DNA of 64,000 nt from assembly GCA_903850915.1 (NCBI GenBank), contig CAINMV010000024.1, positions 1 through 64,000 on the forward strand, in the 5' to 3' direction. How positions within the stretch are numbered: position 1 is the first letter of the stretch; each line of letters begins with the position of its first letter. The DNA is from an uncultured Bacteroidota bacterium. GTDB taxonomy: Bacteria; Bacteroidota; Bacteroidia; UKL13-3. Under the pieces are notes generated by a model. It did no database searches. It saw only the letters and a list, made by a program, of their open reading frames with translations, and was not told the DNA's origin. The position numbers and the translations under genes are program-made. Shown in pieces: positions 1 through 64,000 of this stretch.

Positions 1-195
1 ACCACCAAAAACATCATCAATCCATTAACACTTCACCTAACAAAAAGTATCATGAATCTATCAATCAAAAAGCAGCTTAAACAATCAAATTATTTAACTT
101 AACTTCCTAAACTTTTGGTACAACAAATGGGGAGTATTACACAATTCTCCTTTTAGATCCATAAATACGCGTTAACAACCATTGTTTTTTATTTT

Positions 196-945
196 ATGAA
201 ATCACTAAAAATATTCTCTCTAATTTCCTTGCTAGTGTTGATAAATGCTTGCCAAAATGGAAACACTTCAAAGTCGGAAACAATAAAGAATGTTTCTGGT
301 GAAATCTCAGTTGATGACTTTGAGAAAAATCTTAATGCCAACAGCAATGCTCAATTAATTGATGTAAGAACACCTGAGGAATTTACAAGCGGACATTTAA
401 CCAATGCCATTAATATTAATTGGAATGGAAGTGATTTTGATGCGCAAGTAAAGAACCTTGACAAAAACAAGCCAACTTTTGTTTATTGCCTTGCTGGAAG
501 TCGAAGCCATGAAGCAGCTTTACAATTGAAGACGCTTGGCTTCAATAATATTTGCGAGATGCAAGGTGGAATGCGCGCCTGGAAAAAAGCAGGAAAGCCG
601 ATTGGGAATGACTCCAAAAAAACAGAGAACAAAGCACTTACAGTTGATGAATACACCCAAAAGATAACTTCTAACAAACTTATACTCGTGGACTTTAATG
701 CTCCATGGTGCGGCCCATGCCGAAGATTAGCACCAATTCTGGAAGAAATAAGTAAGGAGCAAAAGGACGATCTTGAATTAATAAAGATTAATTCTGATGA
801 CAATTCAGAACTTGCCAACGCCCTAAAAATTGAAAACCTTCCAACACTAGTGCTTTATAAAAACGGCAAGGAAGTATGGAAACATGTGGGATTTTTAGAT
901 AAAATTGGAGTGATGGTAGCTATTGCAGATGCAAAAAAACAATAG
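196..945 (+). CDS. Rhodanese-thioredoxin fusion lipoprotein
   Basis: A 249-residue envelope lipoprotein joining two sulfur/redox domains. The N-terminus is a lipoprotein signal peptide ending in LINAC (lipid-modified Cys19). A rhodanese domain covers about residues 36-135, with DVRTPEEF near the start and the active-site loop CLAGSRS (Cys98). A thioredoxin domain covers about 148-249, with WCGPC at 171-175. Both catalytic cysteine sites are intact. Family knowledge suggests sulfur transfer or disulfide exchange in the periplasm; the partner is unknown. The two domains in one chain suggest that the thioredoxin reduces a persulfide or disulfide formed on the rhodanese, but that is inference. 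The gene stands alone and converges on the giant PKD gene. Domain assignment is sure, physiological role is not. Confidence 0.9.
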   Translation: MKSLKIFSLISLLVLINACQNGNTSKSETIKNVSGEISVDDFEKNLNANSNAQLIDVRTPEEFTSGHLTNAININWNGSDFDAQVKNLDKNKPTFVYCLAGSRSHEAALQLKTLGFNNICEMQGGMRAWKKAGKPIGNDSKKTENKALTVDEYTQKITSNKLILVDFNAPWCGPCRRLAPILEEISKEQKDDLELIKINSDDNSELANALKIENLPTLVLYKNGKEVWKHVGFLDKIGVMVAIADAKKQ

Positions 946-1069
946 CTTAATTTGAGTTTATACAACTGGCCTTTTTAGGAGAAAAACAACATAAATGAAT
1001 ACGTGAATTGCGAGTTAATATTATCGAAATATAAATTCAATGTTAATACAATTGGTTAATAAATTTTGA

Positions 1070-4000
1070 TTATCGAACCAATATCACAGTTCCTTTCTTG
1101 CGCATTCCTTGATGATTTACATATCGTCCCTGAACTGACCAGACATAAGTATCTTCCGGACATTCTTTAGTATTATAGGTTCCATCCCACCCAACTTCAG
1201 GATCGTGAGATTCAAAGATTAGTTCGCCCCAACGATCATATACCTTAAATTCATAATCATCAACTATAACACCAAAGCCATCAGGTTTAAATTGATCGTT
1301 TATTTTATCGTTATTCGGAGAGAAGGCATCAGGAACGTAAACCTGTCCATCGGCAATAACTGAAATGTAGTCTACGAAAGTAATCGAATCAACGCAGCCA
1401 TCTTTACTGTATGCAAAAAGTTTAACAGAATATAATCCCGCTTTAGAGAAATGCACTTTAGGATTAGCCGAAGTATCAGTAAAAACAATACCATCATTGA
1501 TGCTGCTTATTTCCCATAAAAATGAATTGCCTCTTAAGGATAAATTAGTGAAGGTAACTTCACTTTTAGGCAAATAATTTTGCAATGGACCACCGATGAA
1601 ATTCGCCACTGGACGATCGAAAACTTGAATGTATGAGGACTTAATAGTATCGTCGTTCCCACTTGTTCCATTTACCTTTAATCTTACTGTGAACTTTCCC
1701 GGGTTATTGTAAACATGACTAGGATTCATCAGTGAAGAAATATTACCATCGCCAAATTCCCAAAAATAGTTTAATGCATTTGAACTTTTATCTTTAAAGT
1801 TTAAAGCTAATGGTAAGCATCCAACAACAACATCGGAGCTAAAATCAGCAATGGGGAGCGCCGGCATTACACGAATAAATCGGAATATAGAGTCTGAGCA
1901 GAAACCATTTGATACCTTAAGCTTGACTTTAAAATTGCCGGTATCTTTGTAAGTGTGCTGATCATTTTTTAAGGTGGAAGTAGTTCCGTCTCCATAATCC
2001 CATAAATAGGAGGCTGACAGTAAAGAGATGCTAGTGTTGGTGAAGTTAACCGTTGAATAAGGCAGCATCTGCGACATTGGAGTTGCAGTGAAGTCGGCTA
2101 TTGGAGCATCCATAATCTTAACAAGATTCAGATACTTCACTGAATCCAAGCAACCATCAGCACCCATAGCTATTAATGTAACAGTATAGCTACCACTAGC
2201 ACCATATACATGGGTGGTGTTGCGAATTGAACTTGCTTGTCCATCACCAAAATACCAGATTATTGTTACTGCATTTGTTGATGAATCTTTAAAGTTTACA
2301 CTTAATGGAGCGCAGCCTGTTATTTGTTTGCCCGAAAATGCAGCATGCACCAAAACATTAACCAATAAGGTCTTTCTAATAGTATCACTGCAACCAAAGT
2401 TAGTTTTCGCAATTAATGTAACCGTATATGAGGTGTCGTTGTATTTCGCAGAGATAAAGTTATGAAATGGATTCCTAGTAGTATCTGTGGTTCCGTCACC
2501 AAAATCCCAACGATATGAAGTTGCATTTATTGATGCATCGTTAAATTGGAAACCAGAATTACCACATCTAATGGGCTTGTTAAAAGTGAAATTTGCAATC
2601 GGCTTAGGGTAAACAGTAATTGGAATAATGGCAGTATCAAAACATCCGAAGGCATTATACGCAAGCATCATCATGGAAAATACCACAGGTGTATTGAAGT
2701 TGTTAATATAGGTGTGTGTTGGACTAAATGAAGTGTCGTTATAGGCATCTCCAAAATACCATTCGTATCGTACTGCTCCAATTGAATTATTATTGAAATG
2801 CACGGTAAAAGGATTACAGCCACTAGCTGAAGCAACATTAACTATACTAATTGGTGCAGTCTTAACCTTTACGATTCTTTTTATTGTATCTGGGCAACCC
2901 CATTGACTAAAACTTATCAGAGTCACAGTATAGGTACTATCAAAATAGTAAATATGTACAGGATTTATGGTGGACGTCTTAGGGCTGCCATCGCCAAAAT
3001 CCCAAATATACGAGGCTGCACCAATACTCATATTTAGAAACTGAACCCTTAATGGGCTGCATCCAGAGTCAGGAACAATAGCAAAATCTGCGAATGGGCG
3101 TGGTTTTACTTCTACGATGCTATAAAAAGTATCACCTTTGCAGCCATGTATTGATGTTGCAATTAGCTTAGGATAATAGAAAACAGAAGCATAGGTAAGG
3201 TTTTGATAGGCGTGACTAGGATTTGAAATTGTATCCGTTTTGCCATCGCCAAAATCCCAAAAATAGGAATAACCATTAATAGTTCTATTTACAAATTGTA
3301 CTGCAAAATTATGACAACCATTGCTAGGGACTAAATAAAAAGAATCTTGTGGTTTTGCATAAACCTTTAATATTTGAACCGAGGTATCGGAACATCCATG
3401 TTCGCTATATGCAATGAGCTTGATGATATAAGATGTGTCTTGAATTTTAGAACCTACAAAACTCACCGTTTCATTTTGATTTAATGATGTCCTTCCGTTG
3501 CCAAAGTCCCACAAGAAAGACATTATTTTAATACTTCCCGTATCTCTTGGAAACGAAACATTGTTAAAAGAAACTAAACCAGAACTGCATATAGCAGTAT
3601 CACTCATTACAAACTGAGATTTTGGTTTTGGATATACTCTAACCTGTTTAAAACTTGTATCTGAGCATCCAAAATTACTGTAAGCAATTAATTTAATTAA
3701 ATAAACAGTGTCTTTTAAAAATGATGCATTAAAAATGACAGACGTGTCTTTAACATTTGAAGTAAGGCCATTTCCAAAGTCCCATTTAAACTTCATGCTA
3801 TCTATTGGTAAGCCATTTCCGTTACTCGACGTGTTAATAAAATTAACAGTAAAAGGGCCACAACTATCCATTCGGCTCATAATAAAACTTGACTTCGCTA
3901 TAGGATGAACTGTTATTGATTTTACAATAGTGTCAGAGCATCCATTGATATTAAATACAATCAATTTTATTTGATAGGTAATATCACTATTTAGTGCTGC

Positions 4001-7000
4001 GGCAAAGGTAACTATATTGTCTTTTGCTGTTGAATACGTGCCATTACCAAAATCCCATTTAAATGTTAATGAACTTAACGGCAAGCCATTACCACTCGTA
4101 GATGTATTTGTGAATTTAACGGTAAACGGCCCACAACTATCGTTGCGACTAACAGTAAAATTAGCTTGCGGTCTGGCTGAAATAGTAATCGGCTTTACAA
4201 TTGTATCAACACAGCCTAAAACAGAAGTGCTTACCAAACGTACATAATAAATTGTATCTAAAAGACCTATGTTTGAAAACGTATGCAACGGGTTTGTAAA
4301 ATTCGAGGTGGTTCCATCTCCAAAATCCCAACTACTAGATACTGCTGATAAAGAATTATTTAAAAACTGAACAGCCATTGGAACACAACCATTGACAACG
4401 AAATTACTAAAATCGGACTTTGGTTTTGCCTTCACGGTAATTAACTTTCGAACAGTATCACCATAACATCCGTTTACTCCTTTTGAAATCATACTCACAT
4501 TGTATGTTGTATCATACAAATACCGACCTATAAATGTATGTGTAGGGTTTAGAGCTGAATCAATTACTCCATCACCAAAATTCCAATAGGATTTAGAAAC
4601 ATTGGCACTAAGATTATTGAAAGAAATGGTTAATGGACTGCATCCATTACTAATAGAATTAAACGTATCTTTAGGATTAGCATAAACCCTAAAGTTTTTT
4701 TGCAACGTGTCGGAGCAACCATGAGAGCTGAAGGCAATAAGTGTTATTTTATAAACAGTATCTTTTGTTGGTGTTCCTAAAAATGTTACTATTGGATTCT
4801 TCTGCGTGCTTGTTTGACCATTGCCAAAGTTCCAATAGAAGGTCATACTATTAATGGTGCCCGTATCTTTAGGAAACGATGAATTGGTGAAAGATACTAT
4901 TGCAGGATTGCAATTAGCGGTGTCCTGCATGCTAAATTGAGCTTTGGGTCTAGCATAAACTATTACATGCTTAATTATTGTATCAGGGCATCCAAAATTA
5001 CTATACGCAATTAGTTTAACTTGATATACCGTGTCACGCAATATCGACTCTTCAAATAAAATAGAGGTATCTTTAGTCAAAGAATTAATTCCATTACCAA
5101 AATCCCATTTAAAACTCATGGAGTTGACACCGAAGTTATTTCCCGGTGAAGAGGTATTGATAAATTGAACTCTCAAGGGGCCGCAGCTATCTGCTCGACT
5201 CATCGTAAAGTTTGCCTTTGCGTTTGGATGCACAACCAACGATTTTACAATCGTATCTGCACAATTGTGTTTTGAGAATGCAATTAGTTTTACAGCATAG
5301 GTTGTATCATTATTCGTCGCTGCAACAAATCGAACTGAGGTATCTCGAGCCATTGAAAAAACACCATTTCCAAAGTTCCAGATAAAGTGCATGCTATTAA
5401 TTGATTCTGTATCACCAGGAGAAGAGTAATTTATAAATTGAACTTTAAGCGGCCCGCAGCTATCCACCCGACTCTGGGTGAAGTTCGCCATTGGGCGAGG
5501 TCGAACATGTATTGGGATAGTTTTGAAATCATTACACCCTTTTGCATTAAATGAAATCAATTTCACATAAAAAATAGTATCACGAGAAGTATTGTTATAA
5601 AAGGTATGAATTGGATTTGGAAGGCTGGTCATTGGCGTGCCATCGTTAAAATACCATTCATAAAAAACAGCGCCTGAGCTTAAATTAGAAAAAGAAACTG
5701 GGAATGGATTGCAACTATCTAAACTAGTTGCTGTGAAATCAGCCACGGGATTAACAAAAGTACGAGCCTTCAATTCAAATGTGTCGCTTGAGCATAAATT
5801 AGTATTGGACGCGATCAAACGAACATTTAAAAGTGCTCCTTGAGATGCAATTAAGGTGTCGCGCAGAAAAGTATCTATTGAAACTAATGAATTGTTAATA
5901 TACCAGCGATATTGATTCGCGTTGGAAGATAAATTAGTAAAATGGAAGTTGAAAGGAAAGCAAACGGCGGTATCATTTACCGTAAAAAATGCTGATGGCT
6001 TAGGCTTTACAAAAATTGTTTTCTTCACTGAATCCATGCAGCCATTGCTATTATAGGCAAATAATTTTACAGTATATGAGCCCGGATTAAGATATGAATG
6101 TGCTTGAGAAGTATTTCCAATTACAGTGCTATTAGAACTGGCATCGCCCCACTGCCAAATAAATATATTAGCACCAGTGCTTGAATTTGTAAATAAAAAT
6201 GGTTCATTCATGCACTTCACGCTAGTATCTATTATGAAATTTGGACTTGGAATATTAACAATATTGAAATGTGCAGTATCATAAGAAGTACAACCTCTAT
6301 TTGTGGTGATTTGTAAAACTACATCATGTGCTCCCGGCGTAGAATATTGGAATACCGTGTTTTTTGAAAAAGCATCATAAATGCCATCATTGGTATAATC
6401 CCAAGCCCATTGTATAATTGTATCACCTGCTAAAGTATATGAAGAGTCGATTAACGCAGTAACCTGACCCAAACATATGGAGGATACCTTAATCTTAGCT
6501 TTTGGATTTACACTGACTTTAATAGAGTCGGTAAACGTTTTAGAACAACCCAATGTGTTGTAAGCAGTGAGTTTTACCGCATAGGTTCCTGGTAAAACAT
6601 AACGATGCGAAGTATCTTTCGAATAGCAAACCACACCATCGCCGAAATCCCAATGATAAGCTGTGATTGTTGAGTTTAGAACTGATGCATTTCCGTTAAA
6701 TGTAATCGTATTTCCATCACAAATATTGGGATATGGCGAATACGTAAATGAAACATTCGGCCGCTCTAGGACCAACACCGACTTTGTAATTTGCGAAATG
6801 CAGCCCCCCGAAGTAATCACCTCAAACTTCACATAATGAAGTCCAGCAGTTGGAAATTTGTATGCTAAATTCTTGATCGTATCTTGTGCTAGCAAAGTGT
6901 TGGTAACTGAATCGCGATAAGAAAACCATGTCATCTGATCGTTATTTAGCGATCCCAGGTAATGTGTAGCATTTGCATTAAAATGAGTGCTATCACCAAG

Positions 7001-8755
7001 ACAAACAGTGTCTGCAATAAAATCAGCTTGCACTCGATCATAAACATGAAATGTTACCTGTTGGCTATCCAAACCACAGGTATCATTAATTTTTAACTTA
7101 ATAGTATAAACACCTGGAGGATACGTTTTAGTTGGTGGATCCTTTAATGTTGAGAATGAGCTATCGCCGAAATCCCATGAATATTTGGCAAAAGGAGAAG
7201 CCCCTGTGGACTGATTAAACCCGCTTAAAGTGTAAGGATTGCAACCATTTCCAATTGGCAAAATGATAGCCTTAGGAGTTTCGTATACCTCAATAATCAC
7301 CCAGGCAGAAACGGTATCACAAGGATTTTTAGCTGTGCAACGTACGGTATATCGTCCTGCTTTATTAAAAGTATGGGTTACCGATTTGGCTGTGTCGGTT
7401 TGTGGCTGGCTTCCTGAAGTATCATCAAAATCCCATTTACGGGTGCGCAATAGTAACCCTGAAGTAACTGTGTCTATAAAATTGATGGTTAAGGGCTTAC
7501 ATCCAAATCGATGACTTTGAAAAAAGCCAGCTTTAGGCAAATTGGTAATAAATATCACTTGTTTAAATGTATCGATTCCGCAATCATTACTATCCAATAA
7601 CTTAACAGTATATTTCCCTGTATCTGGATATAAATGTGTTTGAGGAGATTTTAAATTAATCCATCCAGAATTTGTACCATCACCAAAATCCCAATAATAA
7701 CGCCTAGTTCCAGGCCTACAATTAAGTTGCGAGGCATTCTGAAATGTGAAGGTCTTTCCTTGCTTTTGAATACACTTTATCGTATCGGCCACTGTAATTT
7801 TGGCCCGATCAACGTCATACACTGAAACAGTTTGCCACGTTGTTGCCGATTGACCACAACTATTTTTAGCAGTAAGCTTAATTGTTTTATTGCAATCACT
7901 TGGTACTTCTGCAGTATCTCTTACATAGGTATGGTAGATGGTATCATTGAAGGTTTCTGCACCCATTGTATCAATTTGCCCATCGCCCCAATCCCACATG
8001 AATATAGTGGTGGCAGACGAATTAAAGGAGTTGTTAACGAACCTCACTGTAAAAGGTACACAACCATAATTACCACCAGCCGCAGGGGGCGTTAATGAAG
8101 CTGAGGGTATCCTTTCGTTGACCACCAATCCAAAAAGAGTGTCATTACAACCTCCAGAATCACTAATAAGCTTAAAAGGGAAATGACCTAATGTATAGTA
8201 ATTATGTTTAAGCGGAACTCCTGGCGGAAGTTTCAAACCTGTGGAGTCTGTAGACGTATCGCCCCAAATAATCCTAAAATTATATATCGTATCCACCACT
8301 TCAAATTGCATATTATAATTAATAATACTGCCAGCCGACTGAATACAATTGGTAAAATAAGGAGTCCAAGTGGGGAATGATCCTCCATCATGAATTCCAG
8401 GTGTATTCGTTTTAATAGTATCGACAACCACAAAAGAATCAATACAAAAGTGATTGGGTGATTTCGCCGTTAATTTAATGCGGTAAACTCCAGGACTATA
8501 AAATACATGAGACACATTTGTTAACCCAACTGAAGAATCTAACATGACACCATTAATATACCAATGATATTTAGAAAATGAGTTATCAGTTCCACCTGAA
8601 ATATTCATTAACGTTACACCCCTAGGGATTCCACAGCTATGCGTTTCAGTAATCATAAAGCTAGCGGTAACAAAGGGGCATGAGGCTGCCAGTCTTTGAA
8701 TACTAATCAAAGAAACCAAAAATAGCAATAAAAGAACTTTGTATAACTTATGCAT
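1070..8755 (-). CDS. Giant secreted PKD-repeat protein with type B T9SS C-terminal domain
   Basis: A secreted protein of about 2,561 residues. I chose the ATG at 8755 because it starts directly with a signal peptide (MHKLYKVLLLLFLVSLI); an in-frame ATG at 8788 is also possible. The body is about 28 tandem PKD/Ig-like domains of about 85-95 residues, recognised by repeated WDFGDG, WNFGNG or WYFGDG cores, each followed by a Y/F-x-V-x-L strand and a GC.DT motif. The last 85 or so residues form the gliding-motility / type B sorting domain: VPDAFSPNNDKINDQF, then VYDRWGELIFES, GWDGTYN and an ending in VILVR. Such proteins are exported by T9SS and act at the cell surface or outside, commonly as adhesins; that role is inferred. 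No catalytic domain is visible. Residues about 1027-1909 are a tandem duplication. The gene has its own promoter box at 8806-8813. Confidence 0.93.
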   Translation of the reverse strand: MHKLYKVLLLLFLVSLISIQRLAASCPFVTASFMITETHSCGIPRGVTLMNISGGTDNSFSKYHWYINGVMLDSSVGLTNVSHVFYSPGVYRIKLTAKSPNHFCIDSFVVVDTIKTNTPGIHDGGSFPTWTPYFTNCIQSAGSIINYNMQFEVVDTIYNFRIIWGDTSTDSTGLKLPPGVPLKHNYYTLGHFPFKLISDSGGCNDTLFGLVVNERIPSASLTPPAAGGNYGCVPFTVRFVNNSFNSSATTIFMWDWGDGQIDTMGAETFNDTIYHTYVRDTAEVPSDCNKTIKLTAKNSCGQSATTWQTVSVYDVDRAKITVADTIKCIQKQGKTFTFQNASQLNCRPGTRRYYWDFGDGTNSGWINLKSPQTHLYPDTGKYTVKLLDSNDCGIDTFKQVIFITNLPKAGFFQSHRFGCKPLTINFIDTVTSGLLLRTRKWDFDDTSGSQPQTDTAKSVTHTFNKAGRYTVRCTAKNPCDTVSAWVIIEVYETPKAIILPIGNGCNPYTLSGFNQSTGASPFAKYSWDFGDSSFSTLKDPPTKTYPPGVYTIKLKINDTCGLDSQQVTFHVYDRVQADFIADTVCLGDSTHFNANATHYLGSLNNDQMTWFSYRDSVTNTLLAQDTIKNLAYKFPTAGLHYVKFEVITSGGCISQITKSVLVLERPNVSFTYSPYPNICDGNTITFNGNASVLNSTITAYHWDFGDGVVCYSKDTSHRYVLPGTYAVKLTAYNTLGCSKTFTDSIKVSVNPKAKIKVSSICLGQVTALIDSSYTLAGDTIIQWAWDYTNDGIYDAFSKNTVFQYSTPGAHDVVLQITTNRGCTSYDTAHFNIVNIPSPNFIIDTSVKCMNEPFLFTNSSTGANIFIWQWGDASSNSTVIGNTSQAHSYLNPGSYTVKLFAYNSNGCMDSVKKTIFVKPKPSAFFTVNDTAVCFPFNFHFTNLSSNANQYRWYINNSLVSIDTFLRDTLIASQGALLNVRLIASNTNLCSSDTFELKARTFVNPVADFTATSLDSCNPFPVSFSNLSSGAVFYEWYFNDGTPMTSLPNPIHTFYNNTSRDTIFYVKLISFNAKGCNDFKTIPIHVRPRPMANFTQSRVDSCGPLKVQFINYSSPGDTESINSMHFIWNFGNGVFSMARDTSVRFVAATNNDTTYAVKLIAFSKHNCADTIVKSLVVHPNAKANFTMSRADSCGPLRVQFINTSSPGNNFGVNSMSFKWDFGNGINSLTKDTSILFEESILRDTVYQVKLIAYSNFGCPDTIIKHVIVYARPKAQFSMQDTANCNPAIVSFTNSSFPKDTGTINSMTFYWNFGNGQTSTQKNPIVTFLGTPTKDTVYKITLIAFSSHGCSDTLQKNFRVYANPKDTFNSISNGCSPLTISFNNLSANVSKSYWNFGDGVIDSALNPTHTFIGRYLYDTTYNVSMISKGVNGCYGDTVRKLITVKAKPKSDFSNFVVNGCVPMAVQFLNNSLSAVSSSWDFGDGTTSNFTNPLHTFSNIGLLDTIYYVRLVSTSVLGCVDTIVKPITISARPQANFTVSRNDSCGPFTVKFTNTSTSGNGLPLSSLTFKWDFGNGTYSTAKDNIVTFAAALNSDITYQIKLIVFNINGCSDTIVKSITVHPIAKSSFIMSRMDSCGPFTVNFINTSSNGNGLPIDSMKFKWDFGNGLTSNVKDTSVIFNASFLKDTVYLIKLIAYSNFGCSDTSFKQVRVYPKPKSQFVMSDTAICSSGLVSFNNVSFPRDTGSIKIMSFLWDFGNGRTSLNQNETVSFVGSKIQDTSYIIKLIAYSEHGCSDTSVQILKVYAKPQDSFYLVPSNGCHNFAVQFVNRTINGYSYFWDFGDGKTDTISNPSHAYQNLTYASVFYYPKLIATSIHGCKGDTFYSIVEVKPRPFADFAIVPDSGCSPLRVQFLNMSIGAASYIWDFGDGSPKTSTINPVHIYYFDSTYTVTLISFSQWGCPDTIKRIVKVKTAPISIVNVASASGCNPFTVHFNNNSIGAVRYEWYFGDAYNDTSFSPTHTYINNFNTPVVFSMMMLAYNAFGCFDTAIIPITVYPKPIANFTFNKPIRCGNSGFQFNDASINATSYRWDFGDGTTDTTRNPFHNFISAKYNDTSYTVTLIAKTNFGCSDTIRKTLLVNVLVHAAFSGKQITGCAPLSVNFKDSSTNAVTIIWYFGDGQASSIRNTTHVYGASGSYTVTLIAMGADGCLDSVKYLNLVKIMDAPIADFTATPMSQMLPYSTVNFTNTSISLLSASYLWDYGDGTTSTLKNDQHTYKDTGNFKVKLKVSNGFCSDSIFRFIRVMPALPIADFSSDVVVGCLPLALNFKDKSSNALNYFWEFGDGNISSLMNPSHVYNNPGKFTVRLKVNGTSGNDDTIKSSYIQVFDRPVANFIGGPLQNYLPKSEVTFTNLSLRGNSFLWEISSINDGIVFTDTSANPKVHFSKAGLYSVKLFAYSKDGCVDSITFVDYISVIADGQVYVPDAFSPNNDKINDQFKPDGFGVIVDDYEFKVYDRWGELIFESHDPEVGWDGTYNTKECPEDTYVWSVQGRYVNHQGMRKKGTVILVR
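3064..5709 (-). repeat. Tandem 1,323-bp (441-residue) duplication inside the giant PKD gene
   Basis: Two consecutive blocks of five PKD domains align with an exact offset of 1,323 bp. Anchor points: the DSCGP codons at 5456-5460 match 4133-4137, and those at 5183-5187 match 3860-3864. The order of domain subtypes is the same in both blocks: GC.P, S..DSCGP, MSR.DSCGP, M.DTA.C and P.D.F...NGC. The copies have diverged, so this is an old duplication, still in frame. Block edges are approximate. Confidence 0.85.
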
Positions 8756-8805
8756 TAAATAGTACATTTGGTTAATAAAGTGATTCAATTCGAGTTTGTT
8801 TATAG

Positions 8806-8813
8806 CAAAAATA
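8806..8813 (-). promoter_or_regulatory. -7 promoter box of the giant PKD gene
   Basis: Minus-strand TATTTTTG followed by C matches the Bacteroidota TAnnTTTG consensus. It lies in the 83-base gap between the methyltransferase stop and the PKD gene. No clear -33 TTG was seen at the usual spacing. Confidence 0.5.
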
Positions 8814-8871
8814 ATTTTAACATTCCCAACTAAAAATGAAAACCTATATTCAACATGTTCTCTTTTATATT

Positions 8872-9522
8872 CTACATGTCCTTCTTTCTAATTACAAAAA
8901 CCCCATCGCGTATCGGTAGTAATAATTTCTCAACACGCTTATCAGTGAAAATGAAATCGTTAAAAGCTTTCAAAGAAATCGTATCTTTATCGTTATCAGG
9001 CACTTGAGTGTTTATTACCTTTCCACTCCACAATACATTATCGGCCACAATAAGCCCCCCTGGACGCACCCTATCCAGTACCATCTCGTAGTACTTTTTA
9101 TAATTTCGTTTATCCGCATCAATAAACACTAAATCCCATAAATGGGGAATTAAGGGTACTATTTGAGAGGCGTCTCCAGTGTGTTTCACTATTTTCTTGC
9201 TAAAATCAGATCGATTAAAATAACTCAAGGCGATATCATTTAATTCTTCATTATTATCAATGGTGTGCAATACGCCATCAGGCGCTAAGCCTTCTGCAAG
9301 ACAAAGTGCTGAATATCCAGTAAACGTTCCAATCTCCAACACATATTTAGGATTCAACAGTTTACTAATCAAACTGAGCAAACGCCCTTGCAGATGTCCA
9401 CTGAGCATACGAGGCATTAATACGTTAAGATGCGTTTCCCTTTGCAATTCTTGCAAAAGCATCGTCTCAACTTCGGTATGAGCTTCAGCGTAATGTTCGA
9501 TGGCTGAGGAAAGAAATTGCAT
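8872..9522 (-). CDS. Class I SAM-dependent O-methyltransferase (CCoAOMT-like)
   Basis: A 216-residue Rossmann-fold methyltransferase of the caffeoyl-CoA / catechol O-methyltransferase family, near the usual length of about 215-230. Motif I is VLEIGTFTGYSALCLAEGL. HTIDNNEEL holds the acidic residue that binds the SAM ribose, and LVFIDADKRNYKKYYE followed by GGLIVADNVLWSGKV holds the metal-binding Asp, Asp-Asn pattern. In this family it methylates a catechol-type hydroxyl using SAM and a divalent metal; the substrate here cannot be told. Its ATG directly follows the TAA of the upstream acetyltransferase gene (TAAATG), so the two are almost certainly co-transcribed and translationally coupled. 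Confidence 0.92.
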   Translation of the reverse strand: MQFLSSAIEHYAEAHTEVETMLLQELQRETHLNVLMPRMLSGHLQGRLLSLISKLLNPKYVLEIGTFTGYSALCLAEGLAPDGVLHTIDNNEELNDIALSYFNRSDFSKKIVKHTGDASQIVPLIPHLWDLVFIDADKRNYKKYYEMVLDRVRPGGLIVADNVLWSGKVINTQVPDNDKDTISLKAFNDFIFTDKRVEKLLLPIRDGVFVIRKKDM

Positions 9523-9945
9523 TTATTTTCTAAAAACCATTTTATAGTGTGGTATGCTTGCCTCGTAAAAAATCTCCCCTTCTTTAACAAACCCAAACTT
9601 CTCATAAAGCGGCATCGCTTGCACTTGGGCATGTAGATAAATCATTTTAGGGCCTTGTAATAAAAGTTCATCAAGAATTGTTTCAAGTAAAGCCGAGGCC
9701 ACACCACGCTTTCTGAACTCTTGCAAAACAGCAAATCGCTCTAGCTTCACTCCTTTTTCGGTAACCCGCCAGCGAGCAGTGCCAGCAGGCTGATCATTAA
9801 CTCTAGCTAAAAAGTGAATACTTTCGTCATCAAACTCATACTCTTCGTCTTCTGGGCATTCCTGCTCTTTCACAAATACTTGCCTACGAATCTCAAGCGC
9901 TGCCTCAAGATCAACCATGTTATTAATTTTTTCCACCTGTACCAT
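9523..9945 (-). CDS. GNAT family N-acetyltransferase
   Basis: A 140-residue single-domain GNAT enzyme. The N-terminal part AALEIRRQVFVKEQ is typical of the ElaA/YitI-like group. The acetyl-CoA binding segment is LERFAVLQEFRKRGVASALL (R-x-x-G-x-A), and the C-terminal strand includes MPLYEKFGFVKEGE. It would transfer acetyl from acetyl-CoA to a small amine or a protein; the acceptor is unknown. It is the first gene of a two-gene minus-strand unit with the O-methyltransferase. No clear TAnnTTTG box was found upstream. Confidence 0.9.
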   Translation of the reverse strand: MVQVEKINNMVDLEAALEIRRQVFVKEQECPEDEEYEFDDESIHFLARVNDQPAGTARWRVTEKGVKLERFAVLQEFRKRGVASALLETILDELLLQGPKMIYLHAQVQAMPLYEKFGFVKEGEIFYEASIPHYKMVFRK

Positions 9946-10177
9946 GAGTATCGAGATAATAATTCATCGAAATTCACCAATTATAGATACAGTTTAAAGT
10001 CATATTTTCTACAAAAAGCGTGGGAAAGTAGAATAGTGTATAGTAAATTGTGGTCTTTTGAATGCTTAATTTTGCTCATTTTCTTTTTTTTCAATAAAAA
10101 TATTTCAAAAAATAGAATAGATTCATTCTTAGTTGCTTCCATGCGAAATAAATACTAACAATCCTTTATCTTTTTTT

Positions 10178-10185
10178 TATTTTTG
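10178..10185 (+). promoter_or_regulatory. -7 promoter box of pckA
   Basis: TATTTTTG followed by C, matching TAnnTTTG, 29 bases before the pckA ATG. This implies a leader of roughly 20-25 bases. The 269-base gap between the acetyltransferase and pckA shows no other gene. Confidence 0.6.
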
Positions 10186-10214
10186 CATTCATAATCTAAA
10201 ACACCATCTATCCA

Positions 10215-11813
10215 ATGAATACCTCAGAAATCATTGAAAAAATTAGTGGCGCAGCTAATCATCTGCACCAAAATTTAAGTCCAGCCATACTTGTTGAACA
10301 TATTATACAACGTGGCGAAGGTAAAATCACCAGTACAGGTGCTATTTCAGGCGATACCGGCGAATTTACAGGGCGCTCTCCTAAGGATAAATTTACAGTT
10401 AAAGATAGTGTTACTGAAAATACTGTAAACTGGAATGACATCAACATCCCACTAAGCACCGAGAATTTCGACAACCTATTCAATAAAATGCTTGCGTATG
10501 TTAATGGTAAAGAGCTATATGTGCGTGATGCGAAAGCTTGTGCAGATAAAGATTACAACATTAACATTAAGGTTTTCACAGAACTTCCATTTCACAACCT
10601 TTTTGCAAATAACCTTTTTATTCGCCCAACAGCTGAAGAATGCGCAAGCATGGCGCACGATTGGGTAATATTTAATGTACCTTCTTTCCGTGCAGATGGA
10701 GCAGCGGATGGCGTGCGCCAGCATAATTTTGCGGCAATCGATTTCACAAAAAAGATGATCTTGATAGGCGGTACAGCCTATACTGGTGAAATCAAAAAGG
10801 GCATTTTCACCGTTTTGAATTATATACTACCACAAGACAGGCACACATTAAGCATGCACTGTAGTGCAAATATTGGCGAAGATGGCGACACCGCTATTTT
10901 CTTCGGATTAAGTGGTACAGGAAAAACAACGTTAAGTGCTGATCCACACCGCCCTTTAATTGGTGATGATGAGCATGGATGGGCAGCAGACAATACAATT
11001 TTTAACTTCGAAGGTGGATGCTACGCAAAGTGTATTGATTTAACCGAAGAAAAAGAGCCTGAAATTTTCCACGCCATCAGAGAAGGGGCTTTGGTAGAAA
11101 ATATTGAGTTTTTCTCTGGCACCAACGAAGTAGATTATAGCAATATTGTAAAAACAGAAAATACACGTTGCGCTTATCCTTTGGAGAACTTGAAAAATTT
11201 TGTTAGTCCTTCTGTCGGAAATAATCCAAAAAATATCTTCTTCTTAACCGCTGATGCTTTTGGTGTGTTGCCTCCAATAAGCAAACTAACAACTGAACAA
11301 GCAATGTATTATTTTATCAGTGGTTATACTGCTAAGGTTGCAGGGACAGAAGCTGGTGTTACAGAGCCACAAGCAACCTTCAGCGCCTGTTTTGGAAGAG
11401 CCTTTCTACCCTTACATCCAGGAAAATATGCATCTTTATTGGGCGAAAACCTAAAAAACAACCCTCAAATAAATGTTTACCTGATTAATACCGGATGGAG
11501 CGGTGGCGCTTATGGAACTGGATCAAGAATGAAGTTAAGCTTTACCCGTTCGATGATTACAGCAGCGCTTAAAGGACAATTAAATGATGTTTCTTATGAT
11601 ACACACCCTATATTTGGAGTGCAAATGCCTCAAAGTTGCCCTAATGTGCCTTCAGAAATATTGAACCCACGTAATACTTGGGCCGACAAATCGGAATATG
11701 ATGTTAAAGCAAATGATTTAGCCAAACGATTCAACGATAACTTCACAAAATATGCTGATGGTGTTACCTCCGATATTCTAGCTGCAGCACCAAAGGTACA
11801 AGCAGTGCAATAA
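10215..11813 (+). CDS. pckA: Phosphoenolpyruvate carboxykinase (ATP)
   Basis: A 532-residue cytosolic enzyme that converts oxaloacetate and ATP to phosphoenolpyruvate, CO2 and ADP, the first committed step of gluconeogenesis. The kinase-1a (P-loop) motif GLSGTGKTTLSADP is at 231-244, followed by the kinase-2 motif LIGDDEHGW with its Asp pair. FTGRSPKDKF at 51-60 carries the conserved oxaloacetate-binding Arg. Length matches the ATP-dependent family (about 530-540), and the sequence is not of the GTP type. The gene is monocistronic: its own promoter box lies upstream and a strong palindromic terminator lies directly downstream. Identification is secure. Confidence 0.98.
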   Translation: MNTSEIIEKISGAANHLHQNLSPAILVEHIIQRGEGKITSTGAISGDTGEFTGRSPKDKFTVKDSVTENTVNWNDINIPLSTENFDNLFNKMLAYVNGKELYVRDAKACADKDYNINIKVFTELPFHNLFANNLFIRPTAEECASMAHDWVIFNVPSFRADGAADGVRQHNFAAIDFTKKMILIGGTAYTGEIKKGIFTVLNYILPQDRHTLSMHCSANIGEDGDTAIFFGLSGTGKTTLSADPHRPLIGDDEHGWAADNTIFNFEGGCYAKCIDLTEEKEPEIFHAIREGALVENIEFFSGTNEVDYSNIVKTENTRCAYPLENLKNFVSPSVGNNPKNIFFLTADAFGVLPPISKLTTEQAMYYFISGYTAKVAGTEAGVTEPQATFSACFGRAFLPLHPGKYASLLGENLKNNPQINVYLINTGWSGGAYGTGSRMKLSFTRSMITAALKGQLNDVSYDTHPIFGVQMPQSCPNVPSEILNPRNTWADKSEYDVKANDLAKRFNDNFTKYADGVTSDILAAAPKVQAVQ

Positions 11814-11826
11814 CAATTCTAACCTT

Positions 11827-11866
11827 AATAGAAAAAGGCCTAGATTAATCTAGGCCTTTTTCTATT
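11827..11866. terminator. Bidirectional terminator, 40-bp perfect palindrome
   Basis: A perfect 40-base inverted repeat with no loop bases, containing AAAAAGGCCTAGATT and its complement. The A-run on one side and T-run on the other make it an intrinsic terminator on both strands, between convergent pckA and the MmcQ-like gene. It overlaps the last codons of the latter. Confidence 0.85.
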
Positions 11867-12224
11867 GTCGAAGCATTGCCATAACTTCCTCCTGATCCTT
11901 TTTGGGGAGGCTTGCCAACACCTGTAAATAGCTATGGTCAATCCACTCTTTTAGCTGTTTCCAACTTATGAAAGAATCAAATCTTATTGTATTCCAATGC
12001 TTTTTATTCATATGATAACCTGGGGTTACTGCATCAAATTGTTCTCGCAGTTCAATAGCAAGATCAGGTTCACATTTAAGGTTTACACTATTAAAATTAA
12101 CAATGTCAGCCAAGGCAAATATTTTTCCTTTCAGTTTAAACACCAAAGTCTGTTCATCAAATGGAAAATGTTCTGTAGCAAAGGGCTTGCTTAAGCAATA
12201 CTCACGAAAGGTTTCAATGTCCAT
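11862..12224 (-). CDS. MmcQ/YjbR family protein
   Basis: A 120-residue protein of the MmcQ/YjbR family, close to the family length of about 115-120. Family features: the start MDIETFREYCLSKPFATE, the strand FKLKGKIFALADI, LKCEPDLAIELREQ and the very characteristic GYHMNKKHWNTI. The family has a double-wing DNA-binding-like fold, but its function is not firmly established and I do not assign one. The stop codon lies inside the palindromic terminator shared with pckA. The upstream ccmB gene is on the same strand 79 bases away, so co-transcription is possible. Confidence 0.9.
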   Translation of the reverse strand: MDIETFREYCLSKPFATEHFPFDEQTLVFKLKGKIFALADIVNFNSVNLKCEPDLAIELREQFDAVTPGYHMNKKHWNTIRFDSFISWKQLKEWIDHSYLQVLASLPKKDQEEVMAMLRQ

Positions 12225-12303
12225 AGCTCTAATATATTGTTAAAGAAAGTGTCGTTCAGTATTCGAATGAATAAGCCTTGGTGGTTAATTTGCTTATGAA
12301 TAA

Positions 12304-12957
12304 CTATTCTTTCCAAGTTAATGGAAATAGAATAATAGATAAAACAACGAGCATAAGACTCAACGCACTAAGCACTAATACATTCGGCATAATAACTGAA
12401 GGATCTAGTCCGATGACGGCCCCTCTGCTTAATTTGATTATCACCATTATGCATGGAAATATTATCGGAATGCTTAACACTGGCATAAGTAAAGCACCGC
12501 TATTGGTTTTGGAAGCCAAGGCGGAAAGAAGGGTAAATGCTGCCCCCATACTAACACTGCCAAGCAACAATGCATAAATAAAATACAATTGTAACTCCAC
12601 CGGATTACCAAGAAACCAGCTGTATGTGGCATAACATAGTAAGCTCACAAAAATCATAAAACAAACATTGTAAATGACTTTCGAAATTATGACTGCTACA
12701 GGAGAAGCTAGCGTATAATAGTAAAGCTGCCGACCTCGCGCTTCTTGCATAAAACTTTTACTTACTGTAATAATAGCCGCAAAAAGTAAAATTATCCAAA
12801 ATAACGCGTTCCATGTTTCAGGGGATACTTCTTTAAAAGCAAGAAAGGCTGTAAAAACAGTGATTAAGGTATATACTACTATACCGTTAAAAGCATAGCG
12901 ATTTCGCCATTCAAGGGTAAATTCCTTAATTAATAATTGCTTTATGGTATTGAACAT
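12304..12957 (-). CDS. ccmB: Heme exporter protein B (CcmB-like)
   Basis: A 217-residue integral membrane protein with about six hydrophobic helices. It is of the CcmB family, the permease subunit of the ABC-type heme/cytochrome c maturation system. Family features: KEFTLEWRNRYAFNG near the start, the segment SFMQEARGRQLYYYTLASP and a glycine-rich ASKTNSGALLMPVLSIPI loop. CcmB acts with CcmA and CcmC; none of these is adjacent here, as the next gene is MmcQ-like. I chose the ATG at 12957 because the alternative at 12969 lies inside the TATTTTTG promoter box at 12967-12974. Confidence 0.85.
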   Translation of the reverse strand: MFNTIKQLLIKEFTLEWRNRYAFNGIVVYTLITVFTAFLAFKEVSPETWNALFWIILLFAAIITVSKSFMQEARGRQLYYYTLASPVAVIISKVIYNVCFMIFVSLLCYATYSWFLGNPVELQLYFIYALLLGSVSMGAAFTLLSALASKTNSGALLMPVLSIPIIFPCIMVIIKLSRGAVIGLDPSVIMPNVLVLSALSLMLVVLSIILFPLTWKE

Positions 12958-12966
12958 ATATAATAG

Positions 12967-12974
12967 CAAAAATA
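12967..12974 (-). promoter_or_regulatory. -7 promoter box of ccmB
   Basis: Minus-strand TATTTTTG followed by C, ending 9 bases before the ATG at 12957. This leaves almost no 5' leader and rules out the upstream ATG at 12969. Confidence 0.6.
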
Positions 12975-13135
12975 AACGAATACTATCAAAATTCAGGCAA
13001 AAATGATTATTAACCCTACGATTTCTGTTTTTTATTTTACGTTTGTAAAATAATTTTAGAAAGCAAGATTATGATTTTTCTCCTTTCAACGGCAATTTCG
13101 TTAATCTAATTGCATTTCAAGGCTGAAATAAAATA

Positions 13136-13167
13136 TTTGGGCATAAGTGTTAAAACATATATTTTTG
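13136..13167 (+). promoter_or_regulatory. Promoter of the universal stress protein gene (-33 and -7)
   Basis: TTTG at 13136-13139 and TATTTTTG at 13160-13167, separated by 20 bases. This is the best full match to the Bacteroidota TTTG-N19/20-TAnnTTTG consensus in the window. It points to the ATG at 13205 as the start. Confidence 0.7.
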
Positions 13168-13204
13168 AAAAAATCAAACTATTTTTTTTACCCCTTTGTT
13201 TAAC

Positions 13205-14059
13205 ATGAAAGATTTAACCAATACGTCAACAATACTAGTACCACACGACTTTACGGAAGTTGCAGATAATGCATTATTACATGCTAACTTACTGGCTAAG
13301 GTATTAAATAAACCAATTACAATTACCCACGTTGTTAAAACCGACAAAGAAAAAAAGACAGCACAAGAAAAACTAGATGCTATTGCCTTAAAAAATAAAT
13401 TAGATCATAATGTCGATACAACAACTTCCATTAGTTCAGGGGATTATCTTGAAAAAATAGGTGAGATTGCTGAAATCGTAAAAGCTACATTTGTAGTGAT
13501 GGGCACCCATGGTGTAAAAGGCATTCAAAAGCTAATTGGAAGTTATGCCTTAAAAGTAATTACCAATAGCAATGTACCTTATGTGGTAGTGCAAGCTGCG
13601 CCGGGAACGCATGACGGATTTAAAAATATAGTTCTACCTTTAGATTTCACTAAAGAATCTAAACAAAAACTAGATTGGGCTGTATATGTAGCCGAGCTCT
13701 TTGGATCTCGATTTCACATTGTTGCCGATTATGAAAGTGATGAGTTTACTGCAAAAGCCTTGAAAAACAACATTGCGTATGCCAAAAGTTATTTATCGAA
13801 TAATAACTTGCAGTATGATTTATATGAATTGGAAAAAAATAATCAAGGTTTGACCAAAGAAACAATTGCGCTAGCAAGTAAATTAAATGCCGATTTAATC
13901 GTGGTAATGACTACCATGGATAAGGGAATAAGCGAATATGTAATGGGGTCGCCTGAACAGGCCATAATCGCAAACGAAGCTCAAATTCCGGTAATGTGCA
14001 TTAACCCTATTGATATAATGAGAAGCAAGGATGGGCTATCGATTGCCAACTTTGCATAA
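13205..14059 (+). CDS. Universal stress protein, two UspA domains
   Basis: A 284-residue cytoplasmic protein made of two UspA domains in tandem. The first covers about residues 10-140, with the strand STILVPHDFTEVADNALLHA and the nucleotide-loop-like GTHGVKGIQKLIGS. The second covers about 145-275, with IVLPLDFTKESKQKLDWAVY; its loop DKGISEYVMGSPEQAI is more degenerate. In the first loop the spacing between the second Gly and GS is 8 rather than the usual 9, so ATP binding is likely but not certain. Usp proteins support survival under starvation and stress. An upstream TTG at 13196 is possible, but the ATG fits the promoter better. The 3' end is followed closely by the HD hydrolase gene. Confidence 0.92.
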   Translation: MKDLTNTSTILVPHDFTEVADNALLHANLLAKVLNKPITITHVVKTDKEKKTAQEKLDAIALKNKLDHNVDTTTSISSGDYLEKIGEIAEIVKATFVVMGTHGVKGIQKLIGSYALKVITNSNVPYVVVQAAPGTHDGFKNIVLPLDFTKESKQKLDWAVYVAELFGSRFHIVADYESDEFTAKALKNNIAYAKSYLSNNNLQYDLYELEKNNQGLTKETIALASKLNADLIVVMTTMDKGISEYVMGSPEQAIIANEAQIPVMCINPIDIMRSKDGLSIANFA

Positions 14060-14084
14060 ACAAACAAAAAAACGAATTGAATGT

Positions 14085-14672
14085 ATGAATTTTGAAGCTG
14101 TTGAAACTTATATTTTAAAGAAATTGGAGGAAGAACTTCCTAACCATTTATTTTATCATGGTCTTCACCATACGAAAGATGTTTTTAGTGCCGCTTTAAA
14201 TATCGCGTTAGAGGAAGGAATCACTGAATCGTCGGAACTCACTATGCTTAAAACAGCATCGCTTTACCACGACGCTGGATTCACTGTTGACTATCAGAAT
14301 CACGAAGAAAATGGATGTGTTCTGGCAAGAAAAACGCTGCCGGAATTCGGATTCACAACGAATGAAATCGAAACGATTTGTGGAATGATAATGGCTACAA
14401 AAATTCCGCAGAGCCCACAAAACAAACTCGAAGAAATTCTTTGTGATGCTGACCTCGACTATCTAGGAAGAGATGATTTCTATAAAATTGGAGATACCTT
14501 ATTTTCCGAGTTGAATTTTTTCAAGTTAGTTTCAGATCAACAGCAATGGAATCGCATTCAAGTCAGCTTTTTATCCAATCACAAATACTTTACTAACTAT
14601 GGAAGAAGTCATCGTGAAGGTCAAAAGCAATTGTACTTAAATGATATTAAAAAAGTGGTTGATGCCTATTGA
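14085..14672 (+). CDS. HD domain phosphohydrolase
   Basis: A 195-residue protein of the HD superfamily. The metal-binding signature is visible as HGLHHTKDV (first His), YHDAGF (His62-Asp63) and CDADLDYLG (final Asp). HD proteins hydrolyse phosphomonoesters or phosphodiesters, often of nucleotides or cyclic nucleotides; the substrate is not known here. An in-frame ATG at 14031 would lie inside the stress-protein gene, so I prefer the ATG at 14085, 25 bases after that gene's stop. The pair is probably one operon, ended by the hairpin at 14697-14731. Confidence 0.88.
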   Translation: MNFEAVETYILKKLEEELPNHLFYHGLHHTKDVFSAALNIALEEGITESSELTMLKTASLYHDAGFTVDYQNHEENGCVLARKTLPEFGFTTNEIETICGMIMATKIPQSPQNKLEEILCDADLDYLGRDDFYKIGDTLFSELNFFKLVSDQQQWNRIQVSFLSNHKYFTNYGRSHREGQKQLYLNDIKKVVDAY

Positions 14673-14696
14673 TAAGTGATTCATTAAAATTAATCT

Positions 14697-14731
14697 TAAG
14701 CCGACTTTCTATTTTTAAGTAAGTCGGCTTA
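14697..14731. terminator. Bidirectional terminator between the HD gene and yicC
   Basis: An 11-bp perfect stem (TAAGCCGACTT and its complement) around a 13-base loop, between two convergent genes. It is placed to stop transcription from both sides. Confidence 0.7.
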
Positions 14732-14741
14732 TCTATTTATA

Positions 14742-15614
14742 TTAGAGCACATTTAACAATTGCTCCTTAATTTTCTCCAACTCATCTTTCATTAATACAA
14801 CCATCTGCTGAATCTTAGAATCATTGGCCTTGCTACCCATGGTGTTTATTTCACGACCCATTTCCTGTGCCACAAAATTTAATTTACGACCACAATTTTC
14901 TTCATCCATTACTTCAACAAAATAAGTACAATGGTTTCTTAAACGTACCTTTTCTTCTGTAACATCTAAGCGCTCAATATAGTATATCAACTCTTGCTCA
15001 AACCTATTTTCATCAACTTTAATACGTTGCTTTATATCTGTTAAATCTTTTGTGATTCGCTCTCTAATGCTTAACAAACGCTGCGGTTCCAGAGCCTCTA
15101 CATCGTTTATTAATGATGATATATTATGAACACTTTGGCTTAATACCTTTTGCAATGCTGCACCCTCTTGAGTGCGAAATGAGATGAAGTGTTTTAATGC
15201 TGATTGGAGGCTTTCCATCACAAATTTAAAATCATCGTCGCTAATTTCATCATTAATAGATTTCATCACTTCTGGCAGCGACAATACATTTTGCATTAAG
15301 TTTTCATTAGGTAAAGCCAAGCGATTGGCTATATGCATAAGTTCACTCAAATAAGATTCAGCAAGCTGCGTATTTATCTTGCGAGCACTGGAGGCCACAT
15401 CTTTATATTCAACATTAATATTAACATTCACAGAGCCTCTTACCGTCTGCTTTGTTATCTCATTGCGAATCAAGAATTCTTTATTGTAAAGCTCTCTAGG
15501 CATACGCAAATTCACATCAAGCGCTTTGCCATTCACCGAACGGATATCTGTTTTTATTATAAAGCGTTGAAATTCTGTTATGGCCTGTCCATAGCCTGTC
15601 ATTGATAGTATCAT
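14742..15614 (-). CDS. YicC family endoribonuclease
   Basis: A 290-residue protein, the normal length for YicC. It starts with the family hallmark MILSMTGYGQA and ends with the conserved C-terminal domain (EEKVRLRNHCTYFVEVMDEE, GRKLNFVAQEMGREINTMGS). Family members are hexameric endoribonucleases; E. coli YicC cleaves RNA and contributes to small-RNA turnover. In many genomes it neighbours gmk (guanylate kinase), but here no gmk follows within the window. A TAACTTCG box lies only 6 bases upstream of the ATG, suggesting a leaderless transcript. Confidence 0.95.
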   Translation of the reverse strand: MILSMTGYGQAITEFQRFIIKTDIRSVNGKALDVNLRMPRELYNKEFLIRNEITKQTVRGSVNVNINVEYKDVASSARKINTQLAESYLSELMHIANRLALPNENLMQNVLSLPEVMKSINDEISDDDFKFVMESLQSALKHFISFRTQEGAALQKVLSQSVHNISSLINDVEALEPQRLLSIRERITKDLTDIKQRIKVDENRFEQELIYYIERLDVTEEKVRLRNHCTYFVEVMDEENCGRKLNFVAQEMGREINTMGSKANDSKIQQMVVLMKDELEKIKEQLLNVL

Positions 15615-15620
15615 AGGTCG

Positions 15621-15628
15621 CGAAGTTA
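15621..15628 (-). promoter_or_regulatory. -7 promoter box of yicC (TTCG variant)
   Basis: Minus-strand TAACTTCG followed by C; 6 bases separate it from the ATG. It is one of several TAnnTTCGC boxes in the window. Confidence 0.5.
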
Positions 15629-15836
15629 AAGGATATTTATGGATGCTGAAATACGAATGTAAAATTGAATCGCTTCTTCAAAAACCTACTTCATATTTAT
15701 TTAAGCTTAACTTTCACCGCAACATAAAAAGCAACCAAAAATCTTATCTTTTATAGTTAATACAGTGCAATTCACTCACTTAAGCTACTTAACAATCAAT
15801 ATAATCAGCCTTTTTTCATCTCCGTTGATTTTTGCG

Positions 15837-15844
15837 TAAATTCG
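15837..15844 (+). promoter_or_regulatory. -7 promoter box of the RluD-like gene (TTCG variant)
   Basis: TAAATTCG followed by C, 12 bases before the ATG at 15857. The same nine bases occur before the CstB-like gene and before gltX. Confidence 0.5.
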
Positions 15845-15856
15845 CATTGAATAAAA

Positions 15857-16951
15857 ATGTCAAAAAACAACCTACAAATGCATACAAATCATAAAGAAGA
15901 AATAGACGACATTGAGGAGGTCAGCACACCTGCTGAAACTTTCGAGATTCATAAGGTTATTGTAGATAAAGGGCAAGAGTCGCTACGAATTGATAAGTTT
16001 TTAACCGCACGCTTGCCAAATATCAGCAGAACAAGAATCTATCATGCTGCAAAAATGGGCATGGTGAAGGTAAATGATTTGCCAGTAGAGGTGAATTACA
16101 AAATAAAACCTTTGGATATTATCACGGTGTTTTATACACGTCCACCAGCAAACACTGAGTTGATTGCTGAAGACCTTCCCCTCAATATTGCCTACGAAGA
16201 TAATGATGTATTACTCGTGAATAAGGCCGCTGGCATGACTGTGCATCCGGGTGTAGCCACACGCAGTGGAACACTTGTAAATGCACTTGCTTTTCGCTAC
16301 GCCAACTTACCCAACATCGCTAATGGCGAAGGCCGTCCAGGTTTAGTGCATCGAATAGACAAATACACCACTGGCTTACTTGTGATTGCAAAAAACGAGA
16401 AGGCGATGGCATCACTTCAAAAACAGTTTTTCTTTCATACCATTCAACGTAAATACTGGGCTTTAGTGTGGGGCGATTTTACTGAAGATCAAGGCACAAT
16501 AAATGCCAACATCGGACGAAATCCTTCAGATCCCGTTACGATGATTGCCATGCAAGACGACACTTTTGGCAAAACTGCAATCACGCATTATAAAGTTATT
16601 GAACGGTTTCATTATGTAACGTTAATTGAGTGCCAGCTTGAAACCGGCCGTACCCATCAAATTAGAGCACACATGCGATATGCAGGACATCCGCTTTTTA
16701 ACGATGAAACTTACGGAGGCGCATCGGTATTGAAAGGGACTACATTTAGCAAGTACAAACAATTTGTAGAAAATTGTTTCTCGATTTGTTCACGCCAAGC
16801 GCTTCATGCCAAATCACTCGGCTTTAAGCACCCAGCCACTGGGGAAGAGGTGTTTTTTGAAAGTGAACTGCCTGACGACATGCGACTTGTGCTAGAGAAA
16901 TGGCGTAAATATGTTAATGCAACAATTGATGGGGAACTGCTTGGTAATTAA
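15857..16951 (+). CDS. RluA/RluD-family pseudouridine synthase
   Basis: A 364-residue RNA-modifying enzyme that isomerises specific uridines to pseudouridine. An S4 RNA-binding domain covers about residues 42-100 (LRIDKFLTARLPNISRTRI). The catalytic RluA domain follows, with the signature GLVHRIDKYTTGLLVIAKN (catalytic Asp168) and the later motif LETGRTHQIRAHM. Length and the N-terminal S4 domain fit RluD, which modifies helix 69 of 23S rRNA, but the exact target cannot be proven from sequence. The first 40 residues are an acidic extension not needed for the fold. A second RluA-family gene lies at 29918-30865. Confidence 0.93.
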   Translation: MSKNNLQMHTNHKEEIDDIEEVSTPAETFEIHKVIVDKGQESLRIDKFLTARLPNISRTRIYHAAKMGMVKVNDLPVEVNYKIKPLDIITVFYTRPPANTELIAEDLPLNIAYEDNDVLLVNKAAGMTVHPGVATRSGTLVNALAFRYANLPNIANGEGRPGLVHRIDKYTTGLLVIAKNEKAMASLQKQFFFHTIQRKYWALVWGDFTEDQGTINANIGRNPSDPVTMIAMQDDTFGKTAITHYKVIERFHYVTLIECQLETGRTHQIRAHMRYAGHPLFNDETYGGASVLKGTTFSKYKQFVENCFSICSRQALHAKSLGFKHPATGEEVFFESELPDDMRLVLEKWRKYVNATIDGELLGN

Positions 16952-17037
16952 TTTTAGCAGTTCAATTTATATGAAAAACCCATCTTAAATATAACATCAA
17001 TTATTATAGAATGCAAAATTAGAAATCATTACAATAA

Positions 17038-17544
17038 ATGGAAGAGATACTAATAAATAAAGTTGCACAGAGCAATCTAATTACATTCAACTTAGAAGAC
17101 CTATACGATAAGCACGAACGTGCTAGTTTCGATATGACGCAGTGCTTATTTCAAGGATTGATACTTCGTGAGAAAGACTTTCGCGCGTTTATTGAAACAC
17201 ATGATTGGGAGCAATATCGAAATAAAAATGTTTCTGTATTCTGCAGTGCAGACGCAATTATACCTACCTGGGCCTATATGCTATTGGCAAATAGGCTTCA
17301 ACCTACAGCTCACTTTGTGTACTTCGGCACACCACTTGAATTGGAAAATGTAATGCTAATTCGTTCACTTCAGCAAATTAAACCCGAAGACTATACTGAT
17401 CAGCGTGTTGTAGTGAAAGGCTGTGGAGAGATTAACATTCCAACAGCAGCATATGTTGAAGTCACCCGTCTCCTTACCCCATTTGTAAAAAGCATCATGT
17501 ATGGTGAACCATGCAGCACCGTGCCCATTTATAAAAAGAAATAG
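17038..17544 (+). CDS. DUF2480 family protein
   Basis: A 168-residue cytoplasmic protein of DUF2480, a family found mainly in Bacteroidota and of unknown function. Recognisable parts are LINKVAQSNLITFNLEDLY at the start, FQGLILREKDFR, ADAIIPTWAYMLLA and the C-terminal VEVTRLLTPFVKSIMYGEPC. No catalytic motif, signal peptide or membrane helix is visible. The next gene (DUF3089) starts 9 bases after the stop on the same strand, so the two are likely one operon, but that pairing does not reveal the function. Confidence 0.85.
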   Translation: MEEILINKVAQSNLITFNLEDLYDKHERASFDMTQCLFQGLILREKDFRAFIETHDWEQYRNKNVSVFCSADAIIPTWAYMLLANRLQPTAHFVYFGTPLELENVMLIRSLQQIKPEDYTDQRVVVKGCGEINIPTAAYVEVTRLLTPFVKSIMYGEPCSTVPIYKKK

Positions 17545-17553
17545 AACAAAACT

Positions 17554-18591
17554 GTGGCTCAGCGTATTCTTTTTATTTTTTATCTGCTTACGTTAGCAGT
17601 TTCTGGATTCTCGCAAAACGTTCTTATTCATACGCATTTCGACAAAACGAATATCCCTCCTGTACCAAACTACTCCAAAGAAGCAACATGGGCGGCTTTG
17701 CCCTTTAAAAAAGATTTAGCCGATAGCACCCCAATCGGACTTTACGATAATCAGACAAATGCTGATGTGGATGTGTTTTTTATTTATCCTACCTCATATA
17801 CCAATAAACCGAAGGACCGTTATACTTGGAATGCTGATGTAAACAATGCAACATTGAATCAAAAAACTTCACGAACCTCTATTCTATATCAAGCATCGAT
17901 TTTCAATGCATCTTGTCGAGTATATGCCCCATACTATAGGCAAGCGCATTACTCGGTATTTTTAACCAACGATAGTAATGATAGAAAGCAAGCCCTAAAC
18001 TTAGCTTATGAAGATGTGAAAGCGGCGTTTGAATTCTATCTTAAAAACTACAATAACAATCGACCAATAATTATTGCCTCGCATAGCCAAGGCACCGTTC
18101 ATGCAGTAAGGTTATTGCAAGAGTTTTTCATAAATCAGCCATTACAGAAGAAGCTAGTGGTAGCCTATATTTTGGGTATGCCTGTAAGTGCCAAAATGCT
18201 TCCAACTATACTTCCTTGCAAAGATTCACTGCAAACCAATTGTTTCAATTGTTGGAATACTTTTGAAAATAAATACGTCCCAAAGTTTTATAGTCTTGGC
18301 CTAAACCAAGCCATTTGCACCAATCCATTAAGTTGGAAACTCGATGAGAACTATGTGGATGCATCATATAACAAGGGTGCGATTATTAGACCATTCTCCA
18401 AAATACGGCCCAATTGCTGCGATGCCAAGGTAAATCAGGGTTTGCTTTGGGTAAAAAAACCAAACTTCCCGGGAAGTTTTTTTATTCGAACGCATATTTA
18501 CCATGCCGGTGATTTTAACTTTTATTATCTCGATATTCGAGAAAATGTAGCAACTAGAATTCGAGTGTACCTCAATAAAAATGTCAATTAA
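17554..18591 (+). CDS. DUF3089 family alpha/beta-hydrolase-like secreted protein
   Basis: A 345-residue protein with an N-terminal signal peptide (hydrophobic stretch to about residue 20, ending GFSQ). It matches DUF3089: DVFFIYPTSYTN, RVYAPYYRQA, AYEDVKAAFEFYLKNY and the nucleophile elbow IIASHSQGT with Ser178. The elbow is SHSQG rather than GxSxG, as is usual in this family. It is probably a periplasmic or outer-membrane-associated hydrolase of the lipase/esterase fold; the substrate is unknown. The start is a GTG 9 bases after the DUF2480 stop; no ATG precedes the signal peptide. Confidence 0.85.
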   Translation: MAQRILFIFYLLTLAVSGFSQNVLIHTHFDKTNIPPVPNYSKEATWAALPFKKDLADSTPIGLYDNQTNADVDVFFIYPTSYTNKPKDRYTWNADVNNATLNQKTSRTSILYQASIFNASCRVYAPYYRQAHYSVFLTNDSNDRKQALNLAYEDVKAAFEFYLKNYNNNRPIIIASHSQGTVHAVRLLQEFFINQPLQKKLVVAYILGMPVSAKMLPTILPCKDSLQTNCFNCWNTFENKYVPKFYSLGLNQAICTNPLSWKLDENYVDASYNKGAIIRPFSKIRPNCCDAKVNQGLLWVKKPNFPGSFFIRTHIYHAGDFNFYYLDIRENVATRIRVYLNKNVN

Positions 18592-18638
18592 ACTCCAATT
18601 AATTAACCTTTAACGCAAGTTTGCGCATAAATTAATAT

Positions 18639-18646
18639 TATTTTTG
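18639..18646 (+). promoter_or_regulatory. -7 promoter box of the thiolase gene
   Basis: TATTTTTG followed by C, 24 bases before the ATG. A TTTG at 18620-18623 is present but only 15 bases away, shorter than the usual spacing. Confidence 0.55.
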
Positions 18647-18670
18647 CACACTTAATAACCGAAGTTCCTC

Positions 18671-19867
18671 ATGAAACCAGTTTATATTGTTGATATATTG
18701 CGCTCTCCCGTTGGAAAATTTGGAGGTGCCTTAAGTGCTGTTCGTCCAGATGACTTGGCAGCAATTACAATTAAAAAACTTATCGATAGAAATCCACAAA
18801 TTGATATTCATGATATTGAAGATGTAGTTTTAGGAGCTGCAAATCAAGCAGGTGAAGACAACCGAAATGTGGCAAGGATGGCACTGTTATTGGCTGGATT
18901 ACCACAGCATATTGGTGGGGTTTCGGTAAATAGACTATGCGCATCAGGCCTTCAAAGTATTATAGATGCATCGCGCGGAATTATGTGTGGAGATGGCAAA
19001 ATCTATATCGCAGGTGGCGTTGAAAGTATGACACGCGCACCATTTGTTATGGCCAAAAACGAACACCCTTTCGGCAGAATCGCCGATTTACATGATACCA
19101 CTATTGGATGGCGTTTCACAAATAAAAAATTAGTACAAATGGGCCACACAAACACCATGGGTGAAACAGCAGAAAACGTAGCACATAAATGGAATATAAG
19201 TCGGCTAGCACAAGATGAATTTGCAATGCGATCGCAAGAAAAATATTTCGCTGCGGAGGCTCAACACAAATTCAAAGAAGAAAGAATCACTATTGAAATA
19301 GCAACTAAAAAGGAATTAGTCCCATTTGATACTGATGAGTTTCCACGTTTATCAAGCCTTGATGCATTGTCGAAACTTAAACCTGCATTTATGGCCGACG
19401 GAAGTGTAACAGCCGGCAACAGCTCGGGCATTAACGACGGTGCAGCTTGCATGTTGCTTTGCGGAGAAGAAACTATCCAAAAATACAATTTGAAGCCATT
19501 AGCAAAGATTAAAAGCATGGCTATTGCAGGAGTCGAGCCAAAATATATGGGAATCGGTCCTGTTTATGCTACCCAGAAAGCATTACACCGTGCTGGCCTT
19601 AAAATTTCCGACCTCGACTTAATTGAACTCAATGAAGCTTTTGCATCGCAAAGTATTGCATGCATCCAGGAACTTGGTTTGGATATTAATAAAGTAAATG
19701 TTAATGGAGGCTCAATTGCCATAGGACATCCCCTCGGTGCTAGTGGCTCGCGCATAAGCGCCACATTAATTCACGAAATGAGGAGACGAGGAAGTAGATA
19801 TGGATTAGCAACAATGTGCATCGGTGTTGGACAAGGTGCAGCCATTATTTTTGAAGGCACAAAATAG
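18671..19867 (+). CDS. Acetyl-CoA acyltransferase (thiolase)
   Basis: A 398-residue type II thiolase. It carries the acyl-accepting cysteine in NRLCASGLQS (Cys90), the signature NEAFASQ, the GGSIAIGHPLGASGSR motif with the catalytic His, and the C-terminal CIGVGQG with the second catalytic Cys (383). It catalyses thiolytic cleavage of 3-ketoacyl-CoA or the reverse condensation of acetyl-CoA. The sequence could be an acetyl-CoA acetyltransferase, a beta-oxidation thiolase or a 3-oxoadipyl-CoA thiolase. No fatty-acid or aromatic-degradation genes are nearby to decide, so I give no gene symbol. Confidence 0.93.
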   Translation: MKPVYIVDILRSPVGKFGGALSAVRPDDLAAITIKKLIDRNPQIDIHDIEDVVLGAANQAGEDNRNVARMALLLAGLPQHIGGVSVNRLCASGLQSIIDASRGIMCGDGKIYIAGGVESMTRAPFVMAKNEHPFGRIADLHDTTIGWRFTNKKLVQMGHTNTMGETAENVAHKWNISRLAQDEFAMRSQEKYFAAEAQHKFKEERITIEIATKKELVPFDTDEFPRLSSLDALSKLKPAFMADGSVTAGNSSGINDGAACMLLCGEETIQKYNLKPLAKIKSMAIAGVEPKYMGIGPVYATQKALHRAGLKISDLDLIELNEAFASQSIACIQELGLDINKVNVNGGSIAIGHPLGASGSRISATLIHEMRRRGSRYGLATMCIGVGQGAAIIFEGTK

Positions 19868-19945
19868 TATTCAAGAAATCTACTGCGCAATAAAATAAAT
19901 GTTGTGTTAAACTGGGAATAGCAGAAAATATCCTTTCTAGTTTGT

Positions 19946-20659
19946 ATGTTTGTATCAATAAAAAAATACAAACTTATGTTAAGAGAATTATATCAAACAA
20001 TATATCCTCATGTTTGCTATGGCTGTTCAGCCGACTTAGCAAAAACAGAATGCTGGCTTTGCAGCATATGCAAATCAAATCTACCAATTACCCATTTTCA
20101 TCGATACACCTCCAATCCGGTTTTTCAATTATTTGCTGGAAGAGTTCCTCTAATTCAAGCATCATCGTATTACCTATTTATCAAGGAAAGTGCCGTACAA
20201 CATTTATTGCACGCGCTCAAATATAAAAACGTATCCAACTTGGGAGTGGCAATTGGAGAGTGGTATGCCGAAGAACTGCGAAACGACGGCGCGTATAATT
20301 CAATCGACACAATTATTCCGATTCCTTTGCATAAAAGCAAACTACAAAAGAGGGGCTATAATCAAAGTGAAATGTTCGCAAAAGGACTTTCAAAGCAACT
20401 TAATAAGCCTGTAAATAATAGCTCTGTTGTTCGTGCAATGGCAACCAGCACGCAAACAAGAAAAAACCGCATAGAAAGATGGGGTAACGTTGAGTTTGTG
20501 TTTCGAGTTGAAGAAGATGACACACTAATAAACAAACATATTCTGCTAGTTGATGATGTAATTACCACAGGAGCTACATTAGAAGCATGTGCCAACCAAA
20601 TATTAAAAATACAAGGCACAAGTATAAGTATTGCTACCATTGCCTTTGCTAAAATATAA
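19946..20659 (+). CDS. comF: ComF family phosphoribosyltransferase-like protein
   Basis: A 237-residue ComF-type protein. The N-terminus has a four-cysteine zinc-finger pattern (CYGC, then CWLCSIC), and the C-terminal half is a type I phosphoribosyltransferase fold with HILLVDDVITTGATLEAC as the PRPP loop. PIPLHKSKLQKRGYNQSE is the other family hallmark. ComF proteins take part in uptake of transforming DNA in naturally competent bacteria, but the gene also occurs in non-competent species. An in-frame ATG at 19976 is an equally plausible start and would give MLRELYQTIYP. No other competence gene is nearby. Confidence 0.9.
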   Translation: MFVSIKKYKLMLRELYQTIYPHVCYGCSADLAKTECWLCSICKSNLPITHFHRYTSNPVFQLFAGRVPLIQASSYYLFIKESAVQHLLHALKYKNVSNLGVAIGEWYAEELRNDGAYNSIDTIIPIPLHKSKLQKRGYNQSEMFAKGLSKQLNKPVNNSSVVRAMATSTQTRKNRIERWGNVEFVFRVEEDDTLINKHILLVDDVITTGATLEACANQILKIQGTSISIATIAFAKI

Positions 20660-20733
20660 ACACCCAATTAACACAACAAGAAGCAGCTTAAAACTTTATT
20701 GAATTATAAAAACAAAGAGCCGATATTTATTTT

Positions 20734-20741
20734 TAATTTTG
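20734..20741 (+). promoter_or_regulatory. -7 promoter box of the SRPBCC gene
   Basis: TAATTTTG followed by C. It excludes a TTG start at 20746, which would fall at or before the expected transcription start, and favours the ATG at 20758 or 20767. Confidence 0.55.
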
Positions 20742-20757
20742 CCTTTTGTTTTTGAAA

Positions 20758-21141
20758 ATGCCTATCATGAAAGATTATAAAAAATACTATATACTTAACG
20801 CTACTCCAGAAGAGGTATATATCGCCCTTACAAACCCATTCACTATAAACCTGTGGACTAACGAAGAGGCAATTATGAGCACAGAGCCTGGCTCTGAATT
20901 CTCAATTTTAGGTGGCAGTATTGTTGGAAAGAACATAGAATTCATTGCAAACAAAAAAATAGTTCAAGAATGGTATTTCGGCGACGAAGAGCCAGCATCT
21001 ATAGTAACAATAAAACTTCATGACCATAAAGAAGGCACCTCATTCGAACTCGTGCATACAAATATCCCCGATGAAGTTTACGATGATATCTCTAACGGAT
21101 GGGATGAAAACTATATTGGAAATTTACGAGAGTTTTTTTAG
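20758..21141 (+). CDS. SRPBCC (START-like) domain protein
   Basis: A 127-residue single-domain protein of the SRPBCC / AHSA1-like superfamily, a fold that binds hydrophobic ligands. Features are YYILNATPEEVYIALTNPF at the start, TEPGSEFSILGGSIVGKNIE, VQEWYFGD and the C-terminal HTNIPDEVYDDISNGWDENY, which is typical of the Bacteroidota version. No enzymatic residues can be assigned. The start is probably the ATG at 20758 (or 20767, MKDYKK). The stop TAG is immediately followed by the TTG start of the next gene. Confidence 0.85.
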   Translation: MPIMKDYKKYYILNATPEEVYIALTNPFTINLWTNEEAIMSTEPGSEFSILGGSIVGKNIEFIANKKIVQEWYFGDEEPASIVTIKLHDHKEGTSFELVHTNIPDEVYDDISNGWDENYIGNLREFF

Positions 21142-22479
21142 TTGTTAAATAAATCTATTTTGAGAACACACAACAAAATATTAATAACAACGCTGCTTTG
21201 TTTTAATTTTATTCGGTTGCTTGCCGTTCCACATGCCATAAAAATCACCATATCTGGAGCTGGAACCCAAACCCTTTTACTGGCCCATTATTTCGCGAAT
21301 ACCACGAAATATGCAGTTGACACAACAACACTAAACGCCAATGGAATTGGATTTTTTAAGAATTCTAAACAGCTCGAACCCGGAATTTACCTAGTGATTT
21401 TACCCGACTATAGAAACATTGAATTGCTACTTGATAGTGATCAAACTTTTGAAATCCAAGCCCAGAACAATAACCTAGCTAATAAAATTAAATTCTACAA
21501 TTCGACACTAAACCTTGACTTCCAAAAGTACAAATTTAGAAAATCGATCTGTGATTCATTTGTCCTTTCAGATGCATCAGAAAAGAACAAATTAATTGAA
21601 GCCAACAATTTCCAACTGTATTTAAACGAACTAATCAGAAAATACCAAGGAACATTTCTACAACGACTGTTATCCTCTGGATTCCTCGATAATTGCAACA
21701 GTAAATCTTCAACATCAATCGATTTATTTAAGGATATGAGTTTACTAAGAACTCCATATTTTGAAAAAAACTTATTCTGCTTTTTAGACCGCCAAATACC
21801 TCAGAATTCAGACACAATAAAGAAAAACATCACCGTCCTTTTTAATAACGCCTTCACCTCAAACTACCTCTATCGTTATCTTTCTGTTGCTTTGTTAAAG
21901 CATTATCAACATAATACACAAGCTGAAGAAATATTTGTTTATACCGCTGAAAACTATGTAATACCCTTTGCAAATTGGCTGTCATCGCAAGAAATGTATG
22001 AGCTTCAACTGCAAACAGACGCAATAAAATCAACCAGAATTGGCAGCCTTGCACCTAATTTTCTTTTCAAAAAATATGTTGCAAATGCTTCCCCAAATTT
22101 CGACTCCTGTTTTATAAAAACAAAAATGCATCAACTGCAAGGAGATAAAACTATTCTTGTTTTTTTCGACACAACCTGCGAAGCTGCATTGGAAAATTAT
22201 ATAACCATAATTCGTTGGCTAAAAGCAAACCAAAATCTTGCTACCACCGTTCTATGTATCAATAAAAAAGAGTGTGCCAAAAATATCTTAGCAACACAAT
22301 TCTACCTTCCTGATGAACTAACAACACATTTTATTCAAGGCTTTTTCACAAGTGAAGACGCTCGTTCAATTTATCAAGCCAACCTAAATCTTACAATTTA
22401 TGTGCTTGATAAAAACAAAGCAATTGTCGATAAAAAAATTAGTTGGGCGCAGCTCGAAAGTGTTATAAAATCGAATTAG
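21142..22479 (+). CDS. DUF4369/thioredoxin-like envelope protein with degenerate active site
   Basis: A 445-residue exported protein. The start is a TTG directly after the SRPBCC stop; no in-frame ATG precedes the signal peptide (hydrophobic about residues 13-27). The N-terminal region (about 30-115) resembles DUF4369, a beta domain common in Bacteroidota thioredoxin-like envelope proteins. The middle (about 120-295) is alpha-helical, and the C-terminal part (about 298-445) has the thioredoxin-like layout: IGSLAPNFLF, then TILVFFDTTCEAALENY. In relatives the latter site usually reads C-x-x-C; here the second Cys is replaced by Ala, so classical disulfide exchange is unlikely. Function is unknown. 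Placement in the family is by pattern only. Confidence 0.7.
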   Translation: MLNKSILRTHNKILITTLLCFNFIRLLAVPHAIKITISGAGTQTLLLAHYFANTTKYAVDTTTLNANGIGFFKNSKQLEPGIYLVILPDYRNIELLLDSDQTFEIQAQNNNLANKIKFYNSTLNLDFQKYKFRKSICDSFVLSDASEKNKLIEANNFQLYLNELIRKYQGTFLQRLLSSGFLDNCNSKSSTSIDLFKDMSLLRTPYFEKNLFCFLDRQIPQNSDTIKKNITVLFNNAFTSNYLYRYLSVALLKHYQHNTQAEEIFVYTAENYVIPFANWLSSQEMYELQLQTDAIKSTRIGSLAPNFLFKKYVANASPNFDSCFIKTKMHQLQGDKTILVFFDTTCEAALENYITIIRWLKANQNLATTVLCINKKECAKNILATQFYLPDELTTHFIQGFFTSEDARSIYQANLNLTIYVLDKNKAIVDKKISWAQLESVIKSN

Positions 22480-22490
22480 TTCGATTTTAT
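22465..22490. terminator. Hairpin spanning the stop codon of the thioredoxin-like gene
   Basis: An 11-bp perfect stem (ATAAAATCGAA and its complement) with a 4-base loop that contains the TAG stop. It is A/T-rich and lacks a clear T-tract beyond the stem, so it is only a possible terminator or RNA-stability element. Confidence 0.4.
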
Positions 22491-22579
22491 AATGGTTAGC
22501 CAAGAGTAATTTAAATTACAGTAATCTATGGTCTAGGTTCTTCTTCAAGAGTGCTGTGGCAAAACGAAAAACTATTTCG

Positions 22580-22587
22580 TAAATTCG
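22580..22587 (+). promoter_or_regulatory. -7 promoter box of the CstB-like gene (TTCG variant)
   Basis: TAAATTCG followed by C, 21 bases before the ATG at 22609; identical to the boxes before the RluD-like gene and gltX. Confidence 0.5.
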
Positions 22588-22608
22588 CGTTCTTTCTTAT
22601 TACTTCAA

Positions 22609-23985
22609 ATGTATATTGAACAAATTTATACTGGCTGCTTAGCGCAAGCCTCCTACTATATCGAAAGCAATGGCGAAGCTGTTGTTATAGACCCAATTCG
22701 CGACTACCATTCATACCTTATTTTAGCCTCAGAACGTAACGCAAAAATAAAATTCATTTTTGAAACGCACTTTCATGCTGACTTTGTCAGCGGTCATCTG
22801 GACTTATCGAAGGCTACCGGAGCACCAATTGTATATGGCCCTGAGACAGAAACACAATTCGATGTTTATTTGGCCAAAGATTACGAAACGTTTGCAATTG
22901 GAAATTTAAAACTAGTTGCACTGCACACTCCAGGGCATACTCCTGAGAGTACCTGTTACTTATTGCGGGATGAGAATGGTAATGACCATGCCTTGTTCTC
23001 TGGCGATACTTTATTTATCGGTGATGTAGGCCGACCAGACCTTTTCGATGGTAAATTTACTCGAGAAGAAATGTCGACGCGATTATTTAACTCACTCAAT
23101 TCCAAGATAAAAAATTTAGCTGATGGTGTATTGTTATATCCAGCCCATGGTGCTGGAAGTAGTTGCGGCAAAAGTCTAGGTCCAGAACGATTCAGTACCA
23201 TAGGCATTCAAAAAGCAAACAACTACGCAATGCAACCCCTTAGCTTGGAAGAGTTCATTAGCCAAGTTAACGAAGGGATAAGTACGCCACCCGCCTATTT
23301 TTCAAAAAATGCTACTCTAAATAAAACCGGATACGCACAGCTGGAAACGATTATAGAACGTGGGATGAAAGCCCTCAGCATTGAGGAGTTTACAGTCTTG
23401 AAAAAAGAAGGTGCAATAATAATCGATAGTCGTAAACCAGAAGATTTTGAAATAGGATTTATACCAGGAGCTTTCAATATCGGATTAAATGGGCAATATG
23501 CTATTTGGGCTGCAACGCTAATTGATTTAAAAAAGCCGATTTTGCTAATCTGCGACACCGACGCCGAAAAGGAATCTGTGTTACGCTTAACGCGCACCGG
23601 ATTTGACAATATTCAAGGATTTCTATTGGGAGGAATAGAGGGATGGAAAGAGGCCGGAAAACGGATAGACATGATAATCGGGATAGAAGCCGATGAGCTT
23701 TTAATCGATGCTAAGTTTGATAAAGAGATTGAGATAATTGACGTGCGCAAACCCGGAGAATGGGACAATGGACATTTACCTCAGGCTAAAAACTACTCGC
23801 TTCAAGACCTTGAAAAAAAAGTAATCGATTTAAATAAAGACAAGCCTTATTATATCCATTGTGCTGGTGGCTATCGCAGCATGATTGCAGCTAGCATTTT
23901 CAAACAACATGGTATTAGTAATGTTCGAAATGTATATGGTGGCTTCGCTAAAATTCAGGAAGCCTTGTTAGAATCGAAGTCCTAG
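22609..23985 (+). CDS. Persulfide dioxygenase-rhodanese fusion (CstB-like)
   Basis: A 458-residue three-domain sulfur-detoxification enzyme. An ETHE1-like metallo-beta-lactamase domain covers about residues 1-240, with THFHAD (His54, His56, Asp58), TPGHTPES (His110), SGDTLFIGDVGRPDLF (Asp133) and YPAHGAGSSCGK (His180). A first rhodanese-like domain (about 255-352) has a degenerate loop at Cys315 (CDTDAE). A second rhodanese (about 358-458) has an intact loop CAGGYRS with Cys418. This order matches CstB, which oxidises persulfides to sulfite and forms thiosulfate; its middle domain is likewise a pseudo-rhodanese. No CstR-like regulator or sqr gene is adjacent. The cysteine and metal residues predict an active cytosolic enzyme. 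Confidence 0.92.
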   Translation: MYIEQIYTGCLAQASYYIESNGEAVVIDPIRDYHSYLILASERNAKIKFIFETHFHADFVSGHLDLSKATGAPIVYGPETETQFDVYLAKDYETFAIGNLKLVALHTPGHTPESTCYLLRDENGNDHALFSGDTLFIGDVGRPDLFDGKFTREEMSTRLFNSLNSKIKNLADGVLLYPAHGAGSSCGKSLGPERFSTIGIQKANNYAMQPLSLEEFISQVNEGISTPPAYFSKNATLNKTGYAQLETIIERGMKALSIEEFTVLKKEGAIIIDSRKPEDFEIGFIPGAFNIGLNGQYAIWAATLIDLKKPILLICDTDAEKESVLRLTRTGFDNIQGFLLGGIEGWKEAGKRIDMIIGIEADELLIDAKFDKEIEIIDVRKPGEWDNGHLPQAKNYSLQDLEKKVIDLNKDKPYYIHCAGGYRSMIAASIFKQHGISNVRNVYGGFAKIQEALLESKS

Positions 23986-24056
23986 GCTAACCACTAATTA
24001 CTTATTCAATATATTTAGAAAACAAGAAACGACTACTTGAAATAATAATTATTCTA

Positions 24057-25046
24057 TTGGCCAATATCGGTAAAATACAACTCCCAGAATTCCCTCTTTT
24101 ACTTGCCCCTATGGAGGATGTGAGCGACCCTCCTTTTCGAATACTTTGCAAAGAGATGGGAGCAGATTTAATGTATACGGAATTTATCAGCAGCGATGGT
24201 CTAATCCGTGATATTGATAGCTGCATGAAAAAACTCGACATCTTTGATTATGAGCGTCCAATTGGAATTCAAATCTTTGGTGGAGATGATGAAAGTATGA
24301 GTCGCGCGGCAGAAATTGCAGCAGAGGCAAAACCCGATCTTGTTGATATTAATTATGGGTGCCCTGTTAAAAAAGTGGCTTGCAAAGGCGCTGGAGCAGG
24401 AATTCTGCGAGATTTGCCGAAAATGATTAGAATCACATCAGAGGTTGTAAAGTCAACCTCCTTGCCTGTGACCGTAAAAACAAGATTAGGTTGGGATGAA
24501 CAAACGAAAAATGTTGTAGAGGTAGCTGAACGACTTCAAGATATTGGCATTCAAGCAATAACTATTCATGGACGAACGCGCACACAGATGTACAAAGGAC
24601 ATGCCGATTGGTCGCTCATCGCTAAAATAAAAGAGAATCCACGAATGCATATTCCTGTTTTCGGAAACGGTGATATCGACACACCTCAAAAAGCAGTGAC
24701 ATATAAAAACCAATATGGCGTTGATGGGGTTATGATTGGACGCGCCACCATAGGAAATCCGTGGTTCTTTCGAGAAGTAAAACATTTTATACGAACAGGA
24801 GAAACACTAGCTCCTCCAACTTTTGAAGAGCGAATAACGGTATGCAAAAGACACCTAAAATTCTCTGTTGAATGGAAAGGAGAAATACTTGGTTTGTTAG
24901 AAATGCGACAACATTATTCTAATTACTTCCGAGGTATTGAAGGCATTAAACACTATCGTAATAGCCTTGTAAACACCTTAAATATCAACGAAATTGAAGC
25001 TACCTTAGAAGAAATGAAACTCAAATTTAGCAATGCCAGTTTTTAG
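24057..25046 (+). CDS. dusB: tRNA-dihydrouridine synthase (DusB-like)
   Basis: A 329-residue FMN-dependent enzyme that reduces uridines to dihydrouridine in tRNA. Features are LLAPMEDVSDPPFR (FMN site), MYTEFISSDGL, IGIQIFGGD, DINYGCPVKKVACKGAGAG with the catalytic Cys109, the FMN-phosphate region GRTRTQMYKGHADW, and GNGDI followed by GVMIGRATIGNPW. The sequence fits DusB of Bacteroidota. The start is a TTG at 24057; no in-frame ATG is available before the first conserved strand. It stands between the CstB-like gene and the acyltransferase with no sign of an operon. Confidence 0.94.
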   Translation: MANIGKIQLPEFPLLLAPMEDVSDPPFRILCKEMGADLMYTEFISSDGLIRDIDSCMKKLDIFDYERPIGIQIFGGDDESMSRAAEIAAEAKPDLVDINYGCPVKKVACKGAGAGILRDLPKMIRITSEVVKSTSLPVTVKTRLGWDEQTKNVVEVAERLQDIGIQAITIHGRTRTQMYKGHADWSLIAKIKENPRMHIPVFGNGDIDTPQKAVTYKNQYGVDGVMIGRATIGNPWFFREVKHFIRTGETLAPPTFEERITVCKRHLKFSVEWKGEILGLLEMRQHYSNYFRGIEGIKHYRNSLVNTLNINEIEATLEEMKLKFSNASF

Positions 25047-25173
25047 TTTCTTGCATTTACTTTATTTGTAAAAACAAATCCTCCATTTAATCAATTGAGA
25101 CTAAGATTTTTATCTAAAGATGCATTTTCCGGGAATTAATTTCTTAATGTTGCAATAATTCAAAATAAATGGC

Positions 25174-26442
25174 ATGCTTTATTTTATTCTCGTTTGGTTA
25201 CAAAAAACAATATTTCGTTTGTATTTGAAGCATATCCATGTTACCAATTTAGATGCCATTCCGCTGAATAAACCTGTTGTAATTGCATGCAATCATCCCG
25301 GAGCATTTATGGACCCTGGCTTCATTGGAAACATCATCCCAAAACCCATCCATTTTACAACGCGTGGCGATGTTTTTGCGAATCCCATAGTTAGAAAAAT
25401 CCTTAAAGGCATGCATTTAAATCCAGTATATCGCTTTGATGAAGGCTTTGGAAATCTTACTAAAAATTTTGAAACTATTGAGAATCTAACAGATGTATTA
25501 AAAAACAATGGTATCGTATTAATATTTAGCGAAGGTTATGGCGCGGTAGATCGTCGGCTTAAGCCTCTGCGTAAGGGAACAGCCCGCATCTTTTTGCAAA
25601 TCGCAGCAGAGCATAATCTCGATATTCAACTTTATGCCGCAGGACTTACCTATACCCATAAAATAAATTTTAGAAAGTCAATTCTCTGCTCTTTTTCGGA
25701 ACCTTTGTTTTTAAAAGATTATCTCACCGATTTCATTACCCATCGACAACGGGGTTATCATACATTTTCGAAAGAACTCGCTTGCCGAATTTCAGATAAT
25801 TTTGTCGTTGTTGAGAATCCAGAATGCGATGCAATGGTTGACTTACATATCAATTACCAATGCAATACAGAGAAATTAAGCATTGTGCCGATAGTAAAAC
25901 ACAATCGAAAAAAACTAACTCAATTGCAAACATTAAGCAAGGCGATTAACCTGCTATTTAAGCAAGACCCTTTGGCATTCCAAGAACTGGAGAAACGAAC
26001 CAACGCCTATGAAGAAGCATTAATACATAATAAAATAAGCGATTGCGGCCTGACGGCTACAAAATTAAACTTCGGAGAATGGATATTGATCTTATTGGCG
26101 CTGCCACTTTCGACTCTAGGTTTCTTTTTTTTTGGTATCCCCTTCTTAATTGCCAAAAAGATTTCCGATAAGAAGGTTACTCGCATCGACTTCTATGACT
26201 CGGTCTGCATGAATTCCGTTATGTTAATTTATTCCATAATTGCCTTAACTACAAACATTTTATTGGCATTTAATATTGGCTGGTGGAGTTGCCTTACCTT
26301 TATTATTGCGCCGGCTTTAGGAATGATTACTGCTTGGACCTATGATGCGCTTCTTCGAGATCGCGAAGCCCGTCGTGCAGATAAATGCCTTGGTAAGGAA
26401 AAAATGCTTCAACTCCGTAAAACAGTTGTGGAATTTATGTAA
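25174..26442 (+). CDS. 1-acyl-sn-glycerol-3-phosphate acyltransferase-like membrane protein (PlsC family)
   Basis: A 422-residue PlsC-family acyltransferase, longer than the usual 240-residue bacterial PlsC. Block I is NHPGAFMDP (His41, Asp47, with five residues between them as in the eukaryotic Gat1/Sct1-type group). Block II surrounds RGDVF, and block III is FSEGYGAVDRRLKPLRKGTA, replacing the common FPEG. The C-terminal third has two to three hydrophobic helices (about 307-332 and 345-390), which would anchor it in the inner membrane. It would transfer an acyl chain from acyl-ACP or acyl-CoA to a (lyso)phospholipid precursor; the exact acceptor is not evident. The gene is single. Confidence 0.87.
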   Translation: MLYFILVWLQKTIFRLYLKHIHVTNLDAIPLNKPVVIACNHPGAFMDPGFIGNIIPKPIHFTTRGDVFANPIVRKILKGMHLNPVYRFDEGFGNLTKNFETIENLTDVLKNNGIVLIFSEGYGAVDRRLKPLRKGTARIFLQIAAEHNLDIQLYAAGLTYTHKINFRKSILCSFSEPLFLKDYLTDFITHRQRGYHTFSKELACRISDNFVVVENPECDAMVDLHINYQCNTEKLSIVPIVKHNRKKLTQLQTLSKAINLLFKQDPLAFQELEKRTNAYEEALIHNKISDCGLTATKLNFGEWILILLALPLSTLGFFFFGIPFLIAKKISDKKVTRIDFYDSVCMNSVMLIYSIIALTTNILLAFNIGWWSCLTFIIAPALGMITAWTYDALLRDREARRADKCLGKEKMLQLRKTVVEFM

Positions 26443-26581
26443 CTATTTCAATTTAGCTGCGTATTACTGCTACAACTCCGACAAACTATTCTAAGCCCCC
26501 TGTAAATCAATAGGTTATAGCTTATTAGTACCCCTATGTTATAGGATTAAATCAGATAGTAAAAGTCAGGAAAAAAATCGC

Positions 26582-26589
26582 TATCTTCG
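26582..26589 (+). promoter_or_regulatory. Putative -7 box of the bamD operon (TTCG variant)
   Basis: TATCTTCG followed by C, 9 bases before the bamD ATG. No TTG was found at -33 distance, so confidence is modest. Confidence 0.4.
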
Positions 26590-26598
26590 CCAACTTTT

Positions 26599-27405
26599 AT
26601 GAGGAACAGGTACACTGTACTTTTAATGCTGTCTTTCCTGATGCTTTTCGCATCTTGTAGTGAGTATCCGAAAATACTGAAGAATAAGGATATGAAACAA
26701 AAATTGGAATGGGCAGAAAAGCTCTATAAAAAGGGGGACTATGTTCGGGCACAGCCATTGTACGAGCAACTTGCGATAAATTATCGTCTTACTTCATTAT
26801 CAGAGGATTTGCAATACTATAATGCCTATTGCTTCTATGGTATGAAGGATTATGAGATGAGTACTTATCTGTTCAAACGCTTTTGTAACGATTTCAGCAA
26901 TAGTAAAAGAGCAGAGGAGTGTAATTACATGTTTTGTTTGACTGAATTTAAGAGTAGCTTACCAATCTATCTCGACCAAACAGATACCAAAAAGTGCATG
27001 GACGATATTACGGAATTTATTGGGGCCTACCCCGATAGTAAGTATATCCCTTATTGTAATGAATTGGCCGATCAGTTACGTCAGAAATTAGAGCAAAAAG
27101 CCTTTAACGCTGCTTATCTTTTCTACAAAACAGAAGAATTTAAAGCTGCCGCTATAACCTTTGCGAACCTGATTAAAGATTTCCCTGAAACCAGCCACAA
27201 AGAGGATGCAGAGTTTTATATAATGAAGAGCCATTATTTGTATGCTAAAAACAGCACCGATATAAAGAAGTCGGAACGCTTTATGCAAGCAACAAAATCT
27301 TATGACGAATTTCATTACGACTTCAAAGACGCCCACGTGAAAGAAGCAAACAGCATAAACGAAGATGCATTGAAGCAAATTGAAAAATATAAAGTAGTAA
27401 AATAA
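26599..27405 (+). CDS. bamD: Outer membrane assembly lipoprotein BamD
   Basis: A 268-residue lipoprotein. The lipobox ends at Cys20 (LFASC) and the rest consists of TPR-like helical pairs: KLEWAEKLYKKGDYVRAQPL, YYNAYCFYGMKDYEMSTYLF, then AFNAAYLFYKTEEFKAAAIT. It is the Bacteroidota form of BamD/YfiO, a component of the BAM machine that inserts barrel proteins into the outer membrane. Gene order with omega, coaBC and DUF4835 downstream is the classic arrangement in this phylum and supports the call. It starts the cluster, 21 bases upstream of the omega gene. Confidence 0.93.
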   Translation: MRNRYTVLLMLSFLMLFASCSEYPKILKNKDMKQKLEWAEKLYKKGDYVRAQPLYEQLAINYRLTSLSEDLQYYNAYCFYGMKDYEMSTYLFKRFCNDFSNSKRAEECNYMFCLTEFKSSLPIYLDQTDTKKCMDDITEFIGAYPDSKYIPYCNELADQLRQKLEQKAFNAAYLFYKTEEFKAAAITFANLIKDFPETSHKEDAEFYIMKSHYLYAKNSTDIKKSERFMQATKSYDEFHYDFKDAHVKEANSINEDALKQIEKYKVVK

Positions 27406-27426
27406 TTTAATTACCGATTTAAAAAA

Positions 27427-27738
27427 ATGACACCTACAAGTAAAACCATATCAACAATTACACGCGACATGCGTAAATTGGAGGCTCCAACTAACAATAT
27501 TTACGAGTCAATTTCTATCATTTCAAAACGTGCAAATCACTTGTCTGAAAAACTAAAAGAAGAAATGACAGATGAATTATCTCATTTTGAACATGCTGAT
27601 GGAATGGAAGAAATGAGTGAAAATCGCGAACAAATTGAAATGGCAATAAAATATGAACGCATGACAAAACCTCATGTAATTGCTACAGAAGAGTTTTTAA
27701 ACGGAAAGTTATTCTTTAAAAATCCGTCAAAAAAATAA
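27427..27738 (+). CDS. rpoZ: DNA-directed RNA polymerase subunit omega (Bacteroidota type)
   Basis: A 103-residue omega/Rpb6-family subunit. Recognisable features are APTNNIYESISIISKRANHL (the conserved region that contacts beta-prime) and the C-terminal PHVIATEEFLNGKLFF. Omega stabilises the beta-prime subunit in RNA polymerase. The protein diverges strongly from the E. coli form, as is normal in this phylum; gene order after bamD confirms the identity. A good hairpin terminator follows before coaBC. Confidence 0.9.
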   Translation: MTPTSKTISTITRDMRKLEAPTNNIYESISIISKRANHLSEKLKEEMTDELSHFEHADGMEEMSENREQIEMAIKYERMTKPHVIATEEFLNGKLFFKNPSKK

Positions 27739-27764
27739 AGACCGAAATCGTTTTTAAATTTAGG

Positions 27765-27806
27765 AGCCACGAATTACCTTTGTTAAGTAATGACGTGGCT
27801 TTTTTT
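27765..27806 (+). terminator. Intrinsic terminator after rpoZ
   Basis: Stem AGCCACG / CGTGGCT, with a further ATTAC / GTAAT pairing inside, followed by seven or more T residues ending 10 bases before the coaBC ATG. It probably makes bamD-rpoZ a separate or attenuated unit from coaBC. Confidence 0.75.
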
Positions 27807-27816
27807 ATTTTAAATT

Positions 27817-29016
27817 ATGCTTAAAGGCAAAAAAATTGTGTTAGGTATTACTGGTAGTATTGCTGCTTACAAAACAGCAACACTGGTGAGATTCTTGGTC
27901 AAGGAGCAGGCCGAGGTAAAGGTAGTGATGACTAATAGTGCTACGCAATTTATTACGCCACTCACACTCTCCGTTTTAAGCAAAAATCCAGTTTTGAGGA
28001 GCTTTGAAGCTGCTGATAAATCGTGGAACAACCATGTGGAGCTTGGGCTATGGGCAGACTTAATAATAATTGCACCAGCAAGTGCAAATACTATCGCTAA
28101 AATGGCTAACGGAATCTGTGATAATCTGCTTTTAGCTTGTTATCTCTCCGCAAAATGTCCAATAGTGATAGCGCCTGCAATGGATCTAGATATGTACTTG
28201 CATCCTTCTACCCAGAAGAATTTAGTTACCCTCCAAGCTTTTGGAAATTTAATAATTCCACCCAACGACGGTGAGCTAGCAAGTGGCTTGTTAGGAATGG
28301 GCCGAATGGCTGAACCAGAGGAAATTTCAGCTTGGATTCGCGTATTTTTAGCACCAAAAAAAAGCAAGCTAACAAATAGAACCATACTAATAAATGCAGG
28401 ACCAACCCGAGAAGCTATAGACCCAGTGAGATATATAAGCAATCACTCTACCGGCAAAATGGGTTATGCAATTGCGGAAGAAGCAGCAAAACGAGGAGCT
28501 AACGTTATTTTAGTCTCCGGCATTACCCACTGCAAAGCCAACAATGCAAATATCAAGGTAATCCATGTTATCTCTGCTAGTGAGATGACGGAGGCGTGCC
28601 TCAAACAATTTGAAAATGCCGATGTGACAATATTAACCGCAGCTGTAGCTGATTATTCTCCAAAAAACTATTCCTCACATAAAATAAAAAAAGAAGAAAA
28701 TAACCTTTCGTTGGAACTTGTTAAAAATATTGATATTGCGAAGGAATTGGGAATGCAAAAAAGCGGAAAACAAATTATCGTTGGATTTGCGTTAGAAACG
28801 AACAATGAAGTGGGGAATGCAAAAACAAAAATAACACAAAAGAACCTTGATTTAATTGTATTAAACTCCCTTAATGATGCGGGTGCCGGTTTTGGAGCTG
28901 ACACCAACAAAATAAAAATTTTAAATCGATTAGGTGAGCAAAAAGATTTTGAATTAAAGTCAAAATCGGCCGTTGCTAAAGATATATTGGATGAAATTGA
29001 ATTAATGATATCATGA
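27817..29016 (+). CDS. coaBC: Bifunctional phosphopantothenoylcysteine decarboxylase / phosphopantothenate-cysteine ligase
   Basis: A 399-residue bifunctional enzyme of coenzyme A synthesis. The CoaC half (about 1-185) is a flavoprotein decarboxylase with GITGSIAAYKT, the catalytic His73 in NNHVELGLWAD, PASANTIAKMANGI and IAPAMDLDMY. The CoaB half (about 188-399) joins cysteine to phosphopantothenate and has INAGPTREAIDPVRYISNHS, TGKMGYAIAEEA and DVTILTAAVADYSP. Length is normal for the fusion. The stop overlaps the next ATG by four bases (ATGA), so translation is coupled to the DUF4835 gene. Confidence 0.96.
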   Translation: MLKGKKIVLGITGSIAAYKTATLVRFLVKEQAEVKVVMTNSATQFITPLTLSVLSKNPVLRSFEAADKSWNNHVELGLWADLIIIAPASANTIAKMANGICDNLLLACYLSAKCPIVIAPAMDLDMYLHPSTQKNLVTLQAFGNLIIPPNDGELASGLLGMGRMAEPEEISAWIRVFLAPKKSKLTNRTILINAGPTREAIDPVRYISNHSTGKMGYAIAEEAAKRGANVILVSGITHCKANNANIKVIHVISASEMTEACLKQFENADVTILTAAVADYSPKNYSSHKIKKEENNLSLELVKNIDIAKELGMQKSGKQIIVGFALETNNEVGNAKTKITQKNLDLIVLNSLNDAGAGFGADTNKIKILNRLGEQKDFELKSKSAVAKDILDEIELMIS

Positions 29017-29912
29017 TAAAAAAAGCACTATTCGGAATATTATTTTTTACCAGCATTATATTAAAATCGCAGGATTTTAATTGCCGTGTGCAGGTGGTAG
29101 ACCCTAATAACGATGCTGCGTTTAAGCAGGTTTTTGGAGCATTGCAAACATCTGTGCTCGAATTTTTCAATAACAGAAAATGGTGTTCTGACAATTTACT
29201 CGCCAACGAGAAAATTGAGTTAAATATCACTATTAATATAGATCAAAAATTAAGTATAGACCAATTTGTTGCAACCTTTGCTGTGCAGGCAGTTCGTCCT
29301 GTTTTTGGAACTAATTATACTACACCAATACTTAACTATATCGACAAAGACTTCTCTTTTCGCTATGCTGAATTACAAAGCATGGACTTTAACGAAAATC
29401 AATACAATAATCTCACCTCCTTTTTGGGGTTTTATGCAAATGTAGTACTCGGTTTAGAATACGACTCCTTTGGGGCAGAAGGTGGAGGCAGTTATTATAC
29501 AAAGGCCCAAACCATTGTGAATGTGGCCCAAAGCGCTCCTGAAGCAGGATGGAAACAAGTGATGGGCGCAAGAAGCATCAACCGCTACACCCTTGCCACC
29601 GATTTAAACAACTCTCGTTTTAAAATCTTGCATGAGAGTATTTACAAATATCATCGTCTCGGTTTAGATGCCATGACTAAAGACGCTTCAGCCTCTAGAG
29701 CCGTCGTTACTGAAGTATTAAATGCATTATACACTTTAGCAAAACAAAATCCGAATACATTGGGAATAAAAATATTTTTTGATGCAAAAGCACGTGAAAT
29801 TGTTGAAATTTATAAAAAGGCCGACAATAGTGAAAAAACAAAAATCGTAGATATGTTGAAACAAATCGACATCAAAAATGCTATGATTTACGACGGAATC
29901 TTTGCTAAATAG
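29013..29912 (+). CDS. DUF4835 family protein (PorD-like)
   Basis: A 299-residue exported protein with a signal peptide (MIKKALFGILFFTSIILKSQ). It matches DUF4835, a Bacteroidota family regularly placed just after coaBC; some annotation schemes call it the T9SS protein PorD. Features are NCRVQVVDPN, QTSVLEFFNNRKW, INITINIDQ-type strands and LNYIDKDFSFRYAELQSM. The association with type IX secretion is from the literature and naming, not visible here, so I keep the DUF name. The ATG overlaps the coaBC stop, and the next gene starts 5 bases after the stop, so the three are one transcription unit. Confidence 0.88.
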   Translation: MIKKALFGILFFTSIILKSQDFNCRVQVVDPNNDAAFKQVFGALQTSVLEFFNNRKWCSDNLLANEKIELNITINIDQKLSIDQFVATFAVQAVRPVFGTNYTTPILNYIDKDFSFRYAELQSMDFNENQYNNLTSFLGFYANVVLGLEYDSFGAEGGGSYYTKAQTIVNVAQSAPEAGWKQVMGARSINRYTLATDLNNSRFKILHESIYKYHRLGLDAMTKDASASRAVVTEVLNALYTLAKQNPNTLGIKIFFDAKAREIVEIYKKADNSEKTKIVDMLKQIDIKNAMIYDGIFAK

Positions 29913-29917
29913 GTTCG

Positions 29918-30865
29918 GTGAAGCTCATTCATACATTAACGGTTGTTCCGCCTGCACAGTTGCAGCGCATCGATATTTATCTTTCTACAAAGCTTCGAAA
30001 GTTTTCTCGCAATAAAATTCAAAATTTAATTTTCAGGAAGGCAGTACTTGTAAACTCAAATCCTGTTGAGGCAGATTACAAATTGCAATGGAATGATAGG
30101 ATTGAAGTTTATTCACCATTCAATACTTACAATGAAAATGTCACACCTGAGAATATCCCTATAGAAATTATTTATGAAGATGCTTCGATAATTGTGGTAA
30201 ATAAGCCTAGTGGAATGCCTGTTCATAAGGGACTTGGCAACTACAGAGGGACTTTGCTTAATGCGCTAGCATATCATTTTATTGCCTGTTGCGAAACAGT
30301 AAACATCGAACAGGGTGCTATTCATAGGTTAGATAGTGGCACATCGGGATTAATCGTTTTTGCCAAGAACAAGAACGCAAAAAAGCATCTTGAAAAACAA
30401 ATCAAGAACAACGCAATGCATCGCACTTATCATGCTTTAGTTTGGGGGATAGTTGCAGAAAATGACGGTGAAATAGATGTGCCGATAGGCAGGAATCCAT
30501 CAAATCCAATGGTAATTCAAGCTTTCCCATTTCGTGATCAAGGTAAGGCTTCTTTAACAAATTATACGGTTGTGCAACGGTTCAGATTTGCAACATTGGT
30601 TCAGTGTCACTTGTTTAGTGGGCGCACGCATCAAATTAGAATTCACATGCAGTTTATTGGCCACGCCTTACTAGGCGACCCAAGATATGCTAGTAATTTT
30701 AAGTTTAAAGACATTGAAGAATTGTTAGTTAACCAGCAAGTATCGCATCAGCTACTTCATGCGCATTCATTACAATTTGAGCATCCTGAGACATCGATAA
30801 TGTGCCATTTTGAAGCACCATATGATAACCGCTTCGAAGTCATATTAGCTTCTTTAAAACAATGA
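29918..30865 (+). CDS. RluA-family pseudouridine synthase
   Basis: A 315-residue pseudouridine synthase. The N-terminal S4-like region (about 1-65) has RIDIYLSTKLRKFSRNKIQN; the catalytic domain carries GAIHRLDSGTSGLIVFAKN (Asp139) and FSGRTHQIRIHM. The target (tRNA or rRNA uridine) cannot be decided. The start is a GTG 5 bases after the DUF4835 stop, and no upstream ATG is in frame. In related genomes recN often occupies this spot after coaBC-DUF4835. Its 3' end overlaps the convergent arginase gene by 12 bases, leaving no room for a separate terminator. Confidence 0.91.
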   Translation: MKLIHTLTVVPPAQLQRIDIYLSTKLRKFSRNKIQNLIFRKAVLVNSNPVEADYKLQWNDRIEVYSPFNTYNENVTPENIPIEIIYEDASIIVVNKPSGMPVHKGLGNYRGTLLNALAYHFIACCETVNIEQGAIHRLDSGTSGLIVFAKNKNAKKHLEKQIKNNAMHRTYHALVWGIVAENDGEIDVPIGRNPSNPMVIQAFPFRDQGKASLTNYTVVQRFRFATLVQCHLFSGRTHQIRIHMQFIGHALLGDPRYASNFKFKDIEELLVNQQVSHQLLHAHSLQFEHPETSIMCHFEAPYDNRFEVILASLKQ

Positions 30866-31801
30866 ATCTATAATTTCAAGTGCCATTCTAGCGGTCTTGT
30901 TTTCGATATCAAGCAGTGGATTGACTTCTGTCAATTCAAAACAACATATGCGGTCATCTTTCAAAAGTAATTGCAATAACTTTTTAGCTTCAAGTTCACT
31001 CAACCCACTATCGACAGGGGTTCCGGTTCCCGGCACCAAACTTTTATCTAAGCTGTCGATGTCAAAACTTACATACAAATAATCACAGTGAGCTAAGTGT
31101 TTAGTAGCCTCGTCGGCAACTTCTTTTATGCTCATGCTTCGAAAGTCGATGGGATCGATAACTTTAATATTATGCGTTTCTATTAATTCATCCTCTTCAA
31201 TTTCAGTGTCACGCAATCCGATGTAAACAACATCTTGTGGTAATATCTTTGGTTCAATTTCACGACTTCCCAAGTATTTTAATTTATTCCAAAATTCAGT
31301 TTCGCGTTTACTGATTCGATATTCCTTAATACCATCGAATCCTAAACTAGCTCCCATGGGCATGCCGTGCATGTTGCCACTTGGAGAGGAATATGGTGAA
31401 TGAAGATCGGCGTGAGCATCGACCCAAATTACACCAATACGTGCTTCGTTATAATAGTTTTTAATACCAGCAATTGTGCCAATGGCGTTGCTGTGATCGC
31501 CGGAGATAATAAGAGGGAATTTTTTTTCACGCAAACATTTTTCAGTTGCTTCAGCAATTAACTTACACTGACTATAAACTTTATCGATGTATTTAGCTTG
31601 CTTATGCACCGAAGGTTTAAGCAGCTCGGAATTAAAATCCTTAACAGCTACAATTTGCTTTTGCCTTCTTTTCTCTTCACTATAAAAAAAAGTATTATCC
31701 TTGGTGATATCAGCCATTTTAATAGCATCAATTCCCAAGCTAGCCCCACGAAGTCGGCCTCCCAACTCACTTCTCACCTCTAGTATTCGAATGTTGTTCA
31801 T
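30854..31801 (-). CDS. Arginase/agmatinase family protein (ureohydrolase)
   Basis: A 315-residue ureohydrolase. The binuclear manganese site is fully visible: GDHSNAIGT (His), VDAHADLHSP (Asp-x-His-x-Asp) and FDIDSLDKS (Asp-x-Asp). VPGTGTPVDSGL is the substrate-loop signature. The sequence is closer to arginase (L-arginine to ornithine and urea) than to agmatinase, but no neighbouring gene decides it. I chose the ATG at 31801: the longer frame from 31867 would begin upstream of the TACTTTTG box at 31808-31815. The 3' end overlaps the convergent pseudouridine synthase gene. Confidence 0.92.
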   Translation of the reverse strand: MNNIRILEVRSELGGRLRGASLGIDAIKMADITKDNTFFYSEEKRRQKQIVAVKDFNSELLKPSVHKQAKYIDKVYSQCKLIAEATEKCLREKKFPLIISGDHSNAIGTIAGIKNYYNEARIGVIWVDAHADLHSPYSSPSGNMHGMPMGASLGFDGIKEYRISKRETEFWNKLKYLGSREIEPKILPQDVVYIGLRDTEIEEDELIETHNIKVIDPIDFRSMSIKEVADEATKHLAHCDYLYVSFDIDSLDKSLVPGTGTPVDSGLSELEAKKLLQLLLKDDRICCFELTEVNPLLDIENKTARMALEIIDSLF

Positions 31802-31807
31802 GCTCTG

Positions 31808-31815
31808 CAAAAGTA
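31808..31815 (-). promoter_or_regulatory. -7 promoter box of the arginase gene
   Basis: Minus-strand TACTTTTG followed by C; only 6 bases separate it from the ATG at 31801, implying a leaderless or nearly leaderless transcript. Confidence 0.55.
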
Positions 31816-31966
31816 AGAATTTTAATACAACTGAATAAAGTATAAAAAATAGGGTGCAATGGCCCAAAATGATCGATTTTATTGATATCGTCGTAAATTT
31901 TAATTTAATTTAGACTTTATTCCTTAATCGTTGATAACTACTTTTTAAATAAAAACGCCACTTACT

Positions 31967-31974
31967 TATATTTG
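31967..31974 (+). promoter_or_regulatory. -7 promoter box of the T9SS gene at 32018
   Basis: TATATTTG, matching TAnnTTTG, 43 bases before the ATG; the leader would be about 38 bases. Confidence 0.5.
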
Positions 31975-32017
31975 GACTTTTTAAAATTCCCAATTTTATC
32001 TTGTCTTTATTCGTATA

Positions 32018-33424
32018 ATGAAAAATAATATTCTGGTGGTATTCTTATTGCTTAGCATCATGGCCAAAGCACAGCAAATTTCTTTCCAAAAGAACTATGC
32101 TAAAGGCGACCACTCCTATATTTCGGCATTAACCGAACTGAAAAATGCTGATATGATACTTGCTTATTCTAGCATCATCATAGATACTTCACATTTGGGG
32201 CCGCACACCATATCACAGCATCTAATGAAGATTGATAAAAATGGTAATGAACTATGGGACAAGGCATTAATTGCAGACACAACTAGGTTTGAGCAAGATA
32301 GATTTACAACACAATATATTGATGAGCTGCCTGATGGCTCTCTGCTACTTGACATCACCCATCCTTATGGTGAAAAGTATATCGCGCGTTTTGATGCAAA
32401 TGGCAATCAGCAGTGGCAAACGTATATCCATAATTCCTTCGGCGATTTGAATATTTATAGCCAATTATTAAAGCAGCATGGACGCAACCTCGCTGTTTCA
32501 GACGGAACTGCTATTGTTGTGGGGCAGTCTTTTATGGCAGGCATCTCAAAAGCTACCCTTACATTTCTTAATAAAGGTGGTGACAGTCACTACGATCGGT
32601 ATTATTACAATGGGTATTTTAATGATGCCTATTATCTAAATTTCGAACATATTTACACCGTTGGTGTAGAACAAAATGGCATAACCGAAACTCTCAATTT
32701 TAGCGATTTAAAAACAGACGGCTCAACAAACTATCAAATTAGAAATACACATAAAATTGGCGAAAAGATAATAACAACGGCCTTCAGCTACACCTACGAT
32801 AAAATAAGAGTGGCGGAGAGTATTTCAAGAAAAGATACCGCATTTTGGGTTAATCTTTACGAGTATAACCACCAAGGCCAGCTCTTATCGACCACCACAC
32901 ATAAACTTAGTTGCGCTGCTGTATATCTTAATCTTTCAGGTAGTGAAATCGATTGGGTGTTAAGCAGTCAATGCAAGGCCGAATCAAGCCAAACAATTGA
33001 GAAAATGCGGTCTAACAAAGTGTTAGCTTTTACCTTTACTGATAGCTTTGATAATGTGACTGTGCTAAAAAAGCTTCAAGACGAGAACTACATTTTCGCC
33101 TTTAGTAAAGGTTCTGGAATTAATATCTGGAAGTTGAACAGCCGTGGAACTTTGCAAACAGGAGTAACTACTGAAGGTCTATTTTTCCCAAATCCCACAA
33201 AAAGCAATTTGGGATTTATAGGAAACTCAGACACCCATAATCACAGTTTGGCAATCAAATTATTTGATATGACCGGTAATTTAATACGTACATATTCATT
33301 TGCAGCTATGGAAGAAGTTGTTTTAAACGTAAGCAACATACGCGAAGGAATTTATATCTATAATGTCCTAACCGACCTAGGTGCAGAACTAAAAGGTAAA
33401 ATTGTAATCGCCCAAAAATATTAA
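32018..33424 (+). CDS. Secreted protein with type A T9SS sorting domain
   Basis: A 468-residue exported protein. It has a signal peptide (MKNNILVVFLLLSIMAKAQ). The middle region has strand-rich repeats such as LMKIDKNGNELWDKAL and IARFDANGNQQWQTYI, typical of a beta-propeller-like region in Bacteroidota secreted proteins. The C-terminal type A sorting domain (about 390-468) has FFPNPTKSNLGF, IKLFDMTGNLIRTY and EGIYIYNVLTD, ending KIVIAQKY. The protein is exported by T9SS and its tail is then cleaved; no enzymatic motif is present. Surface or extracellular location is predicted; the function is unknown. It is a single gene, divergent from arginase. Confidence 0.88.
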   Translation: MKNNILVVFLLLSIMAKAQQISFQKNYAKGDHSYISALTELKNADMILAYSSIIIDTSHLGPHTISQHLMKIDKNGNELWDKALIADTTRFEQDRFTTQYIDELPDGSLLLDITHPYGEKYIARFDANGNQQWQTYIHNSFGDLNIYSQLLKQHGRNLAVSDGTAIVVGQSFMAGISKATLTFLNKGGDSHYDRYYYNGYFNDAYYLNFEHIYTVGVEQNGITETLNFSDLKTDGSTNYQIRNTHKIGEKIITTAFSYTYDKIRVAESISRKDTAFWVNLYEYNHQGQLLSTTTHKLSCAAVYLNLSGSEIDWVLSSQCKAESSQTIEKMRSNKVLAFTFTDSFDNVTVLKKLQDENYIFAFSKGSGINIWKLNSRGTLQTGVTTEGLFFPNPTKSNLGFIGNSDTHNHSLAIKLFDMTGNLIRTYSFAAMEEVVLNVSNIREGIYIYNVLTDLGAELKGKIVIAQKY

Positions 33425-33574
33425 ATCATTTCAGTTCAAAATATAAAACTAATTATAACATTCTCTACCCAAAGTGTTTGGTATAACAAAGTCTCATAAG
33501 TTATTTCGTTTCTCTGGCAAATATTCTGCTAAAGCTTCGTATTTTAATTCATCACCGTTACATCGTTAATTTTA

Positions 33575-33582
33575 TAACTTTG
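33575..33582 (+). promoter_or_regulatory. -7 promoter box of folP
   Basis: TAACTTTG followed by C, only 4 bases before the GTG start, so the mRNA probably begins at or very near the start codon. Confidence 0.5.
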
Positions 33583-33586
33583 CATT

Positions 33587-34411
33587 GTGTTTATCAATTG
33601 CAATGGTACTTTAGTAAATGTCCAAACACCATTGGTTATGGGCATTATCAATCTCACTCCTGATTCGTTTTTTAGCTCTAGCCGTGCTGAAAACGACAAT
33701 CAAATATTACATTCATGCGAAAAAATGCTAGCTGCAGGCGCCACATTTATTGATATCGGAGGCTACTCTACCCGTCCTGGAGCATCTCATATAAGTGAAG
33801 AAGAAGAATTGTCGCGAGTGATTCATGGTGTTAAAACAATCAAAAAATCTTTCAAGGATGTCATACTTTCTGTCGACACATTCAGGAGTGAAGTGGCCCG
33901 TATAGCTGTAGAAAATGGGGTTGCAATGGTAAACGATATTTCTGCTGGAGATGATGATCCATTAATGATGAAGACCATAGCAAAGCTTCAAGTTCCATAT
34001 ATTATGATGCATAAAAGGGGTACGCCAAAAAACATGAATTCGTTTACCTCATATGGTGATGTTACACAAGAGGTCCTTGATTATTTAATTGAAAAAGTCA
34101 ATACATGCACAAAAATACATATTCATGATACTGTTGTTGATCCTGGATTTGGATTTGCAAAAACGCTGGATCAAAATTACACCTTACTTCAAAATCTTGA
34201 TGTTTTAAAGATTTTGAAGAAGCCAGTTTTGGTAGGGATTTCACGAAAAAAGATGATTCAAGAAGTGATTCAATCTGATGCAGGAAACGCGTTAAATGGA
34301 ACAACCGTAGCAAATACCATTGCGCTTTTAAAGGGTGCCAACATTTTGAGAGTGCATGATGTTAAGGAGGCGATAGAGTGTATTAAAATCGTGCGCCAAA
34401 TCAATAAATAA
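33587..34411 (+). CDS. folP: Dihydropteroate synthase
   Basis: A 274-residue TIM-barrel enzyme of folate synthesis that joins p-aminobenzoate to dihydropterin pyrophosphate; it is the target of sulfonamides. Signatures are MGIINLTPDSFFSSS, FIDIGGYSTRPGA, LSVDTFRSEVA, VNDISAGDDD, IMMHKRGTP and the ending PVLVGISRKKM. The start is a GTG at 33587 because no in-frame ATG precedes the first conserved strand (next Met is residue 18). The promoter box 4 bases upstream suggests a leaderless mRNA. It is a single gene. Confidence 0.96.
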   Translation: MFINCNGTLVNVQTPLVMGIINLTPDSFFSSSRAENDNQILHSCEKMLAAGATFIDIGGYSTRPGASHISEEEELSRVIHGVKTIKKSFKDVILSVDTFRSEVARIAVENGVAMVNDISAGDDDPLMMKTIAKLQVPYIMMHKRGTPKNMNSFTSYGDVTQEVLDYLIEKVNTCTKIHIHDTVVDPGFGFAKTLDQNYTLLQNLDVLKILKKPVLVGISRKKMIQEVIQSDAGNALNGTTVANTIALLKGANILRVHDVKEAIECIKIVRQINK

Positions 34412-34432
34412 TAAAAAGCAACGAAAAAAAAT

Positions 34433-34440
34433 TATCTTCG
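34433..34440 (+). promoter_or_regulatory. Putative -7 box of the T9SS gene at 34474 (TTCG variant)
   Basis: TATCTTCG, the same octamer as before bamD, 33 bases before the ATG. Confidence 0.4.
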
Positions 34441-34473
34441 TCAAACGAATCAAGCTATTACATCAACCCAAAC

Positions 34474-35844
34474 ATGAGAAAATTACTATTCCTTAACACA
34501 CTACTCTTATTTAGTTGCATTACGAAGGCTCAAATTCTTAATGCAGATTTCGAAAACTGGAATACAATTACATTTGACAATATTGACACTTGGACAACGC
34601 AAGGTAAGGTGACAAAAGTAGCTTCAGCACAACAAGGTAGTTTTGCTGCAAAAATTGAAACAAACAATCAAGGATTACTTTTAACACCAGGGGCGATGGC
34701 CTTAACAAGTGCTTTTCCAGATGGATATCCATACACATCTAAAATTGATACTGTTAAAATTTGGGTGAAATACAATATCGCAAATATGGATACTGCAACC
34801 ATCCATATTGAACAATTTAATAATGTCAATTTAGTGCGCGCTGGTAATCGATTTGTTACAGCAGGCAATGTTGGTAACTGGACAGAGCTAAGTATTCCAA
34901 TGGAGGCATTGGATACAATATCTAATCCATTATCCATTCTAATCACTATCAATAACACACTTGACTACAACCCTCAAATTACCAGCTTTATTGTTGTTGA
35001 TAACATCCGTTGTTACTATAAAGGCATATTGCAAACAAGCCTTCCAAACAATAGCTTCGAAACATGGACGTCACAGTCTATAAAAGAAATCACCGATTGG
35101 ACCACCAGTAATGAGTTATTATCACAGTTTGGAATTGATAGCATTAACTGTGAACAAACATCATCAGCGCAAAAAGGAAATTATGGAGTAAAGATTCATA
35201 CTATAGATATTTTTGGAACTTTTATTCCTGGAGGTATGGTAACCGGAGCGCATCGACTTGACGCAGCTCAAGATCCAGCCACCTTCCCAACAATTGCAGT
35301 AAATGAACGATATAGCTCACTTAGTGGATATCTTAAATTTACCAAACAAGCCACTGATTTTGGAGAAGCCGCTGTATACATGTTTAAAAATGGATTGCTC
35401 ATTGGCCAAGGTCATTACTACCAAAAAGGATCTCTAAATACTTACACGCAGTTTGAAGCTAAGATAGATTATGACCTCTCTTTCAGTGGCATTCCGGATA
35501 GTGCTACAATTATCTTCCTATCTGCTTCCGATCCTAATAATGCTAGCGGAGCATGTGTTTTATGGGTAGACAACATTCAATTAAATAAATTTAGCCTAGG
35601 AATTAAAAACAACCAAGAGAAGCATCTCGTTTACCCTAATCCTTTCAACAATGAACTCCATTTCAACTGCAATGCAGAAGATGCTATGGCAATTATTACC
35701 GCATCGGATGGTAAGGAAGTTTTCTCTCAAACTATGAGTAAAGGCAGAAACGACATAAATACAATCGCCCTCGCAAATGGCGTTTATATTTTGAAAATTA
35801 TAGATGGTAATGAACTCAGTACAATTAAGATTGTGAAACGCTAA
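34474..35844 (+). CDS. Secreted protein with PCMD-like domains and type A T9SS tail
   Basis: A 456-residue exported protein. It has a signal peptide (MRKLLFLNTLLLFSCITKAQ). Two similar beta-sandwich domains follow: about 21-182 (NADFENWNTITFDNIDTW...) and about 190-370 (NNSFETWTSQSIKEITDW...). Both start with the N-x-F-E-x-W pattern seen in carbohydrate-binding-like (PCMD/CBM-like) domains. The C-terminal type A sorting domain (about 385-456) has LVYPNPFNNELHF and NGVYILKIID, ending IKIVKR. The two halves look like an internal duplication. Ligand binding, perhaps sugar, is inferred from the fold only. It is exported by T9SS. Confidence 0.85.
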   Translation: MRKLLFLNTLLLFSCITKAQILNADFENWNTITFDNIDTWTTQGKVTKVASAQQGSFAAKIETNNQGLLLTPGAMALTSAFPDGYPYTSKIDTVKIWVKYNIANMDTATIHIEQFNNVNLVRAGNRFVTAGNVGNWTELSIPMEALDTISNPLSILITINNTLDYNPQITSFIVVDNIRCYYKGILQTSLPNNSFETWTSQSIKEITDWTTSNELLSQFGIDSINCEQTSSAQKGNYGVKIHTIDIFGTFIPGGMVTGAHRLDAAQDPATFPTIAVNERYSSLSGYLKFTKQATDFGEAAVYMFKNGLLIGQGHYYQKGSLNTYTQFEAKIDYDLSFSGIPDSATIIFLSASDPNNASGACVLWVDNIQLNKFSLGIKNNQEKHLVYPNPFNNELHFNCNAEDAMAIITASDGKEVFSQTMSKGRNDINTIALANGVYILKIIDGNELSTIKIVKR

Positions 35845-35890
35845 TCAGCCGATCTAACTATTGCATTTTTATTTGAATGTACTTTGAAAG

Positions 35891-36364
35891 CTAATTTCTT
35901 TTTGCTTTCATGGCATCAAGAACTTCTGAGAACTGATCTGCATTACTATAACCAACACTCATTTCTACAATTGTGGTTTTTCCGCTTGGAATAAGGAATA
36001 TAATAGTAGGATAACCTGTAACTCCAGCATGGTTTGTGATTTCATAGAGCAACTGCTTTCCATCGTATTGCTTCCCTTTAAAAAGATAAGTCTGATTTAA
36101 CTCCGGATTTAGTTTAATTGGAACGAAGTCCGCCGCAATTTTATTTTGAATTTGCTGATTACTGTAAGTGTCTTTATCCATCTTTTTGCACCAACCACAC
36201 CATTCCGTGTAGCAGTCAACCAACGCAATTTTCTTCTTCTTAGTAGCTAATGCCGAGCCATCATTCCACCCCATCCATTTCATTTCTGGCACCGCCTGAT
36301 TAGGCTTAAAAGAGGTTACAGAGAAGAATAATGCAGTGATTACGAGTATTTTAATAGATTTCAT
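35891..36364 (-). CDS. Periplasmic thioredoxin-family protein
   Basis: A 157-residue exported thioredoxin-fold protein. A signal peptide covers about residues 1-24. The active site is CYTEWCGWCKKMDKDTY, with the redox pair in WCGWC. The conserved cis-Pro appears in VTGYPTIIFL. The WCxWC-KKM-D pattern matches the DUF255/thioredoxin_7 group that reduces or isomerises disulfides in the envelope. The substrate is unknown. The gene is alone, convergent with the T9SS gene, and has a TATATTTG box 4 bases before its ATG. Confidence 0.9.
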   Translation of the reverse strand: MKSIKILVITALFFSVTSFKPNQAVPEMKWMGWNDGSALATKKKKIALVDCYTEWCGWCKKMDKDTYSNQQIQNKIAADFVPIKLNPELNQTYLFKGKQYDGKQLLYEITNHAGVTGYPTIIFLIPSGKTTIVEMSVGYSNADQFSEVLDAMKAKRN

Positions 36365-36368
36365 AATT

Positions 36369-36376
36369 CAAATATA
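36369..36376 (-). promoter_or_regulatory. -7 promoter box of the thioredoxin gene
   Basis: Minus-strand TATATTTG, 4 bases before the ATG at 36364; consistent with a leaderless transcript. Confidence 0.5.
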
Positions 36377-36429
36377 AGGCAACAATAAGAAATAACAAAG
36401 CTAAATAACAAAGATTAAATACACTTAGG

Positions 36430-37218
36430 TTAGCGTGTGTTGATGTAATGCTGGATTTTAAAAATATCCTCAGCATTGGCCGATGTTTTTTCTGCCACTT
36501 CTGCTAGTGTAACGTTTTTTATTTCGGCTAGCTTTGTCGCGACTTCAACTATATAAGAACTCTCATTTCTTTTACCTCTATAAGGCATTGGAGCCAAATA
36601 AGGCGCATCAGTTTCCAATACTAAATGATCTAAAGAAATGTCTTTTAGTATAGTTGAAACCTCCGCATTCTTAAACGTAAGTACCCCTCCTATCCCTAAA
36701 TAAAAGCCCATTTCAATCACTTTTTGCGCTTGAGGTAATGTTCCGCCCCAGCAATGAAAAACACCTCCAGTAAATAACTGATGCTGCTCAATCAAGGCAA
36801 TACATTCTGCAGTGGCATCACGACTATGTATACTTACCGGCAAATGCAATTCCTTGGCAAGCATCATTTGATAAACAAATGCCGATCTCTGCCGATCAAA
36901 AGTTGATTTATCCCAATACAAATCTAGGCCTATTTCACCAACAGCTAAATAATGACTGTGACGCAAATACTCCTCAATTAACTGCATCTCATTTTCCCAA
37001 TCTTCGCTGACGTTGCAGGGGTGCAAACCCATCATCGGAAATACGTTTTCTGGAAATTGCTTACATAATTCGAGCATACCATCGATAGTACTCAAATCAA
37101 CATTCGGTAAAAGCAAGTGCTTGACGTCTCTGCTTATTGCACGATTGACCATTTCCAAATTATCGGGGTCAAATTGCACATCGTATAAATGAGTATGGGT
37201 ATCTGTTAAATGTGGCAT
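36430..37218 (-). CDS. TatD family metal-dependent hydrolase
   Basis: A 262-residue TIM-barrel metallohydrolase of the TatD DNase family, near the usual length of 255-265. Metal ligands are visible as DTHTHLYD (His-x-His), VGEIGLDLYWDK (Glu), VSIHSRDA (His), VFHCWGG (His) and LETDAPYLAP (Asp). TatD proteins are 3'-5' exonucleases or deoxyribonucleases in DNA repair and degradation. The ATG lies 2 bases after the stop of the flavin reductase gene on the same strand, so it is the second gene of a two-gene operon. Confidence 0.94.
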   Translation of the reverse strand: MPHLTDTHTHLYDVQFDPDNLEMVNRAISRDVKHLLLPNVDLSTIDGMLELCKQFPENVFPMMGLHPCNVSEDWENEMQLIEEYLRHSHYLAVGEIGLDLYWDKSTFDRQRSAFVYQMMLAKELHLPVSIHSRDATAECIALIEQHQLFTGGVFHCWGGTLPQAQKVIEMGFYLGIGGVLTFKNAEVSTILKDISLDHLVLETDAPYLAPMPYRGKRNESSYIVEVATKLAEIKNVTLAEVAEKTSANAEDIFKIQHYINTR

Positions 37219-37220
37219 CT

Positions 37221-38120
37221 CTATTTTTCCATTTTAATAAGTAGCAACATCCAAGCCTCAACTACATTTCCTGCATCCAACAATTGTTTTGCTTTCATGT
37301 GAAGTTGAATCTCTAAATTTTCAGGATCCGTTTCTAATCGATAAATGAGGTTACGTATTTCACTATTATTGTTTACCATTTCTACCTCTTCGGAATTAGG
37401 AAGCTTCTCAACATTTGCCAACTGACCTAAATTATTGGCTGAGAGTATATGCGAGTTTCTAATACTTTCAGGCAAGGCATCGATACCAATGCCCCTATTT
37501 TTATTCGGCTTCTCTACATCGAATAATGCCAAGCCACTAGCACGCACGTATGTGTCGGCTCCAAGCCTCCCTACCAAATCAATTTTATTTTGATCTATCA
37601 CCCCCTTTGCATTAATTATGCTTTCGCGAATATGCATCATCACTATTTCACATATCACAAGGTTGCCGGCTCCACCTTCTTGGCCCGTTTCGATAACTTG
37701 CTTAACTATACATTCAATTTGTACCGGACTCTCTTTTACGCGAAAAGGTTTTATCTTCACCGAAGCTTCTTTTGTAAAACCTGCTTTAACAAACTCATCT
37801 GTACCTTTTGGATATTCGCAACTCGCCAAACTTACCTGCTGTACCATATCGTAATTAACAACATTAATACAAACCTCCATATTCGCCATTATATTTTCTA
37901 GAGTATGCTTAATGGTATTGTCTCGAACGCGTCGTGCAGGTGAAAAAATAAGCGTCGGAGGATTGCTTCCAAAAGCATTAAAGAAGCTATAAGGACTCAA
38001 ATTACTAATTCCATTGTTATCTATTGTACTGGCAAAACAAATCGGTCGAGGCGCTACGCTCGATAACATATGGGCATGCAATTCAGCCGTCGAAACAGTA
38101 TGTGGGTCGATAGAAATCAT
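37221..38120 (-). CDS. Flavin reductase family protein (FMN-binding split barrel)
   Basis: A 299-residue flavoprotein. The N-terminal domain (about 15-200) is a flavin-reductase-like split barrel, with SSVAPRPICFASTIDNNGI, NLSPYSFFNAFGSNPPTLIF and RDNTIKHTLENI. The C-terminal 100 residues are helical and look specific to this subfamily. It would bind FMN and reduce it with NAD(P)H or use it in an oxidoreductase step; the substrate is unknown. TatD follows 2 bases downstream. A TAAATTTG box lies 4 bases before the ATG. Confidence 0.9.
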   Translation of the reverse strand: MISIDPHTVSTAELHAHMLSSVAPRPICFASTIDNNGISNLSPYSFFNAFGSNPPTLIFSPARRVRDNTIKHTLENIMANMEVCINVVNYDMVQQVSLASCEYPKGTDEFVKAGFTKEASVKIKPFRVKESPVQIECIVKQVIETGQEGGAGNLVICEIVMMHIRESIINAKGVIDQNKIDLVGRLGADTYVRASGLALFDVEKPNKNRGIGIDALPESIRNSHILSANNLGQLANVEKLPNSEEVEMVNNNSEIRNLIYRLETDPENLEIQLHMKAKQLLDAGNVVEAWMLLLIKMEK

Positions 38121-38124
38121 AATG

Positions 38125-38132
38125 CAAATTTA
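38125..38132 (-). promoter_or_regulatory. -7 promoter box of the flavin reductase-tatD operon
   Basis: Minus-strand TAAATTTG followed by C, 4 bases from the start codon; consistent with a leaderless transcript. Confidence 0.5.
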
Positions 38133-38301
38133 AAGAAAAGTAGTCGTACGTCATCTCTTCTAATCGGTGATATTTACAATGGCATTATATAACAAAAAGC
38201 TATGTCTTGATTCTAGATTAAGTGCCTAATTTTTTTACAGAACTAGTTGTCGCGCTATCTATGGCGAGTAATAGCTTGAAGCAATAGCATTATTTGACAT
38301 A

Positions 38302-38309
38302 TATGTTTG
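38302..38309 (+). promoter_or_regulatory. -7 promoter box of the DUF4956 operon
   Basis: TATGTTTG matches TAnnTTTG, 28 bases before the first ATG of the operon. A TTG at 38276-38278 is 23 bases upstream, within the broad spacing seen for this promoter class. Confidence 0.5.
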
Positions 38310-38337
38310 AATGTTAATTTGAAATTACGCTAAAGTT

Positions 38338-39054
38338 ATGTTAATTGCAACGTTATACATGGAAGACTTTTTATCCCTTTATTCAAAGATTGAAAACCCA
38401 ACATTAGAGATGGTGTTTTTCACTTTTCTACTTTCCTTTTTGCTGGGGGTGCTTATTGCTGTAATTTACACCAAAACAACACCAAACACGATTAAAACTC
38501 CGAATTTTGTGCAAGCAATGATATTAAGCACAATCATAGCCTCTACTGTTATTCAATCCACTAACAATAGTATCAGTTCTGGGCTAGGTATACTAGGCGC
38601 TCTCACAATTCTAAACTTCAGAACAAACTTTAGAGACCCCCGAGATATCATTTTTATGTTTGCCGCTATTAGCACCGGAATTGCCTGTGGTTCTTATGTC
38701 TTCCTAATTGCTATTGTTGGTATAGTAGGCTTTTCCATAATTGCTATTGTACTTAGCTTCACTCCTTTCTATCTCGGAAACCACTTAGTTTGGGAGCTCC
38801 GATTGCGGTTTGATAAGAAACAAGATAAAGAAACTTTTGTTGAAGAAACATTGACTCTTTTTTGTAAGAAATACACTAATGAGAGTATTAGAAATGATGT
38901 CTCGAAAGAAAATATTCCCTTTTTAGAATGCGAGTACGTGGTAATTCTGAAAGACGATTCAGAAGCCAAAAAGTTTCTAAGTGTTCTTGAAGAAGGCGGA
39001 GTAATGGTAAGAAAATACAACAAGCAAAACACAGAATTCACATCCAACGATTGA
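38338..39054 (+). CDS. DUF4956 family inner-membrane protein
   Basis: A 238-residue membrane protein. The first 145 residues hold four to five hydrophobic helices (about 24-44, 58-76, 104-120, 121-143), followed by a soluble cytoplasmic domain (about 150-238) with a ferredoxin-like look (FLECEYVVILKDDSEAKKFL). GLGILGALTILNFRTNFRDP is the hallmark of DUF4956, a family related in sequence style to MgtC. An ATG at 38359 (MEDFLSLY) is an alternative start. DUF4956 genes are known near CotH and VTC-type polyphosphate genes in other bacteria; none is here. It begins an operon with an adaptor and a TolC-like gene and overlaps the next ATG by one base (TGATG). Function is unknown. Confidence 0.85.
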   Translation: MLIATLYMEDFLSLYSKIENPTLEMVFFTFLLSFLLGVLIAVIYTKTTPNTIKTPNFVQAMILSTIIASTVIQSTNNSISSGLGILGALTILNFRTNFRDPRDIIFMFAAISTGIACGSYVFLIAIVGIVGFSIIAIVLSFTPFYLGNHLVWELRLRFDKKQDKETFVEETLTLFCKKYTNESIRNDVSKENIPFLECEYVVILKDDSEAKKFLSVLEEGGVMVRKYNKQNTEFTSND

Positions 39055-40046
39055 TGAAGAAGATAAACATATTATACGTGTTTTGGATAATTGCATTAAT
39101 CCTTTTCATTTGGCTTATGTTAAACCTGAAAACACAAGTCACGAAGACCATTTTTGGAACTGCAACCACCCAAGTTTATTCTATGAATGTAGAATACGCG
39201 ACCATCGTGAATGAATGTAAGGTGCACCAAGGAGATAGAGTAAAGAAAGGTGATACACTGCTGGTATTGCTTCGTGGCGAAATGGATAAGAGCATTAGCG
39301 ATGTCTTCTCGATGATAAATCAACTTGACGTTGATCGCAATGCGAAAAATCAAATCTTGGATAAAGAAGAGGCTATTTTCAATGCACAACAAGCATCAAA
39401 AATTAGTGCTATTAATGCACAAATTACTATCCTCGAAAAAGAAATCGAGATTCAAAATAATTTATTATACGCTATTGGTCAAGAAAAAACAAAACCTACA
39501 AACAACATTAAACAGTTGGAGCTGGCTGGATTAAAAGAGTCTTTAGAACAGCTAAGGATTCAAAGTATAGAACAGAAGAAATCTTATAATACACAGCGCG
39601 AAGGGAACAACAAAAGTTATGAGGCGCGTTTGGCAACAAATAAAAATGACATTGACTACTATCAACTTGAAAAACATAAAATGATTGTAGTGGCTCCTTG
39701 CGATGGTATTGTAGATAATGTTTATGTGCTCCCCAAAGATATGGCGCCCCAATACAAAGAACTTATTAGAATTAATAGTGTTACACCGAATCGAGTTACA
39801 GGTTTTATTCACGAAAGTATGGCAATACCATTTCAGCTTGGCGATAGTGTACTACTTACCTCTGCAGCACGTCAAGAAATATCGTGTAAAGGGATGATTA
39901 TTGGAAATGGGAATCATCTCGTAGAGCTACCTTTAAGATTACGTAAATTTGTTGAACTTAGGGCTTGGGGACGAGAAATATTCGTACAAATGAATCCTGA
40001 TAATAATTTTTACATCGATGAGAAAATTCTAATTCAGATAAATTGA
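39054..40046 (+). CDS. Membrane-fusion (HlyD-like) periplasmic adaptor
   Basis: A 330-residue adaptor protein with one N-terminal membrane helix (about 7-24). The split lipoyl (barrel-sandwich) motif is visible as NECKVHQGDRVKKGDTLLVL (about 53-72) and VVAPCDGIVDNVYVLP (about 220-235). A long charged coiled-coil lies between them (about 75-215: EKEIEIQNNLLYAIGQEKTK, LKESLEQLRIQSIEQKKSY), and a beta-barrel domain follows. This is the layout of HlyD/EmrA-type adaptors that link an inner-membrane transporter to an outer-membrane channel. The start at 39054 overlaps the DUF4956 stop (TGATG), so the two are translationally coupled. No ABC, RND or MFS transporter gene is adjacent. Confidence 0.87.
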   Translation: MKKINILYVFWIIALILFIWLMLNLKTQVTKTIFGTATTQVYSMNVEYATIVNECKVHQGDRVKKGDTLLVLLRGEMDKSISDVFSMINQLDVDRNAKNQILDKEEAIFNAQQASKISAINAQITILEKEIEIQNNLLYAIGQEKTKPTNNIKQLELAGLKESLEQLRIQSIEQKKSYNTQREGNNKSYEARLATNKNDIDYYQLEKHKMIVVAPCDGIVDNVYVLPKDMAPQYKELIRINSVTPNRVTGFIHESMAIPFQLGDSVLLTSAARQEISCKGMIIGNGNHLVELPLRLRKFVELRAWGREIFVQMNPDNNFYIDEKILIQIN

Positions 40047-40056
40047 GCTCTCCGTT

Positions 40057-41340
40057 ATGATGCGTAAGACTTTTCATCTCATTCTGTTTTTGCTTTGTTT
40101 CTCGGGTGAAATTTTCGCTCAGACTGTGTCTCTTGAGCAAATATTGGCGACTTCACTAAATGATGAACGCGTTACTCGAGATGCGCAAATGGAACAATTT
40201 ACTAACAACTTAAACTTCAATCTGCCTCCGGTTAAAAAAATTGAGTTACGCTTAGGGCTTAATGGGAATAACACCTCTGACACCCTAGATGGCAATTTGA
40301 GAAATGAAGATTATTATTCGTTAAATTTAACGACCAACAAGCGTAAAGAAATGAAACTTCAAAAGCAAATTAAGCCTGCTCAAGTTAATTTGTTTAATAA
40401 AGAAAAAGAGATGTTTCAAATGCAGGCCATTCAAGACCGTTATACTGTGCTTACAAGTCTTTATTATAATACAGAAGCACTTAAAAAGAAAAAGGAATTA
40501 CAAGATCTCTTAAATAAAAAAAATGAACTTCTACAGAACCTTCTGAACGAAGGTATTACTATAAAAATCAATGATGCCTTAGATACTGAAAAAGATTTGG
40601 TGCTTGTATTCAATATGATTCAAGAGGAAGAAAATGCAATAACCATTAACAAAGCGAAGCTGTGTCAATTTTTCAGTACCTCAAAAGAACTTTTTGTTGA
40701 CTTTAAGGGTATGATTACACCAAAAAAAATCATTGCAAATAATATTTTGTTAAAACAAGATAGTATCAACCAACATCCATCCGTGATTTATAAAGAAGCG
40801 CAATATCAACTTGCTGCTGCTAACAATATTTTAGAGCGAGCTCAAAACACAAATGTGCTAAACTCATTTCAAGTGGGATATAATCGTCCGGTTTACACCT
40901 CCGAAATATTAAAAAAATTTAAGCCAGAGAACACCTTGACATTCCGGGTAGGTATTAGTATTCCTATAATGGGCAATTATAATTTTAATCGGAACAACAC
41001 CAACATTCAACAATATAATGCGCTACTTAACTGGCAGACATCGCAGGTAATACAAGATAAAACTATTAATGTACAAGAGTCGCGCTTTGAAAACAGTATA
41101 CGACAATATAATGCTTTAATAGATATTTATTCCAAAAGCATCATTTCGAGGTTATTAGAGAATGAAAAGGTAGTTGCGCAAAGTACTGCACTCGAATTAA
41201 TTGATATGCGAATTGCGAAGAAGAAAATAGAGATAAATATGCTTCTAAGTGCTGGAACACTCACTCAAAACTACATTCAATTGCTTGAGAATAAAGGCCT
41301 TTTGAATTATTCAACTAGAAGTCAATACCTTTTAGAATAA
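40057..41340 (+). CDS. TolC-like outer-membrane efflux protein
   Basis: A 427-residue exported protein with a signal peptide (MMRKTFHLILFLLCFSGEIFAQ), long amphipathic helices and short strand segments. The layout is that of the outer membrane factor (TolC) family: TVSLEQILATSLNDERVTRD at the start, LGLNGNNTSDTLDGNLRNED, VGISIPIMGNYNFN and a helical C-terminal half. Similarity to TolC is structural rather than by strict motif, so confidence is moderate. It is the third gene of the DUF4956 operon, 10 bases after the adaptor stop, and would provide the outer-membrane exit duct. No terminator hairpin was recognised downstream. Confidence 0.8.
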   Translation: MMRKTFHLILFLLCFSGEIFAQTVSLEQILATSLNDERVTRDAQMEQFTNNLNFNLPPVKKIELRLGLNGNNTSDTLDGNLRNEDYYSLNLTTNKRKEMKLQKQIKPAQVNLFNKEKEMFQMQAIQDRYTVLTSLYYNTEALKKKKELQDLLNKKNELLQNLLNEGITIKINDALDTEKDLVLVFNMIQEEENAITINKAKLCQFFSTSKELFVDFKGMITPKKIIANNILLKQDSINQHPSVIYKEAQYQLAAANNILERAQNTNVLNSFQVGYNRPVYTSEILKKFKPENTLTFRVGISIPIMGNYNFNRNNTNIQQYNALLNWQTSQVIQDKTINVQESRFENSIRQYNALIDIYSKSIISRLLENEKVVAQSTALELIDMRIAKKKIEINMLLSAGTLTQNYIQLLENKGLLNYSTRSQYLLE

Positions 41341-41474
41341 ATAAAAACGTCCACTATTGCTCCACTTTATCGTTAGCCTTTTTCGTTAAAGATTATTAAT
41401 TATAATCTCTTATTCTTTACTTTTCTTGACTTCCGCCTTGGAATCGGTTACGATTGATTTAATTTGCAGCCGAT

Positions 41475-42458
41475 ATGACAACGAACATTAAAAGAATAGG
41501 TGTAATGACCTCAGGAGGTGATGCACCCGGAATGAATGCCTGTATCAGAGCTGTAGTAAGAACGGCCGCCTTCCATCAAATTGAATGCTATGGAATAATG
41601 CGCGGATACCAAGGCATGATTGAGAATGAAATTATAAAGCTAGAGTCGAAGGATGTTGCAAATATTATTCAACGAGGAGGCACAATTTTAAAAACGAGCA
41701 GGAGTGAAATGTTCATGACAAAAGAAGGACGACAGATTGCAGCCGACAACCTAAAGAATTTCGGTATAGATGGTCTAGTTGTTATTGGCGGAGATGGGTC
41801 ATTTCGAGGGGCTCAAGTTTTTTATGACGAACATAAAATACCTGGAATCGGAATTCCTGGAACAATAGACAAAGACTTGGCTGGAACCGATTTCACCATC
41901 GGTTACGATACTGCTATTAATACCGTAGTACAAGCAATCGACAAAATAAGAGACACCGCCGATTCACATAACCGCATGTTTTTTGTGGAGGTAATGGGAC
42001 GAGACGCAGGATTTATTGCACTCTCAAGTGGCATCAGTGTTGGCGCTGAAGCAGTGCTTATTCCAGAAACAAAAACCTATATCGATGAATTAATTGCCAA
42101 TATAGAAAGTGGCTACAAAAGAAAAAAACTTTGCCACATTATAGTGGTGGCCGAAGGCGATGAAGAAGGAGGTGCCGTTCAGATAGCAGAAAAGGTAAAA
42201 GCAAAGTTCAATCATATCGAAACACGTGTTTCTGTATTAGGCCATATGCAACGTGGCGGTTCACCTTCATGCAACGATCGCCTACTAGCAAGTAGATTAG
42301 GCCATGCCGCAGTTGATGCACTTATCGATGGCAAATTAAACTATATGGTTGGCATAATAAACGATAAAATTGCATTTACCCCACTTGCAAAGGCGAACAA
42401 ACAACAGCCACAAATAAACGAGGAGCTGCTGCGACTTGTTGAGGTTTTATCAGCCTAA
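41475..42458 (+). CDS. pfkA: 6-phosphofructokinase (ATP)
   Basis: A 327-residue glycolytic enzyme that phosphorylates fructose 6-phosphate using ATP. Signatures are MTSGGDAPGMN (ATP site), VVIGGDGSFRGA, GTIDKDLAGTDFTIGYDTA (catalytic Asp in IDKD), MFFVEVMGRDAGFIA and the full family signature RVSVLGHMQRGGSPSCNDR. The GGDGS motif with Gly after GGD fits the ATP-dependent, not the pyrophosphate-dependent, type. A PAP2 phosphatase gene follows 28 bases downstream. Confidence 0.97.
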   Translation: MTTNIKRIGVMTSGGDAPGMNACIRAVVRTAAFHQIECYGIMRGYQGMIENEIIKLESKDVANIIQRGGTILKTSRSEMFMTKEGRQIAADNLKNFGIDGLVVIGGDGSFRGAQVFYDEHKIPGIGIPGTIDKDLAGTDFTIGYDTAINTVVQAIDKIRDTADSHNRMFFVEVMGRDAGFIALSSGISVGAEAVLIPETKTYIDELIANIESGYKRKKLCHIIVVAEGDEEGGAVQIAEKVKAKFNHIETRVSVLGHMQRGGSPSCNDRLLASRLGHAAVDALIDGKLNYMVGIINDKIAFTPLAKANKQQPQINEELLRLVEVLSA

Positions 42459-42486
42459 CGAGTTGTTATTAAACGGGTTTTTTTCT

Positions 42487-43101
42487 ATGAGAAATACTTT
42501 ATCTTTTTCAATTCTCTTCATGTTTGTGGCTACTTCAAATGCACAAAATAAAGATATCTCAATTTTACGCAGTATAAATAAAAGGCAAACTCCTTTTAAA
42601 ACAACATTATACAAATATAGTAGTAATAGCGCATACTCAATTCCATTTGTTTATCCCTCCCTCTTTTTGTTAATAGGAAAAACAAACAAAAGTCCTGGCA
42701 TGGTAAAGGAATCGTTTTTCTCCGCAACATCATTGGGTGCTGTTTGTGCTTTAAGCTACACCCTAAAACAAACTATCCGTCGCCCTCGCCCTTATGTCAC
42801 CTATCCGGATTTAATTATCGATAAGCCAGCAAAAACATTTTCCTTTCCTTCAGGACATACTGCGGTAGCCTTTTGCACCGCTACTAGCATTTCACTTTAT
42901 TATAATAAATGGTATGTTACCGCACCCGCTTTTTTATGGGCCGGACTGGTGTCGACTTCACGAATGTATTTAGGAAAACACTATCCTACAGATGTAATTG
43001 GTGGGATTTTATTAGGAACTGCAATTCCTTTACTCTTCCATTATTGTATGCCTGTAAATAATGCCTTAGACCGAACAGGAAAACTTCTGTTCAAATACTA
43101 A
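42487..43101 (+). CDS. PAP2 family phosphatase
   Basis: A 204-residue phosphatase with signal or anchor sequence (RNTLSFSILFMFVATSNAQ). All three acid-phosphatase motifs are present: KQTIRRPRP, FPSGHTAVAF and SRMYLGKHYPTDVIGG (His and Asp). Such proteins dephosphorylate phosphatidate, undecaprenyl pyrophosphate or glycerolipid phosphates at the envelope. Lipid A or undecaprenyl pyrophosphate are possible substrates here, but nothing decides it. I chose the ATG at 42487 because the frame beginning at 42436 overlaps pfkA and has no function in the signal sequence. Confidence 0.9.
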   Translation: MRNTLSFSILFMFVATSNAQNKDISILRSINKRQTPFKTTLYKYSSNSAYSIPFVYPSLFLLIGKTNKSPGMVKESFFSATSLGAVCALSYTLKQTIRRPRPYVTYPDLIIDKPAKTFSFPSGHTAVAFCTATSISLYYNKWYVTAPAFLWAGLVSTSRMYLGKHYPTDVIGGILLGTAIPLLFHYCMPVNNALDRTGKLLFKY

Positions 43102-43310
43102 ATAAATAGATTTAGCTTAGACAAGGTATTTGTAAGTCAGTTATTTCGTATTAATTCTTTTTCTATTCACTAACATCTACTTTTTTTAAAAGCTCCTAGT
43201 GTCGTGCTAATGTATAACCCTTTTTAGAGATTCTTATATAAACCTAAAACTCAACAACAGATATTTAGAAGATTCTTTCACAAATTCAATCTCAATTTTG
43301 CACTAAATAA

Positions 43311-43343
43311 AAAAGCCTGCCAATTAAATATTGACAGGCTTTT
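43311..43343. terminator. Terminator between convergent PAP2 and PKD-repeat genes
   Basis: A 13-base stem (AAAAGCCTGCCAA against TTGACAGGCTTTT, one mismatch) around a 7-base loop, with A- and T-runs on both sides. It lies 17 bases beyond the PKD gene stop and can serve both strands. Confidence 0.7.
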
Positions 43344-43359
43344 AAATAAATATTAAAGT

Positions 43360-46300
43360 TTAATTCTTCATGAAACGAACACTCTGTGTTCCATTTTCGT
43401 TAACTACATTTACGAAATAAACGCCAGCCGCTAATCTCGAAACATCCGCTTTGCAGAAGGAAATTACATTGTCGAATTGCATCAGCAGAGCGCCCGTCAT
43501 GTCAGTTATTTTAACCGTTGAAGTAGTTGCTGGTAGAATAACATTTAAAATGCTATTGGTAGGATTTGGGTATGCTGTAATTCCAGCCTGAACATTCATT
43601 TGCAGTCCTTTTGAAGGAGTAAGATCGGTGTTTTGTGCTGTTTTCGCTACATCTCCAATATTGCCATCCGATAATGGAACCTCGAAATGGTTACCACCAC
43701 CAAACCATCCACAATTTACAAGTACATTTTTACAAACAGTTGTTGAACAATGTTTCACACTATCGAAAACAGTTAAACAAACTTGGAAGGTGCGTTTACT
43801 GAAGAACGTATGATACGGGCTCTTCGCCGATGAGAAACTTGAGTCACCAAAAGACCACCAATACGATGTTCCACCTACTGTTGTATTGACAAATCGGAAG
43901 GTATTGCAGAAATTATAGGAGTAGAAATTAGCTACCGGACAACATACAGTAGGTATTACAATTGTTTTGCAGTAATAATTGTAACATGTTGAATCGTTAC
44001 ATTTTACTACTTTCAGGCATATGGTATAAGTTCCAGCAGCAGTATAAGTGTGGCTACCTGGATTCTTCGTGGTTGTATAGCTGTTGTCTCCCCAGAACCA
44101 AGTATAATTCATGCAACTATCCCCATAGCTATAGTTCACCACTTCTACCTTCTTGTTTGGACAATTCACCGTAGCGCCAAAGTTGGCATGAGAGTTACAA
44201 CAATTTACAGGTATAACAATTGATTTACATATATAATTAACACATGTTGTATCACTACATTTTTTTACGATAAGACAAACCGTATAAGTGCCTGCTTGGG
44301 TATACGTATGTGATGATGGATTCTTATCATTACTATATGTTCCGTCACCCCATGCCCATTTAGAAATAAAGCAGCTATCACCAGTAGATGTATTTAACAC
44401 TTCAAGTTTTTTATTGGCACAATTAACACCGTAGGTATAATTAGCTAACATACTGCATGTCGTACAGCTTACCGTTACTGTTTTGCAAATGGTGGTATCA
44501 CGACAAACAACGGTGGCTCCTCCACTTGTACTATATCGTTTTACAGTTAAGCAAACATTGAAGGTGCCATTATGATAGAATGTGTGCGTAAGATTGCGAG
44601 ATGTAGTGGTTGCAGAAGTGCTATCACCAAAGCTCCAGATATAACCATAGTATCCTGTTGTATCTGCTATAGAAGTGTTAAAGGAAACTGTTCTTGATGG
44701 GCAAGAAACATTATAAGACCAACCTGCTAATAATGAACAAGGCGTATTGCAATTAATAGCGATAGATTTACATATCACAGTATCACGACAAACGATATTG
44801 CTATTGCTTGCAAAACGTTTAATAGTTAAACACACGGTATAATTGCCATTGGATGTATATGTATGTAGTGGGTCTTTGGTATATGCTGTGGTATTGTCTC
44901 CAAAAGTCCATAAATATGTATAATATGCACTTGTATCAGCCACAAAACTAGAGAAATTTACGGCTCTCGAAGGGCAAGAAACACTATACGACCATCCACC
45001 ATAAAGTGAACATGTAGAATTGCAATTCACAGAAACCGTTTTACAAATATTAGTGTCCTTACAAACTGTAGTTGTACCAGGCACATACCGTTTGATTTTT
45101 AAGCATACAGTATACGTTCCATTATTTACAAATGTATGTGTTGCATTTTTTGTGGTCGCCGAAGAGCTATCACCGAAGTTCCAGATATATGCATATATTC
45201 CATTTGTATCGCCAACATAAGATAGAAATGATACCGTTTTTGATGGGCATGATAGGCTGTAAGTCCAATTTCCATATAATGAACAGCTAGTGCTCGACGT
45301 GCAATTAACAACAACCTGCTTGCATATTGTGGTATCATGACAAGGAGTTGAAGTATTCGAAGATGTGTATCTTTTGATGGATAAGCATACATTGTACGTT
45401 CCATTGTTAGCATAGGTATGGGTTGCTGATTTGGTTGTTCCCGCAACAGAGTTATCTCCATAATTCCAAGTGTATGAATAGATGCCCGTGGTGTCACCTA
45501 CATAACCTTGAAAAGAAACAACTTTAGTAGGACAAGCAACGCTGTAACTCCAGCCACCATAAAGTGGGCAAGTGTTGGTGCAGCTAGTAACTGTAATCGT
45601 TTTGCATATTGTGGTATCCTTACAAACCACACCATTAAAGTATTTTTTGACATTAAAGCAAGCAGTATATGTTCCATTGTTGGCATACACATGACTTGTA
45701 ACTCTATGATTTAAAGTATCATAGGTTTGATCTCCAAAAGCCCAAGTATAGCGAATTCCGCCTGTGGTATCTGAACAATATCCTGAAAAAGTTACAGTGC
45801 GTGTGGTACAATTATATCCCCAACCCCAACTTACTGTTCCAAAATTACAACCAGTGGCGCAATTTATTGTTACTGATTTGCATTTGATAGTATAACAATT
45901 CGTGTCATTGCAACTTAACGCTTTAACGCATACAGTATACGTTCCATTTCCTGCAAACAAATGGCCTATTGGCGTGGTTTTACTTGTTTGCAACGTTGAT
46001 GTTCCATCACCCCAATACCAACGATAATATGCACATGCGGCGTTGGTCATATTGTTACTATCGATAATTGAGAAAGAAACTTCTTTGCAATTGGCTGTGG
46101 ATGCGGTGAAACTGAAGTCCACATCTTTTAAAGGAGTTGATACTGTAACTGTTTTACAAATGGTAGTGTCTTTACATACAACACCATTATTATACTTTTT
46201 AATATTTAGGCAAGCTGTATATTGGTTAACTGCACCATAAGAATGGTAAGTTACTTGATGATTCAATGTATCATACGTCGCATCTCCAAAACCCCATGTA

Positions 46301-46773
46301 TATTTATAAGTACCTAATGAATCAGAGTTAAATGCTTTGAAGTAAAGGTTTTTATTTGTACAATTTTTAGTCCATTCCCAACCAAGACTGCCCCAACTAC
46401 ATGAAGTGCCAGAAGTACAATTCACAGTGATTGTTTGACACATAGTATCAGCACAGATTCCTGCGGAAGTTTGCTTGAACATAACTAAACAGACAGTATA
46501 TGTACCGTTTGCGGAGAAAAGATATGACGAATTCTTTGTAGTTGAAAAGATGGAAGTACCGAGCACCCACAAATAAGAAACACCACTATCGTTACTATTG
46601 GTAACGTAAGAGGTGTTACTGAAAATATACTCCTTGCAATTGGAAGTACTCGCAGTAGCTGTAAAGCCTGCGTGAAAATTACAAGTGGCTTTTGCCTGAC
46701 CTGATAATAATAGCAAACTTGCTAAGAAAAAACTAAACAAGATGCTTTTGATACGTGAAGAGATTGGTTTCAT
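43360..46773 (-). CDS. Cysteine-rich PKD-repeat secreted protein with type A T9SS tail
   Basis: A 1,137-residue exported protein. A signal peptide covers about residues 1-29 (ending GQAKA). About 11 PKD domains of roughly 90 residues follow, each built around W.FGD or W.WGD cores and a T.CL..K strand. Unusually, each repeat carries about four cysteines (a first C, then SCPS or NCxxK, then CL, then CKDTTICK), probably pairing in disulfide bonds. The C-terminal type A sorting domain is AYPNPTNSILNV, VKITDMTGALLMQ, AAGVYFVNVVNENG, ending SVRFMKN. Repeats at about residues 410-700 are especially alike. No catalytic site; an extracellular adhesive or scaffold role is inferred. Confidence 0.92.
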   Translation of the reverse strand: MKPISSRIKSILFSFFLASLLLLSGQAKATCNFHAGFTATASTSNCKEYIFSNTSYVTNSNDSGVSYLWVLGTSIFSTTKNSSYLFSANGTYTVCLVMFKQTSAGICADTMCQTITVNCTSGTSCSWGSLGWEWTKNCTNKNLYFKAFNSDSLGTYKYTWGFGDATYDTLNHQVTYHSYGAVNQYTACLNIKKYNNGVVCKDTTICKTVTVSTPLKDVDFSFTASTANCKEVSFSIIDSNNMTNAACAYYRWYWGDGTSTLQTSKTTPIGHLFAGNGTYTVCVKALSCNDTNCYTIKCKSVTINCATGCNFGTVSWGWGYNCTTRTVTFSGYCSDTTGGIRYTWAFGDQTYDTLNHRVTSHVYANNGTYTACFNVKKYFNGVVCKDTTICKTITVTSCTNTCPLYGGWSYSVACPTKVVSFQGYVGDTTGIYSYTWNYGDNSVAGTTKSATHTYANNGTYNVCLSIKRYTSSNTSTPCHDTTICKQVVVNCTSSTSCSLYGNWTYSLSCPSKTVSFLSYVGDTNGIYAYIWNFGDSSSATTKNATHTFVNNGTYTVCLKIKRYVPGTTTVCKDTNICKTVSVNCNSTCSLYGGWSYSVSCPSRAVNFSSFVADTSAYYTYLWTFGDNTTAYTKDPLHTYTSNGNYTVCLTIKRFASNSNIVCRDTVICKSIAINCNTPCSLLAGWSYNVSCPSRTVSFNTSIADTTGYYGYIWSFGDSTSATTTSRNLTHTFYHNGTFNVCLTVKRYSTSGGATVVCRDTTICKTVTVSCTTCSMLANYTYGVNCANKKLEVLNTSTGDSCFISKWAWGDGTYSNDKNPSSHTYTQAGTYTVCLIVKKCSDTTCVNYICKSIVIPVNCCNSHANFGATVNCPNKKVEVVNYSYGDSCMNYTWFWGDNSYTTTKNPGSHTYTAAGTYTICLKVVKCNDSTCYNYYCKTIVIPTVCCPVANFYSYNFCNTFRFVNTTVGGTSYWWSFGDSSFSSAKSPYHTFFSKRTFQVCLTVFDSVKHCSTTVCKNVLVNCGWFGGGNHFEVPLSDGNIGDVAKTAQNTDLTPSKGLQMNVQAGITAYPNPTNSILNVILPATTSTVKITDMTGALLMQFDNVISFCKADVSRLAAGVYFVNVVNENGTQSVRFMKN
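44700..45570 (-). repeat. Near-identical PKD repeat run (four units of about 270-285 bp)
   Basis: Four successive units starting with the codons for CPLYGGWSYSVACP, CSLYGNWTYSLSCP, CSLYGGWSYSVSCP and CSLLAGWSYNVSCP. The starts are spaced about 285, 275 and 271 bp apart. They are the most recently duplicated part of the gene. Confidence 0.75.
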
Positions 46774-46829
46774 ATGATGGTGGGATTTATTGTTCTACTT
46801 TTATAGACGAAGAATGCGTGAATCGTTGC

Positions 46830-49334
46830 TTATTGAATAATTACTTTTTGGGAAGTAAAATTACCTTTTTCTTTGATTATCAAGAAATAAATACCAGAGG
46901 CTAACGTCTTGATATCTAAAGTATTAGAATTCACCTCGCCTTTTAGCACACATAAACCCGCGCTATTTATGAGCTCAAAGGTTGCATTAGGCTCAAAATT
47001 CCGCAGTATAACTATTTCATTTTTTGCCGGATTGGAACAAATTGAAGCAAGGTACAATGTTGGTTTCAACAATTTAATTCCTGAAATATCCGTGACTTTC
47101 GCATACGTATCGTTAGTCCTTATGGGATCATAATAATCGAAAACTACATGAGCTTTGTTTTTAATAATTGTACCTACAGTTAAATTAGTATTAAATTTTA
47201 CACTAAAGCCAATATGTCCTCGGCTTGCAACTGCGTCATTGTTTTCGAAAGGGGGTAAATTAATATTGGTGAATGTCCAAACAATAACCCCTTTGCCAAG
47301 AGCAGATGGGCAGCTATAAATTTGAGTAGTGTAAGGATGTGATGCTCCCGTTTCTTGAATGTATTGAATAGAAGAATTAACATCGATAGTATCGATTACA
47401 ATTACATTATGAATTGTATCTGTAGTTGATGTATTTTCAAAATGAATGATGTAGTTTATTTGATTTTTTTCAGCTGTAACTAAGCTAAAAGAATCATTTA
47501 CACCGGGCATCGGATACAAATCTTTCATAACCGCAGTAGCAGTATTTTGAGTTATTTGTTGAATTAATGTATCCGCGTTGTCAGAATTATCTAAGTCGGA
47601 TAGAAATGATGAAGAGGCAATAAAATTGAGTCTTTCGAGTAAATTAAAAGAGTCTGACTTTGCCTTAACCGAAAATGTAATATTGCGTTGCTCCCCAATT
47701 TTTAGGCTTGAAAAACTCCATGTAATTTTATTTCCATTTATTGCCGATGGAGCAGGTTCTGAATTGAATCCAGAAAGCTTTCTACTTAACACCAACTCTA
47801 CCCCAGCAAGTGTATTAATATCTTTAGTTCCATTATTAGTATATGTTAATGTATATCCTTCGTTAATTTCCCGTCGAGAAGAGAAACCACCATTAGGTGC
47901 AATACTAACAGTTATATCAGCACCATTAGATAATTCTTTCATGCAAAAATCAAGTGAGTCATGAATTGAATTAACAAGTGCCGGAATACTAAATGCGCTT
48001 GAAGAACATGTGTTGTCGATACCCCAATTTTTAAATTTCTCAAGAGTGACCGTGGCATTTATGCTTGAATTCGCACCCACGATAACTGAGTAAAAGCCAT
48101 TAGAATCAGTAAGCACATCCCGATTCTCATTTCCGGAAATGTGAATCATTTTTTTCGCAAATGGACGATCAAGATTAATATCGAATTTGCAATTATGATT
48201 TAAATCTTGAAATACCCTTCCACTCAATCGCATTTGTGAAAATACAATTTGAGCTACTCTATTAAAGCGCATATTCCCCATAAAATCATTCGTTGAAATA
48301 AGAAACAATCCACCTTTAAATCTAAACAATTCTAGGATATTAGCATTGGGTAGGTAAGCCGAAGACCAGTTCGAAGCGTAACGAACAGCTGTTGTTGCTA
48401 CCCCTCCAACGAAAAAGGTGCCTGAAGCCCAAAGTTCATTATTATACTCTTGAATATCATTAATTTGCGTGTAATTTAAACCAGCCGTTAGATTCTGAAA
48501 TCCACTTGCAGTGCGATAATAGATTCTCTCATCACCGCCCAAAATAGCGATATTGCCTTGAAACGAAGTTACCTTATAAACGCCATTGCTATTATTGGTA
48601 AAATATGCCGCTTTCCAAGCAAGAACACTGTCGTATACAACTGCCAAATTAGGTGCGTTAAAACCGCCAGCCTTAGTAAAATACCCCCCGATATAAAGTG
48701 AGTCATTTATCACTGCCATGGAATTAATAACACCATTTGTACCTGTATTTACGAGACCTCCAAGGCCACATTTAGTAAAATTGAAGCCATTATAAGCAAC
48801 AATATTTTGGGCGGTATCGTTATTAACCACTGCCAAGAAATACCCTGCAATTATCAATTGATTTTTATAAACCACTAAACTATTTATTACGCCATTTCCT
48901 CCGAGGAAGGCTAATGCCCCACCTCCGAGATTACTTATTACCGCTTCCCATTTATTTAAAATAGTATTAAATCGAACTAGTGTTTTTGTTGAGTTAATTG
49001 TTGGTGACTTCACTGTGAAGTTTCCTGCGATATAGACTTGGCCTTTATAAACAGCAATATTCCGAACCACATTACTACTATCTGAAAAGGTAATCGCGGG
49101 AAGCTGTTGCCAATAGAAACCATTCCATTTATTGATTGTAACCGATTGCCCCTTTCCGAAACCATTGGAATGCCGCGTAGCGATAAATATAAAATTGTCA
49201 TCCGTTGAGGTTGCAATCACTTCATCGGTGAACCCTTGATATAAGGGAAGGCCTTGCGACAAAGGTTTCAGTAGTTGAGCTTTAGCATTAGCAGCCAAGA
49301 AAACCAAGATTGAAAAAAGTATTTTTTTAACCAT
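46830..49334 (-). CDS. Secreted protein with beta-propeller-like region, repeat domains and type A T9SS tail
   Basis: An 834-residue exported protein; the ATG at 49334 gives a compact signal peptide (MVKKILFSILVFLAANAKAQ). Residues about 20-370 have repeated YKGQVYIAGNF, YKNQLIIAGYF and INDSLYIGGYF units, typical of a delta-60/propeller fold. A short SdrB-like domain follows (LSGRVFQDLNHNCKFDINLD). Two beta-sandwich domains of the DUF11/DUF7619 kind lie about 470-770 (YTLTYTNNGTKDIN; INYIIHFENTSTTDTIHNV). The last 70 residues are a type A sorting domain (PTLYLASICSNPAKNEI, LASGIYFLIIKEKG). It is the last gene after the barrel protein (gap about 20 bases). Confidence 0.85.
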   Translation of the reverse strand: MVKKILFSILVFLAANAKAQLLKPLSQGLPLYQGFTDEVIATSTDDNFIFIATRHSNGFGKGQSVTINKWNGFYWQQLPAITFSDSSNVVRNIAVYKGQVYIAGNFTVKSPTINSTKTLVRFNTILNKWEAVISNLGGGALAFLGGNGVINSLVVYKNQLIIAGYFLAVVNNDTAQNIVAYNGFNFTKCGLGGLVNTGTNGVINSMAVINDSLYIGGYFTKAGGFNAPNLAVVYDSVLAWKAAYFTNNSNGVYKVTSFQGNIAILGGDERIYYRTASGFQNLTAGLNYTQINDIQEYNNELWASGTFFVGGVATTAVRYASNWSSAYLPNANILELFRFKGGLFLISTNDFMGNMRFNRVAQIVFSQMRLSGRVFQDLNHNCKFDINLDRPFAKKMIHISGNENRDVLTDSNGFYSVIVGANSSINATVTLEKFKNWGIDNTCSSSAFSIPALVNSIHDSLDFCMKELSNGADITVSIAPNGGFSSRREINEGYTLTYTNNGTKDINTLAGVELVLSRKLSGFNSEPAPSAINGNKITWSFSSLKIGEQRNITFSVKAKSDSFNLLERLNFIASSSFLSDLDNSDNADTLIQQITQNTATAVMKDLYPMPGVNDSFSLVTAEKNQINYIIHFENTSTTDTIHNVIVIDTIDVNSSIQYIQETGASHPYTTQIYSCPSALGKGVIVWTFTNINLPPFENNDAVASRGHIGFSVKFNTNLTVGTIIKNKAHVVFDYYDPIRTNDTYAKVTDISGIKLLKPTLYLASICSNPAKNEIVILRNFEPNATFELINSAGLCVLKGEVNSNTLDIKTLASGIYFLIIKEKGNFTSQKVIIQ

Positions 49335-49354
49335 TCGGGAGTACATTGAAACGT

Positions 49355-50989
49355 TTAAAATTTAAAACCAATTCCCCATCGCATGCCAAAAGCATAAGGC
49401 AACTCGTTGATGCCTGTTTTCTTCTTATACAAGGAGGTAATATTAGATCTAGAATACAACTGTGTGCCCAATTGCCATTTGCTGTTAAGATTGTAATTAA
49501 GTTTCATTTCAACACTACCATTTAATGCAAATTTATTCAGGTCGTTTGCATGGTCTTTAATATTCACAAGAGCATCCGCGCCTACGCTAGGCATTAATCC
49601 TTCTGCTTTTAATAAATAGCTAATTGAAGCCGTTGCCCCAACCTCAAACTCAAATTTAGAAAAGAGTCCAACTTGATAAGAAAAATGGAGCGGCAATTCA
49701 ATGGCGGTAAAGTCATTGTGGTAATTTGAAGTTGAAGTAGTATCACGATAATTATATGGAAAATACCCAATTATTTGCCCCTGAGGATTATATAATGGAA
49801 GAGAATCGTGCAGGTGACTTACAAGTTTATATGTTCCTTGTTGGCCGAAATTATTTTGATGTAATCCAAAGCCAAGAAATATCTTTTTGTATTGGTAATG
49901 AAAATCGGCCCCTACATTAAATCGGGTGGTAATCTGATCAGCAGTGTTTCTTACTTCTAAATATTTTTCCCTATCCGCATTTAAAAACCTACCATTTTGT
50001 GACCCCGCAGCAAAAACCTGTAAAGTGAATCTTGGCTTGGGTTTGCGAATAGTTAAATGTTTTGTATTCTCGCTTTTGGATGGGTATGTCTCGGGGGTTT
50101 CAACATTTTCAAGCTGATGGGATAATTGTTGACCTTCCTTTTTAAATTCTTCAGTATTAGACTTCGCTATCACTTCTTTATCCAAATTATTGGAGCCTGA
50201 AATTTCACTTTTTGTCTGCGTAATTAGTTCGTTATTAACCTTGGCTTGCAACTCTTTTTTATGGGAATTACTAGGTTGGTATTGAATAGGGATATTACGC
50301 ATTACAATAGAAGAATTCACATTCTTTGATTGCTGTTTCGCTGCTAGATTACCCATCAAAATATCGTAAGTTATTTTAGCATTTTCATCAAGTATTGAAT
50401 TGTTAGATAACAACTCGCCGTCATTGTTTCCACCCTTGCTTAACTCATTCTTAATTTCGGCAACGTTTTTGTTTCTACTCGATAGTTGCATTCCAGAGTA
50501 CCAAGCTGGAATCAACAACACCAATAAAAGCCAGGCATATCGAATTCGTTTTCTTTTATTTTGAATTTGCAACACACGATTCCGGATCAGAGCAAATTCT
50601 TTATCGTGCGCTACACCTTGATAATTTTGAAGCGCGTTTTTAAAATGCGCATCAATTTGTCGGTCACGATCAAGCTTGCTTTTTATTTCAGAGAATGGAA
50701 TTGGAAGTGCGTATGAATTATAGTCTTGTAAAGCTTCTTTAAAGTAACTATCTACTGATGTTTTAGATGCGTCAACTTTGGCTTTTATTGCATCGAAGAT
50801 TGTATCATCGGCATTGCCTTCTAAACCGAATAAACTAGTTTTAAAAAAATCATCTACAGAAAGGTTGACTTTTGAAGTATCATCCATTTTATCTTTTATT
50901 GCATCAAACATTCCTTCGTTGGCTTGGCCTTCAAAATTCTGTAAGGGTGCTTTAAAATACTGGTCGATATGTATATTCTTCTTCAACAC
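49355..50989 (-). CDS. Trans-envelope protein: cytoplasmic repeats, one membrane helix and C-terminal outer-membrane barrel
   Basis: A 544-residue protein, start GTG directly after the sigma factor stop (TAAGTG). Four short repeats of the form ID.YFK.AL..y...A....F..IK.K.D occupy residues 8-141. The sequence NKRKRIR (144-150) and a single helix (about 151-168) put the repeats in the cytoplasm. A polar linker (about 170-317) follows. The last 225 residues have alternating amphipathic strands ending in the aromatic GIGFKF, as in small outer-membrane beta-barrels (PorT/OprF-like). A protein with both an inner-membrane helix and an outer-membrane barrel is unusual. Position after an ECF sigma gene suggests an anti-sigma role for the cytoplasmic repeats; this is inference. 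No known anti-sigma zinc motif (H-x3-C-x2-C) is present. Confidence 0.75.
   Translation of the reverse strand: MLKKNIHIDQYFKAPLQNFEGQANEGMFDAIKDKMDDTSKVNLSVDDFFKTSLFGLEGNADDTIFDAIKAKVDASKTSVDSYFKEALQDYNSYALPIPFSEIKSKLDRDRQIDAHFKNALQNYQGVAHDKEFALIRNRVLQIQNKRKRIRYAWLLLVLLIPAWYSGMQLSSRNKNVAEIKNELSKGGNNDGELLSNNSILDENAKITYDILMGNLAAKQQSKNVNSSIVMRNIPIQYQPSNSHKKELQAKVNNELITQTKSEISGSNNLDKEVIAKSNTEEFKKEGQQLSHQLENVETPETYPSKSENTKHLTIRKPKPRFTLQVFAAGSQNGRFLNADREKYLEVRNTADQITTRFNVGADFHYQYKKIFLGFGLHQNNFGQQGTYKLVSHLHDSLPLYNPQGQIIGYFPYNYRDTTSTSNYHNDFTAIELPLHFSYQVGLFSKFEFEVGATASISYLLKAEGLMPSVGADALVNIKDHANDLNKFALNGSVEMKLNYNLNSKWQLGTQLYSRSNITSLYKKKTGINELPYAFGMRWGIGFKF
50567..50968 (-). repeat. Four ~33-residue repeats at the N-terminus of the barrel protein
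   Basis: Units begin at residues 8, 45, 79 and 112 with IDQYFKAPL, VDDFFKTSL, VDSYFKEAL and IDAHFKNAL. Conserved positions are I/V-D-x-x-F-K-x-x-L and, about 20 residues on, F-x-x-I-K/R. They have diverged and are in frame. Confidence 0.8.
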
Positions 50990-51592
50990 TTATTGATTTA
51001 ATGCTTGCTTACTTTGTTTTTCGTTTACCCAAGCCTGAAGTTGTTTCCGAGCTCTCGCCAATTGTGATTTACTTGTTCCTTCGCTGATTCCCAAATGATT
51101 GGCTATCTCTCGATGACTCATCTCATCAATGGCGTACATATTAAAAACAACGCGATATCCAGTTGGTAATTTTTGAACCAACGCCAAAAGTTCATCGACG
51201 CTAAGAGGTTCATTTACCACCTCTGTATGATCTTCAAAATCTTGATCGTTGCTATACTTATCAAACGACTCAATAAATTTTAGTTTTTTGTTTTTTCTGA
51301 AATTATCGATAGCCGTATTCATCATAATACGAGTTATCCAAGTGGTTACGCTGCTGTTGCCTTTGAATTTGTGAAGCGTAGTAAACACTTTGACAAATCC
51401 TTCTTGCATAATATCTTTTGCATCGTCAACACTATTGCAATAACGCAAACATACCCCCAACATCTTATTTGCAAACATTTTATAAAGCTTGCTTTGTGCT
51501 GCGGCATTGCCATTGATACATTCTTGCAGTATTTCTTCCACCTCTAGCGTGTGATTTTTACCTTGGTCGGCGCAAGCCTCCTTGGGTTGCAT
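50990..51592 (-). CDS. ECF-type RNA polymerase sigma factor
   Basis: A 200-residue sigma-70 family factor of the ECF group. Region 2 is at about residues 40-105 (LRYCNSVDDAKDIMQEGFVK, then FKGNSSVTTWITRIMMNTAI). Region 4 (about 140-190) has VVFNMYAIDEMSHREIANHL and the helix-turn-helix ISEGTSKSQLARARKQL. It would direct RNA polymerase to envelope-stress-type promoters. I chose the ATG at 51592 (MQPKEACADQ) over an upstream ATG at 51643, but a TAATTTTG-like match at 51593-51600 touches it and may be coincidental. The next gene begins with the GTG after the TAA, so the pair is tightly coupled. Confidence 0.9.
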   Translation of the reverse strand: MQPKEACADQGKNHTLEVEEILQECINGNAAAQSKLYKMFANKMLGVCLRYCNSVDDAKDIMQEGFVKVFTTLHKFKGNSSVTTWITRIMMNTAIDNFRKNKKLKFIESFDKYSNDQDFEDHTEVVNEPLSVDELLALVQKLPTGYRVVFNMYAIDEMSHREIANHLGISEGTSKSQLARARKQLQAWVNEKQSKQALNQ

Positions 51593-51664
51593 CAAAATTA
51601 ATGTTTTATAGCTAATTGTCAGGCACCTGCCTAACCAACCCAAAAATCAATTTTGAGTTCCCTA

Positions 51665-53257
51665 TTAAAACTTCATTTTCTCGAAATATAAGTTTGATTT
51701 TAAGCAATTTAAAGCTTTGAGAAAGGTATTGTCATCAAAGTTCTCGATGTAAAGTAATCCATTACTTTTAAAAAGCTGCTTGGCTATGTTGGCCTTCAGG
51801 TGCTTCTCAATTTCGGCCTTCGACTTAATAAAGTCGCTTTCATCCCATTCAACTCCAGAATTTGCTGCTGTTGATTTAAGCTGCGTTATCAAAGCTGGTG
51901 GGATTTGAAACCCATTTTGGAATTCTTTCACCGAGCTATACTTCGTTAAATCACTTCGGTGTGTGTCGAAGTAAGTATAGGCAACTTCCCTTAGCATATT
52001 CTTTTCGAGCAAACAACCCATCAGTTTGGAATTTCGGGTGGAGTCGAGTGCGACGAATACATCAGGAACGATACCACCGCCCCCGTATACACGTCTACCT
52101 GCGACGGTGGTGTAAACCAAATTGGTATTGTTTTTTATACTGTCTTCAACAAATAGTTCGCCTTGCTTAAATCGCGCTCTATAGTCATCTTCATATTGAT
52201 CAAAACCATGGTTATATGGCCTTTGTATACTCCTTCCTGTTGGGGTATAATAACGAGAAATGGTTAGTCGAACAGCCGACCCATCTTTTAGTGAAAAAGA
52301 ATTTTGCACGAGCCCTTTGCCAAAAGTACGTCGACCGACAATCAAGGCACGATCATTATCTTGCAAGGCACCACTTAATATTTCGCTGGCGCTAGCGCTA
52401 TTTTCGTTTACCAAAACAATCAATTTGCCTTTTTCGAATTCGCCTTTACTTGTGGCACTAAAGGTTTCAATGCCTGTATGCTCCCCTTTGGTTGTGAGTA
52501 TCTTCGCTTCCGATTGTAAAAATTCATCCGCTAGCTTCTGAGCTGTATTTAAATATCCGCCACCATTATCACGCAAGTCCAAAATAAGGTTCTTCATCCC
52601 TTGTTCTCTCATTGCTGTGAAGGCGATACCATATTCATCCATTGTATTTGCGGCAAATCTGGAGATTTTAATATAGCCCGTTTCTGGATCTGCCATAAAA
52701 TAGCCATCGATACTTTTGATAACCACATGACCACGATTTACTTTAAAATTAAGTATTTTTGGCTCCATAGCTCTACAAACGCCCAATGCCACTGATGACC
52801 CCTCTTTCCCCTTTAACAGTTTAAACACATCTTCGTTGCTAAGGTTCATCCCTGTTAATGCCTGGCCATCCACGTTAACAATTTTATCTCCACCCTTTAA
52901 GCCCGCTTTGGCACTCGGGCCATCATCAATTACCTGAGCTATATAAATTGTATCTTCTAGAAGCAAAAACTCAATGCCTATTCCCTCGAAACCACCTTCT
53001 AATGGTTCGTTTACATGAGCAGCCTCTAAGGCGGTAAAGTAATTACTATGGGGATCTAAAGAGTGTAAAAGATTAGTGATTGTTGTTTTTTCTAACGCAT
53101 CTGTGTTTATGGTATCGACATAATTACTTCTAATCAACTGCAAAATTTGTGATATTCTGTTCCCTCCTGAGCTCCGCGAAGGTGCCAACAAAATGCCAAT
53201 ACCAATTCCAATAGCTAACATAATGGCCAATTTCAGAGGTTGCAACGCTTGTTTCAT
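51665..53257 (-). CDS. C-terminal processing peptidase (S41 family)
   Basis: A 530-residue serine protease of the CtpA/S41A family. A hydrophobic N-terminal anchor (about 9-25, IMLAIGIGIGILLAPS) exports it. A PDZ domain covers about 80-170 (EGGFEGIGIEFLLLEDTIYI, AGLKGGDKIVNVDGQAL). The S41 catalytic domain has LILDLRDNGGGYLNTA, then ENSASASEIL with the nucleophile Ser and RRTFGKGLVQ with the general-base Lys. Such proteases trim or degrade periplasmic proteins. The ATG at 53257 is preferred because the one at 53266 lies inside the TACTTTTG box. It precedes the sigma factor gene by 72 bases on the same strand. Confidence 0.95.
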   Translation of the reverse strand: MKQALQPLKLAIMLAIGIGIGILLAPSRSSGGNRISQILQLIRSNYVDTINTDALEKTTITNLLHSLDPHSNYFTALEAAHVNEPLEGGFEGIGIEFLLLEDTIYIAQVIDDGPSAKAGLKGGDKIVNVDGQALTGMNLSNEDVFKLLKGKEGSSVALGVCRAMEPKILNFKVNRGHVVIKSIDGYFMADPETGYIKISRFAANTMDEYGIAFTAMREQGMKNLILDLRDNGGGYLNTAQKLADEFLQSEAKILTTKGEHTGIETFSATSKGEFEKGKLIVLVNENSASASEILSGALQDNDRALIVGRRTFGKGLVQNSFSLKDGSAVRLTISRYYTPTGRSIQRPYNHGFDQYEDDYRARFKQGELFVEDSIKNNTNLVYTTVAGRRVYGGGGIVPDVFVALDSTRNSKLMGCLLEKNMLREVAYTYFDTHRSDLTKYSSVKEFQNGFQIPPALITQLKSTAANSGVEWDESDFIKSKAEIEKHLKANIAKQLFKSNGLLYIENFDDNTFLKALNCLKSNLYFEKMKF

Positions 53258-53263
53258 AAAATG

Positions 53264-53271
53264 CAAAAGTA
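53264..53271 (-). promoter_or_regulatory. -7 promoter box of the S41 protease gene
   Basis: Minus-strand TACTTTTG followed by C, 6 bases from the ATG at 53257. Together they indicate a leaderless transcript and set the start codon. Confidence 0.6.
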
Positions 53272-53413
53272 CGTCGCGAAATCAAATATCAAGGATGCAA
53301 AATGTGTGATTCCTAAAATAAAAAAGCGAGCCAAGATTGTCATTTCTGCGTCATTGCATTTACTATTTGTAACAAAACACGATTTACTATAAAATCATTA
53401 AAAAACTATCGCC

Positions 53414-54229
53414 ATGAAACCTAATCGAAACAACATTGAAACCCTTGACGATTTCATCTTTGAAAACCGAAACAAGAATTACGGAGCATATGCCATCCGT
53501 GCCAACTACAACAGTGCTATGAAAGAAGCGATCGCCTTTGCGGTTACAGCCTTTGCTATCGTCATCATTTTAATTTCTCAATTTGCCTTTAAAAGCACAT
53601 CTAACCCAGTTGGCATAGCAGACACTGAAAAATTAATTGAATTGAAAATCTACACTATACCACAAGTTGAACCACCAATGGAAGAAGCGAAGGCAACATT
53701 TTCAAAACTATCACACAATGACAATCAATTGTTTAAGCCTGTGATAAAACCCAAGGATCTAGAAAAAAAAGAAGAGCAAAAAAAGAAAGTCGACCCGATA
53801 ACAAATGAACTTGGAGCAAATGGCGGCAGCCATGGAAATAATCAAAATGGATCAGATTCATTGGCTTTAGGAAGCACCAATACAGGCAAAGAAATGGGAC
53901 TTCATCACGATGTTTCAAACGAAATTGCAACTTGGGTGGACGAAATGCCAAGATTTATCGGTGGCGATCAAGCGATGCGAAATTTTATTATAACCAACTT
54001 TAAAGTACCTAACACCCTTGAGGATGATAATATTAAAGTATTATTAACCTTTGTGATTGACGAATTTGGGAAAGTAAACAACATTAAGGTAAAAAGGGGA
54101 AGCCATAGCCTTATAAACGAAGAAGCGATGAGGGTAGTTGCTTCAATGCCTGATTGGAAACCCGGTAAGACTGGAGGTAAAGCTGTAAAAGTATATTATA
54201 ATCTACCGATTAATATTAAGTTTCGGTAA
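53414..54229 (+). CDS. tonB: Energy transducer TonB
   Basis: A 271-residue TonB-family protein. The N-terminus has the Bacteroidota signature DDFIFENRNKNYGAYAIRA, then one membrane helix (about 38-58). A proline/lysine-containing linker (about 75-160) spans the periplasm, and the C-terminal TonB domain (about 175-271) has RFIGGDQAMRNFI, KVLLTFVIDEFGKVNNIKV and MPDWKPGKTGGKAVKVYY. It transfers proton-motive energy from ExbBD to outer-membrane receptors. No exbB or exbD is in the window, so its partners must be elsewhere. A PstS-like and a TPR gene follow downstream. Confidence 0.93.
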   Translation: MKPNRNNIETLDDFIFENRNKNYGAYAIRANYNSAMKEAIAFAVTAFAIVIILISQFAFKSTSNPVGIADTEKLIELKIYTIPQVEPPMEEAKATFSKLSHNDNQLFKPVIKPKDLEKKEEQKKKVDPITNELGANGGSHGNNQNGSDSLALGSTNTGKEMGLHHDVSNEIATWVDEMPRFIGGDQAMRNFIITNFKVPNTLEDDNIKVLLTFVIDEFGKVNNIKVKRGSHSLINEEAMRVVASMPDWKPGKTGGKAVKVYYNLPINIKFR

Positions 54230-54254
54230 AGAATACGCATTTATTCGCCTGGTT

Positions 54255-54272
54255 AAAAGTAGATCTACTTTT
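54255..54272. repeat. 18-bp perfect palindrome after tonB
   Basis: AAAAGTAGATCTACTTTT between the tonB stop and the PstS-like gene. It could be a short terminator hairpin or a dimeric regulator site. No T-run beyond the palindrome. Confidence 0.4.
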
Positions 54273-54320
54273 CTTAAACTGAAATCGAATTTTAGTTAAG
54301 CAAATAAACGCTAATTTTAT

Positions 54321-54328
54321 TACTTTCG
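54321..54328 (+). promoter_or_regulatory. -7 promoter box of the PstS-like gene (TTCG variant)
   Basis: TACTTTCG followed by C, 12 bases before the ATG; another TAnnTTCGC match. Confidence 0.45.
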
Positions 54329-54340
54329 CGCCCTTAAATT

Positions 54341-55246
54341 ATGCACCTCACTAAAGTATCATTTTTGTTTTTTCTCCTGCTGGGATTCTTTTCCTGTTTC
54401 AGCGATGAAAAAAAAACGAAGGGAAACGAGGACACGATAAATAGCGGAACAATTAACGTAAGTGTAGATGAGACTTTGCAACCTTTGATGCTTGCAGAAT
54501 TTAATGTTTACGCTTTTCAAAATCAGAATGCTAAGCTTAATGTAACCTTTAAGCCAGAACGTGAAGTATTTGACGACTTTAAGAATGACAGTGCTAGAGC
54601 CATTATAGTAACCCGAGAACTTACTGAAGATGAGATGAATTACTTTAAAAGCATTCAATATGTTCCACGTTCGATGCCATTTGCAAAAGACGCTATCTCA
54701 TTTATAGTAAACAAGAATAACCCTTGTGATAGTTTTACTTTGGACGAATTAATCAAAACAATTAAAGGGCAAAGTACTACGAATTCGGTTATTGTTTTCG
54801 ATAATAATGGATCGAGTACCTTACGTTGGTTGAAAGACTCCCTGCTTAAAAAAGATGCACTTTCCAAAAACTGTTTTGCTCTTCAAAACAATCCTGAAGT
54901 AATTAAATACGTTAGTGAAAATGAAAAGGCAATAGGTATCATTGGCAATAGTTGGATTAGCAATTTGAATGACAGCTTAGTAATAAAGAGGCTACATACC
55001 ATCAAGCGCGTGAAAATTGCAGCCATCAACTCAAGAGACTTTTTAGAGCCCTATCAAAGTGAAATCGCAACAAATAGCTATCCTTTAGCACGCATGGTTT
55101 ATTGCATTCAGCGAGACGGGAAAGTTGGACTAGGTACTGGCTTGCAGCGATTTCTATATGATGAAACAGGCCAGCTAATTGCATTGAAATTTGGCTTGAT
55201 GCCCTTTAGGCAGCCTGAAAGAAGCTTACATTTCAATGAACAATAA
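54341..55246 (+). CDS. PstS-like substrate-binding lipoprotein
   Basis: A 301-residue lipoprotein with the lipobox ending at Cys19 (LGFFSC). It has the two-lobe periplasmic binding fold of the phosphate-binding PstS-like group: GTINVSVDETLQPLMLAEF, ITRELTEDEMNYFK-like strands, AKDAISFIVNKNNP, VIFDNNGSSTLRWLKDSLL (anion-loop region) and GIIGNSWISNLND. In Bacteroidota such genes often sit between tonB and a TPR gene, as here. No pstC, pstA or pstB is adjacent, so transport of phosphate is not shown; it may act as a solute sensor or binding protein. Confidence 0.85.
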   Translation: MHLTKVSFLFFLLLGFFSCFSDEKKTKGNEDTINSGTINVSVDETLQPLMLAEFNVYAFQNQNAKLNVTFKPEREVFDDFKNDSARAIIVTRELTEDEMNYFKSIQYVPRSMPFAKDAISFIVNKNNPCDSFTLDELIKTIKGQSTTNSVIVFDNNGSSTLRWLKDSLLKKDALSKNCFALQNNPEVIKYVSENEKAIGIIGNSWISNLNDSLVIKRLHTIKRVKIAAINSRDFLEPYQSEIATNSYPLARMVYCIQRDGKVGLGTGLQRFLYDETGQLIALKFGLMPFRQPERSLHFNEQ

Positions 55247-55358
55247 AGATTTGCAATCTTTAACAACAGGAAATAAAAAAAGGCAAGCTATTTGAATAGC
55301 AATTATTTAAAAAATTAATTGAAGATAAATTATTAAAGATAAATTTCAAATTATTAAA

Positions 55359-57065
55359 ATGAGTATTCTAAAGAAGTTATTATTAGTTGGTTTGATTCTG
55401 ATGCGTGTAAGTGTTCAGTCTCAAACTTTGAACGATGGCCTTACCGCCTGGGGGAACGAAAATTACATCTCCGCCCGCGAAATCTTCAAAAAAGTTAGTG
55501 AAGCTGAACCTACAAATGCGACAGCTGCCTTTTATTACGGACAAGTATTATTTAAACTTGGAGATGTAAATGGATCAAAAGCGAGCTTCGACAAAGGAGC
55601 CCTTGCGCGGCCAACAGAATTTTTATGCCTGGTTGGACAAGCTAAATGCATGCTTGATGCTGGCGATGTTTTAAATGCAGATAAAAAGATTGCTTCGGTA
55701 CTAAAAGCCACAAAAAGCAAAGATTCAGATGTTCTTCGCTATATCGCTGAGGCATACGCCACTAATAAAAATAAGGATTGGGCAAAAGCAATTGACTATG
55801 CTACCCAAGCCGCTGTTAGCATTAAAGGCAAAACAGATTTTAATACCTTTAACACATTAGGTGATGTTTATTTCGACAAACATTATAGTGGTAATGGTGA
55901 AGATAAAGATATTGGTAACGCTGTTACAAATTATGAGAAAGCATATCAATTAAATCCAGCATCACCGTATGCCATGACACGTGTTGGCAAAATATGGAGT
56001 ACCACACGCATGGAACAAAGCTACAAACTAACTATCGACGCCCTAGACAAATCGAATGCTGTGAAACCTGATTATCTGCCATTACATAGTGTTTATGCCT
56101 TTATTTATGAGAAAACCGGTCAATATGAGAAGGCCAAAACCGAGCAACAAATTTATATGAGTGGTTGCGACGATAAAATTAAGCCAAACGATAGAATGAT
56201 AAACATACTTTATAAATTAAAGGATTGGAATGGAACCCTTACATTAGCTAAAAAGATGAATGAAGTATTGCCCGGTAATTGTGACTATGTGCGTGTTTTG
56301 GCTCAAGTAAATACCGAGTTGGGCAATCATGCTGAGGCCATCAAATTCTTCAATCAGTACCTTAGCAAATGCGATTTGAGCAAAATGGATATTGACGACT
56401 ACAATTACCTTGCAAAGTCAAATCGTGGTGTAGGCAATGATTCAGCCTCTATACGCTACTATTATAAAGTGATTGGACTAGATTCCTCTAAAGAACAATC
56501 TATACTTAAAGAAATTGCAAATGGTTTTTATTCTGCTCGAAAATATGACCTGGCTATAAATTCATTTAAAAATTTACTTGCGAAATATCCAACACCAAAT
56601 GCACTTTACAAATTAATGGACTGTTATTATTTGGCTAAAAAATGGAATGAGACTAACATCAGTGCAGACACCTTCATTGTACAAAATGGATCCAATCCAA
56701 TTGGCTACTTATACAAAGCCAAAGCACTTTATTATTTAGATACTCTAAACGATAGAAAAGCATCCGCGGATATGTATAAAACGTTCTTAGATAAAGCATC
56801 GGATACCGCATTTTCTAAAGCGGTGTTAAAAAGTGATTTGATTGAGGCAAACGGTCAATTAATGCAATATTCTATTCGCAAGAACGACTATAAGAAAGCA
56901 TTAGAATTTTGCGAGATTGTTCTAAAAATCGACCCTTCAAACACCCGGTTTTTGGACTTCAAAACGAAGCTAGAAAAACGCATTAACACCGCGAATATGC
57001 CAGCGAAACCTGCAGAAAAGCCTAAAGCAACTGAGAATACAAAGATCCCTTCACCTAAAAAGTAG
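55359..57065 (+). CDS. Tetratricopeptide repeat protein
   Basis: A 568-residue exported protein. The signal peptide ends near residue 22 (MRVSVQSQ). About ten TPR units fill residues 25-535, recognised by alternating G/A-x-Y...A..P patterns such as AAFYYGQVLFKLGDVNGSKA, KPDYLPLHSVYAFIYEKTGQ and YDLAINSFKNLLAKYPTPNA. The C-terminal 25 residues are rich in Lys, Pro and Ala and probably disordered. It is a periplasmic or outer-membrane protein-interaction scaffold of unknown partner. It follows the tonB and PstS-like genes on the same strand, an arrangement often seen in this phylum, and ends in the terminator at 57085-57117. Confidence 0.9.
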   Translation: MSILKKLLLVGLILMRVSVQSQTLNDGLTAWGNENYISAREIFKKVSEAEPTNATAAFYYGQVLFKLGDVNGSKASFDKGALARPTEFLCLVGQAKCMLDAGDVLNADKKIASVLKATKSKDSDVLRYIAEAYATNKNKDWAKAIDYATQAAVSIKGKTDFNTFNTLGDVYFDKHYSGNGEDKDIGNAVTNYEKAYQLNPASPYAMTRVGKIWSTTRMEQSYKLTIDALDKSNAVKPDYLPLHSVYAFIYEKTGQYEKAKTEQQIYMSGCDDKIKPNDRMINILYKLKDWNGTLTLAKKMNEVLPGNCDYVRVLAQVNTELGNHAEAIKFFNQYLSKCDLSKMDIDDYNYLAKSNRGVGNDSASIRYYYKVIGLDSSKEQSILKEIANGFYSARKYDLAINSFKNLLAKYPTPNALYKLMDCYYLAKKWNETNISADTFIVQNGSNPIGYLYKAKALYYLDTLNDRKASADMYKTFLDKASDTAFSKAVLKSDLIEANGQLMQYSIRKNDYKKALEFCEIVLKIDPSNTRFLDFKTKLEKRINTANMPAKPAEKPKATENTKIPSPKK

Positions 57066-57084
57066 CAGAAAAAGCCAATATATA

Positions 57085-57117
57085 AAAAAAGCCATTACTA
57101 TTCGTAATGGCTTTTTT
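57085..57117. terminator. Bidirectional terminator between the TPR gene and glnS
   Basis: A 14-base perfect stem (AAAAAAGCCATTAC and its complement) around a 5-base loop, with a T-run of six on the right and an A-run on the left. It lies between convergent genes and can serve both. Confidence 0.85.
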
Positions 57118-57147
57118 ATTGTTATGATAATGGTTATTTAAAAGGAT

Positions 57148-58824
57148 CTACTTTTTAACCTCCTTGCTAAAGCTTTCTTTTAAAGTAACCGTGCGATTGA
57201 AAACCAGATGAGCTGGCTGAGAATCCTTATCTAGGCAGAAATAACCTTTGCGTAAAAACTGAAAACGTTGCGCATCAGTTGCATTTTCAAGGGCTGGTTC
57301 GGCATAAGCCGTTGATATTATTTTTAAGCTCTCTGGATTAATATATTCCTTAAAATCACCTTCCTCTGTAGCTAAATTTTCAGATAAAAAGAGTCGCTCA
57401 TATTCCCGTAATTCCACTTTGATAGCGTGTTTGCTGCTTACCCAATGCAATGTACCTTGCACCTTCATTCCAGAGGTATCACTTCCACTTTTGCTTTCCG
57501 GTATATAAGTGCAATGAATCTCGGTAATATTCCCATTGACATCTTTTTCTAAACCAGTGCATGTAACAATAAAAGCACTTTTTAACCTAACACTTTGACC
57601 AATTGCCATTCTAAAAAACTTTTTCGGTGGATTCTCCATAAAATCCTCGCGTTCGATAAATAGTTCCTTACTAAATGGAATGGCACGAAATCCTGATGTT
57701 TCATCTTCTGGATTATTCTCCCCTTCAAGCAACAATTCTGATTCATTGAAATTTGTAATAATCACCTTTACTGGATCGAAAACTACCATTCGACGAAAGG
57801 AAGATTTATTGAGTTCCTCACGCACACAAAACTCCAATAATGATATGTCGTTTAGTTTCTCACGTTTCGCAATTCCAGCACGGTCGCAAAATTCATTAAT
57901 TGCCTGCGGTGTATATCCCCTTCGACGCATTCCACTAATAGTAGGCATACGTGGGTCGTCCCAACCACTTACATGTTTTTCGTTAACTAATTGAAGTAGT
58001 TTTCTTTTACTCATCACAGTATAACTTACATTCAATCGCGCAAATTCGTATTGGTGTGAAGGATAAATATTTAACTTTTGAATACACCAATCGTAAAGTG
58101 CACGATGCGGAATAAATTCCAACGTACAAATTGAATGTGTAATATTTTCGATAGAATCACTTTGTCCGTGAGCAAAATCATACATCGGATAAATACACCA
58201 CGTATCGCCTGTACGATGATGGTGTGCGAACTTTATTCGATACAAAATAGGGTCGCGCAGTAACATATTCACAGAAGCCATATCAATTTTAGCACGAAGA
58301 GTTTTGGAACCTTCTTGAAAGTTACCTGCTTTCATTGCCTCGAAAAGTTGTAAGTTTTCGTCGATCGTTCTTGAACGAAAGGGACTGTTAATACCCGGCT
58401 CTGTTGGTGTTCCTTTCTGCGCTGCAATTTCATCGGGTGTCAAATCGTCAACATATGCATCACCTTGACTAATAAGCTGAATAGCATAGTTGTATAACTG
58501 ATCGAAATAGTCGCTTGCATAAAACTCGTTTGCCCATGAGTAACCGAGCCATTTTATATCAGCTTTGATACTTTCTACATATTCCGTTTCCTCTGTTACA
58601 GGATTGGTATCATCGAAGCGCAAATTAGTTTTGCCACCAAATTTTTTTGCGACACCGAAGTTCAACCAAATGGAAGAAGCGTGTCCAATATGCAAATAAC
58701 CATTTGGCTCTGGAGGGAAGCGCGTTAATATCGATTGATACTTACCTTGCTTTAAATCATTATCAATAATTTCTTCTATAAAATTTAAAGGCTTTGCCTT
58801 TTCGTTGTTTAATGCTGCATCCAT
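57148..58824 (-). CDS. glnS: Glutamine-tRNA ligase
   Basis: A 558-residue class I aminoacyl-tRNA synthetase that charges tRNA-Gln. The HIGH motif is PEPNGYLHIGHAS (45-48); the KMSKR motif reads VMSKRKL, as is normal in GlnRS. LRFDDTNPVTEETEYVESIK and AHHHRTGDTWCIYPMYDFAH are family hallmarks. The C-terminal beta-barrel anticodon-binding region is present, and length matches the bacterial family (about 550). It sits directly downstream of gltX on the same strand, 86 bases apart; the two glutamyl-type enzymes are probably not co-regulated with hutI further upstream. Confidence 0.97.
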   Translation of the reverse strand: MDAALNNEKAKPLNFIEEIIDNDLKQGKYQSILTRFPPEPNGYLHIGHASSIWLNFGVAKKFGGKTNLRFDDTNPVTEETEYVESIKADIKWLGYSWANEFYASDYFDQLYNYAIQLISQGDAYVDDLTPDEIAAQKGTPTEPGINSPFRSRTIDENLQLFEAMKAGNFQEGSKTLRAKIDMASVNMLLRDPILYRIKFAHHHRTGDTWCIYPMYDFAHGQSDSIENITHSICTLEFIPHRALYDWCIQKLNIYPSHQYEFARLNVSYTVMSKRKLLQLVNEKHVSGWDDPRMPTISGMRRRGYTPQAINEFCDRAGIAKREKLNDISLLEFCVREELNKSSFRRMVVFDPVKVIITNFNESELLLEGENNPEDETSGFRAIPFSKELFIEREDFMENPPKKFFRMAIGQSVRLKSAFIVTCTGLEKDVNGNITEIHCTYIPESKSGSDTSGMKVQGTLHWVSSKHAIKVELREYERLFLSENLATEEGDFKEYINPESLKIISTAYAEPALENATDAQRFQFLRKGYFCLDKDSQPAHLVFNRTVTLKESFSKEVKK

Positions 58825-58910
58825 ATAAAATTGGTATGTGGTATTTATAAAATTAATAAACTGAGGTAAAAAACTTAATCTATTATCAAGATTCTAAATT
58901 TCGAATTAAA

Positions 58911-60422
58911 TTACAATTTCTGGAAACAGTTCCGGATACGTACAATTGTAGTTTCTTTACCTATGAGAACAATCAATTCAGGAATCGATGGGCCTGACAA
59001 CTCCCCTACCAAACTCACACGAAGAAATTTCATTAGTTCGCCAACTTTTAATTGATTTTTTGTTGCAAATTCTTTAAAAATCGCTTCAATTTCAGTTGCA
59101 CTAAAGTTAGTGATACTATTCAAAGACGCTTCCAATTCATCAATATCCAAGAGGCCTTTCACCACTGCAACCTTTGCTAGGTTGGCTTCATCATATTTTT
59201 TAGGACTATTAAACAAATACTCAAATGACAATATATCGTTTAGTAAAACCATGCGATCCTTGATGAGATTGCATGCCAATGAGATATAGCTCAAATCAAA
59301 ATCGCCAAATGCATTTTCGATGATGGGTTGAAGTAAAAGCGCTAGCTCAACATTGCTTTTCGATTTAATGTATTCGTGGTTAAACCATTTTGCTTTTTCG
59401 GCATCAAATTTTGCCCCACCATGACTAATCCTCTCAATCGTAAACGCCTTGACTAACTCCTCGAGCGTATAAATTTCCTTTGTTCCGCCAGGGTTCCAAC
59501 CCAAAAAGGCCAACATATTGATTACCGCATCCGGCAGATATCCGTTTTGCTTATATCCACTGCTCATCTCCCCTGTTTGAGGGTCGGTCCATTGCAACGG
59601 AAAAACAGGAAACCCAAGGCGGTCACCATCGCGTTTACTTAATTTTCCATTGCCATCTGGCTTCAATAATAGAGGCAGGTGTGCAAACTTGGGCATTACG
59701 CTTTCCCATCCTAAGAAACGATACAATAAAACATGCAGAGGAGCACTTGGCAACCACTCCTCGCCACGAATGACATGAGAAATATTCATCACATAATCAT
59801 CACAAACATTTGCCAGATGGTACGTAGGCATTCCATCACTTTTGAGTAACACTTTATCATCCATTTCAATGGTGTTGACTTTCACTGTTCCTCTTATTTC
59901 ATCTTCAAACACCACCTCCTCATTTGCCGGAACCTTTAAACGAATAACATAATTATTATTTGAAGACAACAGTTCCTTCGTTTCTTCTTCTGATAAATTT
60001 AGCGAATTTTTCAATCCCAATCTAGTTACTGCATCGTATTTGGCATTGGTGTTTGTTTTTCGAAGGCTTTCCAAGTCTTCCTCGGTATCGAAAGCATAGT
60101 AAGCATGACCTGAAGCAATAAGCTTTTCGGCGTATTGTCGGTATGATTCTTTACGCTCCGACTGGCGGTAAGGATAATGCGTGCCATCTCCAAATCCAAC
60201 ACCTTCGTTAGGTGCAATACCCACCCATTGTAAAGCCTCGATAATATATTGCTCTGCCCCTTTTACCAAACGGTATTGATCTGTATCTTCAATACGCAAA
60301 ATGAAATCACCACCGTGTTTTTTGGCAAACAAATAATTATATAATGCGGTACGCACACCACCGATATGCAGCGGACCTGTTGGGCTTGGAGCAAAACGTA
60401 CTCTAACTCTTCTAGAATTCAT
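58911..60422 (-). CDS. gltX: Glutamate-tRNA ligase
   Basis: A 503-residue class I synthetase that charges tRNA-Glu. HIGH-type motif: APSPTGPLHIGGVRTALYN; KMSKS-type motif: KLSKRDGD. LRIEDTDQYRLVKGAEQYI and RGEEWLPSAPLHVLLY are family signatures. Unlike GlnRS it has the helical C-terminal anticodon-binding domain (about 330-503). A TAAATTCG box lies 9 bases before the ATG. With glnS present, tRNA-Gln is charged directly and the enzyme is likely discriminating for tRNA-Glu. Confidence 0.97.
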   Translation of the reverse strand: MNSRRVRVRFAPSPTGPLHIGGVRTALYNYLFAKKHGGDFILRIEDTDQYRLVKGAEQYIIEALQWVGIAPNEGVGFGDGTHYPYRQSERKESYRQYAEKLIASGHAYYAFDTEEDLESLRKTNTNAKYDAVTRLGLKNSLNLSEEETKELLSSNNNYVIRLKVPANEEVVFEDEIRGTVKVNTIEMDDKVLLKSDGMPTYHLANVCDDYVMNISHVIRGEEWLPSAPLHVLLYRFLGWESVMPKFAHLPLLLKPDGNGKLSKRDGDRLGFPVFPLQWTDPQTGEMSSGYKQNGYLPDAVINMLAFLGWNPGGTKEIYTLEELVKAFTIERISHGGAKFDAEKAKWFNHEYIKSKSNVELALLLQPIIENAFGDFDLSYISLACNLIKDRMVLLNDILSFEYLFNSPKKYDEANLAKVAVVKGLLDIDELEASLNSITNFSATEIEAIFKEFATKNQLKVGELMKFLRVSLVGELSGPSIPELIVLIGKETTIVRIRNCFQKL

Positions 60423-60431
60423 AATCGATTG

Positions 60432-60439
60432 CGAATTTA
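60432..60439 (-). promoter_or_regulatory. -7 promoter box of gltX (TTCG variant)
   Basis: Minus-strand TAAATTCG followed by C, 9 bases from the ATG; same nine bases as before the RluD-like and CstB-like genes. Confidence 0.5.
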
Positions 60440-60563
60440 ATATAAATTAAATTCATCGACGACTTACTCTTGCGATCTACTTAGACAGGCTGCAATCGAT
60501 AAATCAACATATCGAGAAGCGAGCTTACGTGGATTTTTGGATTAAGCTTATGGATAATGCTTC

Positions 60564-61805
60564 CTAAGCATCAAAACGATTGCCATTGATATAAACACTT
60601 TCGATCATGTCTTCACCAAAACGATAAGGTATTACAGCCAACGATGATATGGGTTTACTAAGGATAAAATTCGCTTTATTTCCTGGGTAAATCGCGCCGG
60701 TTTCATGCTGCAGTTCTAGCGCACATGCGGCATTAAATGTAGTTGCGTTAATCGCTTCTTCAGGAGTAAGTTTCATTTTTATACATGCCAATGAAACCAG
60801 AAAACTCATTCGGCCGTTTGGTGAGGATCCTGGATTAAAATCAGATGCTATAGCCAAGGCGGCGCCTGCATCTACGAGGCGTCGAGCAGGAGCATATGGA
60901 ATACCAAGAAAAAAAGAAGTACCCGGTAATACTGTTGCAATAGTTGAGGATTTTGCAAGAAGTGCGATTTCCTCCTCGCCAACCTCTTCCAGATGATCTA
61001 CACTAATAGCCTTGTGTTCGACAGCAACTTGCACGCCACCGGTTATTCCAAGCTCGTTGCCATGAATTTTGGGTTTTAGTCCAAGTTTAGCACCCGTATC
61101 TAAAATCCTTGATGTTTCAAGCGGTGAGAAAAACCCTTTATCGCAAAAAACGTCGATATAGTCGGCAAGTTTTTCAGCCGCGATATTCGGTAGCATCTCA
61201 TTCAGGATGCATTGAATATAACCTTCATGATTTTGGTTGAATTCCACCGGAAAAGCATGTGCACCTAAAAAAGTGGATTTGATGGGAATAGGTAAAGCCT
61301 CCTTTAGGCGAGCAATAACACGCAGCATTTTCATCTCATCGACAACGGTTAACCCATATCCACTCTTTATTTCAAGTGCACCTGTTCCTTGCCGAATTTG
61401 TTGCAATGCTCTTTCATAAGCATCATCAAAAAGTTGATTTTCGGTACACTTCTGCAATCGTTTCGCAGAATTTAATATACCACCACCCCTTGATGCAATT
61501 TCTTCATAACTAAGACCATGAATGCGATCAACAAATTCACCTTCGCGCGTGGCAGCAAAAACGATATGCGTATGGCTGTCGATAAAGGCTGGAAATATAA
61601 ATTGTCCGTTACAATCGATAGTAGCATCGGCATTAATTGTTTTAAACGTATTATCTGAGCCATAGCTATGAATCAGGCCATTTTCGCAATACAACCATGC
61701 GTTAGAAATTAGTGTTAACTGTCCAAGATCATGGCCCCGTAAAGGCGCTAATCTATTATTAGTGCCCACCACCAGGGTTTTAATATTTATAAAAAGCTTA
61801 CGCAT
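60564..61805 (-). CDS. hutI: Imidazolonepropionase
   Basis: A 413-residue amidohydrolase that opens imidazolone propionate to formiminoglutamate in histidine degradation. Metal ligands are seen in FIDSHTHIVFAA (His-x-His), with FLGAHAFPVEF, IDVFCDKGFFSP, KIHGNELGITGG and SVDHLEEVGEEE downstream, and the final Asp in ASDFNPGSSPNGRMS. Length is normal (about 405-420). I chose the ATG at 61805 (MRKLFINIKTL); the longer frame from 61871 adds a region with no family similarity. No hutH, hutU or hutG is adjacent, so other steps of the pathway are encoded elsewhere. Confidence 0.95.
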   Translation of the reverse strand: MRKLFINIKTLVVGTNNRLAPLRGHDLGQLTLISNAWLYCENGLIHSYGSDNTFKTINADATIDCNGQFIFPAFIDSHTHIVFAATREGEFVDRIHGLSYEEIASRGGGILNSAKRLQKCTENQLFDDAYERALQQIRQGTGALEIKSGYGLTVVDEMKMLRVIARLKEALPIPIKSTFLGAHAFPVEFNQNHEGYIQCILNEMLPNIAAEKLADYIDVFCDKGFFSPLETSRILDTGAKLGLKPKIHGNELGITGGVQVAVEHKAISVDHLEEVGEEEIALLAKSSTIATVLPGTSFFLGIPYAPARRLVDAGAALAIASDFNPGSSPNGRMSFLVSLACIKMKLTPEEAINATTFNAACALELQHETGAIYPGNKANFILSKPISSLAVIPYRFGEDMIESVYINGNRFDA

Positions 61806-61912
61806 GATTATTTTAGAAAAGAGAGTATTACTTACTTTTCGGCACTTCAAAACAAGTAAATATAAATTCAAGTTTCAAAAAAGGTTTGTTTTTAGTTTCA
61901 CACAAAAAAGAT

Positions 61913-61920
61913 TATTTTTG
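61913..61920 (+). promoter_or_regulatory. -7 promoter box of the lipoprotein gene at 61951
   Basis: TATTTTTG followed directly by C, 30 bases before the ATG. A TTTG at 61885-61888 is 24 bases upstream, slightly long for the consensus. It supports the ATG at 61951 over a longer frame from 61762. Confidence 0.55.
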
Positions 61921-61950
61921 CCTACTAAACCAAAAAACATCATTTCCAAT

Positions 61951-62841
61951 ATGAAACCATTAAAGTCACTTTCCATTCTGGCTGTCATTTTAATATCAGC
62001 CTTTGTGATCACTACATCTTCTTGCGGCGGTAATTGTACTGCGCCCTCGATTGTTTTCGACCCTTCGACAGCTGCGGTAACTTTAGCTCCTGGGGAGAAA
62101 TTTAGTTTAAACATTGTAGTTACTGGAGACGCTACCAACATTGCATCGATAGTAGTTTCAAAAGCATCTAATGGTGTAACAGATCCTGCATTCCTTTCTT
62201 TAACTGGCGTTTCAAGTAAAGGAAAGACGGTTGCCTTGGTTGATTCCGTTCCAAACAGCGTATCGTATGGTTCTGTGATTACGTATACAGTAACTGCTAC
62301 TAGCGATTGTAAAGATGCGGCTGCTGAAACAAAAACCTATACTGTAACTGTTGGCCCATCAAGCAAAGTACTAGATCCATTGTATTACCTTGTTGAAAAT
62401 TCTCAAGCGCCACGTTGTTACAGTCGTTTTTCTGCTGCGCCACAAAATAATTCGGCATGGCAGTTAATTCCGGCTACTTTAGGCAATGGAGCACGTTTTG
62501 CTACAGACCCTAATGACCAAAAAGATATCCGCGATTCATTGAATAGCACTACAGGAAACCCTTTTACTGCAAATGCACGTTGGGGCTCTCGTAATGGATC
62601 TAAATTTGTAAAGGCACCATCTAACTTCGATTTTACAAATGCTTCCGCGAAATCAATTATTGATGCTTACAAAGCAGGTGTTCCTTCAGATTTGATTACA
62701 ATTGCCTCTGGAGATTTTATCATCATAAATATTAAAAATGCCAACCGTTATGCTGTAATCCGAATTAAATCGATTACTGATGACGGTGCTGCTTCTAACG
62801 AGGACTATGTATTCTTCTCATATAAGCTAGCTCAGTTATAA
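61951..62841 (+). CDS. Putative lipoprotein of unknown function with Ig-like domain
   Basis: A 296-residue lipoprotein; the lipobox ends at Cys25 (TTSSC). Residues about 30-135 look like an Ig-like beta-sandwich: VTLAPGEKFSLNIVVTG, ITYTVTATSDC and ETKTYTVTVG. The C-terminal 150 residues have DPLYYLVENSQAPRCYSRF, NARWGSRNGSKFVKAP and IIINIKNANRYAVIRIKSI, which I do not recognise as a known family. It is probably outer-membrane-anchored and surface or periplasmic. The gene is single, divergent from hutI, with a clear promoter box and strong terminator. Function is unknown. Confidence 0.8.
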   Translation: MKPLKSLSILAVILISAFVITTSSCGGNCTAPSIVFDPSTAAVTLAPGEKFSLNIVVTGDATNIASIVVSKASNGVTDPAFLSLTGVSSKGKTVALVDSVPNSVSYGSVITYTVTATSDCKDAAAETKTYTVTVGPSSKVLDPLYYLVENSQAPRCYSRFSAAPQNNSAWQLIPATLGNGARFATDPNDQKDIRDSLNSTTGNPFTANARWGSRNGSKFVKAPSNFDFTNASAKSIIDAYKAGVPSDLITIASGDFIIINIKNANRYAVIRIKSITDDGAASNEDYVFFSYKLAQL

Positions 62842-62858
62842 TTATCAATTCAATTTAT

Positions 62859-62897
62859 AAAATCCGCCCTTCCGATGTGGAAGGGCGGATTTTTTTT
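62859..62897 (+). terminator. Intrinsic terminator after the lipoprotein gene
   Basis: A 15-base perfect stem (AAAATCCGCCCTTCC and its complement) around the 5-base loop GATGT, followed by a T-run. It is the strongest G/C-rich terminator in the window. Confidence 0.9.
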
Positions 62898-63216
62898 GCA
62901 TACACACATCATTGCTTTTACAATACTAAAAATAAACTTATAAAGATATCCGGTTGGATAATAAAAATGAAGTAAAAACGACACTCAATTTCATTCATGC
63001 TTATCGAAAGGACAATCCTGAAGAGGAAGTTATAAACAACAAAAAGCCTTTACTTAATTGAGTTCTGGGCTGTTAATTGAACTTTTTAACATTATAAACA
63101 CATTATTTGGAACGATGTGGATATGAATATTAAAGTTGTGAGAATGCCGATTAAAAAGTTTATTTGAAGTATTGGAAATGTCCTGATGTTTTATAGAGTT
63201 CCAACAAAATTATACA
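62898..63216. other. Non-coding stretch upstream of dnaB
   Basis: About 320 bases with no ORF longer than 15 codons on the forward strand, no tRNA-like cloverleaf sequence and no clear TAnnTTTG box. The dnaB promoter must lie here, but I cannot point to it. Confidence 0.5.
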
Positions 63217-64000
63217 ATGGAAGAGATAAGTAAGTCAACAAATTTTCGATCGTCAGTAAAGAATAAGGCTATACAAGTTGGTCCTAATTCGGAAGGCAAG
63301 TTACCTCCTCAGGTGATTGAACTTGAAGAAAGTGTTCTTGGCGCCATCATGTTGGATAAAGAAGCCATCAACACCGTGGTAGAAATTATTCAACCGGATA
63401 GCTTTTACAAAGATGCTCACCTTACGATTTTTAAAGCGATGTTAAGCTTATATCAAAAATCGGAGCCCATTGATTTACTCACCGTAACACAAGAATTGCG
63501 AGAACTGGGGACCCTTGATATTGTAGGCGGTGCTTATTATATAACCCAACTTACCACACGGCTTACCTCTGCTGCCAATGTTGAATTCCATGCGCGTATT
63601 ATACAAGAGAAATACATACAGCGTCAGCTAATAAAAATAGCCAATGAAACAATTCGTAACGCTTATGAAGACACCAATGATGTTTTTGAATTATTAGATT
63701 CGACTGAGAAAAGCATGTTTGAGCTCACCAATGGATTGATGAATAAGCAAAATAGAAGTATTGCTGACTTGCTTACCCAGTCGATTAAAGAGTTAGAAAA
63801 AGTAAAAGAAAACCCGAATGACCTATCGGGCGTTCCAACTGGATTTACTGAGTTGGATCGAATGACCTCAGGTTTTCAAAAATCAAATTTAATTATTATT
63901 GCAGCACGACCTGGTATGGGTAAAACAGCCTTCGTGCTTTCGTTGGCACGTAATATGGGCGTTGATTTTGGTCGAGCTGTTGCTGTTTTCTCTCTAGAGA
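63217..64000 (+). CDS. dnaB: Replicative DNA helicase DnaB (5' part, runs off the window)
   Basis: The first 261 codons of dnaB; the gene continues past the end of the window, so no stop codon is seen. The N-terminal DnaB domain covers about residues 30-135: PPQVIELEESVLGAIMLDKE, FYKDAHLTIFKAMLSLY and the region TRLTSAANVEFHARIIQEKY. A linker helix follows, then the RecA-like ATPase start GVPTGFTELDRMTSGFQKSN and the Walker A motif ARPGMGKTAF. DnaB is the hexameric helicase that unwinds DNA at the replication fork. The ATG at 63217 fits the family's N-terminal length, with a 25-residue polar lead. Confidence 0.95.
   Translation, partial: MEEISKSTNFRSSVKNKAIQVGPNSEGKLPPQVIELEESVLGAIMLDKEAINTVVEIIQPDSFYKDAHLTIFKAMLSLYQKSEPIDLLTVTQELRELGTLDIVGGAYYITQLTTRLTSAANVEFHARIIQEKYIQRQLIKIANETIRNAYEDTNDVFELLDSTEKSMFELTNGLMNKQNRSIADLLTQSIKELEKVKENPNDLSGVPTGFTELDRMTSGFQKSNLIIIAARPGMGKTAFVLSLARNMGVDFGRAVAVFSLE

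Follow-up and report, generated by a model that had tools for sequence, protein, structure and literature searches.

The window, meaning the whole stretch of 64,000 nucleotides that was analysed, covers the opening 64 kb of contig 24 in the host genome G000, which amounts to 2.94 Mb in 37 contigs. Close to the start of the window lies a giant gene for a protein with a long array of PKD domains (Table 1). The starts of homologous proteins align to M12 of the listed frame, an ATG at window position 8755; the true protein probably begins at this ATG at residue 12, not at the TTG, and would then have 2561 aa. PKD_4 (PF18911) matches 16 stretches of the protein with 562.6 bits, against a curated cut-off of 27. 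A wider domain model built here counts 28 PKD domains and a stricter first model 27; the numbering D1-D27 used below follows the stricter model. The C-terminal sorting domain scores above the cut-off in both PF13585 and TIGR04131, and judged by its sequence the protein is a T9SS type B cargo, a predicted secreted surface protein with a long PKD array. A Bacteroidetes MAG (L029; 62% in the best segment) is the closest titled relative found.

Other PKD proteins occur in the same organism. The whole host genome has 109 PKD_4 matches, located in several frames of more than 1000 aa. A second secreted group, distinct from the giant gene, occupies window positions 43360-51643 on the minus strand. Two of its proteins carry a Por_Secre_tail, one of 1137 aa that also has nine PKD_4 stretches and one of 838 aa that also has DUF7619; the other members are a 544-aa protein that matches no Pfam model and a sigma-70-like (ECF) factor.

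Table 1. Features of the giant PKD-array gene and its neighbour, in window positions.
Feature	Position	Strand	Residues	Basis and remarks
Giant PKD-array protein gene	1070..8788	-	2572 aa	Longest frame, TTG start; ORF list and translation
Signal-peptide-like start	8681..8755	-	12-36	Read by eye from the sequence and homologous starts
CHU_C / T9SS type B sorting domain	1073..1336	-	2485-2572	PF13585 52.2 bits (cut-off 27); TIGR04131 53.5 (cut-off 35)
Block A, D12-D16	4187..5509	-	1094-1534 (441 aa)	Domain model, pair identities, AF2 model
Block B, D17-D21	2870..4186	-	1535-1973	Domain model, pair identities
Ungapped lag-441 match, copy 1	4661..5629	-	1054-1376	Best of all self-lags, 55% identity
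Ungapped lag-441 match, copy 2	3338..4306	-	1495-1817	Best of all self-lags, 55% identity
Lag-442 continuation, copy 1	4295..4651	-	1380-1498	39% identity
Lag-442 continuation, copy 2	2969..3325	-	1822-1940	39% identity
D16, possible hybrid at the joint	4187..4438	-		Half-domain scores; N-half like D21, C-half like D11
O-methyltransferase gene	8872..9522	-		PF01596; directly upstream of the giant gene, synteny marker

We compared the giant protein and its gene with themselves at all lags. In the protein a lag of 441 aa scored highest (958), followed by 91 aa (883), and in the DNA a lag of 1323 bp was far ahead (159.2), with 273 bp second (53.6); 40 codon shuffles gave a best score of 18.4 over all in-frame lags from 300 to 2400. 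The off-diagonal at 1,323 bp is thus present as the top DNA score, and it is not the only one, given the strong 91-aa lag. A direct-repeat search returned the 1323-bp spacing six times (3494/4817 and 3495/4818 [300 nt, 70% identity], 3384/4707, 3657/4980, 3814/5137 and 4087/5410), in agreement with the original prediction, which had placed anchor codons exactly 1,323 bp apart at two positions; a spacing of 1326 bp was returned once (2986/4312).

In this giant protein of a freshwater bacterium, predicted to be secreted to the cell surface, a block of about five domains is present in tandem copy, and the copy is both old and real. An exact 441-residue period had been predicted for the whole block; 441 is indeed the best self-lag, but the match is exact in period only over one ungapped run of 323 aa at 55% identity, after which the gain of one codon near aa 1376-1380 moves the lag to 442, as is to be expected since the duplication is old. 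Taken together, the 441 and 442 matches span just over one unit, which fits a single tandem duplication. Three of the five domain pairs are strong (D12/D17 52%, D13/D18 66% and D14/D19 54% identical) and two are weak (D15/D20 35% and D16/D21 46%), so the recurrence of five subtypes in the same order is clear for the first three pairs and weak for the last two. The DNA of the copies has diverged by about 37%. At four-fold degenerate sites with the same residue, 18 of 59 bases are identical against approximately 29% expected by chance; this saturation means that the duplication is old. All five genomes of the genus (g1) carry it, and the four other species show the same self-lag at 53-55% identity. 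A five-domain tandem duplication occurred in the ancestor of the genus, and both copies diverged later.

The five-domain signal of the window protein is local and does not run through the whole array. A local run test at k = 5 gave p = 0.003, the floor of 300 permutations, and whole-array autocorrelation gave z = 2.0 at offset 5 and 3.2 at offset 1. Growth took place on two levels. The domains of the 91-aa triplets D12-D14 and D17-D19 resemble their own neighbours, with D12 and D13 57% identical, and a lag of 91 aa, the length of one domain, is the top self-lag, within the 91-aa triplet, of the six complete family orthologues that lack the block. Because this lag is strongest in unduplicated orthologues and D12 and D13 are so similar, the triplet was built by single-domain duplication first and the doubling of the block came later. 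The earlier view that the protein grew by blocks and not by single domains is therefore only half borne out, as three domains of each block also come from single-domain duplication.

The joint between the copies falls at D16, for which a hybrid pattern appeared in nine of ten half-domain score comparisons from five related genomes; this is suggestive only of a hybrid domain. Junction domains tested in G015, G058 and G169 were not hybrids. We infer unequal exchange, the route named in the original prediction, as the molecular mechanism, for which the hybrid-like D16 speaks and against which the three non-hybrid junctions stand. Breakpoints within the conserved W-D-F-G-D codons, an idea suggested by D16, were rejected as a general rule because the DNA edges lie near a domain linker in the younger case L050 and elsewhere in the domain in L120, L153 and L157, and because the G015 and G058 junctions are not hybrids.

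Orthologues were searched with a 731-aa N-terminal stretch of the protein, which matched 16 of 64 family genomes at 1e-60 and, among 396 genomes taken from the class, 13 at 1e-85. The gene is complete in 12 of the 16 family genomes and is cut at contig ends in G003, G033, G082 and G083, G082 belonging to a bin that is 65% complete, where its contig measures 4.5 kb. The 12 complete orthologues differ by steps of five, with 23 PKD domains in six (G017, G026, G018, G027, G085 and G021), 28 in five (G000, G001, G002, G004 and G015) and 33 in one (G058, from a bin with 8% contamination), so that block number varies among homologues as had been anticipated. Against this five-step pattern, the orthologues G394, G410 and G440 from outside the family hold 19 or 20 domains. 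At 2131 aa the G018 protein is 441 aa shorter than the window protein (2572). In 11 of 24 loci (g1, g14, g2 and G015), with and without the extra block, the gene next upstream of the giant gene encodes an O-methyltransferase, and same-locus orthologues lacking the block have exactly five domains fewer (23 versus 28). Among the 24 loci searched, those of G021 and G058 have no O-methyltransferase gene directly upstream. The separately expanded G015 orthologue (L115, 2571 aa) is nearly equal in length to the window protein.

We built trees on two neighbouring domains, using D14-15 and D13-14 of the window protein and their counterparts. Copies A and B of g1 are sister groups (95/93 and 100/99), with the species nested in each, which together with the same-locus difference of 23 versus 28 domains upholds growth by a five-domain block. 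The G015 copies are placed apart from the g1 copies, on the side of G021 and genus g2. The AU test rejects a clade of g1 and G015 A copies (p 0.0004 and 0.00009) as well as one of their B copies (p 0.038 and 0.0004), and with them one shared origin of the g1 copy and the G015 copy. A clade of G015 and G082 A copies is likewise rejected (p 0.0013), and one of their B copies is not (p 0.198).

Five-domain lags were found in further lineages, at 434 aa in G015, 432 in G058, 433 in G082, 435 in G198, 440 and 435 in G169, and 417 in G305. For G058 the domain tree shows a unit present three times, beginning at D10 of that protein. Units of 435-440 aa are common to G169 and G198, the G198 copies being very young, and G305 has its 417-aa unit near the N-terminus. 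In L152, the G198 locus, domains 14-16 and 19-21 are separated by tree distances of 0.02-0.09, which makes them the most promising site for locating recombination joints. Judged by the nearest neighbours of the domains in the tree, a reading with no support value of its own, the units differ in phase between lineages, so they are not mere re-copies of one segment. The five-domain gains in G015, in G082, in G058, in the G169/G198 family and in G305 are separate events, with good but not complete support. That relatives gained domains five at a time separately suggests that a set of five domains serves as a single building unit.

How general a unit of five is was assessed in a census of 160 distinct arrays with at least 10 PKD domains. 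The census is not a random sample; it was made up of loci fetched by similarity to the window protein and of the genomes searched here, and a phylum-wide PKD_4 search was kept out of it because proteins of other classes took up its listed matches. Of the 160 arrays, 47 contain a periodic run that is significant at p < 0.01, where one or two are expected by chance. The unit was one domain in 8 arrays, two in 16, three in 3, four in 3, five in 16 and seven in 1. A unit of two is as common as one of five, and units of three, four and seven also occur in other PKD arrays, which counts against the explanation favoured below. The arrays with a two-domain unit (16/160) include L052, L085, L089, L101 and L103; L164 and L173 have a four-domain unit and L168 a three-domain unit. 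An earlier census of 109 arrays, also with at least 10 domains, had given strong periods of 1, 2 and 5, and the view that only two and five occur was dropped when the census of 160 added 3, 4 and 7.

The picture differs inside the orthogroup of the window protein, where 11 of 11 multi-domain runs have a unit of five, versus 5 of 28 outside. Since BLAST put 147 of the 160 arrays in one cluster, clustering was abandoned as a way to count independent events and membership was assigned by the N-terminal region (at least 300 bits, starting before residue 300; scores show a gap from 328 to 273 bits). The 11 runs include L152_+6193, a C-terminal piece of the broken G198 gene added by hand. With k = 1 runs left out of the table, Fisher's test gave p 0.001 by events (five against none) and 2.6e-6 by genes, a count in which relatives enter several times and the outside arrays are also not all independent. 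Three outside arrays with a unit of five, L050, L120 and L159, form one further orthogroup (41-50% identity).

The explanation we favour, and consider likely as a whole, joins an ancestral five-domain tandem duplication to separate five-domain gains elsewhere, with five kept as a structural unit in what would be an adhesin stalk. In the ancestor of the genus an in-frame segment of about 1.3 kb, encoding five PKD domains, was duplicated in tandem within the gene, and both copies diverged afterwards. In other lineages, with good but not complete support, the same gene gained five-domain segments separately, with units of 417-441 aa and differing phases. Segments of many sizes may arise by illegitimate or unequal recombination, of which five-domain segments would be retained in this gene, presumably because five domains make up a structural unit in it. 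What singles out five may be a structural register, comparable to the seven of nebulin. A stronger form makes a set of five PKD domains a genuine structural quantum, for example one superhelix turn in a multi-stranded filament like that of GhpA, so that length can change only by fives; it seems doubtful to us.

Recombination alone could also favour five, if ancestral likeness between domains five apart guided unequal crossing over and the unit itself was not selected. A weak similarity at lag 442 (33-36%) in the unduplicated G018, G027, G021 and G085 and the possibly hybrid D16 are in its favour, yet nine unduplicated orthologues have no clear offset-5 signal (z -1.1 to 2.0), as against z 2.1-3.9 at offset 1 in the six unduplicated orthologues of the family. 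With offset-1 likeness the greater, a bias driven by likeness should give steps of one, and differing phases also count against it; we regard this account as unlikely. The same lack of a clear offset-5 signal, the AU rejection of single A and single B clades for g1 and G015, and the differing phases tell against one ancient block duplication before the genera split, followed by loss in the 23-domain lineages. Such a history would account for the equal unit size in several genera, and blocks are easily lost by recombination, but we hold it to be improbable.

A single shared duplication might instead be disguised by gene conversion between copies within each lineage, which would render the copies of a lineage sisters, as in G015, and so mimic separate pairs. 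The g1 copies, however, group by copy across species, so that there has been no conversion since that genus arose, and conversion would leave both the differing phases and the same-locus 23-domain orthologues unexplained; its probability is very low. Least of all do we credit an artefact of assembly, which has a negligible chance of being correct. The genome is indeed in 37 contigs and contig ends truncate the gene in G003 and G033, but five genomes agree, and mis-assembly is unlikely because the copies differ by about 37% with saturated four-fold sites and the lag recurs in four other species.

Block A is predicted by AF2 as five beta-sandwich domains with a mean pLDDT of 93 and a pTM of only 0.64, the latter a point against the favoured explanation. 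The best eight Foldseek matches for this block are without exception GhpA fragments from Aureispira (TMq 0.46-0.60, 14-19% identity). A profile of 27 array segments also finds GhpA (E 2.4e-184), as does the window protein alone (E 2.2e-28), the single stretches being weak, overlapping and composition-biased. The sorting-domain region, aa 2479-2552, aligns with GhpA 5810-5882, where the sequence stretches are again weak and biased. Matches of this kind indicate a likeness of PKD-type arrays and not membership of GhpA.

GhpA of Aureispira sp. CCB-QB1 (PDB 9flp and others) is a long array of PKD-like beta-sandwich domains, of possibly similar arrangement. It is described as a T9SS-secreted heptamer whose 5898-residue monomer spans the filament (PMC11205867, PMC13319060); the window protein carries a T9SS type B sorting domain. 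The two differ in size (5898 residues versus about 2570), their structure matches are at 14-19% identity, and the matches do not establish colinear orthology. The heptamer and the hook are features of GhpA. SprB-type gliding adhesins are also large Bacteroidota surface proteins delivered by the T9SS (PMC11205867); a search of the window protein against NCBIfam gave the general T9SS type B sorting domain and no SprB-specific model. From the GhpA likeness and the secretion signal we infer that the array may form a stalk or filament in an adhesin of the cell surface. The case also links how long giant T9SS-secreted PKD proteins are to a filament geometry that they may have.

The duplication of blocks is in itself already known. 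Bjorklund et al. (2006) describe the duplication of several adjacent domains at once in the middle of an array, with preferred unit sizes in some families (nebulin seven, cadherin five, fibronectin-3 four), find domain repeats mostly in eukaryotes, and leave undecided whether repeat expansion is random or controlled; PKD is mentioned there 0 times (PMC1553488). In the open-access library searched, and with the terms used, no listed title or abstract dealt with block duplication in bacterial PKD arrays. The window protein resembles the multi-domain units of Bjorklund et al. in that several neighbouring domains were copied together mid-array. The novelty is that a single bacterial gene has, in separate lineages, grown by five domains at a time. 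The same gene with 23, 28 or 33 domains at one locus amounts to separate natural experiments with the same outcome, and the series lets a recombination bias be told from selection on a structural period. If five domains do form a structural quantum, the array would be a bacterial counterpart of the seven-domain super-repeat of nebulin. Compared with the families described by Bjorklund et al. (PMC1553488), the present case concerns a single bacterial gene in which separate gains have had the same unit size.

Follow-up and report, generated by a model that had tools for sequence, protein, structure and literature searches.

What do genes for a periplasmic adaptor and a TolC-like outer-membrane protein do when the gene beside them encodes a DUF4956 membrane protein and not a pump? 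This question is raised by positions 38338–41340 of the window, a stretch of 64,000 nucleotides from an uncultured Bacteroidota bacterium. In one published account, tripartite systems are energised by ABC, RND or MFS transporters (PMC8277102). We propose that the trio may be an undescribed route for exporting a polymer, for example polyphosphate.

Open reading frames, Pfam matches and structure comparisons bear out the three-gene set that the earlier note had described from the sequence alone. The genes all lie on the forward strand and encode an MgtC-related DUF4956 membrane protein (38338..39054, 238 aa), an HlyD/EmrA-type periplasmic adaptor (39054..40046, 330 aa from the ATG) and a highly diverged TolC-like outer-membrane factor, or OMF (40057..41340, 427 aa). 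The first two genes overlap by one base in the string TGATG, where the last base of the first gene's TGA (39052–39054) is also the first base of the adaptor's ATG (39054), and 10 bases separate the adaptor from the OMF gene.

The first gene matched the DUF4956 family PF16316 with an E-value of 3e-11 and 43.6 bits, above the curated gathering cut-off of 30.6. Its true start is probably the second ATG, at 38359, as suggested by the near invariance of M8 among relatives. Four to five helices plus a cytoplasmic domain had been predicted for this protein, and the AlphaFold model (pLDDT 85) agrees, with an N-terminal helix, five transmembrane (TM) helices at residues 23–141 and a C-terminal alpha/beta domain of cytoplasmic type at residues about 149–231. 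This domain is ACT-like, with the order beta-alpha-beta-beta-alpha-beta. Foldseek and VIA-align, which hardly probed the TM region, returned matches to the ACT-like domain only; the Foldseek matches included the C-terminal domains of MgtC proteins 2lqj (rank 3) and 7qa5, and none had an E-value <0.001. A sequence search of the PDB with the DUF4956 and OMF profiles gave no significant match.

Profile comparisons show that DUF4956 is distantly related to MgtC along its whole length. The window's protein alone scored below the gathering cut-off of the MgtC family PF02308 (14.7 bits against 31.4, E 0.04). When profiles were compared by hhalign, DUF4956 matched MgtC from related genomes at 5e-11 over 195 columns and the trio-type subset matched at 1e-8, whereas an unrelated TM family used as a control gave 0.42 and 0.21; all of these values are pairwise, without database calibration. 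DUF4956 thus shows the architecture of the MgtC superfamily, a TM domain followed by a C-terminal ACT-like domain, with profile homology across both. The most conserved stretch, (R/N)FRT..(R/K)D.R(D/N), falls in the interval between TM3 and TM4 and reads NFRTNFRDPRD in the window (residues 93–103; 38614..38646, forward strand). All 173 relatives have R95. R93 is equally constant in loci that contain a VTC domain, but the window's clade has N at this position. Should the C-terminal domain be cytoplasmic, as it is in MgtC, the basic motif would lie on the cytoplasmic side, at the mouth of the protein. Co-variation of R93/D103 with VTC was striking in raw counts, but R93 was lost only once on the tree and there were only two independent pairs, so we do not treat the pattern as evidence of co-evolution.

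The second gene encodes, by profile comparison, a periplasmic adaptor of the HlyD/EmrA/MacA type. Alone, the window's protein matched the HlyD/biotinyl-lipoyl, RND_mfp and type_I_hlyD models below their cut-offs. Its family profile matched the solved structures of EmrA (4tko, 1.8e-27) and MacA (5e-20), and its parts are an N-terminal membrane anchor, lipoyl/barrel-sandwich halves and a long coiled-coil hairpin. The RLS/RLT motif at the tip of the adaptor hairpin is a TolC-docking motif (PMC3391258). Of 132 family members, 47 carry it, where 12 would be expected, and it was absent from the window's adaptor and from same-genus adaptors, which counts against a conduit built from the trio. In Desulfobacterota, Fibrobacterota and other groups, the adaptor carries a C-terminal extension of ~300 aa with weak matches to SdiA-regulated/DUF3616 domains (L209 1841-3856, L228 6749-8755, L231 5165-7132, L248 1822-3885 and others), probably a beta-propeller. 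A similar domain is encoded by a separate gene after the adaptor in L227 and L241. An apparent adaptor–VTC fusion in L033 (a 778 aa ORF) was rejected, as the adaptor match sits in another frame of the same DNA.

The third gene had no Pfam match of its own, and its assignment comes from its relatives and its predicted structure. The OEP family PF02321 was matched by 10 of 41 family members (best 8e-10), and the family profile matched an OEP set from related operons at 1e-7. The AlphaFold model (pLDDT 89) contains the long helical barrel and beta-hairpin repeats of the TolC fold. Foldseek aligned it to TolC with an E-value of 2.9e-15 and a TM-score of 0.67, and its top matches were all of the TolC/OprM/CusC type. 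On this model, the gene product is a predicted TolC-fold outer-membrane factor.

No ABC, RND or MFS gene is encoded in the window's operon, as the earlier note had observed, and the same holds for the core of adaptor-containing operons in relatives, where motifs, TM counts and Pfam rule out a hidden pump. The energised transporter that marks tripartite efflux and type 1 secretion is therefore found in neither. The 222 non-core genes of these operons included few multi-TM or ABC genes and none that is conserved: one soluble ABC-F (L066), one MMPL and one MFS-like protein (L150 and L243, both four genes away), and a cation-diffusion-type protein in L040, recognised by sequence look only. One flavobacterial family has DUF6580 and BrkB genes upstream of the trio, with gaps of about 70–100 bases. 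A conserved pump in close relatives would have spoken against a pump-less set, and none was seen.

As a control, we considered the other OMF loci of the window's genome. An RND, MFS or ABC pump adjoins seven of these ten; the remaining three are one contig end, one orphan pair and one fusion of an ABC membrane domain with an adaptor. The orphan OMF–adaptor pair (G000:C10:178283-181027; L260 5615-8359) is followed on the same strand by genes for a CDP-alcohol phosphatidyltransferase and an MBOAT acyltransferase. The 749-aa ABC_membrane–HlyD adaptor fusion, with an OMF gene directly after it (G000:C9:16496-20136; L266 4677-8317), contained no ATPase motif that we could find, making this another pump-like set without an obvious motor. 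Given an orphan pair in the same genome, the absence of a pump is unusual and not unique. The steady presence of DUF4956 in the pump's place is a stronger argument than the missing pump.

This presence was observed across a wide range of genomes, so the check for a conserved trio came out in its favour. The trio is kept in four of four other sampled genomes of the same genus, with different flanking genes. PF16316 was found in 88 of 395 sampled Bacteroidota genomes. We took 100 of the Bacteroidota loci with some 6 kb of flank, or less if the contig ended sooner, and 65 of them have an adaptor in the operon with DUF4956, under a 300-base gap rule that misses some loci. A scan of 84,980 species gave 405 relatives of the trio-type DUF4956. 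Among the best 80 of these, 66 have both an adaptor and a TolC-like gene no more than 5.5 kb away on their own strand, mostly in the order DUF–adaptor–OMF, and several of the loci without the full trio are interrupted by contig ends. The trio occurs, among other groups, in Saprospiraceae, Cytophagales, Desulfobacterota, Fibrobacterota/Chitinivibrionales, Calditrichota, Delongbacteria, Planctomycetota, Bdellovibrionaceae and Thiotrichaceae. Adaptor-type genes account for 127 of the 659 genes lying no more than two positions from DUF4956, but for just 16 of the 1076 other genes in those loci; together with the same-genus conservation, this enrichment rules out chance adjacency.

DUF4956 adjoins an adaptor in at least eight phyla and in several gene orders. 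The window's layout, DUF–adaptor–OMF, is shared with one flavobacterial family and Saprospiraceae, and others are adaptor–VTC–DUF, with or without an OMF, and VTC–DUF–adaptor. In one flavobacterial family, the trio is preceded by a fixed block of BrkB, a 203 aa protein, YceI and DUF6580, and its end is overlapped by an SDR-like gene (L052, L053, L060 and about 12 similar loci).

Gene content in these relatives points to a polyphosphate link. In the wide scan, 21 loci, from Desulfobacterota, Fibrobacterota, Calditrichota and further groups, encode a VTC domain (PF09359) within the operon. Genera of the window's family other than its own have the order lipoprotein–adaptor–VTC–DUF4956–OEP. The VTC proteins can be aligned to yeast Vtc4 with an E-value of 1e-7, and the equivalents of its residues R264, R266 and E426 are invariant among 14 VTC sequences. 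Mutation of these residues inactivates Vtc4, and in the eukaryotic VTC complex polyphosphate synthesis is coupled to translocation through a basic channel (PMC9911596). Many VTC-containing operons also encode a CotH kinase. Where no adaptor is present, DUF4956 is still paired with envelope genes of other kinds: strong-scoring, Pfam-type DUF4956 has a VTC partner and no adaptor, and DUF2490 follows VTC–DUF4956 in four of four adaptor-less loci tested (L113, L119, L152, L157). In a single case, a gene of the phosphate-selective porin family Porin_O_P follows an adaptor-less DUF4956 (L130 7533-8567).

The window's own lineage differs from these relatives. We found no VTC domain anywhere in the window's genome, in four same-genus genomes or in 16 other trio-only genomes (0 of 21), while all five VTC-operon genomes used as positive controls were positive; a VTC gene located elsewhere in trio-only genomes was thereby rejected. 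The suggestion of a polyanion or cell-surface polymer thus holds in part, as VTC and CotH do occur in relatives' operons but the window's own genome lacks any VTC. That genome does encode PPK1. On a tree of adaptor-associated DUF4956 (unrooted, SH-aLRT 87, with VTC state changing four times in total), the VTC-less Bacteroidota trios, including the window's, nest within a clade that otherwise carries VTC, a position consistent with VTC loss.

The most economical reading of the trio, in our judgement, would make DUF4956 the inner-membrane part of a conduit. The three gene products would form one envelope-spanning channel in which the MgtC-type protein stands in for an ABC, RND or MFS pump. The HlyD-type adaptor would span the periplasm and dock to the TolC-like factor, and a linear polyanion would be threaded from the cytoplasm to the cell surface. 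In the ancestral form, a VTC polymerase at the cytoplasmic mouth would use ATP to make polyphosphate, and the act of polymerisation would power export, as happens in the eukaryotic VTC complex, with no need for a separate pump. This form may persist in Desulfobacterota, Fibrobacterota, Calditrichota, Delongbacteria and other genera of the window's family. The polymerase-driven step does not apply as such to the window, given the lack of VTC in its genome and in trio-only genomes; after VTC loss, the conduit might be fed by another enzyme, such as the PPK1 present, or carry a different polymer. Gram-positives, which have no outer membrane, keep a set of DUF4956, VTC and CotH only, found in Pel loci (PMC7112168), and this fits the adaptor and OMF being a diderm extension. 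In Streptococcus intermedius, deletion of the DUF4956 gene changed the Pel level and lowered aggregation (PMC12345266). The channel function, cargo and direction assigned here to the trio are ones that we infer. That DUF4956 replaces the pump in a tripartite conduit, powered in its ancestral form by VTC polymerisation, seems to us evenly balanced between right and wrong. The fuller proposal is more tentative and somewhat doubtful: a new tripartite exporter class, with an MgtC-fold channel, an adaptor and a TolC tunnel for VTC-driven polyphosphate secretion in diderm bacteria. The window's set would descend from it, without VTC and with motor or cargo replaced.

The main rival to this conduit is a regulatory role, because MgtC is, to our knowledge, a regulator-like protein with no established transporter role. 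DUF4956 would then be an MgtC-like regulator that uses its ACT-like, ligand-binding domain to detect a phosphate-type metabolite and, in response, opens or otherwise controls an adaptor–TolC line energised elsewhere. Its MgtC kinship and ACT-like domain favour this, as does the presence of several pumps in the genome, from which a transporter could be shared. Additionally, MgtC is cited as acting on ATP synthase and PhoR (PMC12345266). However, adaptors normally adjoin their own transporter, and in these loci it is DUF4956, and no pump, that stays next to the adaptor from phylum to phylum. We consider regulation unlikely on balance, but its main support, that MgtC is not an established transporter, counts against the conduit reading, as do orphan OMF–adaptor pairs.

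A second alternative is surface modification, in which the module would modify proteins and not export a free polymer. Polyphosphate or phosphate from the inner membrane would pass through the conduit to kinases of the CotH type and to surface proteins with lamin-tail domains. Genes for CotH and lamin-tail proteins that bear secretion signals lie in or near many of the operons, and in S. intermedius a CotH-family mutant has a surface phenotype (PMC12345266). CotH genes were present in 26 of 26 genomes tested, although CotH counts are upper bounds, since some proteins tagged as CotH by the iterative search have no such domain (of 10 checked, three had lamin-tail domains only, one of these with an arylsulfotransferase domain). 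With CotH this common, proximity says little, and CotH is missing from most trio-only operons and from the window's, the four CotH genes of its genome lying elsewhere. We regard surface modification as improbable. Least probable of all, and very unlikely, is an ordinary efflux line whose ABC, RND or MFS partner has been relocated in the genome, with DUF4956 accessory or incidental, for which the orphan pair described above is a precedent but which would not lead us to expect an incidental neighbour to stay next to the adaptor across so many phyla and gene orders.

A widespread pump-less set around an MgtC relative, often joined by a polyphosphate polymerase, is a concrete candidate for the transport of polyphosphate or another polyanion across two membranes. 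With the conduit reading, DUF4956 gains a testable role, and a transport-related view of MgtC is suggested. In a search of open-access full texts, DUF4956 occurred in only three papers, and none of them describes its association with an adaptor or TolC.

Compared with HlyBD-TolC, EmrAB-TolC, MacAB-TolC and AcrAB-TolC, the window's set is alike in encoding an HlyD/EmrA/MacA-family adaptor together with a TolC-fold OMF. It differs in that MgtC-type DUF4956 replaces the ABC, RND or MFS component and in its adaptor without RLS/RLT. DUF4956 resembles MgtC/SapB (PF02308) in the profile match over the TM region and in the C-terminal ACT-like domain, but differs in its conserved motif, gene context and sub-cut-off Pfam score. 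The VTC-containing relatives resemble the eukaryotic VTC complex (Vtc1/3/4) in their retained catalytic residues and an adjoining small, basic-mouthed membrane protein. However, the bacterial membrane part is DUF4956 and not a Vtc1-type TM domain, no SPX domain was seen, and the bacterial form adds an adaptor and an outer-membrane channel; the window's set is without VTC. The streptococcal and clostridial Pel set of CotH, polyphosphate polymerase and DUF4956 (SIR_1594-1592) shares the DUF4956 homologue, SIR_1592, for which an MgtC TM domain and an ACT domain have been reported (PMC12345266), as well as the VTC and CotH partners. That set is Gram-positive, is tied to pelDEADAFG and has no adaptor or TolC. 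Its authors report no such arrangement outside Pel loci, whereas in the genomes studied here DUF4956, VTC and CotH are widespread together and occur with an adaptor and an outer-membrane factor.

Follow-up and report, generated by a model that had tools for sequence, protein, structure and literature searches.

A Bacteroidota locus pairing an ECF sigma factor with a predicted two-membrane barrel protein that carries four sigma-side hairpin repeats

The window analyzed, a stretch of 64,000 nucleotides from an uncultured Bacteroidota bacterium (contig CAINMV010000024.1, positions 1 to 64,000), carries on its minus strand, in this order, genes for an S41/PDZ peptidase, an ECF sigma factor, a putative anti-sigma/barrel protein, a T9SS-secreted protein and a T9SS protein with PKD repeats. 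The features of the locus are listed below in window coordinates, with the scores of the hairpin repeats in bits.

51665-53266, minus strand: S41/PDZ peptidase, next gene upstream of the sigma factor
51593-51600, minus strand: candidate -7 promoter element, TAATTTTG, from direct sequence comparison
50990-51541, minus strand: ECF sigma factor, 183 aa from a conserved GTG; the open frame extends to an ATG at 51592
49355-50989, minus strand: putative anti-sigma/barrel protein, 544 codons from a GTG; likely start at the conserved TTG 50986
50882-50968, minus strand: hairpin repeat 1, residues 8-36; matrix score 16.0; 52% invariant in the genus
50771-50857, minus strand: hairpin repeat 2, residues 45-73; matrix score 3.1; two helices; 38% invariant in the genus
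50669-50755, minus strand: hairpin repeat 3, residues 79-107; matrix score 0.9; two helices; 55% invariant in the genus
50570-50656, minus strand: hairpin repeat 4, residues 112-140; matrix score -0.8; two helices; 52% invariant in the genus
50480-50539, minus strand: membrane helix, residues ~151-170, preceded by KRKRIR; hydropathy peak 1.41; part of a helix spanning 129-185 in the model
50030-50479, minus strand: predicted periplasmic tether, residues ~171-320; disordered, rich in N/K/E/S
49358-50029, minus strand: predicted eight-stranded outer-membrane beta-barrel, residues 321-544, with a C-terminal F
46830-49346, minus strand: T9SS-secreted protein with DUF7619 and Por_Secre_tail (Pfam), third gene of the apparent operon
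43360-46773, minus strand: PKD-repeat T9SS protein, downstream of the operon

Judged from its domains, the gene adjacent to the barrel-protein gene certainly encodes an ECF sigma factor, which is classed here at the ECF level. The product matched Sigma70_r2 (E=1.5e-16) and Sigma70_r4_2 (E=1.4e-17) in Pfam, and TIGR02937 over the cut-off in NCBIfam. The ATG at 51592 is an improbable start codon: a stop follows it four codons on in two relatives and lies within the same leader in a third. Since these leaders carry stops and the GTG at 51541 (VEEI...) is common to all four same-genus species (the window and three relatives), this GTG is the likely start. The candidate -7 element lies within a TTTG[AG]TGCAACC block conserved in all four species and reads TATATTTG in the three relatives; the Bacteroidota -7 consensus is TAnnTTTG.

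The sigma gene ends with a TAA at 50990-50992, and the barrel-protein ORF follows directly in the same frame, a single TAA separating the two in all four same-genus species. The sequence-only reading had placed the start of the second gene at the GTG directly after the sigma stop. The in-frame ORF does adjoin the TAA, but the GTG (50989) is not conserved, relatives having GTA or TCG in its place, whereas the TTG at 50986 is common to the four species and is, on this comparison, the likely start. The same reading had noticed a T9SS protein gene close by on the same strand; this gene lies 8 bp away and its product does carry a Por_Secre_tail domain.

The architecture computed for the barrel protein was the one claimed from the first reading of the letters: four repeats at the N-terminus, a single membrane helix, a linker of about 150 residues and, at the C-terminus, a barrel whose last residue is F. 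A hydropathy scan of the protein revealed no stretch near membrane-helix hydropathy other than residues ~151-170. This stretch lies 150 residues in and behind a positive cluster, which rules out a cleaved N-terminal signal peptide. In an AlphaFold2 model built on an alignment of 42 sequences, the tether showed pLDDT under 50 over residues 188-298; its length is within 139-345 residues, as in nearly all relatives, and over the four species of the genus 6% of tether positions were invariant against 31% in the barrel. The C-terminal region was modelled as eight long strands (residues 321-543, pLDDT up to 98), and a Foldseek search of the PDB matched it to the eight-stranded NspA (TM normalised by target 0.72), OmpA and OmpW, upholding the prediction of a barrel, here of the eight-stranded outer-membrane type. 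PF13568 (OMP_b-brl_2) scored below the cut-off on the barrel of the window (E=0.0035) and matched 31 of the 42 homologues in the alignment, the best at 3.8e-11. A phmmer search of the protein against solved structures gave chance matches only. As had been noted, the zinc anti-sigma motif (HxxxCxxC) is missing, the whole protein being devoid of cysteine, and a FecR domain was not found in it (Pfam, E up to 1).

In named Bacteroidota genomes, the gene that directly follows a related sigma gene encodes a protein that starts with one hairpin (F..iF.ekL..fe..Ps..vW..Ie..L), which precedes a single membrane helix. Since the short hairpin profile lacked the power to pick up the diverged repeats in a local hmmsearch, an ungapped matrix and shuffles were used instead. 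The matrix was derived from 59 single-hairpin anti-sigmas of other genomes, none of them from the genus of the window. Its best four sites in the barrel protein were at residues 8, 45, 79 and 112, the next best scoring -16.4 bits (about 15 bits lower), and the N-terminus, shuffled 5000 times, never yielded so high a summed score or so good a fourth peak. Because the matrix picks exactly these four sites and the shuffles never match them, the repeats are, by this sequence criterion, diverged copies homologous to the sigma-side hairpin of the family. In the repeats the W of the family hairpin is replaced by F and the conserved P-S is also lost; all four agree in their hydrophobic pattern and are helical in form. 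The full-length AlphaFold2 model showed paired helices over the repeats, with low pLDDT (~36-58) across most of repeats 1 and 2, and the first helix of repeat 4 was continuous with the preceding helix. Neither Pfam nor NCBIfam has a named family for the repeats.

The suggestion that repeat number might vary between species was borne out, counts with the hairpin matrix ranging from 1 to 7. One copy was counted in 62 of 78 proteins of the named set, two in 9 and seven in one; the family of the window itself had two copies in 42/59 and one in 16/59, and the phylum sample one in 60/68 and two in 5/68, all of these being rough frequencies, as similarity of the sigma determined the ranking of the named set and some loci in every set are duplicates or truncated. 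The five other related sigma/anti-sigma pairs in the genome of the window have a single hairpin each. Four copies are kept in all four species of the genus with an assembled locus, and each repeat is closest to the repeat at the same position in a sister species (59-68% identity, against 34-45% between repeats), indicating that the duplications predate the genus and that all copies were kept. The sigma-side part thus appears as a short module multiplied in several lineages. The highest count belongs to a Saprospiraceae protein (L022:5678-7729) in which seven tandem hairpins are followed by a membrane helix and a C-terminal barrel; its N-terminus as query gave no match in 395 phylum genomes, which with such short, diverged repeats is no measure of rarity. 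Two further anti-sigma N-termini (L218 and L228) have three hairpins each, counted by eye, which suggests independent expansions. A full-text literature search found no paper on tandem anti-sigma hairpins.

The sigma-barrel gene pair was searched for in other genomes and proved widespread in Bacteroidota. A homologous barrel was present in 104 of the 145 sigma partners surveyed, and the C-terminal F occurred in 69/106 barrel-bearing proteins against 0/41 of those without a barrel. Many partners of closely related sigmas (L016-L095) were short (~190-330 aa) and single-pass, with the same hairpin and no barrel; the barrel therefore appears to be an optional outer end.

Of the four other genomes of the genus, three (G001, G002 and G004) conserve the pair and the gene order, T9SS third gene included. 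In the fourth, G003, the T9SS gene sits at a contig end, so that the missing pair is no evidence of a loss. The triad of sigma, middle protein and T9SS protein is also present at four loci of two other genera, one in G007 and three in G029, and the downstream proteins carried DUF7619 and Por_Secre_tail in 4/4 checked. A barrel was detected in three of these four triads, the middle protein of the remaining one (L168) having a membrane helix and no detected barrel. G029 thus holds three separate triads in one genome (L168, L132 and L143), two of which have a middle protein with a detectable barrel. The T9SS protein adjoining the pair in G007 is the only match in that genome to the T9SS protein of the window. 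The genome of the window encodes SprA, indicating that a T9SS is present. A chance link of the sigma/barrel pair to the T9SS protein is unlikely, and the recurrence of this surface protein makes it a concrete candidate for the signal (ligand) or the output.

This architecture is already published and is not a new kind of protein. Proteins of the Dma family, which is confined to Bacteroidota, have an N-terminal anti-sigma domain, a membrane helix, a disordered tether and a barrel, and are encoded beside an ECF21 sigma (PMC13088901). The same source credits the discovery of Dma to Pardue 2024 (PMC13088901). The one-protein outer-membrane-to-cytoplasm design became known only recently, from gut Bacteroides. 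The protein of the window resembles this family in its single membrane helix, its long and disordered tether, its barrel at the C-terminus and the adjacent sigma, classed here as ECF; its N-terminal hairpins would be the counterpart of the anti-sigma domain. It differs in having four tandem hairpins, a comparison made with the Dma description in PMC13088901, without hairpin counts for Dma1-3, as well as in its DUF7619/T9SS operon partner and in its different Bacteroidota lineage. In Dma3 of B. thetaiotaomicron, sigma and anti-sigma also share one reading frame, but there the anti-sigma carries the sigma domain as an N-terminal fusion (PMC13088901), whereas here a stop codon parts the two ORFs. 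In the P. vulgatus pair M0N98_03760/03761, for which a periplasm-spanning anti-sigma with an outer-membrane barrel was reported in 2022, the sigma gene likewise lies directly upstream (PMC9308784). That pair differs in responding to envelope damage by BcpT, and the accessible text describes no T9SS partner or repeat structure for it (PMC9308784). Neither a multiplied hairpin nor a T9SS partner is described in the accessible portions of PMC13088901 or PMC9308784; as far as these texts go, the locus is a new, multi-hairpin form of a known class. Signalling from outer membrane to cytoplasm by a single protein would extend well beyond gut Bacteroides.

As the two ORFs lie in frame, the sigma and the N-terminus of the barrel protein could be modelled as one chain across the TAA; rows with the anti-sigma only, which misaligned onto the sigma, were left out of the alignment. 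Residues 1-175 of the modelled sigma aligned best with SigW of the SigW/RsiW complex (Z 14.0, 4.4 A over 151 residues), at 4.8 A with RpoE/NepR and at 5.3 A with CnrH/CnrY; the deviation from RNA-polymerase-bound SigH was about 26 A over both domains. The modelled sigma fits an inhibited arrangement, though free ECF sigmas may be compact too. The confident placing of repeat 1 in this model (pLDDT ~95) likewise speaks for a grip on the sigma, although this repeat was favoured by the depth of the alignment.

As a whole, the locus is best explained by a two-membrane anti-sigma with a four-hairpin grip on the sigma, which we consider probable. We infer a topology in which the C-terminal barrel would sit in the outer membrane, the tether would cross the periplasm and the one helix would pass through the inner membrane, the cytoplasmic N-terminus keeping the sigma inactive and compact. 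The sigma would be released when the barrel undergoes a change, whether through a ligand, envelope stress, or strain on or cleavage of the tether, and would then drive transcription of its own operon, with the T9SS surface protein among the products, and possibly of other genes. The four hairpins would provide a multivalent grip, with several on one sigma or one sigma each. A stricter version, in which each hairpin holds one sigma, sigmas are stored and released together and repeat number (1 to 7 across Bacteroidota) sets the threshold, seems unlikely. Because copy number varies between lineages, the dependence of the sigma grip on the number of hairpins can be examined directly.

Alternatively, hairpin 1 alone could inhibit the sigma of the window while hairpins 2-4 bind other ECF sigmas of the same genome or drive self-association, a reading that deserves attention although we lean against it. 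Repeat 1 was the only confident repeat in the fused model (pLDDT ~95, against ~42-72 for repeats 2-4), five further single-hairpin sigma/anti-sigma pairs exist in the genome, and the greater similarity of repeats to their orthologous positions (59-68%) than to each other (34-45%) points to a separate history for each position. However, repeat 1 was covered by about five rows of the alignment and repeats 2-4 by almost none, a difference in depth that partly accounts for the high confidence of repeat 1, and the hydrophobic pattern and helical form are kept in all four repeats.

It is also conceivable, though improbable, that the barrel protein is made as one chain and routinely cleaved in the periplasm, with no intact two-membrane form at steady state and with signalling by regulated proteolysis. 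In every same-genus genome with an assembled locus, four in all, the sigma gene is immediately preceded by the S41/PDZ gene, and the peptidase may be a site-1 protease or a coincidental neighbour; the unconserved, disordered tether would also be compatible with cleavage. Against this, no S41 gene was found beside such pairs in the other surveyed loci, many of which reach only a short way upstream, and the published Dma model has intact proteins across both membranes (PMC13088901). That the barrel protein is instead a co-activator of the sigma is compatible with the sequence taken alone but very improbable, since the neighbouring sigma is de-repressed in Dma1 and Dma2 mutants (PMC13088901) and activated on loss of the P. 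vulgatus homologue (PMC9308784), and since the sigma, when modelled together with the repeats, looks like ECF sigmas in inhibited structures.

The large T9SS protein encoded downstream of the operon, at 43360-46773, contains about eleven PKD domains.
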